Assembly: GCA_903813345.2 (NCBI GenBank)
Contig: CAIIXF020000010.1
Location: 33,035,425 to 33,099,424 of the forward strand
Origin: Owenia fusiformis
Taxonomy: Eukaryota; Annelida; Polychaeta; Sabellida; Oweniidae
Length of the DNA: 64,000 bases
Direction of reading: 5' to 3'
In this document: piece after piece, positions 1 to 64,000 of the stretch
Layout: every line of letters begins with the position of its first letter
Position numbering within the stretch: position 1 is the first letter of the stretch
The notes under the pieces: generated by a model
Told to the model about the DNA's origin: nothing
Seen by the model: only the letters and a program-made list of their open reading frames with translations
The model's database searches: none
Position numbers and translations under genes: made by a program

Positions 1-230
1 TAGCCAGGGGGATGCGATGGGATGCGATCGCACCGCCCCCCCTCCATAACCAATGAAAATAGAACCATTAGATAGAAGAGAAAAGTCTTAAAATGCTTTG
101 AAGCTTCTAGCTCGATTTTGAACGAAGTTGCACCAATTTTTGTAAAATTCAAAACAAATCTTCAAAAACATTTTTAATGCCACGATCGCACCCCTCCCCC
201 CCCCCCCCCGACTGAAAGCTGGCTACGCCA
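1..230. repeat. GGCGTAGCCAG-type inverted-repeat element, left end cut by the window
   Basis: The segment opens with TAGCCAGGGGGATGCGATG and closes with the inverse, ending CTGGCTACGCCA at 230. Both ends carry GCGATCGCACC next to a G or C homopolymer (C15 near 196-210). The interior (40-170) recurs in inverted orientation at 18.41-18.60 kb and in direct orientation at 18.82-19.00 kb, so this is a dispersed family. It has no coding capacity and looks like a non-autonomous terminal-inverted-repeat element. The first one or two bases lie outside the window. Confidence 0.6.
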
Positions 231-1207
231 CTGTAACGTGTAATCAATACGCTACATTTTGTATGTTCAATTTGTATACTAAAAACTGTTATTAATCCAC
301 AGATTTAGATGAAGACAAGATAAAAATCCGAATCAAGAATGAAAGGTGTCTAAGTATATAAATCTTAAGGGTAATGCATATTTGAATTAAACAGAGGCGG
401 GTTAATTTATATTGTGCAAGGAATTACGCTATTATTCAAAATTGCAGCTAAGATGCCTGTTTTATGAAAAATATCACGGAAGATGTATTTTAGATATCAG
501 TAGTATTCTCAGAAATTTATTATCCGAAACGGATAACATCTGGCCACTCAGACAAACAATCGCAGACATAGGTTAAGCTTGTTTATTTAACAGATAGATT
601 TGTTGACTTACCGATCCGTATTTCAATCTCCGGGAACACGTTCTTTTCACTTTGTATTTGCGTGCAGTGTAATATAAGTTGATACTTTTGTTCAAAAATG
701 TATTTTTAATGGCCATTTTATGCCTTTTATTTTCAAATTATGTTTTGTTTTGATGACAGTGTGAAAAGTCAAGAAACGTCAACCCCGACTTTTAATTAAA
801 AAATGTTGGTTAATCACTTATGGCAAATCACAAGGTTGATGATGTCAACGGACCATGATCGTGGAAGGCTATCAATATCAGGTGTATATCGCATAGAAAA
901 TAAATATTGCTAATATTTCGCACTGATATGATGATGACTATTCTGGCGAATCTGGTAGATATTTCTCAGTTTTTCCCGATAATAAAACTATTCATTTCTA
1001 TCAATTTTACAAACGGGGTCCTTTGAATGCACATAAAACTATAAAAGTATTTATTTGGCGTACATACTGTAAAACTTAATATTTAATACTAACCAATGCA
1101 TCAGTTAATATTTTCAGAATACAAATTTTCCATTTTTATTTCTCTGATAGATAAAGTCCCATTTTGAATCTGTTCGTGTATTAAAGACTATGCTTTTATA
1201 ATGCCGT
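231..1207. other. AT-rich stretch with no identifiable gene
   Basis: Both strands were read. There is no extended reading frame with coding character, no repeat shared with the rest of the window and no RNA-like fold that stands out. Confidence 0.5.
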
Positions 1208-1335
1208 GGTCACATTTGCTCAGATTTTCAGCACCGGCGCCCGGCCGATGAGTATTTTGTTCAAAATTGTATTCAATTCTGAACAAAATACTCAATCGGT
1301 CGGGCGCCGTAATGAAAATCGGAGCAAATGTTACC
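1208..1335. repeat. Near-perfect 128-bp hairpin (palindrome)
   Basis: The left arm 1208-1270 reads GGTCACATTTGCTC..., and the right arm 1275-1335 is its reverse complement with few mismatches, ending GAGCAAATGTTACC. The arms are GC-rich in the middle (CGGCGCCCGGCCG against CGGTCGGGCGCCG), unlike the AT-rich surroundings. The loop is only a few bases. It could be a very short MITE, a hairpin-RNA precursor or an end-to-end fold of a mobile-element terminus. A 90-residue frame crosses both arms and is a by-product of the fold. Confidence 0.75.
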
Positions 1336-1707
1336 AAGTCATAACTGATGAAAAATCAAATGAGAACATGAACATGGATAATAGGGGCACTATTACGCTG
1401 CGTGCAGAGTCTAATTATAAACTACGAGAAGACGAAACTCTCATTAGAGAAGTGAAGTCGAACAAATGCAAAGGGTAGGGTACTATAGAAGGGGATCATA
1501 TAAAAGCACGATCTATTTCACAACGCCTTTAACTTTTGTTCTTCAACTGTTGCCCTTTGTGCATTTCAAAAATAAAATATCTTAATCTGATTTGTTCCAC
1601 CTTTCTTTTCGCTCAGTTCTGCAATATTATGTTGTTTAGGATTATGTCATTTGCGAAATAGCTGTAAGACATTATGTGAATGAATATGGGAGTTTCCACG
1701 AAAAAAT

Positions 1708-1848
1708 GAGAATCTAACATTTAATGATAACAAAAGGATTAATTGCTTAGTTCTCTTTGTTTGTCTTTGTTTTCTTAAATGCGGAAGTGTACCAACATCA
1801 CCTAGATTACATAAGAGATCATCTAACAGTCTAAAATTGCTTTTAATT
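1708..1848 (+). repeat. Direct repeat R1, copy 1
   Basis: About 140 bp, beginning GAATCTAACATTTAATGAT and ending CTAAAATTGCTTTTAATT, recurs at 2208-2347 with small indels. The copies are 500 bp apart in the same orientation. No coding content is visible. Confidence 0.75.
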
Positions 1849-2207
1849 GCAAGTTAATGCATTCCGACCTAAATTTGTATACCTGTAATTGGGGGGGGGG
1901 GCGATGTTACATCACATAACTACAACGTTCATATAGAAATATACAATAAGCATGTCCGTATAAAAGCTAAAATAATAAAAACTCATTTCAAAGTCATTCT
2001 GTTCATGGAAGCGTCAAGTTATGAAAAACAATGCTAAACACTCAAACAAATCGACTTGATTACCTTTGAAAACTTCTTGAGAGGAAATGGACAAATGTAT
2101 TTTTCTAACTCATTAGAACGTCTGTCTGATTGAAATACTATTTTTAAATACAAACATAAATGATTTAATCTTAGTCAGAAGTCTGAACATTGTCCAACAA
2201 AATAATA

Positions 2208-2347
2208 AGAATCTAACATTTAATGATTACAAAAGGATTAATTGCTATAGTCTTTGTCTTAGTCTTTGTTTTTCTAACGGCGGAAGTGTACCAACATCAC
2301 CTTGATTACAGAAGAGATCATCTAACAGTCTAAAATTGCTTTTAATT
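2208..2347 (+). repeat. Direct repeat R1, copy 2
   Basis: Second copy of the 1708-1848 repeat. The shared core includes GCGGAAGTGTACCAACATCA and AGAGATCATCTAACAGTC. The similarity stops abruptly on both sides, as expected for a local segmental duplication or two insertions of one short element. Confidence 0.75.
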
Positions 2348-3027
2348 CCCGGGTTTTAATTACATTTTATGTATAGACTTTTTTGCCTCTATTCTCATTT
2401 TTAAACTTGTTTCTGTTTGTTTATTTAACAATTGTGATAAATTATTCAGTTAGTGTCGATATCAAAACAATTTTCTACATTATAGTCCCCTCCTCTTGCA
2501 CTGACTAAATATTAAAATAAGCTAGTCTGATTGCGAATTTACAAATCCTGTAAAAGTAGCTTCAAACCGCCTTTTGATCAAAGAAAACAATAAGTTAATT
2601 CATCTGATTGCGAAAATACGAATCAATCTGATTATCTGATCTCCATGCTATTTGATTCGTGCATTATCTACAAGTCAGTCGGGCAAGGGTGAAATTATTT
2701 CATTTGAAAACAGAAATAAATATCAGAACCCCTCTAGCATAACTATTCGGAAGAAATTCATACAAAAAATAAGGTACACAACTGATGAAGGGTCGCACAC
2801 AATGCACGCACCTCTCTCCTCCTCCTCCGCCCACACACGACCATATTTGACAATTTTTCTAAAAGCGTTTTCCCCGGGAATATAGGTGTAGCGGTTACCA
2901 GAAGTCGCACAGCTTGGGAGTCAGGGTATCCTGATCCATGCCTCAACGCCTGACGGGTCTGATATTTAGAGGGGGCGCAAGAATTATTAGGGGGCGGGGT
3001 TAACGTGAAAGTTGCCAAAATATCCAT
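2348..3027. other. Non-coding stretch
   Basis: AT-rich at first, then moderately GC-rich at 2880-3020. Two short frames, 77 and 89 residues on opposite strands, overlap each other and resemble no protein. Nothing else is supported. Confidence 0.45.
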
Positions 3028-3070
3028 AGGCGTAGCCAGGAGGGGGGGGGGGGTGCGATGGGTGCGATAA
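3028..3070 (+). repeat. Solo end of the GGCGTAGCCAG / poly-G element
   Basis: GGCGTAGCCAGGAGGGG followed by a long G run and GTGCGATGGGTGCGAT matches the terminus seen at 1-40 and 18.82-18.85 kb. The diagnostic interior of the element does not follow, so this is a truncated or solo end. Confidence 0.55.
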
Positions 3071-4383
3071 CAATAGGCTTTATATATGCTTTAATGTTTT
3101 ATTTATCATGATGCTTTTATGTAGGCTATTAATTACAGTTCTTTTTGCAATATAAAACTGGTATGTTTATGCAAATTCCGATTGGACTAATATAAAGGGA
3201 TATTGTTTCATTATGTGGACATACTCATTGCTTTCAACCCAAAACTTAAAATAGGAAGTTATCAAGATCCCAAGAACACGATCGATACTTAAACAATACG
3301 TTTGTAAAATCCCGGCGATCGAAATGCAATCAAACTTTCGCAATCAGGTGCCTAATTAGTCTTTTGATCTCTAAAGTTTTACGACTGAACGTTTCAATGA
3401 ACTCGTGAGAAGCAAACGCAATCATCATATAAACATTTTTCTAGTAAATCTAAAATAGAGTAAAACCCAGGGAAAAAGATCGCGTGTTCATAGGAATTAG
3501 GCATATTTCAATTTTGAAATAACAAAAGTCAGTTTCGGAAGAATTTTCCAAGCATTCCCTGCTTCGATGCGTTTTTATTGCAAGGGCCGTTTAGCGCCGA
3601 TATGAATTCATTATAGGGCATTAGGGTTGTGCTTTATTTGTTTTATTTATATAAATGTTATAAAATGTGTACGACACTTTAATGAATTATTTTTAGGGTA
3701 TCAATGCATATTTGACTTTTCCCTCTAAACGTTTAAAATTCATCTTTTCTTAGTTTGCTTCAATAAAATTAACATTGGATCCCAGACAGTTATCAAATTC
3801 TCAGACATTTGATTAATATAGATATTTGTACTTCCTTTGACCAGTGGTGCTGGTGTGACTGAGATTCGAATCTAATCTGTTTCATTTTTATGTAAATTGA
3901 GAGGAATCAAGTTTTATTTTCAGCGTTTTAACAATCTTAATCTGCGGTTAGGTACCATATCTTGATTACGGTAAAGACAGGCCATCTCATTCTGGTATGC
4001 CAGAGCCACTCTTATCTGCCGATTGTGGAAGGATAAAGACAAAGGGGTCGCGGCTATCGCGATTAGACCATCTTATTTCTAGGAATTATTTCTGCCTCTC
4101 ATTCCTTAAACCGGCTTCGTTAAACAGTGCCAAAATATATAAGTCGGAGCCAAAAACAAGACTATTTTTATATTTAAATCCCCTCACCTTGTCAATGTCT
4201 ATGCCTGCATCTGGTTTTCCCACCTTTGGGAGGGAGCCAATATACACATAGATTACTTACTGGCCATGGACAGGGGGGGGGGGCACAGAAACGAACATTC
4301 TGGGGTCATAAGGGATACTTGGGGAAGGGGAGAGGTGGTGGTGAATAGTGAAGTCCGGGAGTGAAGTTAGTGGGTACTGAAAT
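3071..4383. other. AT-rich stretch with no identifiable gene
   Basis: An 84-residue frame at 3997-4251 has no recognisable domain and lacks flanking splice signals. A G10 tract lies near 4268. No gene is supported. Confidence 0.4.
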
Positions 4384-4662
4384 CTTTCTTTTGATATTTA
4401 GTGCTTGAATGGAGACTTGTTTCCACTCCCCGCATTCTAGTAGAATTTAAATATTTGATCCAAAGGAGTTATTTTAAATCAAACTTGCATACCGATTAAT
4501 TAACACTCCAATGATTGTACCGCTTCACTATTGTCTAAGATAATTATAATGAATTCACGGGACACTATAGTCTTCCTTTTAAACTTTAGTGGTTGGATGG
4601 AGACTTGTTTCCCCACCCCGTACACTAGTAAATTTGTAAATTTTAAATATTTGATTTAGGGA
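4384..4662 (+). repeat. Diverged tandem duplication
   Basis: About 80 bp at 4384-4462 (core GGAGACTTGTTTCCACTCCC) recurs at 4570-4662 (core GGAGACTTGTTTCCCCACCC), followed in both by TTTAAATATTTGAT. It is an old duplication with a 185-bp offset and no coding content. Confidence 0.6.
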
Positions 4663-6364
4663 GGTATTTGCAATCCAACTCTGATGATGCAAGACTAGTC
4701 AGCCAAGACTAAATTATGAACTTATTATCATTTAGACTATTGAGTTCATTAAATTATAATTCCATAGATATCATATTTAATCCTGTCAACACAATAATGG
4801 TATTAATTGGCATGATATGTAGTCAGAGACGGTTTAAAAAGTTGTTTAGTATAGATAGTATTAGGAAAAATCCTAACTCAAAGTTTTTGTTCTCTCGCAA
4901 TCCAGAGCAAACCACTCGCCGGGAAAGCATTCTTTAAAAACGTGAAGTTTTCACCATGTTTAGCAGTTTTGAAAATTGTCAAATTTGAACCATCGCCTTG
5001 TATATTTCTGTAACTGCCCCCCCCCCCTTGACACTCGAGTGTAAGAATCCTTTCCACACTGTCAATGGTTTTACAAAATAGTTCATGTCAGGAAGGGGAG
5101 GGGTGAGTGTGGAGAACAATCACTGACTGCGATTTGTATGATTGAACATTATACACTTATCATAGATTCGTAAAGAATAGTTTTAAAATAAACAGCTTGT
5201 TTTATGTTATGATTGGAGTGATGTATGCATAGAAGAATGACACTGGTTTTGAAATATCTTAATCATCCCATTGAATGAAGACATCCGTCCCTCTGTCCAT
5301 TCTAAACTCATACTAGTGGACTGATTTGATTTAAAGGAGAAGTCTCGGTGCCAGAACGTGTACACACTAATGGGAACGAATTTTACTCATTTCTATTTAG
5401 GATTCGTTCGTATACTAGCGGGGCTTTAGAGCATTTACAAACGCACGAATTGTATTGTTTTAAGGCAACTTTTATGACATATAATGTATTTAAAGGCAGA
5501 ATCTGATCTATAGGGGGTGACAAAAGTACAAGCAAAATGTATAATTGACCTACCAATCTAATCCTTACAATATCAAATACAATATCTCCGAAAAGATTCA
5601 CAATATGTTATAAGTTGATGAAGTTATGAATGATTCAAGGTGCAAAAATGAGTGAAAAATGTTTAAATTCTCCCAAATAATAAGAATGGTAACCATTCTT
5701 ATAGAAAAATAATACATTATTGTAAATATCTTTAGTTTTCCTGGAATAAAGTATGCACTTTTGTGATTTTTAGAAAATAGACATGACAAGGAATGACACG
5801 AGCCAAAAATATTCTAAAATTGAAACAATTTTTTGTTTAGCCTGCTCGCTAGATCTGATTCTCTCTTTAAAGCTGATTAATTTTAGATTATACTCGGTTC
5901 AATTTTACAAATAATGAATAGTATTACAGTATATCGAAAAATATACAATGATTTACATTAAATTGCTCAGACTGCAAACAATGTACATGGTTGGCGAATT
6001 TGCATGCGCGTTCTTGATAATAAGAATTAAAGGTTGAACTTAAAAATCAAACATTTTCTTTTTTAAACATAATAAATCTTTAAATCAAGAAAATAAAAAT
6101 AAGATTGATGATTGAGCTTTTCATAGTCAACTGCGACTGCGTCGACGCATGTTTATTTACTTAGCTAATTAGATATGTAAAATTGTTAATCGCCGCAACG
6201 GATAATACGTACATGTAAGCTGTTCGGATAAGACATTTCTATATGATTAATAACAAATCCCAGGCAGAATGTTATTCAACAGTAACTGATCTTATTAGTT
6301 ATTATTCAATTTGGATAATAAATCTATTATCTCGTCGTATTGATGTTTATTATATAGTGTTTCT
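4663..6364. other. AT-rich stretch with no identifiable gene
   Basis: Short frames of 60-73 residues occur on both strands, but none has domain character or splice context. A C10 tract lies near 5018. Nothing else is supported. Confidence 0.4.
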
Positions 6365-6918
6365 CGTTGTGTCAGTCTATATCTTGTATTTTACACTTCG
6401 AAAAAGTCTTTTTTCCCATTGGCTTAACATGGGCACCAAATTTAGCGATTTTTGAGATTTCAAAACGCCATAACTTCCGAACCGGTAGTCGGATCGAAAT
6501 TTTGTTTGCAGATTCGGATTCCTGAGATAATTCTACACTTATTTGATAATTCACACGTTGAATTTAGAGAACTTTTTATGTTCTGACCTACTTTTCGGAC
6601 GCCATATCTCAAAATCGGTAGGAGTAATCAAAAAAACGGTTTACTATTCGCAATAAGCTTTTTCTAAGGAACATGATGAAAAAAACCCGGAGCAAAAATA
6701 CCAAAGGACGACTGAGAAAACTTGTAAAATAGTGAAAAACCACGATTTGACCTAGTTCTTGACCTTTGACCTAGATAAACATTTGACCTAATTTCCCAGA
6801 AACTAGGTATCATTACCTAGTTGACTATGTTAGCAGATTTAAGTTAGTCCTTCTAGTTGCTGAGAAAAAGTGTTCGGAAAGAAAGAATAATAATAATAAG
6901 AAAACTGGCAAAAGCAAT

Positions 6919-6945
6919 AGACTCCAGATTTTCAATCTGGAGTCT
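6919..6945. repeat. Terminal stem-loop 1 of the 0.6-kb repeat
   Basis: A perfect 12-bp stem, AGACTCCAGATT paired with AATCTGGAGTCT, encloses the loop TTC. It is preceded by GGCAAAAGCAAT and followed by AATAACTAG. It lies exactly at the end of the first repeat unit. Confidence 0.8.
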
Positions 6946-6989
6946 AATAACTAGATTGGTAAATTGAACAAAGTTCAATTTAAGACTCC

Positions 6990-7172
6990 AGATTGATTTA
7001 CTTGAGTAAAGAGCTGAGTAAGTAACTGAGTAGGAAGCTGAGTAAGTAGATGATTAAGTAATTGAGTAAATAGCTGAGTAGGTAGCTGAGTAAGCAGCTG
7101 AGCAGGTAGCTGAGTAAGTAGCTGAGTTCGTAGCTGAATAGGTAGCCGAGTAGGTAAGTAGGTAGGTAAGTC
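6990..7172. repeat. Minisatellite, ~12-bp GAGTAAGTAGCT-like unit
   Basis: About 14 degenerate copies of GAGTAAGTAGCT / GAGTAGGTAGCT interrupt the 0.6-kb repeat array just after the first terminal stem-loop. A minus-strand frame across it yields repeating LPTQLLTQ peptides and is an artefact of the repeat. Confidence 0.8.
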
Positions 7173-9312
7173 GGAATTTTTGACCGGAAGTCGGATTGAA
7201 ATTTGGTTTTCAGATTCGGATTCCTGAGAAAATTCTACCCTTACTTCATAACTCATAAGTTAAATTATGAGAACTTTTTATTTTGACCTACTTTACGGAC
7301 ACCATATCTCAAAAGTGGGTCAAAATACTTTCTGACGGCAAAATGCTCTCACTATTAGCACACTCTTTGCTACCTGTATACAAAATTTTGAAGCAAATCC
7401 TAAAAGTGTAGTGCCAGAATCGCAAAAATAAGGAAATACTATGAATTTGACCTAGATTTTGACCTAGGCATTTTGGTGTCCAAATATTGAAACTAGGTAG
7501 CTTTTGAGGTCCCCTTCTTTTATAGAAATTCATTATCTTAAGCTGTACTCAATCTATATCTCGTATTTTACACTTCAAAAAAAATCTTTTTCCTTGACTT
7601 TCTATCAGGATACCATCAGATCGAATTTCCGAAATTTCTAAACGCCATAACTTCCGAACCGGAAGTCGGATCGAAATTTGATTTAAAGATTCGGATTCCT
7701 GACAAAATTCTACCCCTAATTCATAACTCATACGTTAAATTTGGCGAATTTTATTTTGACCTACTTTTCGGACACGCCATAACTTTGGAACCGGAAGTCG
7801 AATCGAAATTTGGTTTGCAGATTCGGATTCCTGAGAAAATTCTACTCTTAATTCATAACTCATATGATAAATTTGGAGAATTTTTTATTTTGACCTACTT
7901 TTCGGACACCATATCTCAAAAGTGGGTCAAAATACTCTCTGACGGCAAAAGGCTAACACTATTAGCACACTCTTTGCTACCTGTATACAAAATTTTGAAG
8001 CAAATCCTAAAAGTGTAGTGCCAGAATCGCAAAAATAAGGAAAAACTATGAATTTGACCTAGATTTTGACCTAGGCATTTTGGTGTCCAAATATTGAAAC
8101 TAGGTAGCTCTTGAGGTCCCCTTCTTTTATAGGAATTCATTATCTTAAGCTGTACTCAATCTATATCTCGTATTTTACACTTCAAAAAAATCTTTTTTCC
8201 TTGACTTTCTATCAGGATAACACCAGATCGATTTTTCTCGAAATTTCAAAACGCCATAACTTTCAAACGGGAAGTCGGATCTAAATTTGATTTAAAGATT
8301 CGGATTCCTGACAAAATTCTTCCCCTAATTCATAACTCATACGTTAAATTTGGCGAATTTTCATTTTGACCTACTTTTTGGACACGCCATAACTTCGGAA
8401 CCGGAAGTCGGATCGAAATTTGGTTTGCAGATTCGGATTTCTGAGAAAATTTTACTCTCAATTTATAACTCAAACGTTAAATTTGGAGAACTTTTTATTT
8501 TGACCTACATTTCGGACACCATATCTCAAAAGTGGGTCAAAATACTTTCTGACGGCAAAAGGCTAACGCTATTAGCACACTCTTGGTTACATGTATACAT
8601 AATTTCGAAGAATATAATTAAAGTGTAGTGTCAGAATCGAAAAAATAAGGAAAACCAATGAATTTGACCTAGATTTTGACCTAGGCATTTTGGTGTCCAA
8701 ATTTTGAAGCTAGATGGCTTTTGAGGTCCCCTTCTTTTAAAAGCTTTGATAATGTGAAGCTGAACTCAGTCTATATTCCGTATTTTTCACTTCAAAAAAA
8801 TCTTTTTTCCCATTGACTTAACATGGGCACCAAATTTAGCGATTTTTGAGTTTTCAAAACGCCATAACTTCCGAACCAGAGGTCGGATCGGAATTTGGTT
8901 TGCAGATTCAGATTCCTGAGTAAATTCTACACTTATTTCATAGCTCATTTAATAAATTTGGTTAACTTTAAAGTTTGACCTACTTTCCGGACGCCATATC
9001 TCAAAATCGGTAAGAGTAATCAAAAAACGGATGGCACACTCTCGCTTTGTTTTTTTCTAAGCTACACAATGAGATGTACATCCAGGTGTTTCGATAAATA
9101 ATGACGAAGATAATTGACAGAATGTTAAAAATGTAAGATATGACCTAGTTCTTAACCTTTGACCTAGATAAAAAGTTGACCTAATTTCCCAGAAACTAGG
9201 TCGATGGGCTATGTTAGCCATGTAAGTAGGTTAAAGTAAGCTCTTCTAGTTGCTGAGAAAACGTGTACGGAAAGAAAGAAAGAATAATAATAAGAAAACT
9301 GGCAAAAGCAAT

Positions 9313-9339
9313 AGACTCCAGATTTTCAATCTGGAGTCT
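9313..9339. repeat. Terminal stem-loop 2 of the 0.6-kb repeat
   Basis: The same 12-bp stem and TTC loop as at 6919-6945, with the same upstream context (AAAACTGGCAAAAGCAAT) and TAATAA downstream. It marks the end of the last unit. Confidence 0.8.
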
Positions 9340-9367
9340 AATAAAGAATAATATCTACAAAATTGAT

Positions 9368-9392
9368 AGGAGGCCCCCCGATGGGGCCTCCT
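9368..9392. repeat. Stem-loop of different sequence in the same context
   Basis: A 10-bp GC-rich stem, AGGAGGCCCC paired with GGGGCCTCCT with loop CCGAT, is followed by AATAA, as in the two AGACTCC stems. The stem sequence differs completely, but position and downstream AATAA are kept. This suggests that the pairing, not the sequence, is what is conserved. Confidence 0.7.
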
Positions 9393-9397
9393 AATAA

Positions 9398-10801
9398 TTT
9401 GATTTTGAATGTCAATCGTTGGACTAGGCAACGTTTTTTACCGATTTTGTACCTTGCAACGAATGGCAAGCAAACAAATTGGTCATGACCGTCTCCTCTC
9501 GATTAATTGTCCCGCCTTAGGTCCTAACCTATCATTAACCAACCTATCATTTCTATGGGAATCTATCCTAATTTTTTACTGAAATTTAACAATTTCGAAA
9601 CAAAAATGATTTGTTATCGTCATAGCCTACTGAATACTGAACACGATATAATGTTACATGCGTTCTCTTATCGGGATTAAAAGTGACTTACCATTTCAGT
9701 TCACCATTAGAAAGCTCTTTTTGTCATACCAAATGTAGTTTTTACCAGTTGATGTTTAACAACTGAAAAATCAAACATAACGTTACGACGTCAACATCGA
9801 CGATGTTTGTGTGTTTTTGTTATTGCGTTTCATATGAATGAACTTAATGCAATGTTACATGCGTTTTTTTCCAAAGTGACTAACCAGGATGAAATTTGTC
9901 TTCTAACAACTGAAACAAAAAAATATGACATTGCACACCACGACGATGTAACGTTTTCATTGTGATTTGAAATGATTAATTATACGTTTTTAAATCACGA
10001 CCTAGTAAAGGTACTATAGTCACTGGATTCCCAGTTTTAGTTTTACTTCTAATTTTGCATTTTTTCATCTTTGTGTAAAAGACCGTCAGCCGACCACCGA
10101 CCACAAGTACCAAACTGTGGAGAGTGACTAGTCAGTGGTCGGTGGTCAGTGTTTTTCGTAAACCCTGATTAAACTCCCCAATAAAATAGATAATGTACAA
10201 TTCAGATTATATATTATATTTTATAAGTTTATTATGAGACCTAATGTCCAAAACAGGCACAATCATGACAATGGGTGATACAGTGACATGCATTTTCATT
10301 TATAATTTATTCAATTCTTGCATTACAATTCGACAATCATCTTGGATGCCAAGGTGTAAAGTTCTCGTTCCTTGGAATCAGAGGGTAAAATAAATGGACT
10401 GAAATGGGACTTTAAAAACTGTTACATTTATATGGTGTAACGCTTCAAGAGGTCTTTCACTTAGCAGGTTCTACTGTACAGTGTACATATCATTTAATGG
10501 TAATGTATTCAAACCTAGGCAGAAACAAAATGTACGCACACACAGTGACCATTTTTTAATTGACTGAATCAGTGAACGGTGATGTACATGTTTATATTGG
10601 ACATACATTTGGGGGTGTATGGTTTGCTGGAACTCACGCTATAGGCTGATCCATTCGTTTCTGTGTTAGAATATTTATTCCATGTTATTTAAGAGGAAAC
10701 GTGAATTTCATCATGGTCAAATGGAAGCCCAAGACCCTACATAAGTATTAAAAATTAAAGAGAGTAAAAATGTTCTATTGTTTTTTATATTTTTAAGCTT
10801 T
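9398..10801. other. Non-coding stretch with one hairpin
   Basis: It contains two diverged copies of an AATGTTACATGCGTT-containing segment near 9650 and 9850. A hairpin pairs GACCACCGACCAC (10092-10104) with GTGGTCGGTGGTC (10135-10147), a 13-bp perfect stem with a 30-nt loop. No coding region is visible. Confidence 0.5.
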
Positions 10802-11507
10802 TTAACCTTTAGCAGACCACCGGCGACCGCATCCGCCCATTCAAAACTACCGCCAGAATCCACCGGCGGATCCGGACGACACAAATCTAACTTTTGAAAA
10901 CTTTACTTTTTCCCGCCGTTCTTATGATCCAATTAGATTGCCCGATTTATTCAGTCCTTAGTAGGTGACTTCCTGTTGACCTAGAAATGGCGATGTTTCG
11001 AAAAATATTTCTTAATTCAACAATTTAAACAGTGTTTAAGTCGTTTTTAGTGGACAAATCGTACAAAATGACGGCAAAATGCGATCACAACGAAAATGTG
11101 GAGGAAATGGATTGCGATTTCGAGCTCTTTAGGCTCTTGGAAGCCGATAATGGTCATCAAAAATAGAAACTAGAATATTTTCTGAACTGAAAAGATGAAC
11201 ATTCGATCGCTGCAAATTCAGTTTTGGATTCTGACCAGACGTTGAATCTCCCGAGGGGCGAAACGGCGGATTCTGGAGGAGTATTCATGGTATATTTATG
11301 CCCAGTCGTGTTTATGTACGAAAAAAATTCATGAGAACATTTTTCTCATGAGCCACGCTAGTGTATCTTCCCTTTGTGAAAATTTTATCCAGATTCATTC
11401 AGTAGTTATCGAGATATTAATTATTTAGTCCAGGCATATCATTTTTGAAAAATAAGTCAGATGCGTGGTATATATTTGCTGAAATAAGTCAGAGTGCAGA
11501 AGGTTAA
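10802..11507 (+). mobile_element. Internally deleted piggyBac-type element flanked by TTAA
   Basis: The left end is TTAA (10802-10805) then CCTTTAGCAGACC, and the right end is GAGTGCAGAAGG then TTAA (11504-11507). The ends form imperfect terminal inverted repeats (CCTTTAGCAGA against CCTTCTGCACT). TTAA target duplication and short CC-starting inverted repeats are the hallmark of piggyBac transposons. The 698-bp interior keeps a short transposase-N-terminus-like frame (11068-11166) and no catalytic domain, so it would depend on a transposase supplied elsewhere. The window also holds a decayed piggyBac transposase at 47.96-49.2 kb, probably from another subfamily. Confidence 0.65.
11068..11166 (+). 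pseudogene. Short acidic N-terminal fragment, probably piggyBac transposase
   Basis: A 32-codon frame starts at ATG 11068 and stops at 11164-11166. It is acidic (NENVEEMD, DFELFRLLEADNG), like the poorly conserved acidic leader of piggyBac transposases. A near-identical copy is at 32953-33051, also stopping at the same codon. Assignment rests on its place inside TTAA-flanked piggyBac-like ends plus the acidic composition; no catalytic residues are present. Confidence 0.4.
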
Positions 11508-11770
11508 ATAAAATAACACATATTACATCGCATTTATATCTTTACATCGTAAAATCAATAACATTTGCGAAAAATGGTCAAACTGATATATATTTCTCAA
11601 AGCATATGGGTGTTCTTGTGCCTACAAAACCTAATTGAATCACCAGTAGCCTGTTATATTAACACTAATAAATCTTTTAAAAATAACCGTTACAAAATAT
11701 TTGAATTTTGCGCATCTTGTCGAGTCTTTGATCACACACTTTTAATAGTAGATGATCACTGTACATACAG
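11508..11770 (+). other. Unique lead-in to the tandem array
   Basis: AT-rich DNA between the piggyBac-type element and the first array unit. A 126-residue frame (11565-11945) begins here and runs into repeat sequence. Only its last ~50 residues are shared with other array units, so it is not treated as a gene. Confidence 0.4.
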
Positions 11771-12111
11771 TGCTGTTCCACAACTAGTTACTTTGACGGA
11801 ATGTCAATGTAATATAAAACAAGTTTTTTGTTTTCTAGATTTAAACTTTCTTATACGTCATCTTGAAGATTTTCATTTTGCACAAAGTTTAAGACAATAT
11901 AATCGTACTTTAAGAAATGCATTCGGTTTTGAATTTGATTTTTAAATAAAGCTGTAATTGATGCATTTAGACCATTAGTCATTCTTTATCCTGAAACTGA
12001 TCCACTATATCTTGCATATTGTCTATTTGTTTAACTTGTGCTACAACTTTCACCGTTCCACAACTAGTTACTTTGACGGAATGTCAATGTAATGTCAATG
12101 TAATATAAAAC

Positions 12112-12502
12112 AAGTTTTTTGTTTTCTAGATTTAAACTTTCTTATAAGTCATCTTGAAGATTTTCATTTTGCACAAAGTTAGACAAAATAGACTAGCTTT
12201 AAGAAATGCATTTGGTTTGGAATTTGATTTTTCAATAAAGCTGTAATTAATGCATTTAGACCATCGCTTTTGTTACATTGACGTAAGTCGTCAAACTAAC
12301 ATACATTGGTTCATACAACCGACTTTCATCAATGTAACAAAAGTGAGGGGCTAAATATATGAATTGCAACTTCATTTACAAAACAAATAAAAATCTAAGA
12401 AAGTTATTATAACTTTAAGACTATATTTCCTAGCTTTGTGCTAAATTATAATCTGCAACTTGACTTAAAAGTAGGTTTAAATCGAGAAAACAAAAAAGCT
12501 TA
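12112..12502. repeat. Long inverted repeat (foldback) inside an array unit
   Basis: The left arm starts AAGTTTTTTGTTTTCTAGAT at 12112. The right arm, read on the minus strand from 12502, starts AAGCTTTTTTGTTTTCTCGAT and tracks the left arm for about 180 bp. The arms meet at CTTTTGTTACATTGACG (12268) and TCAATGTAACAAAAG (about 12331). The outer portion is diverged, while the inner ~25 bp is nearly perfect. Equivalent foldbacks occur at about 13390-13790, 14700-15100 and 15530-15920. Confidence 0.7.
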
Positions 12503-14380
12503 ACCAGGACATTCATCCATTTTGTTACATCAACGACTTGATAGTTCCCTTGAAAATTTGCCATATAAGGTAATAGAGGCGTTCTTTAGGTTAAGTGACC
12601 GATCCACTTATCCTGGCTTGGGATAAGTAACAAAGACACCACTGCATGGGGGTCTTCGTAAAAAGGTTCCTTTGTGTTATCTGCTGCAGATTATTGATGA
12701 GATACCATTTAATTTGTAGCACACAATGCAGACAATTTTTTTGATAACTGTCTGTCATAATGTCCACAAAATAATTGGTATTAGAAGTCTATACATGCTT
12801 CCATTAGTAATTCTTTATCCTGAAACTGATGTAATACAAGTTTTTTGTTTTCTAGATTTAATCTTTCATATAAGTCATCTTGCAGATTTTCATTTGGCAC
12901 AAAGTTAGACAATATAGACTAGCTTTAAGAAATTCATTTGGTTTTGAATTTGATTTTTCAATAAAGCTGTATATGATGCATTTAGACCATTAGTCATTCT
13001 TTATCCTGAAACTGATCCACTATATCTTGCATATTGTCTATTTGTTTAACTCGTCCTACAACTTTCACCGTTCCACAACTAGTTACTTTGACGGAATGTC
13101 AATGTAATATAAAACAAGTTTTTTGTTTTCTAGATTTAAACTTTCTTATAAGTCATCTTGAAGATTTTCATTTTGCACAAAGTTTAAGACAATATAATCG
13201 TACTTTAAGAAATGCATTCGGTTTTGAATTTGATTTTTAAATAAAGCTGTAATTGATGCATTTAGACCATTAGTCATTCTTTATCCTGAAACTGATCCAC
13301 TATATCTTGCATATTGTCTATTTGTTTAACTTGTGCTACAACTTTCACCGTTCCACAACTAGTTACTTTGACGGAATGTCAATGTAATATAAAACAAGTT
13401 TTTTGTTTTCTAGATTTAAACTTTCTTATAAGTCATCTTGAAGATTTTCATTTTGCACAAAGTTAGACAATATAGACTAGCTTTAAGAAATGCATTTGGT
13501 TTGGAATTTGATTTTTCAATAAAGCTGTAATTAATGCATTTAGACCATCGCTTTTGTTACATTGACGTAAGACATCAAACTAACATACATTGGTTCATAC
13601 AACCGACTTTCATCAATGTAACAAAAGTGAGGGGCTAAATATATGAATTGCAACTTCATTTACAAAACAAATAAAAATCTAAGAAAGTTATTATAACTTT
13701 AAGACTATATTTCCTAGCTTTGTGCTAAATTATAATCTGCAACTTGACTTAAAAGTAGGTTTAAATTGAGAAAACAAAAAAGCTTAACCAGGACATTCAT
13801 CCATTTTGTTACATCAACGACTTGATAGTTCCCTTGAAAATTTGCCATATAAGGTAATAGAGGCGTTCTTTAGGTTAAGTGACCGATCCACTTATCCTGG
13901 CTTGGGATAAGTAACAAAGACACCACTGCATGGGGGTCTTCGTAAAAAGGTTCCTTTGTGTTATCTGCTGCAGATTATTGATGAGATACCATTTAATTTG
14001 TAGCACACAATGCAGACAATTTTTTTGATAACTGTCTGTCATAATGTCCACGAAATAATTGGTATTAGAAGTCTACACATGCTTCCATTAGTAATTCTTT
14101 ATCCTGAAACTGATGTAATACAAGTTTTTTGTTTTCTAGATTTAATCTTTCATATAAGTCATCTTGCAGATTTTCATTTGGCTCAAAGTTAGACAATATA
14201 GACTAGCTTTGAGAAATTCATTTGGTTTGGAATTTGATTTTTCAATAAAGCTGTATATGATGCATTTAGGCCATCACTTTTGTTACATTGACGTAAGTAG
14301 TCAAAGTAACATACATTGGTAATACGACCGACTTTCATCAATGTAACAAAAGCGAGGGGCTTAATATATGAATTGCAACT

Positions 14381-14665
14381 GATCCACTTATCCTGGCTTG
14401 GGATAAGTAACAAAGACACCACTTCATGGGGGTCTTTGTAAAAAGGTTCCTTTGTGTCATCTGCTGCAGATGATTGACGAGATACCAATTCATTTGTTGC
14501 ATACTGATGCAGACAATTTTTTAAATAACTACCTGACATAATATGCGAACAAAATAATTGGTATTTGAAGTCTATACATGCTGCCATTAGTAATTCTTTA
14601 TCCTGAAACTGATCCACTATATCTTGCATATTGTCTATTTGTTTAACTCGTCCCACTACTTTCAC
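14381..14665 (-). pseudogene. Unrecognised coding-like frame in the tandem array
   Basis: Minus-strand codons give a peptide of soluble, mixed composition: KQIDNMQDIVDQF, LLMAACIDFKYQLF, then SRQSSAADDTKEPFYK and a PSQDKW motif. The frame continues upstream to AACTAG, a possible splice acceptor. Sister copies (near 15200-15480 and 16020-16300) keep the same peptide in pieces but with stops and frameshifts. A TAA lies at one conserved position just after the TGG of PSQDKW. I do not recognise the family. It may be a transposase or retroelement relic amplified with the array. Nothing supports an active gene. Confidence 0.35.
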
Positions 14666-16370
14666 CGTTCCACAACTAGTTACTTTGACCGAAAGTCAAT
14701 CTAATGTAATACAAGTTTTTTGTTTTCTTGATTTAAACTCTCATATAAGTCATCTTGTAGATTTTTATTTGGCACAAAGTTAGACAATATAGACTACCTT
14801 TAAGAAATGCATTTGGTTTGGAATTTGATTTTCAATAAAGCTGTAATTAATGCATTTAGACCATCGCTTTTGTTACATTGACGTAAGTCTTAAGAGTAAC
14901 ATACATTGGTTCGTACAACCGACTTTCATCAATGTAACAAAAGCGAGGGGCTTAATATATGAATTGCAACTTAATTTACAAAACAAATTCAAAATCGAAG
15001 AAAGTTATTAACACTAGACTATATTTCCTAGCTTTGTGCCAAATTATAATCTGCAACTTGACTTAAAAGTAGGTTTAAATCAAGAAAACAAAAAATCTTA
15101 ATCAGGACATTCATCCATTTTGTTACATCGACGACTTAATAGTTCCCTTGACAATTTGCCATATAAGGTTATAGAGGCAGTCTTTAGGTTAAATGACTGA
15201 TCCACTTATCCTGGCTTGGGATAAGTAACAAAGACACCACTTCATGGGGGTCTTCGTGAAAAGGTTCCTTTGTGTTATCTGCTGCAGATTATTGATGATA
15301 TACCATTACATTTGTTACATACTGATGCAGACAATTTTTTTAATAACTGCCTGACATAATATGTGAACAAAATAATTGGTATTTGAAGTCTATACATGCT
15401 GCCATTAATAATTCTTTATCCTGAAACTGATCTACTATATCTTGCATATTGTCTATTTGTTTAACTCGTCCCACCACTTTCACTGTTCCACAACTAGTTA
15501 CTTTGACCGAATGTCAATGTAATATAATACAAGTTTTTTGTTATCTAGATTTAAACTTTCTTATAAGTCATCTTGCAGATTTTCATTTGGCACAAAGTTA
15601 GACAATATAGACTACCTTTAAGAAATGCATTTGGTTTGGAATTTGATTTTTCAATAAAGCTGTAATTTATGCATTTAGACCATCGCTTTTGTTACATTGA
15701 CGTAAGTCGTCAAAGTAACATACATTGGTTCGTACAACCGACTTTCATCAATGTAACAAAAGCGAGGGGCTTAATATATGAATTGCAACTTCATTTACAA
15801 AACATATAAAAATCTAAAAAAGTTATTAAAACTTTAAGACTATATTTCCTAGCTTTGTGCTAAATTATAATCTGCAACTTGACTTAAAAGTAGGTTTAAA
15901 TCGAGAAAATAAAAAATTTTAACCAGGACATTCATCCATTTTGTTACATCAACGATTTGATAGTTCCCTTGACAATTTGCCATATAAGGTAATAGAGGCG
16001 GTCTTTAGGATAAGTGACCAATCCACTTATCCAGGCTTGGGATAAGTAACAAAGACACCACTGCATGGGGGTCTTCGTAAAAAAGTTCCTTTGTGTTATC
16101 TGCTGCAGATTATTGATGAGATACCATTTAATTTGTAGCATACAATGCAGACAATTTTTCTAATAACTGTCTGTCATAATAGCCACTAAATAATTGGTAT
16201 TTGAAGTCTATACATGCTGCCATTAGTTATTCTTTATCCTGAAACTGATCCACTATATCTTGCATATTGTGTATTTGTTTTACTCGTTCCACCACTTTCA
16301 CTGTTCATCAACTAGTTACTTTGGGGGAACGTCAATGTAATGTAATACAAGTTGTTGAAGAAAAATTGAA

Positions 16371-17905
16371 AAATTAACCAATACTCATAACATCAATAAT
16401 AGAGGTAGAAGACACAGATGTCCAGAAAGGAACCAAATGCATCTGCAACTTTTGGGAAGGCTCACGTACACATTTAAAGAATCATTCAACATATCCATAC
16501 CTTTCACATATTGGATGGAACATTGTCAAGGGCAAGAGTTTTCCCTAGCCCTCTTGTGCTTTCTTACCAGGTTTTTAAGTCCAATAATAAAGTAATCAAT
16601 AGACTAAATGTGCATAATAATTATCATAAAATCTGCTAATCTGGTAGAATATCTGGAAATGTTATAAAATCATGAAAAGTAATATTATATTTTTTACCAG
16701 ATTACCATTAGGGTACTTTCACTAGTGCACTTTGCACTTAGGGTACTAAGTGCACTAGTGCTTATATATTCAAATGTGAAATCAAGACAGGTCCTTTTAT
16801 TATACAGGTGAAAATGTTCCACTTCTAAGACTGGTTGGAGAATGATAATTTACACAAGTGGATATATTTTTATGTAAGCATAATGTTTGCACTAATTAAA
16901 GGCCTTCAGTAGTTTAAAAAAATTGTTGAATCATATTAATACCATGTTTTGGTAAACTATTTTTGATACAGTGACTGGCAATCATTTTTGAACATTACAG
17001 AGTGAGGTTAAATGGGGAACTTTAGAAGCTGAGTACATTATGGACATAGCTGAAATGATATTATTTGATATACTACACCTGATGGAACCTCACTAATGCT
17101 TTAATGTATTCACAAAAAATTACTGAAATTGATTTAAAGATTGGAGGGTATACATCAGCAATTTAATGGCTTTAACAGAACATTAAGGGTGGTCTTTAGA
17201 ATCAAGAACTTTAAGGGTGGTGTTTAAAATCAATTGAGGTAAGAAATATGTGCATAACTTGTGCCATTAATTTTTCGACTTTTGAATATAATGTAGGCCG
17301 TGATTCAATGCAAAGAAGACTTGGAACTTATTAAGGTACTTCGACGTGAAAAATGCATTGCTGAATGAAGAATTAATATTGTGCAAAAAATGATTTGAAT
17401 AAAATGTGTAATAATATCATTAAATTGTCTTTTTAATTTTTCATTCAATTTTCTATTAAAAAAAATTAAGTTTGCTCTGTGTGATGTCAGATCAGTAAGT
17501 AGAATCTCTATTCTTGAGGTATCAACGCAATAATGTTTTGGAATTATCTATACCAATTTTCAAGAAGATTTGGCCAGTAGTATCTTAATGGTAACATCCT
17601 TGAAGTTACTTCTGGTTCACCCTGTATTTTCATGAGTCTGAGGAAGTTTATTTTCCATGGGAAGTAAGGGGGTTTTGACTGAAATGAGACTAATGTTATC
17701 TGTATCGATTAATTTGACAGACATTTTCCACTATTTATTTGAACATTTCATCACTAAATCAATAATTGATAATGTTTATGAATTTCGATTGGGTATTTTT
17801 GTGGCCTGACTGAGGTTCTTTTTCTATACCAAACTTGTAATTTGTAAATTGCTCAAATCATGCAAGACTACTATTTCTAAGAAAATATTTTAAACTAAAA
17901 TGATT
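16371..17905. other. AT-rich stretch with one small palindrome
   Basis: No gene is supported. At 16720-16760 CACTAGTGCACTT pairs with AAGTGCACTAGTG, and GGGTACT is repeated directly at 16711 and 16741. Otherwise I see nothing in it. Confidence 0.45.
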
Positions 17906-18100
17906 TCATTTGTGAAGCATCCAATAGTTTAGCAAGAAAGCATTATTAATTTGGGTATTAGATCGAGGTAAATTGGTCTTGGAGGGATTAGGAAGTTCCT
18001 TGAACCTCTCAACAGGATTTTCATGTTCCTTGAACCACTTAACAGGAATTTCATATTCCTCTAAAAGGCTTAAATGGCAATGTTTATAAAGTGTGCCCAA
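17906..18100 (-). other. Coding-like minus-strand relic, unrecognised
   Basis: A 64-residue minus-strand frame is rich in charged residues and Pro-Asn (IPVKWFKEHENP, RFKELPNPSKTN) and contains a short internal repeat of about 30 bp. Composition is protein-like, but the piece is isolated and has no domain I recognise. It may be a fragment of a retroelement polyprotein. Confidence 0.25.
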
Positions 18101-18259
18101 AATATGATAGAAATGATTTATATATGCTATTTTAGGTTTGATAACATAACTGCTGATGGGTTCAGAGCTGCAAAAAAGCTCATTGCAGTATCAGGTTTAC
18201 AGTAGGTGGAGCTTGGCCTTGGACCCAGAAAGTTTTGTTTACAAACAGAAACAGACACA

Positions 18260-19135
18260 CAATCAATTCGGGTTTGTAGAAAAAACTGGGTACCGAGTAG
18301 TAAATCCCCCATGTTGGGTTCAAACTTTGTACCCGGTAGCCGGTCGAAAAAACCGGGTACCCAAAGAGCGGAAAATGCGAATAAATAACATTATTAGATC
18401 ATTAGAAAATGTGTTAGATTTGTTTTGAATTTACAAAAATGTATGTAGCTTCCTTCAAATTTGAGCTAGAAGCTTCAAATAAAAGCATTTTAAGGTTCTT
18501 TTCTTTTATCCTCATTGTCATATTTTCATTGGTTATGGGGGGACCATCAAACCCCCTCCTGGCTATGCCTATGACATTGTAAGACGATTTGAAAAACATG
18601 ACAAATCAATCTTACTCTATTTTGAATAGTTTGTATGTTGGTACGTGAATTGATTTGAAATCTGTAAATAGCTATCGTTATTTTAGCAGAGAGGTGACGT
18701 GTGTTAATTTACATGATGCAACGTGTAAGATTTTGATTATTATTAATTATGATTTAAGTTATCCCAATTTTTGACGTAACGTCCACTGAAGTGTAAATTG
18801 TTACGTCTTACAATGTCATAGACGTAGCCAGGAGGGGGTGCGATGGTGCACCCCCCCCCCCCCCCGATAACCAATGAAAATATGACCATGATGATAGAGG
18901 AAGAAAAGAGTCTAGGCTTTTTATTTGAAGCTTCTAGCTCAATTTTGAAGGAAGTTACATACATTTTTGTAAATTCAAAACAAATCTTACACATTTTCTA
19001 ATGATCTAATTATGTTATATATTCGTATTTTCGTTTTTAGGGTACCCGTTTTTTTCGACCGTGTACTGAGTACCAAGTTTGAACCCAGCATGGAGGATTT
19101 ACTACCCAGTTTTTTCTACAAACCCCAATCAATTC
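18260..19135. mobile_element. Foldback transposon with 10-bp target-site duplication
   Basis: CAATCAATTC occurs directly at 18260-18269 and 19126-19135, exactly flanking inverted termini GGGTTTGTAGAAAAAACTGG (from 18270) and their complement ending at 19125. The arms extend about 315 bp (18270-18585 and 18804-19125) around a 218-bp spacer. The inner part of each arm is the poly-G / GCGATGG-type repeat seen at 1-170. Long inverted repeats with a 9-10-bp target duplication are typical of Mutator-like foldback elements. There is no transposase inside. Four short frames lying in the arms are by-products. Confidence 0.8.
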
Positions 19136-20257
19136 AAAGACCATTGTATTCAAATAGGCCAAATAGGTCAAATTTAATTGATTCTTTTATGAATTTGAAA
19201 TAGATTTTGAAATGGTTGACACCATTTATAAAGGTTAAAAATGCTTAACCATTGAGAATATATGTCGATTTAGTTTTTATTAGTGAGGATCAAGACTGTA
19301 AGAAATATTCTATGCATGCAGTCAGGAGGATAATCCATTTACTTGGAATTCACCAAGAGAAATAGCCGGAATAATCGTCTTTGTGTTGATAAAAGTAAGA
19401 AGAGAAACATACTAAAGTTATGGCATTTGTTGCCGTGTCCTGCATGGGAAAATAAACATCGTAAAATCAGTTGAAACTGAAAGTTTCCAAATAATATTGG
19501 AGCTTTATATAAGTGGTGTAGATAAGTATTTACATAGTCATTGAATTGTGTCACCAAGGTATTGTAGAATTTGTCTCAATTAGGAGTTCAAATTTCACAA
19601 ATTATTTCATGAGTCTGAGATTCGCAAATTTGTATTTGTATTCACGATTCCACAGCAAATCCTGACATCAAATGCATTGTTTTTTCTCATAAACAGTGTC
19701 AAACTATGTACAAATTATTGTTCCATGTATTATTTGTTTTTAATTGAATGAATATGAGTAATACAGAGTTCTAATTTGAACATGACTATTCACGCCTTCT
19801 AAAAACTGAAAATAAAGTTAACATTTCACCTGGGGTATATTCGTGAAGGATACCCCTGGTAATACGTGTCATGTGTGATGTCATGGTGGACCATAATGAA
19901 TATCCGAAACATTTTGGTGAGTTTTCATGTTCAAATCGTAATATAGACCTCAGAGCAGGGATAATATCCTACCCCTGCTCTTGGGTCTATATTTCTTAAT
20001 TCAAACGAAGCATTTTAGAGTTTATTTTTTAATTTCATTATTTATTCAGTCCGTAGAGCCAGAAATTAAAAAAAACCTGCAGTGAAAATCAAAATTATCG
20101 ATGCTGACATGAGCAAAAAATATTCTTCCAATGAATGGAAATCAAGAATGAAGATGAATAAACGCCAAAGAAAGTAGGGGTTTAAGCTGCTTTTAATGCT
20201 CGTGATACTCATTCTCTCATTGGTCAATTAGATACCATGTGACTAGAAATATATAGA
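19136..20257. other. Non-coding stretch with one hairpin
   Basis: At 19940-19993 AATATAGACCTCAGAGCAGG pairs with its near-complement CCTGCTCTTGGGTCTATATT around a 12-nt loop. No coding sequence is supported. Confidence 0.5.
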
Positions 20258-20841
20258 GGTATTGCTATGTCTCCCTGCTTAGAAAACATGTGAAGAGTGT
20301 ATTCACTGGCAATGACGTCATTTTTAGTGAATACTATACAAATATTGAATTCTGTGGAGTTGAATATCTGTATATATTTCTGAAGGTGTATTCATTGCAG
20401 CCCGAAGGGCGAGGTGAATACATCCCTAAGAAAGATATACAGATATTAAACGATCACAGAATTCAATATTTCTTTTATTATTTCTTCATTAGTTTCAACG
20501 TATTTCCAAACGTTTGCTAACATTCTGTTATAAATCACAATCTCTGTCACACCATAATATATAAAAATAAAAATTAGATTCGGATCTTCCAATTTAAAGT
20601 CCACATTTGTAAAATCTTTATCCAGCGTTTGTTATACAGTATTGAACCTTTTCTTGGGAGGACTTTGTGATACAACTTCACCATCTGTCATATCGGATGA
20701 AAATACTTTTTACTAAATTCCCGGGAATTAAGTGATGTGACGTCATTTTTAGTGAATACCACTTTTTATTCAATTAAAATGACGTCATTTTTAGTCAATA
20801 CACTCTTCACACATTTTCTAAGCAGGGAGATAAGGAATACC
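20258..20841. mobile_element. Inverted-repeat element with TGACGTCA sites
   Basis: The left end GGTATTGCTATGTCTCCCTG (20258 on) is matched by the reverse complement of 20795-20841, over about 60 bp per arm. Each arm holds TGACGTCATTTTTAGT; the octamer TGACGTCA is at 20313-20320, 20738-20745 and 20780-20787. A second, nested palindrome lies at 20341-20470 (AATATTGAATTCTGTG paired with CACAGAATTCAATATT), centred on CAGCCCGAAGGGCG. There is no coding capacity. It is a non-autonomous element; no clear target duplication was found. Confidence 0.65.
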
Positions 20842-22569
20842 TTACAAAAGACGCATATTTAAAGACATGTTAATGAGATTTCTCCGTGGCATTTTTTCTT
20901 TATTCCTTTTTGTTTTGAATTTTTTACACCATAACATTAACTAACTCCTCAATATGCAACTTTTCACCACGAAGAATTTTAAAATATTAAGTTTGAAAAT
21001 TCCATATTTATAATGGAGCTCAATTGGAAAAATGACATAATTTGGATTATTTTCAAACGTAGCGGCGCGATTTTTTTCTTGAAATTGACAGATATAATAA
21101 ATATTGGTAAGACGAAATGTTTGAAGAAAAATGAAGAAACTTCACCATCTTGGATACGCAAAATATAGAAAAATGTGAAATAATCATAAAAACCTGTAAA
21201 AATAGATTGAAGGGGGTGATATTCATTTTAATGTGCCTTTCACTTCTACAGGGTTATCATAGATTTGGTAATGGCTTACTAATTTTAAAAGCATATCTTC
21301 CAGCATGTGTATCAAGCAGAAATAATACAATAAGTGAGTTATCATTAATTGGAATGGTATTATTATATTCCTTAGCAATGATGACAAAAAGGTAAAATCA
21401 ATCATATCACATACTAGTTCTTACCATCAAATTGATCTGTTATAATGCATATTAAACAATATAGCAGTATATCTTCAAATTCAAGAATTGAGCTAAATTG
21501 TAAGATAATAGATAAATTGCTAATCTCTGTATAATCCCTTTCTCTGAATCATACTAAATTATAATATTTCGGTATGCTTTTTTTAGCTGCTGTAGTTTAG
21601 GTCACTTGATGAGATATTCAGTAACATGCTGTCACTAGAGACAAGACTTGACACTAAATAATCACTCGAAATAAACGATATGATTCTTCATATTTTCTCC
21701 TTTTGTAATACATCCATTCTTGAAAATTAGCATTCAAAGCTTTTCAATGCAATCATGAATTTAGTGATCTGACCCTTAAAAAACTTTTCAGGGGGAATAG
21801 TTTGTCAACCTGTAGCCCTGTAGGTGTATTTTCTAGCCATATTTTCCAAGGCCTGCTGGAATACCTATTTCAGTGTGCAAGTTTGACATTGTTTTCCCAT
21901 TGATCATTGGAGTTCTCATGTCAATAAATGGAAATAAAAATGATAGAGTAGTTTATTTTATTGTAAAAATCAAAAATAAAACAAGGTTTGGTCAGGAAAG
22001 GAACAGGTGAAATCCTTGGGTTATATGAATTAATTAATTATAAGTTAGAAACATATTCATGTTTCTACAATTTAGGGTAACCCTGTGTATTATTCTACTG
22101 TGCATGGTTATACCCGTGCAAAATATTACAAAAATATTATTTACTTATTATCATAATTTAATGTGACAATATCAGTCTTATCTTCAAATTTGTCTATAAT
22201 AGTTTGCCTGTAAGGTTGGGCAAGCCGTCTATTACGTTGATAGTATAAGATGTTGATTTTACAAAGCTCTTATGGGCTAATTCTACAATATGTACAGTAA
22301 CATATATATGTAGGGGTGCAAGTATATTTTAGTCCAGTATGTAGTAAACAAAGAAGTATTTTGGTCAACTTAATACATCTGATAAACACTACATGAAGTG
22401 TTTTCTATGCAATGATTATATACAGGCTGCTTATTCATTGTTACTGCGAATTTCAAAAGCTTCCAAATTGTGTGGAATAGAGCATGCAATGTTTTTCAGT
22501 TTCAAGCAGGTTTTAGTACATTCTGACCAATTGTATTTTCAGACTTATTCCTTTCATGATTATGTAATA
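20842..22569. other. AT-rich stretch with no identifiable gene
   Basis: Short frames of 60-81 residues on both strands lack domain character. Nothing else is supported. Confidence 0.4.
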
Positions 22570-22961
22570 CTGACCTACTTATCTGCTTAACATGTCTTTA
22601 AAAACATGCCTTGCATTTTGATATGGCGAAGTAATTACAAATCAAATCTAGATAGGCGTTACACTCTTCGAAAACATTTACTGTAGTTAGACTTGTATAT
22701 AATCAAAATCAGCTCCCCTCTTCAAGGATCTTGGTATTCTCAACATATTTGATGTGAACAAACTTCTGACCTACTTATCTGCTTAACATGTCTTTAAAAA
22801 CATGCCTTGCATTTTGATATGGCGAAGTAATTACAAATCAAATCTAGATAGGCTTTACACTCTTCGAAAACATTTACTGTAGTTAGACTTGTATATAATC
22901 AAAATCAGCTCCCCTCTTCAAGGATCTTGGTATTCTCAACATATTTGATGTGAACAAACTT
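22570..22961 (+). repeat. Recent 196-bp tandem duplication
   Basis: The segment from CTGACCTACTTATCTGCTTA at 22570 to 22765 is repeated head-to-tail from 22766 to 22961. Only about one substitution is visible (GGCGTTACA against GGCTTTACA), so the duplication is very young. Confidence 0.9.
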
Positions 22962-23431
22962 AATCCTGCAATGTTCATGTTCAAACCTAGCCGTGATAAA
23001 ACAACATTGCAGTTTTTACCCGTAGATTTTACCTTATTATTAATAAGTAAGTTAATTATGCCAACAGAACGAAGAATGGCCAACATCTTATCAGATACCT
23101 CAAAATGACCCTTAATTCTATATCACAGACAGATAAAACTATGATGACAAGACCTATAATTGTACTTTGCCTTGTTACAAAGGACCCTTTGTTGAGAGCA
23201 CATCCACACAATTTTATTGTCACACCGTGTCTGGCTCTTGATCTCAAGTAAAATAAGATTGGTCAATCAACCTGCCTATAATGACCTAGTGCAAGGAAAT
23301 TTAGATAAACTGCAAGCAAATTTGTATGATAATATCCACTCATTGATATAAATCATATTTTTTCAAAACAATAGATGAACTACAGATGAACAAGATACAC
23401 TGAATGGATTACAAGGTAGCTTTTCACAAAT

Positions 23432-23521
23432 GTGACTGAGAAAGCTGACAATGGGTATGAACCATCTAGCTTTCGCAGTGTGTTTGCAAGCATATCAAGG
23501 TGTCTTCAAGAATCTGATTGA
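23432..23521 (+). pseudogene. Crypton/KIAA1958-like recombinase fragment
   Basis: A 29-codon open stretch contains NGYEPSSFRSVFASISRCL. That fits the pattern DG-x-EYEP-x-S-L...SI-x-R-L seen near the start of Crypton-type tyrosine recombinases and their domesticated relatives (KIAA1958, ZMYM, QRICH1). The motif belongs to the N-terminal core-binding region; no catalytic Arg, His or Tyr block is present nearby. It ends at a TGA. Short length limits certainty. Confidence 0.4.
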
Positions 23522-24068
23522 TCAGAAGTCTTAAAACTATTTTTAACTATGGAATAAAAAGAATTACTCATGTTGCAATTTTTATCCACTCATGGATAAA
23601 AATCATATCACTAATATATAAATCAGGAAAAGCCTCTATCCCATGGATACTAAAAATATATGGGGATAAAAACTTTTTGTTTTCATACTTAAATCATATC
23701 AGACTTACATGATGTGATATCCCATGGTATCTGATGGATATAACACTTGAAGAATCTTTAACATTTCAAAATCAAGGTGAAAAATTTGCAACCATAGAAT
23801 AAATATGATATTCTATGATTTTCTTGGGTTGTAATTTTTATCCACTCAACACATGGATATCGCCCGCGATCACTCCTGAAGTTTGGTGATATTCATTCAT
23901 GGATAAAAATGATATTCTTCATAACTCTCTAGATTATCATATTTGTTTCATTTTATGTGTTGAACTGTATGTATTAATATAAAAACCAAGTTTGTCACAT
24001 TTATGATATTCATTTAATCATTTTAAACGTTTGAATGAATATATCCACGAGACAATGAAGGAGAGGAC
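23522..24068. other. AT-rich stretch with dispersed GGATAAAAATCAT motifs
   Basis: Several short variants of TTTTTATCCACTCATGGATA occur near 23580, 23600, 23838 and 23915, some forming small hairpins. No coding region is visible. Confidence 0.4.
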
Positions 24069-24155
24069 AGATTTGCAAATGAAGATGTTGCGGAGTTTGT
24101 GAAAATCAATGCAGAATCACAATACTTTGAAAAAGCTCTTCTTGAAAGGAAATAA
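24069..24155 (+). other. Coding-like fragment, unrecognised
   Basis: The codons give RFANEDVAEFVKINAES and on to LLERK before a stop. An RFA start followed by an acidic helix resembles the beginning of Crypton/KIAA1958-type proteins, and a candidate Crypton fragment lies 0.55 kb upstream. The match is weak and the order is unexpected. Confidence 0.2.
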
Positions 24156-24750
24156 AAAATAAACAAACAAAAAACAGTGCTTTTTAATTATCCTTAGAAT
24201 AAGCAGGTGGATATGTTTAGGTAGAAGAATTCTTACACAGTATCAACGAGACATCCTTCGGCGAACTATATTTTTCTGATGTGGAAAATGCACATAAATC
24301 TGAAAGAGATCAATGCCACTAATATTGTTATATATGTATTTGTCAGGCAGTTATATGAATTTTGTCTGCATTTCTATACGGCAATTGGAATGGTGACACA
24401 ACATAGTCATAGGATATTTGTGCTAGAGTACAAGCCTTACAGTGTAATTTTAGTGAAATCAAGTTTGTTAAATTACCAATGTTCCATGTTTTTTGGAGGG
24501 GATCAGAAATAACTATGTACTGGCTGATATGAACAGATGCACCAATAAGACTGCTTTATGTGAATAAAGAGGCAAATGCCGATCTGCTATGTATGGCTGT
24601 TCCCATAAGAGAAGTACATATATATGTTTAGGGATTTTTGACATCACACTTCTTGATTAAAATTTCATCCCTGTTTAAGTCAAGCTTTTGGATGAGGAAT
24701 ATTAAAATGACTGGATTTTCTTTCACTTGGTTCATTTTTCAATCATTTAG

Positions 24751-24867
24751 ACAAGAGGAAACCCTGATAAAGGTGGTGGGAGGGTTGGCCCTAGAAAAAG
24801 ACCAAGTGGCAGAGGGAGATACAAGGTTTGGTGGGGACAAGGCTCACTTTCTGTAAATATATCATAG
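24751..24867 (+). other. Exon-like Gly/Arg-rich fragment
   Basis: A good acceptor (CATTTTTCAATCATTTAG) precedes a frame reading RGNPDKGGGRVGPRKRPSGR and on to RYKVWWGQGS before TAG at 24865. A GTAAAT donor occurs at 24853-24858. The basic, Gly-rich composition suggests a nucleic-acid-binding tail. No family is recognised. Confidence 0.25.
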
Positions 24868-25351
24868 GAGAGCCTTACCCACATACAAGAGATGACAAAC
24901 AAAAACCTGTTGATGTTGGTGATTTCAAAAATCGTTAAGGTATAATATAGAAAAAGCTCTACCTGAAATTCAGGTCCAAAACATATGTTTTAACCCTTTT
25001 TAAAGCAACAACCTAAACATACAAAATATACCGTTAGCAAACATAGTGTTTTCCTTGGACCCATATTGAAGCTGGACAAAAGGACAAGCAGAATTTCAAT
25101 TTCAGGTGGTCTGTAAAATAATTTACTGGTCTAATGGACCAGTGGTTATGATTTGGAATCCCCGGGGAAAAGTGGGGAAAGGGAAAAGTGGGGAAAAGTT
25201 GGAAAAAGTTGCGACATTTGGCTCAGGACAACTTGACATGCGCATAGGGTAGTTATGGTTCTAGACAATCAAACTTCTTCTGATTCTACTTTTTTAGAAA
25301 TATTATCCTTCATTTTGTGCAAAGGTCTATCTACACATAAAGAAGTATATT

Positions 25352-25510
25352 TTGCCTGCTGGGATGTGGTCTCCATTGCAAAAGGGGTCTGTAATCACAG
25401 ATGATTATATTGAGGACATACGGTCTGAGGATGACATTGTCCGCTGCTCCCAAGTCAAAGAACATACAAACATATCCTTGAAAGATAAAGACCTACAATC
25501 TTTTTCATGA
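25352..25510 (+). other. Coding-like fragment, unrecognised
   Basis: Fifty-two codons give an acidic, low-hydrophobicity peptide including LPAGMWSPLQKG, DDYIEDIRSEDDIV and VKEHTNISLKDKD before a TGA. The composition is that of real protein rather than random AT-rich DNA. There is no ATG start; it may be an internal exon or a relic. The family is unknown. Confidence 0.25.
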
Positions 25511-25623
25511 TTTCCAAATCACTTTTATAAAAGGGTTCTAAATTATATATCATGGACTCATACAACCTGATGAACCACTGGTCACTGTTCTAACAATTAC
25601 TACTATAGTGTTATTTATTTCAG

Positions 25624-25758
25624 GAGATTGTGGATAATATGACTGAAGACAAAGTAAGAAACCCTCTTGAGATGCTGCTAAAGCAGCACACAGATCTAAT
25701 TTTGGATGCTCTTTGGGTACAGAAGGCAGGCCTGTCAACTTGGGAAAACCTAACATGA
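25624..25758 (+). other. Exon-like fragment after a strong splice acceptor
   Basis: TTATTTATTTCAG is followed by a 44-codon frame (EIVDNMTEDKVRNPLEMLLK and on to a Trp-Glu-Asn-Leu end, then TGA). A consensus GTAAGA occurs within it at 25654, which would make a 30-nt exon. Together with the fragments at 24751 and 25352 it could belong to one decayed or poorly conserved gene on the plus strand. Confidence 0.25.
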
Positions 25759-26419
25759 GTGACTTACAAATATTGAACACCTTTCCTCAAATTTTGGACA
25801 CCTTGGCCCAAATCTGAACACCCTGGCCCACATTTTGAGCATTTTAGTTCAAATTTTTTGCATATAACCAACTTTTGAACATCTCAAAATGTTCGCACTC
25901 GCTACGCTCATGTTCTGTCAATGGGGGGGGGGGAGGTATGAAATATTCCGAGGAAAATGTGTGAAAATTCCAAAGGAAATGCGTTCATTTTTTCCTGTGC
26001 TCAGATTTTTGCTGTATCGGTGATCCCAAAAATGCATTTATTATATTCATTCTCAGGCATTTTGTATAATTTTCTGGCAAATGAGAACTTTGTTTATTCT
26101 AAACATTTAATTTCAAATATTTTTAATGACTATATTTTCCAAAACTCATCCACCAACTCATGGTTTTTTTTTGTAATTATTATTTAATTTAAAACTCTCA
26201 TTACCATTTATACAGATGGTACAGCAGTTATAGGAAAATTGAAAGGCAGTTCTTCAAAGATAGCTAAAGAATGTGTACAATGATTGGAAGGAGGAAAATC
26301 TTTCGAAATAGATTCAGGAATCTGTTTAAAAAGTGGATGATTGGGCAAGAAAGATTTATCAAACACCAAGGAGGCTACTTTGAACGCCTATATCCATAGA
26401 CTATACTTTTTGATATATA
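25759..26419. other. AT-rich stretch
   Basis: A G10 tract lies near 25923, and CGCACTCGCTACGCTCATG at about 25895 resembles the motif at the centre of the 45.07-kb palindrome. No gene is supported. Confidence 0.35.
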
Positions 26420-26720
26420 TTGAATAACCTAGAGAAGTTGAGGGTAGTTAGTATCCAAAATTCTCAGATGTGGCTTTTAATCTACAAACAAATGATAGAT
26501 TCTGACAGTGACCCAAACACTATAATTGAACAATCTATTAATGCCCGTAAGATAATATATTCGACATTTATCCCCAACAAAACAATTACTGTAAAAACCA
26601 AGACCCAACCTTGATTTACAGACAAATCAAATTCACAAAGAGACAAAAAACTCTTTAACCAGGTTAAAAAACAATATATAGTGTGCAAACTCTCCCGTGG
26701 AGATCCACATTAATTAGATG
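26420..26720 (+). pseudogene. LINE retrotransposon fragment (linker before reverse transcriptase)
   Basis: The frame contains INARKIIYSTFIPNKTITVK, then a QP-stop-FTDK block where functional elements have PWFT or PWIT. A second frame gives basic RQKTL / LFNQVKK. The pattern 'F-x-P-x-K... PW-x-T... Lys/Arg-rich helix' is typical of the segment between the endonuclease and reverse transcriptase of LINE-type elements. A stop at 26612-26614 and a frameshift make it dead. No RT catalytic motif follows. Confidence 0.4.
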
Positions 26721-27379
26721 AATATGCACATTTCCAGTTCAAATCTTAAAGGCCCTATGTAAAGAATGATATTCAGTATTTTCTATCATCATTCATTGAC
26801 CAAATTTTTAAGATTTTGAAATAAGTGATTTTTGAAAAAGTTGTATATGGCCTTAAATATTCAAATATTTGTATTTTCCACTTCCAACATTTTTTAAAGA
26901 AAAGTTTAAATCTTTATGTAAAGAATATGGGACCAGGACATTCTCTTATTAAGCTTCTTAATATTGTATTGATAAATGAAGAAGGGAGATGGGGTCCTTG
27001 GAGAGTTTTGAAGAAGGAATGACACCTTGAGATTATGGTGAAGATGTAGAGATTGGAGTAAACCCAATCTTCAACCAAGACTTTAATTTGACCCTCATGA
27101 GTCATTTCTTAAGATCAGCCAATTTTGTCTCCAATTCTATGTATATTGCACTAACCATTCGACTTTCGATCTTTTTCTAATCAAACTGTCTAGTGTATGC
27201 TTTTGCAAATAAAATCATGAGTCACTTACAGTGTGCAAAATATTCATGCAAGACACTTATTCAAGCATCTTACCATAAGGACTAACTATCCCCTCACCAG
27301 ACTTCATTGTCTAATGCCCAAGGAGGTGCTGTAGTTTACAGTATAACAAGACCAACAGGTACAAATGAGTAAAATGAGA

Positions 27380-27735
27380 CAAAGCAGTACAATTTAATTT
27401 CCATGACAGTATATACAGTGTATGTACTAATTTAGAACTAGACCTCAATAACTTCTTTTTTTAAATAACATGTTATACGATTCTTTGAAAAATATTGAAC
27501 ATATGATCAGATTTGGTCACAATAAATGACCACATCGTACAGCAAGACCAAAGAGTACAACAGGACCAAGTACAACAGCGTACAGCAAGACCAAAAAGTA
27601 CAACAGCGTACAGCAGGACCAAAAAAGTACAACAGCTTACAGGATGACCAAAAAGTACAACAGGACCAAAAAGTACAACAAGACCAAGCAGTAAAAGACC
27701 ACTTATGGTTAATCGAGATGTTTATGTACATCTAG
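27380..27735. repeat. Relative of the 31-32 kb repeat plus GTACAACAGGACCAA minisatellite
   Basis: 27380-27520 matches the segment before the 31.2 and 32.3 kb copies (ACTTCTTTTTTTAAATAACA...TGATCAGA). It is followed at 27535-27700 by roughly ten copies of a 10-17-bp unit around GTACAACAGGACCAA. The same unit appears at 30960-31030 and 32030-32100. Two overlapping frames, one per strand, span the minisatellite and are artefacts. Confidence 0.75.
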
Positions 27736-28815
27736 CAACCAGCATGAAATAGTGATGTATCAAACACTCCAACAGTCTTTTTTGTATCGGACATTTTAAT
27801 ATATTGGAGTTAACAGAGCAGCTATAAAAGAACCTCGACAAAAGTTTTGATAATCCACTTGAGCTAGTGGCAGCAAATGACTTGCTAGGGGAGTTAGAAG
27901 AGGACAGTGCAATATTCAAAACCAGAGGGATTTTGAGTTAACCAACCCATAAATTGGAACCGAGTATAGTATATTTAATAACAATTTTAGAGGAACTTCC
28001 TTTAGACTATTTGCTTTGAGGAAGGAGTGGATCAGTTCTCATGAAACAATCGGGATAATATTAAACTAATGTGTAGGGGCCTGGGCTAGGCAACTTTTGG
28101 ACTTGGAGATCTCAACAAGGAGTTAATATTTATTACAGTTCTTAGCTTGAAGTAAACTTGTTATTTCAGGAAGTCCAATGCCAATCATAAATGTATTCAT
28201 GTAAAAGTTTTTTTAGCAAACTTAATCAATCAATATTATGGATGTATAAAAATGGTAAGCAGAATGAGCAAGCACAGAAGCATGATCAAGAAGTTTAAAA
28301 CATAATTTAATAAGATGCCCTTTTTACAACATATGGCTTTATTTGAACAGTGGCAAACAACACATCCAGGGGTGCGATACTTGGCTTATAGCCAATAGGA
28401 CCAAATGAGATGTTTAATTTGTTTTGCAAGCTTTATCAAAGGGAGGGGATAGTAAGGAATACAAAACAGATGGATACAATAAAAACATTCCTGAAAAGCC
28501 TTCAACATTACTACCTCTTTTCTGCTCTGAATAAATATAATAAAAAAACAAACATTCACCACCTCTTTTCTGCTCCGAATAAATAAAAAAAACATTAAAC
28601 ATTAAATGAGATATTGTGTAATTCTATGAAATCAGTGGCCATACACCTGATCCTCTCATGTGAAGGAAAAGAGGAGAGTCACATGATCAGTGAAATTTTA
28701 CATTAGTTAAAGATAATATTATCCTATTAACCAACATTGAGTTAGTAAAATGAGTAATATCCTAAAGGTAATAAGTACTCATGTTTTACTAATCAATAAG
28801 CAGTTTTGTATAGTC
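27736..28815. other. AT-rich stretch, mostly unassigned
   Basis: 27850-27940 contains a short coding-like plus-strand run (LELVAANDLLGELEEDSAIF) ending in TAA, with no recognised family. A 60-bp direct repeat (CACCTCTTTTCTGCTC-type) occurs at 28508-28530 and 28558-28580. Nothing else is supported. Confidence 0.3.
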
Positions 28816-28925
28816 ATATAGAAAGTTGACTATCGCAGGTATGACTAGTGAAGACCTTTCAATTATTTTCTTGAACAATTAAAAGTGATGAAATATAATC
28901 TGGGCTATTACATAAAAAATCCTTT
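28816..28925 (+). repeat. Segment duplicated at 33050-33155
   Basis: GAAAGTTGACTATCGCAGG to CATAAAAAATCC is shared with 33050-33155 at high identity. In the second copy it directly follows a piggyBac-like fragment and leads into a P-element-like fragment. Confidence 0.75.
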
Positions 28926-29350
28926 GCTAATGGTGGCAATTATGTAGAGTAATATGGATAAAATATTGAAATTAATTGTTTATGATTTTGATTAAGAAAA
29001 TGTTTAACATAATCAAAGAAAAATTGTTAACGATTTTTTTATTACATTTTCTACTCCTACATATATTATTTTTCAATGTAGGCAGAAAATCAACCACTCA
29101 AACTGTGAAAGAAAGCCAGTCTTGTGAAAAAGTATCAAAACACACTCCATGAACTGAAAAGCCAGGAGTCAAGTGATAGTAGGGGAGCAAAATGTAATTT
29201 TACTTTTTATATTTTTAAAGGTATAATCAATCAATTTAGGGGGCTTCAACAGTGTCTAAGAGTTCAGTTACTAAAGGAAATTTGACCATTTGATTCTATT
29301 TTGGCAAGATTTTTCAGTTCTTACATAGCAAACAGAACCAAATTATACTA

Positions 29351-29734
29351 TTGTACACAAAAATAACAAATATGCATTTTGAAGTGGCGGACCATTATTT
29401 CTCATATCTGTCTCATGTCATAAACTGCTGTGTATACATAGTGAGCCACACAGAAAAAGACAACAATGCAACAATCAACTATCTCTTTCCAACAAATCAT
29501 ATAACCTACACTGCCATCAATTATATAATAATATTGATGTCCAAAATTCAGTTGACATACATCTTAACATTCTTCTTGACATCTCATATTAACCAGGATC
29601 AGTATTTTGGACCATGTGGTCCATGTGGAGGAGCAAACAAACATCCAAATATGTATAGAGTTAACAAATCAAGTTGGGCAATAAGGGGAACTGCATATGG
29701 CAAGATAAACAAGAAAGGAGGGTACCAGAAATAG
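29351..29734 (+). pseudogene. P-element/THAP9-like transposase, C-terminal relic
   Basis: The end of a 127-residue frame contains FFLTSHINQDQYF followed by GGANKHPNMYRV. This fits the pattern 'L-T-x-x-x-N-Q-D-x-x-E-x-x-F...R-x-x-GG-x-x-x-x-P' of the C-terminal catalytic region in P-element/THAP9 transposases. The charged residue expected after QD (Glu of the ENFF block) is not preserved, and a GPCGPC stretch replaces the conserved Arg block. The N-terminal half of the frame is repeat-like. Transposase copies of the same family lie at 30.3-35.7 kb. Confidence 0.4.
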
Positions 29735-30300
29735 TGACATGCCCATTTATTATGATATATTGTATGTGTTTACCACCAAGAAAGGTGATATAATATATAA
29801 TTATAAAACATTGCATATCTCTCACATAATTTGATCTCTGAAGGTTGAAATTAAAGCATATTTCTATCATTCATCTTAAAAGGTAGCCTAAACTAAGAAG
29901 TGTGAATATCACTAGGCATTTATATTTGCTAATTGGAACTAGGCCTTTGCATGTGATAATCTTATGGTGAATCAAAGGTCAAACTTTGGCCTTCTTAAAA
30001 ATGGATCAGTCTTATACTGGTAACCAATTGTGTGTTGGCATCTTCCAGGATGAGGTTAAAGAGAAGGGGGTGCTCACTAAAAGACATACCACAATGTCAG
30101 ATGTTACCCATTCAACGAGTCAAAAAATCTTCAAATTTAAAAATTAAAATTGAAAATTAAAAGCTGCAAGTAAAACCTTGACATGTGAATAATAAATAAA
30201 AATAAAATGCTCCACAAAAAGGTCTAATCTCTACAAAAAGGTTTGCAGATGAAGTTAAATAAAGTTAAAAATTGAAAGTGAAATTCTGGATGAAGTTCTT
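29735..30300. other. AT-rich spacer before the P-element array
   Basis: No gene is supported. The AGTTAAAAATTGAAAGTGAAATTCTGG edge near 30260 leads into the first array unit; related sequence recurs at 33830 and 35000. Confidence 0.4.
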
Positions 30301-30360
30301 CTCAATCAAATAGATTCAGATGAATTGAAGTCCATCTAATATAAGAAACAGGACTTCTAC

Positions 30361-30800
30361 AGGATGAGGTCAAAATAAGATAAGATCTGGTGTATGACCC
30401 AAATTCAGAAGAGTTTAACGATTTTTTGAACTGAAGTGAATTCATCATTGTTTTATGGTCTGTGAGATAACCACTGAGCTTGAATTTCCTTTATGCCACA
30501 AAAGGCATCACTGCAGATATACTCTATCCTCTGACATGGGGAGCCATTTGGGAATCGGAAATCGAACTAGGCCTCACTGTGTTGTATGTATGCTGTGAAG
30601 GAGATTCCCCACAACAGGAAATTCTTCAAATTGCATGCAGGATCAAATGATGCTGTCACACACAGAACTGACAACATATATGCCATGGAAGATGCTTGGC
30701 CCCTTATTTTTCATATCTGACCCCTAACATCTCCTTAAAACTGTTAAAAACTGCTTTTCTTATGGTGAAGCACAGAGGTTGGCTTTTTGGAAGAATGCAA
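30361..30800 (+). pseudogene. P-element/THAP9-like transposase fragment, unit 1
   Basis: Frame-by-frame reading gives DEVKI, then LEFLYATKGITADILYPLTW, then the LY-CCEGDSPQQ block corresponding to CDGASPNRKFFK, and DNIYAMEDAWPLIFHI corresponding to the 'SD-x-PHLLKT-x-RN' block. Frameshifts separate these blocks. The order and motifs match the RNase H-like catalytic domain of P-element transposases (THAP9 in vertebrates). It is not functional. Confidence 0.6.
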
Positions 30801-31432
30801 CAATTAATAATAATAATAATTCGAATTCAAATCAATCATTTAATGTTTCCAAATGGGTCTCCATTTATGTTACAACAAGTTAGAACCGTTGTTACAACTG
30901 GACCAGACTACAACAAAATAACCAGAAAGAATGGCAGGACCGGAGAGTACAATCCAGAAAACACAACAGGGTAAGACAGTACAACAGGACATGACAGTGC
31001 AACAGGACAAGACAGTTCAACAAGACATAGAGTAGTCTTCTACAGTCCTGCATTTACATTTAGTGCTAGGCTTCTCTTGAGGCCTGCTTGCAACTGTTCA
31101 CTTCATTTTCTTTGATGCCATTTTTTGTTTAATTTCCAGGACAGTATCTATGTACCAATTTAGAACTAGAACTAGATCTCAATAACTTCTTTTTTTAATA
31201 ACATGTTATAACATTATATGAAAAATATTAAATATATGATCAGAATTGGTCCAAAGAAAAAGGATGTTCTAACTGTAAACAACCTGCACCAGACTCAAAA
31301 CAGGAAATCCCACAATGGCAAGCAGTTATTATATACTATTATGGAAATTGGAAAACAATTATCTATGGTAATTCTCAATCAAATAGATTCAGATGAATTG
31401 AAGTCCATCTAATATAAGAAACAGGACTTCTA

Positions 31433-31870
31433 CAGGATGAGGTCAAAATAGAAGAAGATCTGGTGTATGACCCAAATTCAGAAGTTTAAAGGTTTTTTGA
31501 ACTGAAGTGAATTCGTCATTGTTTTATGGTCTGTGACATAACCACTGAGCTTGAATTTCCTTATGCCACAAAAGGCATCACTGCAGATATACTCTATCCT
31601 CTGACATGGGGAGCCATTTGGGAATCGGAAATCGAACTAGGCCTCACTGTGTTGTATCTATGCTGTGAAGGAGTTTCCCCACAACAGGAAATTCTTCAAA
31701 TTGCATGCAGGATCAAATGATGCTGTCATAGACAACACTGACAACATATATGCCATGGGAGATGCTTGGCCCTTATTTTTCATATCTGACCCCTAACATC
31801 TCCTTAAAACTGTTAAAAACTGCTTTTCTTATGGTGAAGCACAGAGGTTGGCTTTTTGGAAGAATGCAAC
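31433..31870 (+). pseudogene. P-element/THAP9-like transposase fragment, unit 2
   Basis: Same blocks as unit 1. GATGAGGTCAAAATAGAAGA reads DEVKIEEDLVYDPNSE, matching the conserved 'DE-x-I-x-x-x-LVYD' block whose Asp is catalytic in the family. An alternative frame across the last block (31750 on) reads SLKLLKTAFL and is out of register with the transposase. Stops and frameshifts throughout. Confidence 0.6.
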
Positions 31871-32502
31871 AATTAATAATAATAATAATTCAAATTCAAA
31901 TCAATCATTTAATGTTTCCAAATGGGTCTCCATTTATGTTACAACAAGTTAGAACCGTTGTTACAACTGGACCAGACTACAACAAAATAACCAGAAAGAA
32001 TGGCAGGACCGGAGAGTACAATCCAGAAAACACAACAGGGTAAGACAGTACAACAGGACATGACAGTGCAACAGGACAAGACAGTACAACAAGACATAGA
32101 GTAGTCTTCTACAGTCCTGCATTTACATTTAGTGCTAGGCTTCTCTTGAGGCCTGCTTGCAACTGTTCACTTCATTTTCTTTGATGCCATTTTTTGTTTA
32201 ATTTCCAGGACAGTATCTATGTACCAATTTAGAACTAGAACTAGATCTCAATAACTTCTTTTTTTAATAACATGTTATAACATTATATGAAAAATATTAA
32301 ATATATGATCAGAATTGGTCCAAAGAAAAAGGATGTTCTAACTGTAAACAACCTGCACCAGACTCAAAACAGGAAATCCCACAATGGCAAGCAGTTATTA
32401 TATACTATTATGGAAATTGGAAAACAATTATCTATGGTAATTCTCAATCAAATAGATTCAGATGAATTGAAGTCCATCTAATATAAGAAACAGGACTTCT
32501 AC

Positions 32503-32946
32503 AGGATGAGGTCAAAATAGAAGAAGATCTGGTGTATGACCCAAATTCAGAAGAGTTTAACGATTTTTTGAACTGAAGTGAATTCGTCATTGTTTTATGG
32601 TCTGTGACATAACCACTGAGCTTGAATTTCCTTATGCCACAAAAGGCATCACTGCAGATATACTCTATCCTCTGACATGGGGAGCCATTCGGGAATCGGA
32701 AATCGAACTAGGCCTCACTGTGTTGTATGTATGCTGTGAAGGAGCTTCACCACAAAAGGAAATTCTTCAAATTGCATGTGGGATCAAATGATGCTGCCAT
32801 AGACAGCAATGACAACATATATGCCATGGAAGATGCTTGACCCTTATTTTTCATATCTGACCCCTAATATCTCCTTAAAACTGTTAAAAACTGCTTTTCT
32901 TATGGTGAAGCACAGAGGTTGGCTTTTTGGAAGAATGCAACAATTA
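32503..32946 (+). pseudogene. P-element/THAP9-like transposase fragment, unit 3
   Basis: Contains DEVKIEEDLVYDPNSEEFND, YATKGITADILYPLTWGAI and LTVLYVCCEGASP in separate frames. It ends at CAATTAA where a piggyBac-type fragment (CCTTTATGGTGG...) replaces the continuation present in units 1 and 2. Confidence 0.6.
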
Positions 32947-33051
32947 ACCTTTATGGTGGACAAATACGATCACAACGAAAATGTGGAGGAAATGGATTAC
33001 GATTTCGAGCTTTTTAAGCTCTTGGAAGCCGATAACGGTCATCGAAAATAG
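32946..33051 (+). pseudogene. piggyBac-type remnant inserted at TTAA
   Basis: TTAACCTTTATGG starts at the TTAA of the P-element unit. From ATG 32953 a 32-codon frame (DKYDHNENVEEMD... LLEADNGHRK, stop 33049-33051) is almost identical to 11068-11166. Sequence identity with the 11-kb copy ends just after TAGAAA in both. It appears to be a severely deleted piggyBac element, its left end CCTTTA followed almost directly by the leader codons. Confidence 0.5.
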
Positions 33052-33109
33052 AAAGTTGACTATCGCAGGCATGACTAGTGAAGACATTTCAATTATTTTC
33101 TTGAAAAAT

Positions 33110-33600
33110 TGAAAGCGATGAAATATAATCTGGGCTATTACATAAAAAATCCATGGAAGATGCTTGGCCCTTATTTTTCATATCTGACCCCTAACATCTC
33201 CTTAAAACTGTTAAAAACTGCTTTTCTTATGGAGAAGCACAGAGGTTGGCTTTTTGGAAGAATGCAACAATTAATAATAATAATAATTCAAATTCAAATC
33301 AATCATTTAATGTTTCCAAATGGGTCTCCATTTATGTTACAACAAGTTAGAACCGTTGTTACAAGAGTCAGGATAAAGTAATTCCGTACAATCCTCTCAA
33401 CATTGAATACATTACTCAAGTTCTTCAATCGCCAAATACACAGCGCTGACAACATGTATGCCATGGAAGATGCTTGACCCTTATTTTTCATATCTGACCA
33501 ACAAAATCTCCTTAAACTGTTAAAAACTGCTTTTTTATGGTGTAGCACAGAGGTTGGTTTTTTGGCAGAGTGCAACAATTAATTATTTCTTGGCGACACA
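33110..33600 (+). pseudogene. Partial P-element-like fragments
   Basis: 33140-33360 repeats the final block of units 1-3 (ATGCTTGGCCCTTATTTTTC... GTTAGAACCGTTGTTACA). 33450-33600 carries a further diverged copy (GCCATGGAAGATGCTTGACC). Between them 33365-33440 (GTAATTCCGTACAATC...) matches 34545-34620. All frames are broken. Confidence 0.55.
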
Positions 33601-34061
33601 TCATATCCCTTTATAACCAACACTGCCATCAATTGTATAATTGATGCGCAAAACTCAATAGAGATGAAATTCATTTTAATGAATAGCACTGCATCACGAA
33701 GGTGATTGAAATCAATCATTTAATGTTTCCAAATTGGTCTCCATTTATGTTACAACAAGTCCAGAAAGAACAACTGGACCAAAGTACAACAAAATAACCA
33801 GAAAAAATGGCAGGACCGGGGAGTTTGCAGATGAAGTTAAAGATTGAAATTCTGGATGAAGTTCTTCTCAATCAAACGGATTCAGATGAATTGAAGTCCA
33901 TCTCATATAAGAAACGGAACTTCTACAGGTTGAGGTAAAAAAAGAAGAAGATCTGGTGAAAGGAAAGTGAAGGAAACTTGGGGAGTATCATATAAAATCT
34001 GCAAAGCAATTAACAATGGTCAGTATGTAAACTTAGTGGAACTACTACCATCAAATATGTA
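33601..34061. repeat. Duplicated spacer of the P-element region
   Basis: 33600-33810 (ACACATCATATCCCTTTATA and onwards) recurs at about 34770-34990, and the GATTGAAATTCTGGATGAAG block recurs near 33845, 35010, 35035 and 35058. No coding region is visible beyond shared fragments. Confidence 0.6.
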
Positions 34062-34620
34062 GAACCAATATGTGGATATTCATTATACTGAACGAACATT
34101 ATGTTGTGATAACGGAGAAATAAAAATCAACAAGAAATATAAACAAACACAAATACAATTCGTGAATAGCTGGTTATCAGCATGGCACACTTATGAACGT
34201 TTCATTATGGAAATGCATCAACAATATTACAAAGATCTACACAATTACAGATGCCACATTCTTGAGTGTGATAAGAAGTATCAATGGTTGGCTATATGCC
34301 AAATTAGATATCAAATTTAGGATTAAAATAAGGAGCAGAAAAATAAAGGAAATTTGGAAATCTTGATAGTTTCCTGTATACCACCACATTGTATGCATCA
34401 GTGAAATCTAAAACAGACAAAACACAAGAAATTTGCAATAAATTCCAGTATGGAGAGTGTTCATTCGGAGAAAAATGTTTCAGAAAAGAAATGTAACTGC
34501 AAAATTTAAAAGCTGCCATTCACCAAATGTGATTGTACGAAGTCAGGATAAAGTAATTCCGTACAATACTCTCAACATTGAATACATTACTCCAGTTCTT
34601 CAATTGCCAAATACACAGCG
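34062..34620 (+). pseudogene. DIRS/tyrosine-recombinase-element Gag-like CCCH fragment
   Basis: A frame from 34072 gives IHYTERTLCCDNGEIKI, FVNSWLSAWHTYERF, DLHNYRCHILECDKKYQW. Further codons with a frameshift give CNKFQYGECSFGEKCFRK, a CCCH-type zinc finger (C-x7-C-x5-C). This order (Trp-rich helical domain, then a CCCH finger, then a 'TP-x-x-x-x-x-L' stretch at 34570-34600) is one I associate with the first ORF of DIRS-like or related tyrosine-recombinase elements in aquatic invertebrates. At least two frame breaks show it is dead; no RT or recombinase follows. Confidence 0.4.
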
Positions 34621-35100
34621 CTGACAACACATATGCCATGGAAGGTGCTCAACCCTTTTTTCATATCTGACCAACAAAATCTCCTTAAACTGTTAAAAAC
34701 TGCTTTTTTATGGTGTAGCACAGAGGTTGGTTTTTTGGCAGAGTGCAACAATTAATTATTTCTTGGCAACACATCATATCCCTTTATAACCAACAGTGCC
34801 ATCAATTATATAATTGATGCGCAAAACTCAATAGAGATGAAATTCATTTTAATGAATAGCACTGCATCACGAAGGTGATTGATATCAATTATTTAATGTT
34901 TCCAAATGTGTCTCCATTTATGTTACAACAAGTCCAGAAAGTACAACTGGACCAAGTACAACAAAATTACCAGAAAGAATGGCAGGACCGGAGAGTTTGC
35001 AGATGAAGTTAAGGATTGAAATTCTGGATGAAGTTAAAGATTGAAATTCTGGATGAAGTTAAAGATTGAAATTCTGGATGAAATTCTTCTCAATCAAACA
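34621..35100. repeat. Second copy of the 33.4-33.85 kb segment
   Basis: Follows the order of 33420-33860 with an offset of about 1.17 kb, including the partial P-element block GTTGGTTTTTTGGCAGAGTG. A 24-bp unit (AAAGATTGAAATTCTGGATG) is present in three tandem copies at 35005-35080. Confidence 0.65.
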
Positions 35101-35700
35101 GATTCAGATGAATTCAAGTCTATCTTATATAACAAAAGATACTCCTACAGAATGAGGTCAAAATAAAAAAGGATCTGGTGTATGGGCCAAATTCAGAAGA
35201 GTTTAAAGGTTTTGTAAACTTAAGTGAATTTGTATATATTTAGGAATATATGTCAGATGCACCTTAACAAAATCATTTTGCAAAGTATGTCATTGTTTTT
35301 ATGGTCTGTGAGATAACCACTGAGCTTGAATTTCCTTTATGCCACAAAAGGCATCACTGCATGCTCTATCCTCTGACATGGGGAGCCATTTCGGAATCGG
35401 AAATCAAACTAGGCCTCACTGTGTTGTATTTATGCTGTGATGGAGCTTCACAACAAAAGGAAATTCTTCAAATTACATGGAGGATCAAATGATGCTGTCA
35501 TACACAGCACTGACAACATATATGCCATGGGAGATGCCCTGCCCTTATTTTTTATATCTGACCTCCAACATCTCCTAAAAACTGTTGAAAACTTTTTTTC
35601 TCATGATGTAGCCATGGAAGAATGCAACAATTAATTATTCTTTAAATCAAGCATTTCATGTTTCAAATGGGGCTCCATTTAATTTGACATCTCATATTAC
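35101..35700 (+). pseudogene. P-element/THAP9-like transposase fragment, best-preserved copy
   Basis: 35150-35245 reads NEVKIKKDLVYGPNSEEFKG then FVNLSEF, matching the 'DE-x-I-x-x-DLVYD... GFVNLG' block, with the catalytic-block Asp changed to Asn. 35301-35480 gives an ELEFP block, LTWGAI, and LTVLYLCCDGAS where the Asp is present. 35437-35634 is open for 65 codons and includes FFKLHGGSNDAVIHSTDNIY and LFFISDLQHLLKTVENFF, the 'FISD-x-PHLLKT-x-RN' block. Frames change between blocks, some of which may be former introns. LTSHI at about 35683 may be the start of the C-terminal block. Confidence 0.65.
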
Positions 35701-36600
35701 CAAGATCATCCTAAACAGTATTTCAAACACTGAACTGAGAGGTAACAGATTCAGCCTTGAGGTAACTGTCCTTTGGACACAACTCTAGTTGTTTTTGTGA
35801 TGTGTTTCAAGATCAATTATGCGTTGCCATAAAGCAATAGCATTTCTTTAACAATCAGGATAAGATTTAATTATCAATTGTTAGCAAGTAACTCTAGTCT
35901 GTTGGATTTAAGAACCATACGTATAGTTTTTATGTGAATATTTAAAAAGTATTAATGTATGGATAGGTGGATGACATTGCAGAGAGGTCCCCAGATGATG
36001 ACCAGAAGGAAGAACAAGAAAGTAAAAATCAGTTGGACAAGTAAAAAACTTGTAATTCTTTTATCTGTTATTTTTCAAAAATATTTCAGTGAAGTTTTAT
36101 ATTTTTATTCTAAAGCCTTGTACATACTTGGCAGGAGAAATGCTTGAAATAGGGCAAAAAGGCTGAATCACTTAATTTATTAAAATGAAGGTGTTTGACA
36201 AGGCAACTTGATTGAAATGTCTGAAATGGCAAAACAGGTGTAAGCAGTAAAACTGTAATTTCCATAACTAATCCTGTATTTATTGAAATTATTGAAATGG
36301 TTGAAAAGGCTGAGTGAAAAGTTTGAAACAAGAAATTAATAATTTTAAATTAATAGTTTTTATTACACACAAATGAATGAGGGACAGGGCAGTTTAGATA
36401 CAGTCCAAGCCAAGACAAAGATACTGTATATACTGTAAATTAGTTTTTAATTATAATTTTAACTAAGTTTTTTAAAGCAATGTAAATAAGGAGTTTTCAT
36501 TTTTACTATAAACACACCCATTGAGAGTGCCACTGCTACACATAATTTAGTGTCAAAATAATAAAAAAAATACTGACTGCATTTTTGGGGAGTAGCCCAA
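35701..36600. other. Mostly non-coding, one possible acidic exon
   Basis: 35967-36044 is an open run of 25 codons (DDIAERSPDDDQKEEQESKN) ending at TAA. GTAAAA overlaps the end and could be a splice donor. Acidic leaders of this kind occur in many transposon-derived proteins; the family is not identifiable. The rest is AT-rich with no supported feature. Confidence 0.3.
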
Positions 36601-36908
36601 ATGTAACATTGTGTCTATTTATTCACTTGTACAAGTTACATAACTGTTGTGAGTTTAAGAGTATCAATCAAGGTCCTCATGCAAATAAGATTCAATTAAC
36701 ATTAAGGAAGTTAGATGATACCCAAAGAAGAGGGTTGAAATTTTTGGGTCATCCTGTATTTGTCATGTTATATATGCGCTTTTCTTGTAGCTGCCATTCA
36801 GAAATTGGTGACCCGCCTCATTCGGACAAAGGTGCATGGTATCGGTTCATTGGTTTTCTCAATTTGTTTGTCCCATAATCATGGCTCCAATACAACAATA
36901 GCCATGTT

Positions 36909-37236
36909 TGTATTGTATTGTATTTTGTTTACCACCAATGAAGGTGAGCAATACCTCTTAGGTATATCCCGTATATATACGGTCGTAATTTACGAAAATT
37001 AACCTGGAAGATAGACCCAGAAACCCCTCCTTGAAGGAGCCCTGTGTTCTTTTATGTGCACTTATACATAGACATACAAGTACACCACAGCCTTTTGTAC
37101 GAGTTGCGGACCACTCAGTCAAACACCCTGAAGTACTTCACGCAAACAAGCAAATTTAGTATTGCCTGAACCGGGGATCGAATCCGGGACCTATTGCGTA
37201 AGAGGTACCTGCGCTACCGCTGAGCTACACAGGTGG
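36909..37236 (-). mobile_element. tRNA-derived SINE inserted in copy A
   Basis: Read on the minus strand, it begins with a tRNA-like head: CCACCTGTGTAGCTCAGCGG (A-box region) and GGATTCGATCCCCGG (B-box region). A body of about 240 bp follows, ending in an ATACA-type tail (CAATACAATACAAAC). Copies B and C of the surrounding repeat read AATAGCCGTGTTGCTCC without the insert, giving precise empty sites. The insertion therefore followed the duplication or hit only this copy. The target duplication is short and not certain. Confidence 0.8.
37160..37236 (-). promoter_or_regulatory. Internal RNA polymerase III promoter (tRNA-like head of the SINE)
   Basis: TAGCTCAGCGGTAGCGC fits an A box and GGATTCGATCC a B box, spaced as in tRNA genes. 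The acceptor and anticodon stems pair poorly, so this is a SINE head rather than a functional tRNA gene. Confidence 0.65.
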
Positions 37237-37950
37237 ACATTGCTCCAATTCTCCAACCAGATGACATCACTATCCCAACATTATTTCAACAGCTTGGCAT
37301 CTGCTTGAGGGAACATAAGAATGGGTGTGTAAGATAGTGTTTATAACTTAAAATAATATAAACATCTTCAATAGATCAATGAATGACAGATATTCAAAAA
37401 TAGAAATTAACACAAATTAATATAGAAGTAACAATGTTGGTTGTCTGCACTATATTGGATATTGCTTGTCGCAAGGGCAACGCTATAATTTGTGGAACTC
37501 GTATAGTAGGCTTGGACTTTTAGTTAAATAATGAATAAATAAGTATAACTCATCATTTATATTGGAAATTTAAATCAAATGTACAAACACACATTATGGA
37601 AAGTAGCAGAGCCCAAGTACATTATCAGGATAGTTAATTCTATAAAGAATGTTAAAGAGTTATCAATTATTTAAATTTGTGTTTTATACAGGTACATGCT
37701 CACAAATTCATTGATACCAACATGGGATGCTAGTACTTATTTGTTACCTACCATGAGCTTCTTGATGGTTGGTCACACACACGAAGATATAGATCAGCTT
37801 TTTCAGTAAAAACATGACCTGAACTAGCTTGAGATTAAGTTTGAGAGTAAGAGATCATTATAAAAAAACACAATTTATCCAACTTTCATTTGGTATATCA
37901 ATCCTGTCTTGTGTACATTTTTATCATTGTATTGCAAAAAAATATAGAGA

Positions 37951-38661
37951 TTAAGATTCAATTAACATAAAGGAAGTTAGATGATACCCAAAGAAGAGGG
38001 TTGCAATTTTTTGGTCATCCTGTATTTGTCATGTTATATATGCGCTTTTGTTGTAGCTGCCATTCAGAAATTGGTGACCAGCCTCATTCGGGCAAAGGTG
38101 CATGGTATCGGTTCATTTGGTTTTCTCAATTTGTTTGTCCCATAATCATGGCTCCAAAACAACAATAGCCGTGTTGCTCCAAATCTCCAACCAGATGACA
38201 TCACTATCCCAACATTATTTCAACAGCTTGACATCTGCTCGAGGGAACACAAGAACATGTGTGTAAGATAGTGTTTATAACTTAAAATAATATAAATGTC
38301 TTCAATAGATCAATGAATGACAGATATTCAAAAATGGAAATTAAAACAAATGAATATAGAAGTAACAATGTTGGTTATCTGTACTATATTGGATATTGCT
38401 TGTCGCAAGTGCAACTCTATAATTTATAGAACTCAAATAGTAGGCTTGGATTATTTTAGTTAAATAATGAATAAATAAGTTTAACTCATCATTATTAATT
38501 GGAACAAACACACATTATGGAAAGTAGCAGAGCCCAAGTACATTATCAGGATCGTTTATTCTATAAAGAATGTTAAAGAGTTATCAATTATTTAAATTTG
38601 TGTTTTATACAGGTAGATGCTCACTAATTCAATGATACCAACCTGGGACGCTAGTACTTAT
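37951..38661 (+). pseudogene. VGHTHEDIDQ-family exons, tandem copy B
   Basis: Repeats copy A from AAGATTCAATTAACATAAAGG onward without the SINE. 38190-38263 gives PDDITIPTLFQQLDICSREH and KN before the donor GTAAGA. The second exon starts at 38613 but is cut after CTAGTACTTA, at the junction with copy C, before the GHTHEDID block. Confidence 0.55.
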
Positions 38662-39447
38662 AAGATTCAATTAACATTAAGGAAGTTAGATGATACCCAA
38701 AGAAGAGTTGCAATTTTTGGGTCATCCTGTATTTGTCATGTTATATATGCGCTTTTGTTGTAGCTGCCATCAGAAATTGGTGACCAGCCTCATTCGGGCA
38801 AAGGTGCATGGTATCGGTTCATTTGGTTTTCTCAATTTGTTTGTCCCATAATCATGGCTCCAATACAACAATAGCCGTGTTGCTCCAAATCTCCAACCAG
38901 ATGACATCACTATCCCAACATTATTTCAACAGCTTGACATCTGCTTGAGGGAACATAAGAACAGGAGTGTAAGATAGTGTTTATAACTTAAAATAATATA
39001 AATGTCTTCAATAGATCAATGATTAACAGATATTCAAAAATAGAAATTAAAACAAATGAATATAGAAGTAACAATGTTGGTTATCTGTACTATATTGGAT
39101 ATTGCTTGTCGCAAGAGCAACGCTATAATTTGTAGAACTCAAATAGTAGGCTTGGATTATTTTAGTTAAATAATGAATAAATAAGTTTAACTCATCATTA
39201 TTAATTGGAAATTTGAATCAAATGTACAAACACACATTATGGAAAGTAGCAGAGCCCAAGTACATTATCAGGATAGTTAATTCTATAAAGAATGTTAAAG
39301 AGTTATCAATTATTTAAATTTGTGTTTTATACAGGTACATGCTCACAAATTCATTGATACCAACATGGGATGCTAGTACTTATTTGTTACCTACCATGAG
39401 CTTCTTGATGGTTGGACACACACACAAAGATATAGATCAGCTTTTCA
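38662..39447 (+). pseudogene. VGHTHEDIDQ-family exons, tandem copy C
   Basis: Starts AAGATTCAATTAACATTAAG directly at the truncated exon of copy B. It carries the same first-exon blocks and the complete second exon (39335-39447): IPTWDASTYLLPTMSFLMVG then HTHKDIDQLF, with Glu replaced by Lys. One T is missing before the donor relative to copy A. This copy is the nearest to the downstream exons. Confidence 0.55.
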
Positions 39448-39830
39448 GTTAAAACATGACCTGAACTAGTTTGAGATTAAGTTTGAGAGTAAGAGATCTT
39501 TACAATAGTATATAGAAATCTATATTAGAACTTAAAATAGTAATCAATCAAAGTACAATATGTCTCAAATCTTTTAATTTTGTTCAACTGGTATGTCATA
39601 TCTTTTTTCAGCATGTGTAAAGAAGATTTCAAAAATAATTTTTCTCCCACAAGTCATGTAAAATAGTCAAAACATCAACATAAATACAGAGCCTTTTTGT
39701 TATGTCTATGTTATTACACAAATGGCTATATCAGAGTAAGATTCAAATAACAAAGGAAATTTTAATAGTTTATTAAAATTGTGTTTTAAACCAATGATTT
39801 CAGTCTAAATGTTATATTAAGTAATTGCAG

Positions 39831-39977
39831 ATTTGCCAAGCACCTAAAGAAGAATTCATCTAAAACTATGGATGATCTCATTTACTTTGAGGCCTACATG
39901 GACCCACACCTTGTGATTTCAAAGAGTGTACAGATCCGCATACAACAGCGCAACGTTGGGTATTGTGTGGGGCATTA
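39831..39977 (+). pseudogene. Downstream exon of the VGHTHEDIDQ-family gene
   Basis: Acceptor GTAATTGCAG then a frame reading FAKHLKKNSSKTMDDLIYFE, AYMDPHLV and on to a TAA at 39975-39977. Joined to the upstream exon it continues DQLF-x-x-FAKHLKK, as family members continue after the motif. A stop rather than a donor ends it, so the gene is probably broken here or this is a retained relic. Confidence 0.45.
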
Positions 39978-40895
39978 AAGAGTGGTTCAAAATCACAAAG
40001 CCAATAAACATTACTAAAACTTATCTTAGGCCTATCATAATGTCATATTAGTAGATGGTCAAGGGGTGACATATTATTCCATCATCAATAATAAAGTTTA
40101 TGTTTACAGAAATGGAAAAGAAAACTACGATAGAAGGAAGTTCATATATTAAAGAAATCTATGGTCAGCAATTGAGCCCAGAAAAGGTAGTAATCACATG
40201 GCATTTTAAACAAGGTGGAAAAATTTCTGACCTTAAGTCATTAACATAAAGTTAAGTATATTCAACCCAAAATAATTTTCATTCAACTAGCAGGAAATGA
40301 TGCATCACATTCATAGTAAAAGAAAAAAAAATCAAATGATAAATGTACATGCAGTTGAAAGATAAGTAAAAATACTATATTGAATTACTAATAAATCAAA
40401 TCAAATGGATCTCAATAATAAAGGCCTCAATATACACTAAAAGACCATGAAAATGCAATGAACCATGCATTGAATCTAAATATATGAAAGTAAATACAAA
40501 TTATTATGTCTTAAAATAAATGACAATTATTATGTAAATCTATAAAAGAATTTTCAACTTCATAAAAATATAAATTTCAATAAAACAATGTTTCAATCAA
40601 TTCAAATTATAATCATAATAGATAACACGAAGCATTTAACTATTAGAAGTACTTACATAGTCAAAATAACAAGGTTTGACATGGGACAGAGTTTTTGATC
40701 AATATCAAGATCTTTACCATAGCTTGGAAGTATTCTCATAATCAAAGTTGTTTTCCTTATATTTAGGGTTGATCATGGCACATAAATATCCATATAATAT
40801 GTTGAACACAGTAATTCAAAACAAACGAAAAAAATCAACATAACATTGACAATACACATATAGTGTGACCATTTCGTAATGTGGAGAATGAATTG
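39978..40895. other. AT-rich stretch with one possible exon
   Basis: TTTATGTTTACAG (ends 40110) precedes an open run MEKKTTIEGSSYIKEIYGQQ ending at an AAAAG/GTAGTA donor at about 40187. The remainder is AT-rich with no supported feature. Confidence 0.3.
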
Positions 40896-40900
40896 TTGGT

Positions 40901-40934
40901 ATGTTCTGCAAAAGTTGTGGAGGCAAAGCTGAGG
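40901..40934 (+). CDS. Possible exon 1 of an unrecognised spliced gene
   Basis: The codons read FCKSCGGKAE, followed by G and the consensus donor GTAAGT at 40935. The dangling G joins in phase with CT at the next exon (41113) to make an Ala codon. ATG at 40901 may be a start or internal codon. It is very short; support comes mainly from the perfect donor and phase agreement. Confidence 0.3.
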
Positions 40935-41112
40935 GTAAGTTATTTGCTTACCAAGAAATACAAGGTCACCAAACGCAATCTGAGGACTTATTCACAATGG
41001 CTTGCACTTTTGCAATTAATAAAAAGCAATCATTGAGTGTTTTTTTTATTTTCAAAACAAACAATTTTTCAAGTACCGTAGCAAATTGCAATTAAATTGC
41101 TAATATTTATAG

Positions 41113-41201
41113 CTGAGCTAATATCCAAGCGAAAACTAGTTACTAGAATAAAAGAACATTGGAGACCTACATTACTGTCGTCTGGAGCTCTTGCTTCTGC
41201 G
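41113..41201 (+). CDS. Possible exon 2 of an unrecognised spliced gene
   Basis: An acceptor (AATATTTATAG) precedes 29 open codons, ELISKRKLVTRIKEHWRPTL and on to SSGALASA, then the donor GTAATT at 41202. It is basic and helical in character. It lies 1.1 kb after the VGHTHEDIDQ-family exons on the same strand and could be a 3' part of that gene. I do not recognise it. Confidence 0.3.
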
Positions 41202-42354
41202 GTAATTCAACATTCCATGTAATATGATCATAATATGAATTGGAACATTGTAAAAATTATTGATAATGAGAGTCATGACCTTAAATGTTCATGTTATTAA
41301 GCCAAAGTTTCCGAAATGATGGCCAAACTATAATGATCTAAGAGCAGTGCAGAGATGCTGATAAAATTTCACCAAGTTTCTCAAATAAACACACTCAATT
41401 TATCAACTTGATTGTTTTTAATTTGTACGACCTTTTAGTGATGATTAGTGGTAGTGCATCAATTTTGTGAGAAATAGTGGTAACAATTCGTACGACCTTT
41501 TTCTATAAAAGGTTGCCATTCATACTACTATTGTTTTGAGGAGAATTTGCAACTCTGGTTACTAGGTTTAGGTATTTTGTTACAAAAATCTTCCATTGTC
41601 CTATGATGTCATAAATGTATGCTGTTCCCAAAATATCCAGAGAAAACACACATTGACACAAGAAGATATAGCAACATTGACACTAGTAATGACAAGACAG
41701 CTCCATCAACATTGATTCCAGCAGTGACAAAAACATTGAAACTAGCAACTTCACCAGCATCAACAGTTACACCAAAAAAAGATTAGGTTTGCTAAAAAAA
41801 ACTATTGTAATCTGTAGGTTTTTTGATGATCTCAGGATTATAATGTGAGACTACGTGAAAAAACACTATGTTAGCAGGATGACCTGTCCCTGGCCAACTT
41901 TATTAATAAATTTCAAACTTTTAATTAATTTCAGAGACAAAGATTAAGCAAAACAGGTTTTATAAGAGAAAAAAGTCACCTGCATTTTATATCTAAAATA
42001 CAAGTTATCAGAATTAATTTCAAAAATGCATGTTTAATTTTAAGTAACTAGCTAAGTATAAATAAATAATATTTGCTAATCAATAGTGTAATATGATACC
42101 AATATAATATTTACACTGTACATTTGTATATAATGTATATACATGTATTGCAGTACTGAATGTAGAAAATGTTACAAGCATATTGCTTAAGCATAGGAAG
42201 ACAGTAGTAGATACTTGTTGATAATCATTGATAGTATGGATTAGGCCAAGATCATGCTGTCAAGATTTCCATTAGTATATCTAGTAGGTTAAATGTGCAA
42301 GTGTTAAACAATATTTTATGACGTCATCATATTTACTGTTTTACTGTTATTCCC
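41202..42354. other. AT-rich stretch with no identifiable gene
   Basis: 41650-41790 has weakly repetitive Thr/Ser-type codons (GACAC, CAACATTGA repeats) but no domain. Nothing else is supported. Confidence 0.4.
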
Positions 42355-42453
42355 TGGTAAGAAAATCAAAGGGATTATTCAATAAAAAGTATCTGTGTAA
42401 AAAGGCGTCCATTACTTATTATGTAATGATGATCCCTTAAAATCCTTGGATAT

Positions 42454-42612
42454 GTCATTGTGGGGAGAACTTTAGTACTTTCGGTACATGAGAAGGTTCT
42501 GGTACGTGTTATTAACAGCTCAGACGAACCTGTAACATTGAATAAGAACATGTACGTTAGATATTACCGGCCAGTTGATCTTTTAGATGATGGTGATAAA
42601 CTCAGGAAATAA
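42454..42612 (+). pseudogene. Gypsy-type retrotransposon fragment (protease-RT linker), copy 1
   Basis: Open frame: VIVGRTLVLSVHEKVLVRVI then NSSDEPVTLNKNMYVRYYRP, V-D-L-L and TAA at 42610. 'GRTLV...V-x-VRV-x-N-x-S-x-x-PV-x-L-x-K' is the recognisable linker between protease and reverse transcriptase in metazoan Ty3/Gypsy polyproteins. No protease DSG or RT YVDD block is nearby, so it is an isolated scrap. Confidence 0.6.
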
Positions 42613-43011
42613 ATGTTATAACTTGAAAGCTTAAGATTGATCAGCATGAGGCTGTTACCACACTTTTGACAACCTCCTCTTAAACACTGTAGTTCAAGTA
42701 TAAAATAATTAAAAAAAAAAAAATCATGAACATAATGGAAGTATAGTACTTTAAGAGGACGACTGGACTGGGGTGCATCTATGGGTGCTATGTTGTAGAG
42801 TGCAGTGAAATGTTCATTTCATTGAAATATCTCAATGCACACAAATCTAGTGTCTGGAAAGAGGTACGTCAAGGGTTTTAACCAGTGCTTTGACCTGGTA
42901 AATAAACATTACCGGTAAGAAAATCAAAGGGATTATTCAATAAAAAGTATCTGTGTATAAAGGCGTCCATTACTTATTATGTAATGATGATCCCTTAAAA
43001 TCCTTGGATAT

Positions 43012-43170
43012 GTCATTGTGGGGAGAACTTTAGTACTTTCGGTACATGAGAAGGTTCTGGTACGTGTTATTAACAGCTCAGACGAACCTGTAACATTGAA
43101 TAAGAACATGTACGTTAGATATTACCGGTCAGTTGATCTTTTAGATGATGGTGATAAACTCAGGAAATAA
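43012..43170 (+). pseudogene. Gypsy-type retrotransposon fragment, copy 2
   Basis: Same 52-codon frame and stop as copy 1, with at most a few silent or single-base changes (CCGGTCAGTT against CCGGCCAGTT). This shows that the duplication happened after the element was already reduced to this scrap. Confidence 0.6.
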
Positions 43171-43430
43171 ATGTTATAACTTGAAAGCTTAAGATTGATC
43201 AGCATGAGGCTGTTACCACACTTTTGACAACCTCCTCTTAAACACTGTAGTTCAAGTATGAAATAATTTTTCAAAAAAAAATCATGAACATAATGGAAGT
43301 ATAGTACTTTAAGAGGACGACTGGACTGGGGTGCATCTATGGGTGCTATGTTGAAGCATGAAAATCAAGTGTCTGGAAAGAGGTACGTCAAGGGTTTTAA
43401 CCAGTGCTTTGACCTGGAAAATAAACATAT

Positions 43431-43994
43431 GCCTTAAGATCATGTTTGCCATACAACAATTTATAATCAATACGAAATGTGCTTTTTATCCTTTAAAATT
43501 TTGCAAATGAGATTGGATTTTGTGATTTAAAAACTAAGGATTTTGTATCAAATTTTTATTATTTAATTTTGGATCAAAAAATTGGAATCTGCAAAAATTA
43601 CATCAAGTGACTAAATTATTTTATTTTTTGCATATAATTCAACTTTATTTATTATGTTATTTTCATATCAATATTGTCCAGGATTGCTCATGTAGGTCCT
43701 GGAGTCAAGGATAAGGACATGTGTCAGTCATTCTGTGAAATTCCTTAATGAGAAAATCAAAGGGATTTGTCAATAAAAAGTATCTGTGTAAAAAGTGTCC
43801 ATTACTTATTATGTAATGATGAATCCTTAAAAACCTTGGATATTGAAACAAAATATGAGAAGATGCCAATTAACAAAAAAATTACTAAAATATAAAAAAG
43901 AGATTTCCCTCTCTCATTAACTCAATTGTGCCACTAATAATTTCAACCAATTACATGTAACTTCAAATCTGCACGTAATAATGCTTATTATTCA
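43431..43994. other. AT-rich spacer with third Gypsy-repeat copy
   Basis: 43751-43845 repeats the 5' flank of the Gypsy fragment and stops at CTTGGATAT, before the coding block. The rest holds nothing I can support. Confidence 0.5.
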
Positions 43995-44327
43995 TTGGAT
44001 GAGGAGGATGTGATACATGTTTTCAGAGAAAATTTGAAGATTCATATTTGGAATATTCAAATGTATATACTGTATATTCAAATGCCGAAACGCAATACTG
44101 ATGAAGGTGAAGGATATCTTGTCAAGTTAAAGGACAATAATGTCCCAATTTATGATGGGGCAGAAATCACAGAACTAGATAGCATCATTATACTTGTAAA
44201 CCTGATGCATTCATATAACATTACCCAAGAAGCAATAGGAAATATCATGAAGATTATTAAACTTCATTTACCTGAAAATACCATACTAAACTCTGTTATT
44301 AAAACTGGGGACATTTTTCTTCATTGA
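43995..44327 (+). pseudogene. tnp2/CACTA-like transposase, N-terminal fragment
   Basis: A 110-residue open frame contains VPIYDGAEITELDSIIILVN, SYNITQEAIGNIMKIIKLHL and PENTILNSV. The sequence 'P-[IL]-Y-x-G-[AS]-x-[IL]-T... SxxL... L-T-x-E-A... LLP/HLP-x-x-N' is the conserved region near the start of tnp2-type (En/Spm, CACTA) transposases in animals. The frame ends at TGA before the CxxC/KID-type zinc knuckle and catalytic domain. It has an ATG but no promoter evidence and is probably a decayed element. Confidence 0.5.
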
Positions 44328-44567
44328 ATTTCTGCAGTCATTGCAAAATTTGAAAGGTTTTTCTTGAAATAAAGTACATGCATTAACTTTGGGGATCGTT
44401 AGAAAATTAATGTAGAGAACCAACTAACTTTTGATATTATTAGGAGATTTTAAATGCGAAGGACATACACCATCTTGTACTACAGTTGCAGCCAATTTGT
44501 GTATACATAAAAAACACAAACACTCCGTACTAGACGTCGAGTAAATGTACCTATGCATACCTCCGGT

Positions 44568-44996
44568 ATGACTAACAAGAAAGGCCGAGGACGACCACCC
44601 AAAGCAACATCAAAAAAGCAGGTCAAAAGTACCTCAGATTCAAACCCTTCAATGCTGGAGCCAATTGCGACTTAGCAACTGATGATGATCAGAGACTTAA
44701 CTGAAAGTGTGAACAAACTCCATGCCCTGAACAAAACAAACTCTGACCTAGTGAAGCAGCTTGCACGCAAATCAGCAGACAACGAGGAACTTAACAAAGA
44801 CAATGCCTCACTCAGGAATCAGGTTACTGCCAAATCTAATGCCAACCTGCCTAAGACTAAATCCTTTCTCATTGGCTCATCTATCCTGCGTGATGTAGAC
44901 GAATCCAAACTGGATAATGTGGACGTAATATGCATATGTGGCGGAAAAATATCAGATTTTCACAAGCGCTTGACCGAAAAAGCAGAGATATTATGA
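44568..44996 (+). pseudogene. LINE ORF1-like fragment: AT-hook, coiled coil, SGNH-like start
   Basis: From ATG 44568: a basic AT-hook-like KGRGRPPK, then one in-frame TAG (44673-44675), a heptad-rich coiled coil (LTESVNKLHALNKTNSDLVK and on), then SFLIGSSILRDVDESKL. 'LIG-D-S-[IL]-[LV]-R-x-[VI]' is the opening block of the esterase-like (SGNH) domain in ORF1 proteins of CR1/L2-type LINEs; here the expected GDS is GSS, losing the key Asp. The frame breaks at 44994, where a palindromic repeat begins. Confidence 0.5.
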
Positions 44997-44998
44997 GG

Positions 44999-45142
44999 TT
45001 ATATAATGGTTCTTTCTGTATATCGCGTTTATACTCGAGTGAGTATATGATATATTCACAAGTGAGCGTAGCGAACGAGTGAATATATTATATTCTCACG
45101 AGAGTATAAAATGCACGATATACAGAAAGTACCATTATATAA
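44999..45142. repeat. 144-bp near-perfect palindrome
   Basis: TTATATAATGGTTCTTTCTG at the left pairs with CAGAAAGTACCATTATATAA at the right, and the arms continue through TATCG and GAGTATA blocks to a centre at about 45070 (GAGCGTAGCGAACGAGT). It abuts the truncated LINE-like frame. Just outside, CTTATTATGCCACTCTAAGT (45143 on) pairs with 45480-45503. This gives a two-part foldback element spanning about 44999-45503. Confidence 0.8.
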
Positions 45143-45503
45143 TCTTATTATGCCACTCTAAGTTCAATTACCTTTGATTCGAACACAATCATAACAATTA
45201 AAAATCATAAAAATATCCAATAGCCAACTAAATAATGTTGATGTTGATCTCGAACCATTTATGACATGGCTTGATTCAAGCAAATCATGCCGGAACCATT
45301 TATGACGTCACTTGATTCTAGGTAATCATGAAAATTTTCATGATTTTTTTATTCATTAGTTCCCAGAATGCACTTCTACAGTGGTATACGCTGGAGTGTA
45401 TACGGAGGAGTTGTATACGATGACGATATACCACTCTCCACTGTATATCGTTGTTATAGACCCATGTTATACAACTGTAATTGGACTTAGAGTGGTATAA
45501 GAT
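45143..45503. repeat. Second inverted-repeat segment adjoining the palindrome
   Basis: The arms TTATGCCACTCTAAGTTCAA and TTGGACTTAGAGTGGTATAA enclose internal inverted blocks such as GTGGTATAC and ATACCAC. With the preceding palindrome it forms one composite foldback. It has no coding capacity. Confidence 0.65.
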
Positions 45504-45739
45504 ACAATATACCTCAATGTTGTCATTCTGCATTGATGTTTTAGACTACAAACATCTTTCACTCCAAACTGTCCCTTTAAATCTGCATTTTTCAAAATTA
45601 TGGAAATAAAATTGTGGACTTTGCTATTGAAAAACTAAGGATTTAGCAAAAAGTTTGCATCAAAATTTTGAATTTTGTGATTTAAAGAAATAATAATTAT
45701 TTATTCATTCTTCAACATACTTTCTATTGCCAAGAAGAT

Positions 45740-46210
45740 CTATTTCAATATTTCAAGGGGATTCTATGGTAAAACTTTTCCCTGTGACCACCTTTTGTGG
45801 TGACCTTCTATTTTGCGAGGGGAAAGGCTTGGTGGAATATCCAACAACCCAAATTTGTGCCCATTATCATGTTTCATTCATAGGAGATTCCATGGTTAAA
45901 CTATTCCCTGTTACCACCCTTTGTGGTGACATTCTATTTTGCCAGGCCAAAGACTTGGTGAAATATCCCACAACCCAAATTTGTGGGTTTCATTTATAGG
46001 AGATTACATGGTTAAGCTATTCCCAGTCACCACCTTTTGTTGTAACCTTCTATTTTGCAAGGCCAAAGGCTTGGTGAAATATCCCACAACCCAAATTTGT
46101 ACCCATTATCATGTTTCATTCATATGAGATTCCATGGCTAAACTTTTCCCTGTCACCACCATATTTTGCCAGGGCAAAGGCTTAGTGAAATATCATACGA
46201 TCCAAACTAG
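45740..46210 (+). repeat. Satellite-like array, ~120-bp unit, four copies
   Basis: Units begin near 45757, 45882, 45999 and 46126 with GGAGATTCCATGGTTAAAC-type sequence. Each contains CCCTGTCACCACC and GAAATATCCCACAACCCAAA. Two overlapping plus-strand frames (to 46127) simply translate the repeat. Confidence 0.8.
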
Positions 46211-46594
46211 CCTCAAGAAGTGAAGTCTTAGTACTTCAAGCTGCGACAAATAACATTTGCTGAAAAAAAACACTTGAAAATGGTCATGCATTCTGTTTAT
46301 CAATGCAGCACCTTATTTTACAGGTACAGTGCAATGAATATCTATCTATCAAGAGAATGTCAAAGTTTATATGTGATAGAGGGAAGGGAACAAAGAAGAG
46401 GCCGCAAATGTTGAGCACATAACAGAAATACATTTAGAATAAATAATTATAGTGAACTAAAAATAGCTAATAAAAAGTTAATAGAAGTACTATACTAACA
46501 TTCCAATAGGATGCTAAAAATGCTATTGGGAGTGTGTTGACACAGTGAGCAAATCCAAAGCATATGGTAGTAGACTGCCAGTATATGACAGTAT
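46211..46594. other. AT-rich spacer
   Basis: Contains a partial, diverged copy of the following repeat flank (AGTGAGCAAATCCAAAGCAT) near 46544. No gene is supported. Confidence 0.4.
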
Positions 46595-47215
46595 ATGAAT
46601 TACCCTTGGCCCCTTGGCAGCTGGGTGTGGCTGTAGATGGAGCACAAACTGTTGATGGAACAGAGTAGAGGTTGCAGATGTTCAGCAAATAACAACACAT
46701 TAAAGTTAAAATAAGAATTGTTTGATATCATTGGTAGCAAAATAAAAAATAAGATGATTGAATCATTTAATAGATGATTACCCTTGGCAGCTGGGTGTGG
46801 CTGTAGATGGAGCACAAACAGTAGATGGAACGGAGTAGAGGTTGCAGATGTTCAGCAAATAACAACAAATTAAAGTTAAACTAAGAATTGTTATATTATA
46901 ATTGGTAGCAAAATAAAACATAAAATGATTGAATAATTTAATAGATGATATTTTTTTTGAAAAAATAAAATGGGATTTTAAAACAAATCCCAGTGAAACC
47001 TGGCCATGCTTTCACAGTGAGCAAATCCCAAGCATGTCAATTTTTGATGTAGAAGTAGACTGCCAGTATATGATGGTATATGAATTACCCTTGGCAGCTG
47101 GGTGTGGCTGTAGATGGAGCACAAACAGTAGATGGAACGGAGTAGAGGTTGCAGATGCTCAGCAAATAACAACAAATTAAAATTAAACTAAGAATTGTTA
47201 TATTATAATTGGTAG
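46595..47215 (+). repeat. Three-copy repeat (CTTGGCAGCTGGGTGTGGCT)
   Basis: The block CTTGGCAGCTGGGTGTGGCTGTAG... starts at about 46612, 46784 and 47090, followed each time by AGGTTGCAGATG and AACAACA-T/A-ATTAAA. The offsets are about 172 and 306 bp. Minus- and plus-strand frames of 65-83 residues here are repeat artefacts. Confidence 0.75.
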
Positions 47216-47960
47216 CAACTGGAGACATAAGCTAGGCTCTTGGGAAAATCAAGTATTATTGAGAGATGTTTGATCAGCCTACTATATTCAGATATATAGA
47301 GGGCCATATTGCATATAGATAGAATTTAGGGTAAACAAGACATGTATATGTATTTGTTCTTCATTCAGTGACTGCTGTAAATAAGATAAGAAAAATCAGA
47401 TTTGAAAAATAACCAAATAAATTAATTTTTTGCCAAAAATCGAAGTGAATAGCACCATTGCCAAATAAGACAATAAATTGCCTGAGAGTTTTAGAATGTC
47501 TCCCTTGAGCCAGTTAAACTTTGTTAGGATGATATACTGATGTTTGGAAGATTACAGATTGTGTTGTCATTTCAGTAATCAAATCAAATTATTGATATAT
47601 GTTCAAAAGATACCAGTAATGTGAAAAACTGACCAAAAACAACAAATTTAACAAACAGCAGCGAATACATGGCATAAGATGGAAGTTGCGCCACAAAGCG
47701 ACAGTGTAATAGGGTGTAAAATAAGGGGAATTTTGGTGCATTTTATCGCAGTTGGACTTGCATGCCATACTTAATTTTGTTATTATATGATACATTTTTG
47801 AAAATTTTAAATAATTTTGTAAATAAGTTGCTTGGTATAATAATAAAGAATAATACTGGCAAAAATAAAAATAATTATAGATCTATTTTTATTATAGGTT
47901 GCTTATTTTGTGTTCAGCATTACTTCGTTCTTCATATTTATTTATTACGTATTGTATTTT
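47216..47960. other. AT-rich stretch
   Basis: 47225-47365 shares GATATATAGAGGGCCATATT and flanks with 51475-51590, so it is a dispersed repeat piece. Otherwise no gene is supported. Confidence 0.5.
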
Positions 47961-49215
47961 TTCCAGGTGCAGTAAAATCTTACGTTTGGGAGTCATATGA
48001 CATCACTGACCCCTATGATGATTATGCCACAGATATATATTTTTGATGTACTGTCTCGTGAGACAAATCGCTATATTGAACAGTACTTTGATAACCCTGC
48101 ATTGGAGCTCTCTGTGAATACCTCAACCCTTAGAAAAATGACAGCCACTACACACGCTGAAATGAGAGCGTAGGCAGCTCTCCAAACATTGTTTGGTCTT
48201 TGTGACAAGCCAACTATCAGGGACCATTGAAGTATGTACAGGCTCACTAAAACGCCAGCGTACTCAAACGTTATGCCTCGTGACCGCTTCTACAATATTT
48301 CTACACTTCTCAAACAATGATGATCAAATAATGAGACACCAAAATGATGCCAATAATGATTACAATCCTCTGTATCAAATCCAGAGTCTAATAGACATTT
48401 GCAATCCAACATATAGTACTGTTTATTGCCCAGACCAGAAGCTCAGCCTTGACGAGAGCATGGTAAAGTTCAAGGGCTGTGTATCTTTTTGCCAATATAT
48501 GCCAGCAAAACCAACAAAATGGGGTATGATTTATACAGTAAAATCAACATTTCCAACGGACAATGCTACCCCATTTACCGCAAAAGTGGTGCATCAATTA
48601 TTACAAGGATTCAACAACAAGAATCACATCATATATATGGACAAAGAATATCAGATCAAAGGAAATCCCAAGAGACCTCAGAACAGTTCAAACGCCAGTG
48701 CTCTTTGAGGATTATAATTCCAACATGGGTGGAACTGATTTGTATGACCAGCAACTAGCTGCTTACAATTATCCACACAAGTGTCTCAAATGATACCTCC
48801 CATTATATCATAAACTGCTCCAATCAGCCCTTGTGAATGGCTATATCCTGTATAAAAAGAAGAACTAAACTCAAGATCTACTCCCATTAAATTTAAGCAG
48901 GATGTTATTGATGGCCTCTTGAAAGGAATTACCAGAACAACACCAAACCCTTGACGTCGCCATATCCAGGAGCAGGGGGTGTTGGCAGCACGTTTGACTG
49001 AGTGCCATTTCATCGCCCAATATGACAATCCCAAACATAGGCCTGACTGTACTGTCTGTTTCTCAAGAACCCTAGCTGGTTGGAAAAGGGTTTAGACAAG
49101 GTTCTTCTGGGATCAATGTGAGATGCCAATGTGTCCAGGCAAATGTTTTGAACTGTATCACAGATACACCAACTACAGGGCATGTGTCCCTCTGGAGGTT
49201 ATGTGACATATATCC
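47961..49215 (+). pseudogene. piggyBac (PGBD-like) transposase pseudogene
   Basis: The order of blocks is right for the family but lies in several frames: ETNRYIEQYF and KMTATTHAEMRA near 48050-48170; then an open run with LSLDESMVKFKG (first catalytic Asp), SFCQYMPAKPTKWG, and NHIIYMDKEY (second Asp); then MGGTDLYDQQLAAYNYPHK (third Asp) with a TGA in place of the Trp codon, and LPLYHKLLQSALVNGYILYK. A C-terminal Cys-rich domain follows (HFIAQYDNPKHRPDCTVC... CEMPMCPGKCFELYH). At least five frame breaks or stops make it inactive. The closest recalled relatives are PGBD4-like proteins. Confidence 0.85.
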
Positions 49216-50195
49216 TTTTGGGACTTGTAGGGTATACAATTATGTGCATATAACAACTTTTATTTCACCAATAACACCTTGACTATAGGCAACTGAAAAA
49301 ATATTTCAATTTTTCACACTTGAAGCAGTTTTGAGATAAAATGCAAAATAAACTTTAATGTGTAGTGTATCAGATTCTATCTGTACACTGTGAAAATTTC
49401 ACAGTCCTGAATACCTCTCTGTCAGGAAAGATTTGGTAAAAATTAGCCATTCCTCTCAAAAGAGTTAATTCACATTAGTTGCAATATGTAATACTGTAAA
49501 TGCTTTTGAAGGTTGGATTTGCAGTTCAGAAATGTCGTTAAGAGTAATTTTGAAATAAGACATATCATTGTATGTAAATTTTCATTTATGAGAATAATGA
49601 GAAAATCACTCTGTTTCTCAAATCAGAATTTAACAATAAAATATCATAACTCAGTTTGCAGATGAAAATAATAATAAAAAGGAAACTAGGAGAAAAGGAT
49701 CAAATTTAAAGACAAATCCCAGAAAATACACCCTCTCAGCTGTGATGAGATTCAGGAACATTGGAGAACATTAAACCACCAAGAAACATCACTGGATTTC
49801 TGAGCGGTCTTCCCAAATATATAATAATAAACAGTATTAAATTTCTCGATGGTCTTCTATCAAAGTGAATCATATTCATTTGCTAATTAACAGGATTATA
49901 CATTACAAGATTGACATGGATCATGCAAAGTGATTCTGGGCATTGTATTTTCGTTGAAAAGGGGACTATTGTGTAGAGGATAAGACTAGTTTTTGGAAAA
50001 GAAATACAAGTACTAAGTAAAATGTTATATGTTGGTATTCTTATTTAATGATATATAGGTGTATTGCTGTGAACATATTTTATTGAATGTGGTATATTCT
50101 AACAAAAGGCTCAATGATGGCAGAAATTTAAAAAAAATCATTTTGCCTAACTTTGAGATGTGACTTAGTAAAAAATATTCCACCCCCTTATTCCT
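49216..50195. other. 3' flank of the piggyBac pseudogene and AT-rich spacer
   Basis: CTCTCAAAAGAG immediately before TTAA (49465-49468) could be the right end of the piggyBac element; a matching left end was not found upstream. The rest is AT-rich without features. Confidence 0.35.
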
Positions 50196-51475
50196 AATAA
50201 TCATAACTATTGTAAAGGGAATTTAATTCTGAACATCATGTTAAAATTTCATGAAAAATATGAAATACTTTTTGAGATATAACACTTTGAAGAATATGAC
50301 GCGTTTTTAAAAAAAAGCTTGAACTTTTGTTGTCATGGGGTTAAGTAAATCTTGAACTTTTTACGTCATGAAAGTGTTAACTACCGAAGTGTACATGGGT
50401 CTGCACTTCCTCTAAGACACACATGTTTATTAACCATATGAAACTACACAAAAAGCTAGAATTGCTGAACTTGAAAGGAGGGGAACATCTTCTGGAACAC
50501 TTACAATAAGCCATGGCAACTGGAGAAGAGGGTAAGAAGGGCAATTTCATTGCGTCCAATTTGAACAAAAAATGATAAAAAAGCACATCTTTTTCAAACT
50601 GAAAAGAAATAAACATGGGTGCCAGCATTTATTGTTTTAATACTTTGTTTCTATAGTTACATATTTTCTTGCAAATTTGATGTTTAATGTCAAGGAAAAG
50701 ATAAATAAATATATAATGAAAACTGATGTGATAATAGAAAGTACAAACAATACCAATAGAACGATTTGATGAGAGAAAAGAGGAAGAAGCTAAGAGCACC
50801 GCAAAACGTTTCACATTGAACTGGGATAATGCTTCGTCTCACAATGCTATACTCATGGTACAAACCATTGAAGCACTGGGATTCCCACTGTTAGGTCATG
50901 TATCCTCTCCTGACTTGTTCTTATGATATTACCTTCATGGTGAGCTGAAGAGGGAGTTGAGGGAGTTTCTCATGGGAAGACTTGAAGTCAGCTTTCTTGA
51001 AAATTTGCAGACTATTATTATTATGGGAAGATGGGCTTAAAAAGGTGTTCAAACACTGGAGTGGAAGACATGAGCTATATTTTAATAAAAACAAAGGACA
51101 TTAAGTAGAGTAGTATAAAATAAGAATATGATATGCCATTTGAATTGTGATTTGAAATATATTATGAAAAGTGCTTCAACTGTTTTTTGATAGTTTCTCC
51201 GAGTCTTCATGCTTTAGGCATTTTATAACTAAAATATATTATTGTAATTAGATATATATCAATAATAAAAAGTAAAAAGGCTCTCTGAAAAACTTGATAA
51301 TCAAAATGAGATTGATTGGCCAGTACCCTGATTTTTCTTGCCACCCAGGGGAATCTAGATTTGTGCTCATTACCTTCAATCAATATATACCAACAACATT
51401 TATCATTATTTCATTTGTATTGTTCTATTAGAACAGTTTTTCATTTAAATATATAGTACTCGGAAAAGAATTATT
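50196..51475 (+). repeat. Long direct duplication, copy 1
   Basis: Shared with 51590-52725. Common blocks, in order: GAAATACTTTTTGAGATAT, TTGTTGTCATGGGGTTAAGT, CCGAAGTGTACATGGGTCTG, GGAACACTTACAATAAGCCA, CAATGCTATACTCATGGTAC, and TTCATTTAAATATA at the end. Copy 1 has extra bases around 50940-51050. No coding domain is recognised; frames in both copies are disrupted. Confidence 0.85.
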
Positions 51476-51589
51476 TGAGAGGTGTTTGATCGTTTGATCA
51501 TCCTTCTATATTCGAATATATAGAGGGCCATATTGCATATAGATAGAATTTAGGGTAGACCAGTCATGTATATGTATTTGTACATCATG

Positions 51590-52725
51590 TGAACATTTCA
51601 TCAAAAGATATGAAATACTTTTTGAGATATTACACTTTGAAGAAAATGACGCGTTTTTTTTAAAAAAGCTTGAACTTTTGTTGTCATGGGGTTAAGTAAA
51701 TCATGAACTTTTTACATCATGAAAGGGTTAACTACCGAAGTGTACATGGGTCTGCACTTATGTTTATTAACCATATGAAACTACACAAAAAGCTAGAATT
51801 GCTGAACTTGAAAGGAGGGTAACATCTTCTGGAACACTTACAATAAGCCATGGCAACCCGAGAAGAGGGTACCAAGTGCAATTTCATTGCGTCCAATTTG
51901 AACAAAAATGATAAAAAGCACATCTTTTCAAACTGAAAATAAATAAATGTGGGTGCCAGCATTTATTGTTTTAATACTTTGTTTCCATTGTTAAATATTT
52001 TCTTGCAAATTTGATGTTTAATGTCAAGGAAATGATAAATAAATATATAATGAAAACTGATGTGATAATAGAAAGTCTATGACACAGGTCAATGATGAAA
52101 AACAATACCAATAGAGATTTGATGAGAGCAAAGAGGAAGAAGCTAGGAGCCCCGGAAAACATTTCACATTGCACTGGGATAATGCTTCGTCTTACAATGC
52201 TATACTCATGGTACAAACCATTGAAGCACTTGGATTCCCACTGTTGGGTCATGTGTTCTTATGATATTACCTTCATGGTGAGCTAATGAGGGAGTTGAGG
52301 GAGTTTCTCATTGGAAGACTTGACTGGAGTAGAAGACATTAACTTTATGTTAAAAACAAAGGACATTAAGTAGAGTAGTATCAAATAAAAATATGATATG
52401 CCATTTCAATTGTGATTTGAAATATATTATGAAAAGTCCTTTGACTGAAAATTTAGTTCTTTGATAGTTGCTCCGGGTCTACATGCTTTAGGCATTTCAT
52501 AACTAAAAAATATTATTGTAATTAGATATATATCAATAATAAAAAGGCCCCCTGAAAAAATTAATAATCGAAATGTGAATGATTGGCCTGTACCCTGATT
52601 TCTCCCAGGGAAAACTAGATTTGTGTTCATTACCTTCAATCAATATATACCAACAACATTTATCATTATTTCGTTTGTATTGTTCCATTAGAGAAGTTTT
52701 TCATTTAAATATAGTACCCCACACA
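51590..52725 (+). repeat. Long direct duplication, copy 2
   Basis: Second copy of 50196-51475, about 90-95% similar by eye with scattered indels. 51475-51590 between the copies is a dispersed repeat piece also present at 47225-47365. Confidence 0.85.
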
Positions 52726-52894
52726 AGTTTTTGATAATAACTTTAACCCTTGATTTGAACACTCTATCCTTGACTATTTGTTATTAAATTTAGCACACAT
52801 AAACTAGAGGAAATTTCCAACATTGGAATTTTTTTGTTTTTATTTTACTTCAATAACAATAAAATTACAAGTAATCAAATCAAGGGTGCCATTA

Positions 52895-53398
52895 ATGAGT
52901 TTTCACCAAATTGACGTCACAAAATCATTCTATGAATTGTTCCTTCCTCGAGGCTCTACCCTCGTTTGGGATAAATTGGGTCGATCAGACCGATCAAAAA
53001 ACCCTGTGAAGCAGCACTATAAACCTGAAATTAAGGCTAAGTTACTGAATACTGGAATAAATGTTGTAATGCCACCCCCAAAGGGCCATTTGATGAATCC
53101 AAGTGAAGTATTTAACAATAGTGTTCAACAAAGAGTATGTAGGTGGAAACCTCCAAGAGATGAGTAAGGGCATGGGGTAGTTGGGCCATGCAACTTTGAG
53201 GAGTGTGTGATGGCCTTAAATGATGCATTAGCTGAGATGCAGGATCCTTCAATGTACGAAGCCTGTTATTTTAAAAGAGCGACTGGAAGAGAATTCTATA
53301 AGCGGACACATGGCAGTAAAGTCGCCGAGACAGTATTATCGAAAAGAAAAAGATCGGCCCATAACAAGTACATTTTCAACTGGCCGAAGAAACTGTAA
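52895..53398 (+). pseudogene. DDE transposase, C-terminal half (Tc1/IS630-like superfamily)
   Basis: One frame stays open for 167 codons apart from a single TAA at 53165-53167. It reads FLPRGSTLVWDKLGRSDRSK (second acidic residue in VWD), QHYKPEIKAKL, then VVMPPPKGHLMNPSEVFNN, where PPxG-x-LNP-x-E carries the terminal Glu of a DDE triad. A tail EECVMALNDALAEM follows. This resembles DDE superfamily endonucleases of the Tc1/mariner/IS630 type. The first Asp and the DNA-binding domain are missing, and there is no inverted repeat nearby. One stop in 504 bp suggests fairly recent decay. Confidence 0.5.
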
Positions 53399-54574
53399 AT
53401 CATACACCCTTGACCATAGCCAGACAATTACAATCAGACAGTATAGATCTAGGACAAGTATACAATCTCCAAATGTAGGATTTGTAATAAACTATTCATA
53501 AGTACCATAAATACAGGACTGCTTTGAGATGAAATTCAGTTGCAATCTAAGACTGGAGGATGAGAAACTTTGAATTCAACCCTGGCACTGTAGATACCTT
53601 AACTAATAAGTCGCAAGATACCATGCCAACTATAGCCAAATATCCTCAACCATTCTACCATTAAGCTTTATCAATTGGGAATTAAGTATTTCTATGTATA
53701 AAATTGGGTATCACCCAATACACAAGAGGGTTAACTTCTTCCATGCATGCAGTCAATTTAAAATGGTATCAAAATCTGGAAGATAATACTGCTACAAAGA
53801 AATACTTGCCAATTCATTCAAGGAGCATTGGGATAATATAAAAAGGATGACATACACATTAAAACTTTTTAAGTGCACATTATCTATTATTTAAATCTCT
53901 TAATACAAAAAAATTGTTGGGTTATGATTGTCTTCTAACTCAATCCTGCCAGATTTTGGCTTATCTCTCTACCTAGGGTTTATTCTGCACAAAGTATTGG
54001 AGTATGTATTTCATAGAGTAGTTTCTAGCAAGGGTTAGAAATCACATGTCTCAACATATCCGACATATTGTAGATGCAAGACAATGCAGGAACTGAAACA
54101 AACAAACAATATGATATTCTACAACCAATTCCAATTCTTATACAGAAAGGTTTCGGTAACTCATAAAAACCTTTTTAAGGCTTTCAAGCAAGCACTAGAG
54201 TTCGAAAGGCACGATCTTGGGCACAATGATGTTGACTTAAAATTGAATTAGCAAAGAACTATTGTGCAATGAGACACGTGGGTGCACATCAAATATGAAA
54301 ATGTATCAAAAGCAGATAACAACATATCTTTACATGCAGGCAGCTTCAAATGGATCTGCCCTGGTCGTGCCCTTACCAATTTCTAGAAAAGCTACTTTGA
54401 TGACTCTGTCCTATCTAATATCTCAGTAGCTCATTCATTCAGTGCCCTCTCAGATCTTGACATATCAAAATCATCATCATTATCTGATGAATCACATTCA
54501 GTGCCACCAAACACTATTACAAAAAGAGACGAAACGAGGTTCTCCTCATGTCTTTAAACTGTTGCAGTCTTGTA
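53399..54574. other. AT-rich stretch with weak coding-like tail
   Basis: 54395-54555 contains serine/aspartate-rich codons (SFSALSDLDISKSSSLSDES) ending at a TAA. This Ser/Asp composition is seen in linkers before LINE endonuclease domains. Otherwise nothing is supported. Confidence 0.35.
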
Positions 54575-54803
54575 AGCCATGATTAACAATTACAGCTACA
54601 ACATTGCAGGCTGTGAAACCCACCTGGACTGTACGATAGATAGCAAATGGATATTTAGCAAGGATTATCTTAGCCCTCCATCCTGTAGGAAGGATACAGC
54701 CTCTCCACCACTAAGAGAGGCAAAACATTCCAGAGGCCATCCTTTGAAAAGGCATCCATCCATCTGGGAGGCATGCCATAATCACCATCCCAAGAGTGAG
54801 TAA
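54575..54803 (+). pseudogene. LINE endonuclease (APE-type) relic
   Basis: The frame contains NNYSYNIAGCETHLDCTIDS then KWIFSKDYLSPPSCRKD. This fits 'I-x-G-T-E-T-W-L-x-x-x-I-x-x-x-x-[IL]-F-P-x-x-Y-x-x-x-R-x-D-R' of the APE-like endonuclease in L2/CR1-type LINEs, where the Glu of ETWL is catalytic. Trp is replaced by His and the downstream part is out of frame. There is no RT domain nearby. Confidence 0.45.
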
Positions 54804-55236
54804 GACAGAGTCTAGCACTTGGTGAGAGGGCTTAGAGGCTTCACACAGCCTTTGGAATACTACAACAATAAAGAGATAACAATTACAATGATAATAGACT
54901 ACTAATATATATAAACATTAAGTGAAAGGAGTGAAACTAGTGTGAGCCTAAATAAAAAAATTATGAGCATTTAGACATTGACATTTTATATAGAGAATTA
55001 TTAATAGGAATACCAAGATTGACCCATTCTAAATTGTGAAACAAAAAGAATCTGGCATTTTGTGACCCTCAAGCAAAATTCAATTAATTGGATGTATGGT
55101 ATATTGTTGTTTTGATATATTCTCAGCGTCTGTTCTGAAGTATTGTCCACCCCTGCCATACAAAGCATCACACAGCCTTTGGAATACTATGGACAATAAA
55201 GAGATAACAATTACAATATATTATAAACACTAAAGT
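54804..55236 (+). repeat. Direct repeat around the 55.2-kb element
   Basis: ACACAGCCTTTGGAATACTA occurs at 54845 and 55171, and GAAACTAGTGTGAG with ~120 bp following occurs at 54931 and 55757. The second copy of this repeat is interrupted by the element at about 55237-55742, while the first copy shows the uninterrupted arrangement. Confidence 0.7.
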
Positions 55237-55742
55237 CAGGCCTCTCTCCGAAACGCAATCTTAGGTTGTTCCCGGGGTCCCTGGTAATATTTTGTGCTTT
55301 AATGAGAAAATATACAATAATGAAGAAATGGAGCAAATACTGTGTAGAAATACTCACGATAAAGATGTTATTTTGACGATTGTTCATTAAATTGCTGAGA
55401 GGTTCGCCGGTAACCAAATTTCTTCGTAGATTTCTAAATTTAGAATGTCACGTGACTTACTAAAAAGAAGTTTAATTATAGTCCTTAAAATAACATTGAT
55501 ACATGACCAATGCCTGGGTAGCTCAGTGGTAGTGTCCTCGCTTGTCACATCGAAGGTCCGGGTTCGAATCCCGGCACTGACTGTTTTTATTTTTTAAGTT
55601 AATGGTTATGCTTTGATTTTACGCTAAAAAAACGTTTATATCTATGTCCAAACCTAAATTTAAGCATTTATTATCTCTTCAGTCGTTTGAAAATGGAAAA
55701 AAAATTTATGTTCACATATTGCGTTTTGGAGAGAGGTATAGG
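55237..55742. mobile_element. Inverted-repeat element carrying a tRNA-like sequence
   Basis: CCTCTCTCCGAAACGCAAT (55241-55259) pairs with ATTGCGTTTTGGAGAGAGG (55718-55736), 18 of 19 matching. The flanking repeat is continuous at 54895-54940, giving an approximate empty site. CTAAAGT / TTTAAGT beside the ends may be a degenerate target duplication. The interior holds no protein-coding frame but a tRNA-like segment. Confidence 0.7.
55511..55582 (+). tRNA. tRNA-like sequence (Asp-GTC-like), probably pseudogene
   Basis: TAGCTCAGTGGTAGTG fits the D arm/A box, CCGGGTTCGAATCCCGG is a perfect T arm/B box, and CTTGTCAC matches the anticodon loop of tRNA-Asp(GTC). TTTTT follows at 55584-55588, a Pol III terminator. 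The acceptor strands (GCCTGGG against CACTGAC) and the anticodon stem pair poorly, so charging is unlikely. It may be the head of a SINE or a tRNA pseudogene captured by the element. Confidence 0.5.
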
Positions 55743-56033
55743 TTTAAGTTAAAAGTGTGAAACTAGTGTGAGATTAAATAAAAACGTAGAATTATGAGCA
55801 TTTAGACATTGACATTTTATATAGAGAATTATTTATGGGAATACCAAGAGTGACCCATTCTAACTTGTGAAACAACAAATTCTAGAAATGGCATACAGAG
55901 ATTGAACACAATGCAATGCATTCAGCAATCAAGCTAAAAAACGGAAACAAAGACAAAACACAGGCTTGTCACAAAGATAACTTTCCAAGATGGCTCAGAA
56001 GAGAACATTGTACAATATTGCCATATTGATATT
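55743..56033 (+). repeat. Second copy of the GAAACTAGTGTGAG repeat and spacer
   Basis: 55755-55875 matches 54929-55048. The remainder to 56033 is unassigned. Confidence 0.6.
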
Positions 56034-56282
56034 ATGTCTATGCTCTTAGTAGTTGTAAATATGGCCAGGAAAAAGAAACCATACACAGTTGTTCACCTCA
56101 AGGAAACTGATTTCAGTGATAATCCAAATTCAAAGATTAAAACTGGAGTCATTTCTATAACTTCAGCAAAGGATTACCAGAGCAACCTTGAGCAAATAAT
56201 GGGAACAAAAGGTTACCAATTGTGTAATCTAATGACTGGAAAAATGACTTGGAAAAACAAGAAAACTAAATTATTTTCATAA
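56034..56282 (+). other. Open frame of unknown function
   Basis: An 82-codon frame (AT start) with basic and polar composition: ARKKKPYTVVHLKETDFSDN, then TSAKDYQSNLEQIM. Codon content is protein-like and it ends in KKTKLFS. It loosely resembles a start of nuclear proteins, but I recognise no domain. The preceding 60 bp lacks a clear acceptor. It could be an exon of a BEN- or transposon-related protein; certainty is low. Confidence 0.3.
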
Positions 56283-56550
56283 AACTAAATTAAATCTAAA
56301 ATCAAAATTTTGAAAATAAGGTGAATACCTTGCATTCAAAGATAGTACCTGCTATTGTATAGCATACTTCTCCATCCTGAAGATTTGAATTTCAGGGTAA
56401 CCATATTTTGAAAGCATATGTTTAATATAAATAACCTTCAAAACAAAATGTTTTTAACTTACATGTACCTCACATATGTGAAAAAAAACGACAATAATGT
56501 CAAAAGAATCTCCATTTTTTGTTTTGAGCAAACTAGGTAAAAAATTTACA

Positions 56551-57034
56551 TACTGTACTCCGGGTAATGTTCGCGTGCGATTTAATTTTGCTTTGTTCGC
56601 GAATGTAGTAAAATCGCGAACATTTATCGTCGCAAAATTTGTCTTAAAATCCCCGGGGATTTAACCCAGGCCTTTTGATATGTTTCATTCGGTGTGAAAC
56701 GTTTCTTCCAGTGTTGTTGGGCGAAGGCCTAAAAACATTTTGAATTGGCTTATTAGGCCAACAAAGGCAAGAACTGTTGACGACAATGATATCCTACAAT
56801 ATGAAGTTGAAAAAGCCATTCAAATAAATGCCCTAAACGTGGGAAATACAAACATTATTCGGATTCTGAACGGGCTAAAATAGCCCGCTTTGATTCACGG
56901 TAATCGGAAAAAATTCAACTTGTGCAATCTGCGAAATGTCATCAACTCAAATCCGCGAAATTAAATAGCCGCGAAATTGCAATTTTGAAAAATCGCGAAA
57001 TTTTATAGCGTCGAAATTTACCCGGAGTACAGTA
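56551..57034. mobile_element. TA-flanked MITE with CTGTACTCCGGGTAA termini
   Basis: TA (56551-56552) then CTGTACTCCGGGTAA at the left; TTTACCCGGAGTACAG then TA (57033-57034) at the right. The TIR is 15 bp and the element about 480 bp. The interior contains repeated TCGCGAA motifs near both ends (sub-terminal repeats). TA target duplication points to Tc1/mariner- or similar-type mobilisation. It has no coding capacity. Confidence 0.8.
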
Positions 57035-57735
57035 AATTATTTTAAGTTTACAGTTTCTTTAACTCCTTCAATGTATTCTAAGTCATAAATGATTGTAAAT
57101 TAAAGTTTGCATATGAATATATCTGTATCTTGAAAAGTTAAGTTATCTTGGTGTAACATTCATGCTAACCCATTGAAGATTGCAGATCATAAGGTGCTTA
57201 TAAGATTTAAACTAAAATATAAAGTAAGACAGCATTCACAACAGTATACAGACAATGTATTTTTATCATCCTCTGATCACAGGGCTTCAAAATCCAGAAT
57301 ATCTTCTTTCTTTTTACCCCTGGGATAAGCAGTTAGCATTTCCCTGATTGAAAACCCACAATTTAATTCGGTGTCGCGGCAGCAATTATGTTTACGTCAT
57401 CAGTGCATGATTAGATCACATGATTCAGTTTAATCGGGCACTTCCAAATTGGTTACAGCAGGGAGAGAAGGAGGTACGGATTCTACACACCTTCTTAGGA
57501 GGAGGATTTTTATCAACTTGTGAAAAGAGAATTAGATTTCAAGATAAAAATCTAGTTATGATTTGTTTTTAAAAGTAATTATATTAATTTTGGGAATGAT
57601 TAAATTGAGTGTTTCTAGCAATGGATGATTGTTCCCTCTGATTGGATTGATTGATCTAATTGATTTTGGGCCATCATATTGATTGTACTTTCCATTGATT
57701 GTAACTGACTTAAATGTTGTTAATTCGTATTTCAG
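57035..57735. other. Non-coding stretch
   Basis: No gene or repeat is supported here, apart from TTTACGTCAT at about 57391. Confidence 0.35.
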
Positions 57736-57894
57736 AACTTCAAATATACAGCCGAGGACAAAGGAACAACAATTACTGATAAGGATGTTTCACAAAAGGA
57801 ACTTCATTTAAAAGTCAGTGCAAGAGTGCACACAAACTCCCGAAAAGATAAAAGAATCATAAATGGACTTCAAGTTAAACAAATAATAAAATAA
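57736..57894 (+). other. Exon-like fragment
   Basis: Acceptor TCGTATTTCAG is followed by 52 open codons (NFKYTAEDKGTTITDKDVSQ, KELHLKVSARVHTNSRKDKR and on) ending at TAA. It is polar and protein-like but of no recognised family. ACTGATAAGGACGTTTCA near 58225 is a diverged repeat of part of it. Confidence 0.25.
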
Positions 57895-59839
57895 CATTAC
57901 CATGATGGTATGAGCATTCATGAAAATAATGCTGCTAATGTTATCCATGAGAACGTGCAATAAGACCATGAAAAAATCAACAGAATTATTTTGTCATTGA
58001 AAAAAGTATTAGGTTGTAAACACCATTGAGAAATTGTAATTCAACAGTGCAATAGAATCGACTATCCATTCTCCACAAATTTCTGACATCACAAACTCAC
58101 TCAAAAGACTCATATTATCAAAATATTTCAACGACATTTCAAGATTGAATGACAACTCATCCACATCAATGAATATACCTATCCCAAGAAGTGATATGTA
58201 CAAAAAAAGTATTATGTTTGATCACTGATAAGGACGTTTCATAAAGAGAACTCGATTGTTAATGCAAACTCAAGACTGATAAAAATTGCCTTCAAGGCAT
58301 AGTTCTGAACTGCTATAAAGAATCGATAATTGTAATTTTCAAAAAGAATGACTTAATTGCAGAGGTTTGTTGCAGGAGCAAAATTCCCCTGCAATTAGCA
58401 TTTGCTCTAGCAGTTCATAAGGCATGAGGTATAATTGGCTGTGGTCACATGACATCACCAGGTCACATTGATTTTAAGTGAAAATCTGAAGTAATTTGAA
58501 TATACAGTAAAGTATAATTTTTGAGGTAAATGTCAGGAAAAAAGAAAAAGTTGAGTTCTTTATCAACTCACTTAACCTCACTCACATTTTGCGAAAAAAT
58601 AAATTCCAGGGACAAAGAAGGCATGGCGTATGTAGTGTCAGTATTCAAACTCTAGGAACAATGCTTTCAAGAATAAGAAACGTGGACGGAACAAGATTCT
58701 TTTATATAATTTAGAGAAGCATCACATTACTGCAGTGCCCCATGTATTCTAAGAGAGGTACTGTAAACATATTATCTTTTCCCAAACATGTACATTCTAA
58801 GAATCAGTATGGACAGAGAGAAATCTCTTTATATTCAAGCTTGTTAGGATGTAGCTTCTATTTTTTATTAAAAAACTTAGAATTGGCATGAATTTATTCA
58901 TTGGGCAATCATGAAAATATGAATTCTGAGAGGTAAAAAAAGGGGAAAAAAATATTCCAATGTCATACAGTTCCTTATTAACAAATCGTAAGATGTGGTC
59001 ATATTCTTATTAATTATCTTATTTGGAAAACAAAAATATGTTTTCTGGTTGGAAATAAGTTTTTTAATGTGGACTACTGTAATGGAACTTGTATATGTAT
59101 ATTTGCCATTATATTAATGGTTAAAAGAGCAATTGATACTAAACCTACGGCCTGCTTCAGTCTTCAGTTCCATCTTTATGGATAAATATATAGGCTGAAT
59201 GATAAGCAACCTGGAAACTGACCTTTTATTTAAAGATTAATTTGGTGACATTTACCAAATCACAAGGAATCCTTTTAATTAATCTGGTGATGAGGTATTG
59301 AAGTCTGGGCAGAAAGTACTTAATCTCTCACATGACATATACAGGGTGTCAATTTAATTTGCGCTGTGACCACCCTTCACAGCCAATGCCAGGAAAACCT
59401 ACACAAACTATATATCAAATTAAAGCTCATTTAATTTTGATTCAGAAAATCTCCATTTGACATTGATTGGACAGAGTTACAAATTGATACATTGTCTCTA
59501 GTATGCCTCCTACAAGGGTGGTTCATAGAATAAGGTGCACTTTGATCTCATTTCAAAACTATACATTCAATCAATGTTCAATTTTCGGAGATGATTATGT
59601 ATGGAAGTTTCAACATTTCTGTGAGGTTTTGTAACTACGTTGTTATTCGGTGAAATTATGGTTGCTATGGTAACCAGAATTAAGGTACCACAGGTCAAAT
59701 TGTATTTTTCATACATGTAGATTATTCGCATGTATCATTTGTTGATTATAAAAAAATATACAAAACTTTATTTCTTATATTCAGATATAACAGTTATTTC
59801 TAGTTGTGTTTACATTGTTTCTAAAGTAACTGTGTGCTA
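57895..59839. other. AT-rich stretch with no identifiable gene
   Basis: A 64-residue minus-strand frame (58009-58203) has no domain character. Nothing else is supported. Confidence 0.35.
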
Positions 59840-60047
59840 TTATGAGTCAAAATGAAAGGCTTATCAAAATAAAAAAAAACTGTCTGATAGAACAATGCAT
59901 ATCAAGTTAAAACACAGCAACAAACAGACACCATATTACACACCTGGCCCAGAAAATTTGCCATTTTGGGTCAAAATGGAAGGCTTACCGAAATAAAACA
60001 AAGCTGCCTGATAGAACAATGCATATCAAGATAAGACACAACTGGAT
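59840..60047 (+). repeat. Direct duplication with ~125-bp offset
   Basis: GTCAAAATG(A/G)AAGGCTTA(T/C)C and TGATAGAACAATGCATATCA occur in both 59845-59915 and 59969-60035. The second copy leads straight into a transposase-like frame. Confidence 0.7.
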
Positions 60048-60220
60048 ACCCTAAGAGTCTGGACAATGCGTTGGGGATAAAACATGCTAGAAAGAATGTG
60101 TACAGGTGGAACAAACACTTTAAATAAGGAGGCTCAAGAATTGAAGATTTGCCCAGATCTGGAAGGAACATTCTCATAACACCTGAAATTATCAATGAGA
60201 TAAGATCTAAAAACTTTTTG
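60038..60220 (+). pseudogene. Tc1/mariner-type helix-turn-helix fragment
   Basis: The codons read TTGYPKSLDNALGIKHARKN, VYRWNKHFK, one TAA, then GGSRIEDLPRSGR and TPEIINEIRS. The pattern '...A-x-x-L-G-I-x-x-x-x-V-x-R-W-x-x-x-F-x-x-G-G-x-x-x-D-x-P-R-S-G-R' is the paired-type HTH and GRPR-like linker of Tc1/mariner transposases. The catalytic domain does not follow. A 121-residue minus-strand frame over the same bases is its shadow. Confidence 0.5.
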
Positions 60221-60335
60221 TTCCTGCAGAAACCATAAGCAAGGTTGGGCCATATATAAAAGAAAACTTCGGGCAACCAGACCAACTGCATAGCAGGATT
60301 GATCTGCCTGAACTGCCACTGCAGGGAGCACCACA

Positions 60336-60576
60336 ATGGCTGCTCCTAGCACCAAAAAGGAGGAATCAAAGGAAAAAGGGATGCCACCACCTGTCTAGGT
60401 GAAACTCCCTTCTGATCTGCAGCAGATCCACATCAAGGACAGTTAAGACAGTGGTGAAGGAGGAAGATATGATGGAGGCTATGGAGGAAGATGTGATGGA
60501 GGGTATGGAGGAAGAGGATATAGATGAAGAGACTGTTGTAAGTGACGATGATATAAGGAGGGCCAGAGGGCGATAG
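60336..60576 (+). other. Possible first exon region of an unrecognised gene
   Basis: 60336-60398 reads MAAPSTKKEESKEKGMPPPV before TAG. 60439-60576, in another frame, reads EEDMMEAMEEDVMEGMEEED and DEETVVSDDDIRRARGR before TAG. The region is less AT-rich than its surroundings and has acidic, low-complexity coding character. The frame change and stops argue for an interrupted gene, or for an intron between the parts. No family is recognised. Confidence 0.3.
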
Positions 60577-61000
60577 TACGAATGTTGGAGTTGCAGTGGA
60601 GCTACTATGAACAAAGGTGGCCAACTAACTAATCAGCCAGGTTGAATTAATACTATTTCATAAATACAAAGACTACATACAAGCGTGGCGAACTAACTAA
60701 TCAGCCAGGGCGAATTAATACCACTTCATAAATACAAAAACTACATACAAGTGTGTGGTTTCATGAGACACAAAGCTCATCTTGAACATTCTAGATGCAA
60801 TAGTCTTCAAACCATCTGGCATGGGTTTTAGAATGGAACATAATGATTTTAATACAGCAAAATAAACACCAGTGGCCATATAGAAAAAAAATTCAACATG
60901 TACCAAAACAATATGTGCTAGATGAAATGCAGATATAGTGCCTCATTTAGTATCATTAAATTTAATAATGCAGATGCGAGTAAGTATTTACCAGTTTCAC
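60577..61000 (+). repeat. Repeat shared with 61.83-62.01 kb
   Basis: GGTTTCATGAGACACAAAGC starts at about 60757 and 61832 and continues for about 190 bp. At the second site this sequence is the start of a putative intron, so an intron segment was duplicated. Nearby CAACTAACTAATCAGCCAGG is repeated at 60624 and 60690. Confidence 0.75.
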
Positions 61001-61693
61001 CACCAGGTGGCTCGTTCGGGTCAGATAGCATGGCGGGTATAGTAGAATGTTCCCTTTAACTTAAATTACATCTGTTTTAGTGGTTCAATTTTCATATAAC
61101 CCTTATGTAACTAATTGTTATGTCAATTAAAATATGTCCAGTAAAAGAAAATGTTATCTGTCCAATGCAAGAAAAGATATTTCACTTTTTGTGATTTTGT
61201 AACATGGGGTCTATGGGGAATCAGCCCGAACTAGAAGTTACATTTTCAAAAAAAAATTAATTTTCAAAGTTGATAAACAATTTTCGAAACCATATTTCTA
61301 GATATACCTTTACATGTAGATTTGAAATATGACATCACTTTGACTCAATTTTGAATTTTTAATGACGTAAATCAAGATTATTTCTACTCGCATCTAGTCT
61401 ATTCATTGAACTCTGTAAGTAATTCTGAGAAAAATATGAAAATTTATGTAAGACAATTGAGCTCATTGTGTGAGTAAATGTGTATATTTTATTTGCCATC
61501 TGTTAAAGGATATGAAGTAGTGATTTAAACCCTAAGGAATGCCATCTACACTTAGGAAGGAAACAGTGTTTTCCACAAGCTCCAATGAAGTGACAAAATA
61601 CACAGGAGGGGGGGGGGGCTTAAGGAAGCTTTGGGAGTTGTACTTTCTTTTGTGTTATTTCTAACTTAAGTTATTCAGCATTTTCTTTTTCAG
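61001..61693. other. AT-rich stretch
   Basis: 61380-61600 resembles 62050-62280 (TTCATTGAACTCTGTAAGTA, GTAGTGATTTAAACC, GGAAGGAAACAGT), an old duplication with offset of about 0.67 kb. A G12 tract lies at 61605-61618. No gene is supported. Confidence 0.5.
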
Positions 61694-61827
61694 GTGGAAA
61701 TATGGCAGCCAATGCTCTAAAGCTTCTCAATTTAGATAATGGTCCAGATATCTGCATAGATACAGATCTTGTATTTGTCATTTGGGGAGGAAATGTGTAT
61801 TATTCAATTTACCAGCAAACAAGAAAA
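61694..61827 (+). CDS. Probable exon of an unrecognised spliced gene
   Basis: Acceptor TTTTCTTTTTCAG, then GT-GGA-AAT-ATG and an open frame MAANALKLLNLDNGPDICID, TDLVFVIWGGNVYYSIYQ, QTRK, with donor GTATGT at 61828 exactly at a codon boundary. The splice sites and composition are convincing for an exon of 134 nt. I do not recognise the protein. Reading through the donor gives a false 68-residue frame. Confidence 0.35.
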
Positions 61828-62198
61828 GTATGTGGTTTCATGAGACACAAAGCTCATCTTGAACGTTCTAAATGCAATAGTCTTCAAATCATCTGGCATG
61901 GGTGTTAGAATGGAATATGATTTTAATACAGCAAAAAAAACACCAGTGGCCATATAGAAAAAAACAACATTTACAAAAAAATATATTAAATAGATGAAAT
62001 GCAGATATAGTAAATTATTACGACTGCCTTGTTTAATATCGTAAAGTTTAATTCATTGAACCCTGTAAGTAATTCTGAGAAAAATATGACAATTTGTGTA
62101 AGACAATTGAGAGACAATTGAGCTCATTGTGTGTGTTAATGTGTATCTTTTATTTGTCAAATGTGAAGGTACATGAAGTAGTGATTTAAACCGTATAA

Positions 62199-62501
62199 TT
62201 GAGGATCAGGCTTCAACTTCAACAGCCTTTCCCATGGGAATGCCACCTGCACTTCGGAAGGAAACAGTATTTTCAACAAGTTCAAAATAACTTGAAAGAC
62301 TATAAAGATCTCATCCTTTCTGCCTTAGGAGTCATATCAACTATCAATATTTCACTATACTATACTCAAATGAATTACTCAATACATGAATGTATGCCAA
62401 TCTCAATAAAAGAATCATGTAATTTTAATCATCCAGATTATGTGCCAACAAAAAAAAGAAGAAAAAGCACCATATATATGCATCCTCAATACTCGGCTTA
62501 A
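62199..62501 (+). other. Open frame, possible 3' exon
   Basis: A 100-codon frame ends in NHPDYVPTKKRRKSTIYMHP then QYSA and TAA, with a KKRRK nuclear-localisation-like stretch. The 5' part (PALRKETVFSTSSK in one frame, PFPWECHLHFGRKQYFQQ in another) overlaps the duplicated 61.5-kb segment. It may be an exon downstream of 61694-61827. The family is unknown. Confidence 0.25.
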
Positions 62502-64000
62502 TACATCACAATAATCACTCAATTGAGTTACAGATCACACAATACTTTACCCATGGACAATGTTTAGATGCATTTAAATGACCAAATAGTTGTAAAGAAT
62601 ATTAACAAATTCTGACTGGTGCAAACAATCAACAATGTAATATTATGAATATAATGTAAGGTTTACTTAAATAATCAACAGATAATTTTCAAAATGGAGA
62701 ATTAGACTTTAGTCAGAATTAAATGCTAACAATCGAATTGAATATGATATACTTAGAAGAAGATGCTTTGAATGCCTTGAGAAATATGTACCAGGCAACA
62801 TATCCAACCAGTGTAGTTAAATATATTGTTCAACTGAGAAAATAATTTAGTTGTTTGTTATAATGAATATTTTAAATGTACAAAATCAAGTTCTATTTCT
62901 GCCAAACTGATATTAACAAATAGAAGTGATATTCCTAGCACTAGCACAAATGAAGAATCATTTCAATTCAGTTGAGTACTGCTCAGGCATTGAGGGATGA
63001 AGATATTCTAACAAACATTGCAAAATATCAAAGATTCAAACATAACTCAATGTTCAGGCTTAAAGAACAAACAATTAGGAGTTGAATGGTACTTCTATAA
63101 AACATAAAATTGATTGTGCAATCAAGCAATCAACCAGGATTATGGCAATGGGGTGGTTTTGGCCCACGCTATATGAAACTCATAGGGTTCATAGAATGGG
63201 ACAGAGAACCATTTTGTTATTCTGTTATGAAAAGGCAGAGTGGCCAGATTAAGTAGGCGCAGCATGTGTTTCAGATGAGCTTTTCGGGATATACTGACTT
63301 TCATTTTCCAGTCTCACCAACCTTATAATTCAAGAGGAGATGATTTGCTACATCAACGAATAAAAGGATCAACTCAAGACAATAGTTTCACATATTTCAG
63401 ATCATACAAGAAAAATAAGGTTCTTTTCAAAAGGTTATTTCATTACTAGCCACGCGTATTTTCAAAGGCTTCAAAATTTCTTTAAAAAAATGTAGTTTGC
63501 ATAATGGGAAGAATAGAAATGTATGAGTAGCTTAGTACACATGACACATTGAATTAAAATATTGTTACACGACAAATGGTCATTAATGGTTACAATAGAC
63601 AGGACTAGACAGGTTTTTACAGAATCTGAATGTGATTTGAATGTGGTTTTAGGCAGAAGTTATCAAATTGTGTGTTCTTCACTTCACTTTGGGATGCACT
63701 TGAAATATATCAAGCAGCGTCTAATGACATTTTGGAGGAATGCAAAGCGCAGACTGCAAACAACTTTGACTTAGGGATGCACTTAAAATGCATCAAGCAG
63801 CGTCCTATGATGCACTTGAATACATCAAATAGCTTCCTGTGACATTTTGAACAACTGCCGGATTGAGACATATTTTTGAAGGCAATATGATTTTGCGACA
63901 CCTATAATGTAGATGGGTTATGATACAATCATGGAATGAGTGTGATTAAAAGCAGTCATAATACCAATCATTAAACATTAGACACAAGTCTAACGGTGGT
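62502..64000. other. AT-rich stretch with short repeats near the end
   Basis: 63690-63860 contains three diverged copies of GATGCACTTGAAATATATCA followed by AGCGTC and GACATTTTG. Two overlapping frames of 63-70 residues here follow the repeat. No gene is supported. Confidence 0.4.

Follow-up and report, generated by a model that had tools for sequence, protein, structure and literature searches.

Among the DNA transposons described so far, those of the Sola superfamily come closest to the elements considered here. In published accounts, Sola elements have a DDD transposase, variable termini and inverted repeats of 11-1124 bp, some exceed 15 kb (PMC10741241), and their 4-bp target duplications are often A/T-rich (PMC10741241, PMC3627910). 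Further papers give a mean length of 5,445 bp for Sola1 of bivalves (PMC10294476) and describe a 21.5-kb Sola-1 element of Ectocarpus, Sola1-1_Ec32, which carries a ParB-like gene on the opposite strand (PMC12477816). KolobokP is described as an animal DNA transposon of seven animal phyla including annelids that encodes a second protein besides its DDD/E transposase; it has long direct terminal repeats, and Kolobok duplicates TTAA only (PMC9587614). DUF7869 (PF25273) is a curated Pfam domain to which Pfam assigns no function, whereas in our study it was tied to mobile elements. Very probably, the locus analyzed here is a dead, triplicated DUF7869-gene fragment of a large transposon, and DUF7869 is the DDD transposase of elements of 23-36 kb. 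The locus itself is an ordinary relic and the useful result is the probable role of the domain.

The locus lies in the window, by which we mean the whole 64-kb stretch of DNA analyzed, and consists of three tandem units with the following parts.

About 36684-37951, plus strand: unit 1, with a partner exon in two pieces and a GHT exon (unit alignment, tblastn)
36793-36912 and 37275-37322, plus strand: partner exon of unit 1, the second piece reading QLGIC
About 37692-37803, plus strand: GHT exon of unit 1 (GHTHEDIDQLF)
36907-37239, minus strand: 333-bp insertion present in unit 1 only (three-unit alignment)
37952-38657, plus strand: unit 2, with its partner exon at 38059-38256 (QLDIC)
About 38613-38657, plus strand: start of the second exon of unit 2, ending before the GHT block
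38658-39520, plus strand: unit 3, with its partner exon at 38774-38965 (QLDIC)
About 39335-39449, plus strand: GHT exon of unit 3 (GHTHKDIDQLF)

A resemblance to DUF7869 had been proposed in the preliminary description and was confirmed by a six-frame PF25273 scan of the 498-Mb genome, in which two matches within the window exceeded the Pfam cut-off of 26 bits, one with 29.8 bits (E 1.0e-4) at 37753-37806 and one with 33 bits (E 1.1e-5) at 39396-39524; the best match in the genome reached 97 bits. In a tblastn search of the window with the relative L043 and filters off, the partner exon was found in all three units (E 3.6e-5 and 0.053 for the two pieces in unit 1, 9.0e-8 in unit 2 and 1.4e-8 in unit 3) and the GHT exon in units 1 and 3 (E 4.9e-8 each). 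Unit 2 lacks the GHT block because it ends where unit 3 starts. Across exons and introns alike, the units share 94-97% identity (ungapped identity 663/702 for units 1 and 2, 814/858 for units 1 and 3 and 683/703 for units 2 and 3). Therefore, the motifs they share are neither independently conserved nor a sign of selection.

Better-preserved DUF7869 genes were located elsewhere in the genome inside elements of 23-36 kb, which fall into four groups and possess inverted terminal repeats of more than 120 bp. These relatives bear out the suggestion that the window holds a decayed transposon member, and the terminal repeats looked for around such copies were indeed present. With a 128-bp probe for the element end, 25 matches were obtained, of which 22 form 11 inverted pairs at distances of 20-73 kb. 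Two more end probes yielded 9 and 8 matches, respectively, each set including three inverted pairs 23-31 kb apart. DUF7869 matches were enclosed in 16 of the 17 pairs. Target sites were read for 16 pairs, leaving out the pair on C66, and exact 4-bp duplications were observed in 14. For the first probe these were TTAT, AAGA, ATGA, ACAC, AAAA, ATTA, CATT and CTAA (8 of 10 pairs read, the other two lacking a duplication), and for the other two probes ATAT, TTCG, ATTT, TTGA, TATT and ATAA (6 of 6, with AACAG... taken as the end sequence of the elements). Two other candidate ends were rejected, namely the homology break of group C at C12:2974580 and TTTTGTCAAG; the latter was dropped as an interspersed repeat (429 candidates, of which 40 matches were scored), the real ends having been found as inverted pairs.

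One element on C4 sits within an open reverse-transcriptase-like frame. When its flanks were joined, 26 other places in the genome matched across the junction, nine of them at 100% over 180/180 bases, and the occupied site appeared as two halves; the junction-spanning matches are empty sites. The joined flanks of a second element were likewise matched, at best with 99% over 148 bases. Moreover, four dispersed copies of group A are nearly identical, with 98.0-99.7% identity over the longest blocks that could be aligned.

Compared with the published descriptions of Sola, the DUF7869 elements share the 4-bp duplications, the inverted repeats, a conserved trio of aspartates and variable termini, and with the giant Sola1-1_Ec32 they share an opposite-strand gene, which is weakly ParB-like here. 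They differ from Sola in their size of 23-36 kb and in their intron-split genes. Judged by these descriptions, the DUF7869 family somewhat more probably than otherwise belongs within or near the Sola superfamily, and the earlier proposal of an undescribed class is doubtful. An undescribed superfamily unrelated to Sola is a weaker possibility, for which speak that the DUF7869 label and the GHTHEDID motif were found nowhere in the literature searched, that the elements far exceed the bivalve Sola1 mean, and that groups A/B, C and D have termini of their own (AAGTCC, AACAGG and AACAGA, respectively). Nevertheless, the Sola hallmarks named above, lengths beyond 15 kb among them, and the Ectocarpus element argue for the former placement. 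The likeness to KolobokP lies in being an animal DNA transposon with a second protein; in contrast to Kolobok as described there, the duplications vary, with TTAA in none of 14, and the terminal repeats are inverted.

The conserved aspartates of DUF7869 lie, in order, in IIIDgMDQ, QxDNC and GHTHEDID, and are invariant in all rows that carry a letter at these positions (6, 7 and 5 of 8 alignment rows). Other acidic columns, namely the second D of DGMD, D53 and two Glu, are equally invariant, so the triad is a choice. The preliminary description had taken the paired blocks for a catalytic centre, and in agreement with this their aspartates (QxDNC and GHTHEDID) are conserved and align with a distant intronless family in hhalign (score 36.7, whereas the best of 20 column shuffles reached 24.7 and the reversed profile 20.4), at a probability of 33% and with the first Asp outside the alignment. 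This distant relative is present in copies of 5.6 and 5.9 kb, in which inverted repeats of about 40 bp enclose one long DUF7869-like open reading frame and a repeat-rich one; a target duplication was found in neither copy. PDB sequence searches returned no transposase or RNase H match for DUF7869, and those with A1, A2 and A3 gave nothing convincing, the best for A1 being a heparosan synthase (E 0.0038). When genome contigs were scanned with A1, a single partial homologue (L045) was obtained; it comes from a flavobacterial metagenome bin and may represent eukaryotic contamination. Its AlphaFold model (pLDDT 34) suggests, at low confidence, the order strand, helix, strand, helix around the CDN and VGHTH blocks. 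The three aspartates are likely catalytic residues, on a presumed RNase H-like fold. DUF7869 would then recognize the terminal inverted repeats, excise the element and join it to staggered target DNA in a cut-and-paste manner, which would produce the 4-bp duplications. In this way a curated domain of unknown function gains a probable role, and annotators could take such DUF7869 genes out of host gene sets.

Each of the four element groups contains a second gene on the strand opposite to DUF7869, with relatives present in groups C and D. A search for it gave 20 matches. Of the 13 best, all with E 2e-19 or lower, 12 were at most 25 kb from a DUF7869 match. The seven weaker matches had no DUF7869 match nearby, and some DUF7869 places, for example C12:35.37 Mb, had no second-gene match. 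The synonymous rate dS was saturated in four of six pairs, and the remaining dN/dS values were 0.18 for DUF7869 (C12/C46) and 0.51 for the second gene. Pfam and PDB searches gave no match for the second protein. Four of five second-gene proteins matched phrog_723 weakly (best E 0.017), which together with reading by eye weakly suggests a ParB-like protein. In the one strand scanned, the second gene of element A showed no methyltransferase domain, a difference from the Ectocarpus protein as described. ParB-like proteins are DNA binders, and the second protein, traveling with DUF7869, is probably an accessory factor that binds the DNA of the element. These results point to a ParB-like partner that is conserved in animal transposons of very large size and is open to direct testing. 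More tentatively still than a separation from Sola, the elements may form an ancient superfamily of giant animal transposons with two genes that has so far escaped description. In it, a DDD transposase would act jointly with a DNA-clamping ParB-like partner, which perhaps connects ends separated by 30 kb, and the GHTHEDID and GHTxMEVDSxHxxIE families would share one fold.

The same pairing of the two genes, together with the DNA binding of ParB-like proteins, could also indicate that DUF7869 is passenger cargo and that the second gene or an enzyme acting in trans moves the elements. Consistent with this, C2:24861461-24882040 has a target duplication and no match to DUF7869 or the second gene inside, so movement in trans is likely there. 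However, we know of no strand-transfer enzyme with a ParB-like fold, and the conserved D, D, D pattern as well as the short repeats around the DUF7869-like frame of the distant copies point to DUF7869 itself. We therefore regard a cargo role as improbable and a transposase role for DUF7869 as the better reading.

A working or domesticated host gene with tandem exons, as the preliminary description had also considered for the window copy, is hardly tenable. Motif blocks and splice-like borders remain visible, but both blocks are undamaged together in none of the three units. The GHT exon does occur in two copies as described, with Glu changed to Lys in unit 3, and the partner exon in all three, with a broken frame and with its Asp, described earlier as present in every copy, preserved in units 2 and 3 only. 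Moreover, unit 2 is without a GHT exon. In units 2 and 3 the frame of KVHGIG and QLDIC runs into a stop after LFVP (read by eye), and HGSNTTIAV lies in a different frame (by eye; for unit 1 the HGSN reading was found by tblastn). From the HGSN part to QLxIC the units show no indel differences apart from the insertion in unit 1, so they all share the frame break. Given this shared break, the gene was probably dead already before the duplication. The insertion resembles, by eye, an antisense tRNA-type SINE; ARAGORN detected no tRNA in it. An equally slight chance falls to a viral, Polinton-like origin of the large elements, which their size of about 30 kb and long inverted repeats would fit. Against it stand the 4-bp target duplications, those of Polintons being 6 bp long. 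Moreover, on one strand of C6:4216500-4246600, within element A, Pfam scans gave only DUF7869, and in viral contigs no DUF7869 relative was found by pattern-seeded scans with one exon, A1, A2 and the GHTHEDID codon pattern, which reach mainly close relatives.

As for the ends of the relic, none of the ends of groups A/B, C and D was detected in the window by the end-probe searches, as would be expected for an old fragment. Between 28000 and 52000, 18 weak inverted pairs were present, none convincing; one flanks the relic (33 nt, 76%, A/T-rich) and looks like chance. Downstream of the three units, further relics were identified.

39829-39912, plus strand: remnant of the following DUF7869 exon (RFAKHLKKNSSKTMDDLIY...FEAYMDPHL), from tblastn with the element A protein
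About 40113-40187 and 41110-41200 (region 40113-41201), plus strand: possible further exon relics, with splice-like borders seen by eye only
42152-42274, plus strand: relic of the first-Asp exon (...RYLLIIIDSMD*AKIMLSRFPL), from tblastn and blastn

A further exon had been predicted to follow, which agrees with the relic at 39829-39912 in that it is colinear with the relatives; its match is weak when taken alone (tblastn, E 0.14). No significant tblastn match to DUF7869 relatives was obtained for 40113-41201. The relic at 42152-42274 lies outside the region first noted (36684-41201). It is 68% identical over 41 aa in tblastn (E 3.6e-12) and 74% over 129 bp to L040 in blastn, and contains three in-frame stops, which add to the evidence against a working gene. 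It belongs to the same DUF7869 family, either as a relic of its own or as a rearranged part.

Better-preserved relatives of the window gene sit in discrete inverted-repeat elements, which multiplied recently and insert at 4-bp target sites. The genome searched (498 Mb, 525 contigs) holds 95 matches to PF25273 (DUF7869) in total. Within group A, four copies (C1 and C9 with one each, C6 with two) share 98.0-99.7% identity over the longest blocks that align between them (4.6-6.8 kb). Of the 25 matches of a 128-bp end probe, 22 fall into 11 inverted pairs, and the end probes of groups C and D gave nine and eight matches, respectively, each including three inverted pairs. DUF7869 matches are enclosed by 16 of the 17 inverted pairs. 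One of these, on C12, has ends 72.5 kb apart and is probably chimeric; the ends of the remaining ones lie 23-36 kb apart. The sole pair without an enclosed match, C2:24861461-24882040, marks a 20.6-kb element that has ends of the group A/B type, is flanked by a CTAA duplication and gave neither a DUF7869 nor a second-gene match. It looks non-autonomous and probably moved in trans.

Flanks were read on both sides for 16 of the 17 pairs, the C66 pair being left out. Exact 4-bp duplications, variable in sequence and mostly A/T-rich, were observed in 8/10 group A/B pairs and in 6/6 group C/D pairs; among the 16 pairs read, the flanks of the C9:1.33 Mb pair and of the 72.5-kb C12 pair showed no duplication. 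When the flanks of the element at C4:29782554-29810234 were joined, they read GDPLSPLMFNIYINDVVEELTLESDLKLQKQKISCLLFADDLAII without a stop, and the interrupted frame is one which we take, by its FADD motif, to be a reverse-transcriptase frame. A search with these joined flanks returned 28 matches. Two correspond to the occupied site, one for each half, and the other 26 cross the junction elsewhere, nine of them at 100% over all 180 bases. A second empty-site test, with flanks in a palindromic repeat, also gave uninterrupted junction-crossing matches (best 99% over 148 bases).

The gene copy in the window (C10:33035425-33099424, plus strand) shares its exon layout with group D. The preliminary description had called this gene DUF7869-like, and the six-frame search of the whole genome bore this out with PF25273 matches above the curated cut-off at window positions 37753-37806 and 39396-39524. 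Three tandem units lie at 36684-39520, the end of unit 2 being the start of unit 3, with 94-97% identity in the three pairwise comparisons. With exons of relatives as tblastn queries, every unit gave the partner exon, as claimed, although its Q-L-D motif does not hold for unit 1, which reads QLGIC; the GHT exon was recovered from unit 1 and unit 3, in agreement with the two copies described before. The further exon said to follow is present and colinear (39829-39912) but weak (E 0.14). Unit 1 also carries a 333-bp insertion, unit 2 is without the GHT block, and the motif is GHTHKDID in unit 3. LFVP is followed by a stop in both unit 2 and unit 3 (by eye), where the HGSN part and QLDIC lie in different frames (by eye, tblastn and unit alignment). 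Since the units differ between the HGSN part and QLxIC by no indel except the unit 1 insertion, all three share this frame break; the gene was therefore probably already dead when it was locally duplicated. The window copy is an old fragment in which tandem duplication probably came after gene death. A DUF7869-family first-Asp exon with three stops was detected by tblastn at 42152-42274; its position downstream of the other exons, including the C-terminal exon relics, makes it either a second relic or a piece moved by rearrangement.

Element A contains a multi-exon second gene on the strand opposite to DUF7869. One of its exons as query had 20 matches in the genome, and for 12 of the 13 best (E 2e-19 or lower) a DUF7869 match is no more than 25 kb away:

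Second-gene places near DUF7869: group A, four; group B, five; C144, C12 and C7, one each.

The other one, C12:30328536, has no listed DUF7869 neighbour, nor is there a DUF7869 match near the remaining seven, which are weaker (C3:8.57-8.65 Mb, C4:28.97 Mb); conversely, some DUF7869 places, e.g. C12:35.37 Mb, are without a second-gene match. Second proteins of the most divergent places among the best 13 are 41-46% identical to that of element A. Group C has a second-gene relative (44.9 bits), and the expected exons can be made out by eye in group D. The group D frame was missed at default settings; with filters off it headed a ranking of 24 (E 0.0005, 10.5 bits), and no single stretch exceeded 3.2 bits. 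Four of five second-protein members matched a ParB-like PHROG (best E 0.017), and searches of Pfam and PDB gave no match. With modest confidence, the protein can be called ParB-like, and it probably serves as a DNA-binding accessory. No significant trace of this gene was found in the window.

The exons of the element groups encode the conserved blocks YLSIIIDGMDQAK, LYLQxDNCxxENKN and FLxVGHTHEDID. In an eight-row DUF7869 alignment, one Asp per block is invariant among the rows reaching it (6, 7 and 5 of 8, respectively); further acidic columns are likewise invariant, and the putative Asp triad is therefore our choice. Four distant intronless relatives (L009, L011, L012 and L013) conserve FD, SDxC and ExDSxHxxIE blocks. 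In a profile-profile alignment of the two families, the second Asp of one matched the second of the other, and likewise the third, with a score of 36.7 (modest probability, 33%), compared with a best of 24.7 in 20 column shuffles and 20.4 for the reversed profile. A single-sequence model of L045, a DUF7869 homologue, predicts in order a strand that stops just short of CDN, a helix, a second strand that stops just short of VGHTH, and a further helix with ECID. This order would fit an RNase H-like core, at a model confidence far too low to count. We propose that DUF7869 is a DDD transposase that would act by cut-and-paste.

Kolobok identity was ruled out because its target is TTAA (PMC9587614). 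By description, the elements are a good fit to Sola. Sola elements are described as having a DDD transposase, 4-bp duplications, sizes of mostly 2-9 kb with some >15 kb, inverted repeats that span 11-1124 bp and termini that vary (PMC10741241); the 4-bp duplications reported for Sola2 are A/T-rich (PMC3627910). Moreover, a 21.5-kb Ectocarpus Sola-1 element is described with an opposite-strand gene whose protein has ParB-like and DNA-methyltransferase domains (PMC12477816). However, the DUF7869 elements are 23-36 kb long, whereas bivalve Sola1 has a reported mean size of 5,445 bp (PMC10294476). As the comparison is by description and not by sequence, we do not file the elements as Sola. The literature searched contained no mention of DUF7869 or GHTHEDID.

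Further observations concern the relatives. L009 and L010 (C1:37270500, C3:13185500) are intronless relatives that are nearly identical to each other. They combine a 1005-aa ORF with an adjoining second ORF of short repeats, and their inverted repeats measure about 40 bp; the N-terminal part is OTU protease-like by eye. L045 (NZIP01000002.1, 93.5 bits) comes from a flavobacterial metagenome bin, of which it is possibly a eukaryotic contaminant, and adjoins a 1455-aa ORF on the opposite strand. Within a group C element, L056:915-1424 has a frame that is ubiquitin-like by eye (IIEKRCTIILPDGEKLIAKI...), without a Pfam match. In the window itself, tandem repeats of about 1 kb at about 30.5-33.4 kb (region 30400-35500) belong to a separate relic, and PF21787 (P-element-like TNP-like RNase H N-terminal domain) matches at about 35139-35462 with E 1.4e-9.
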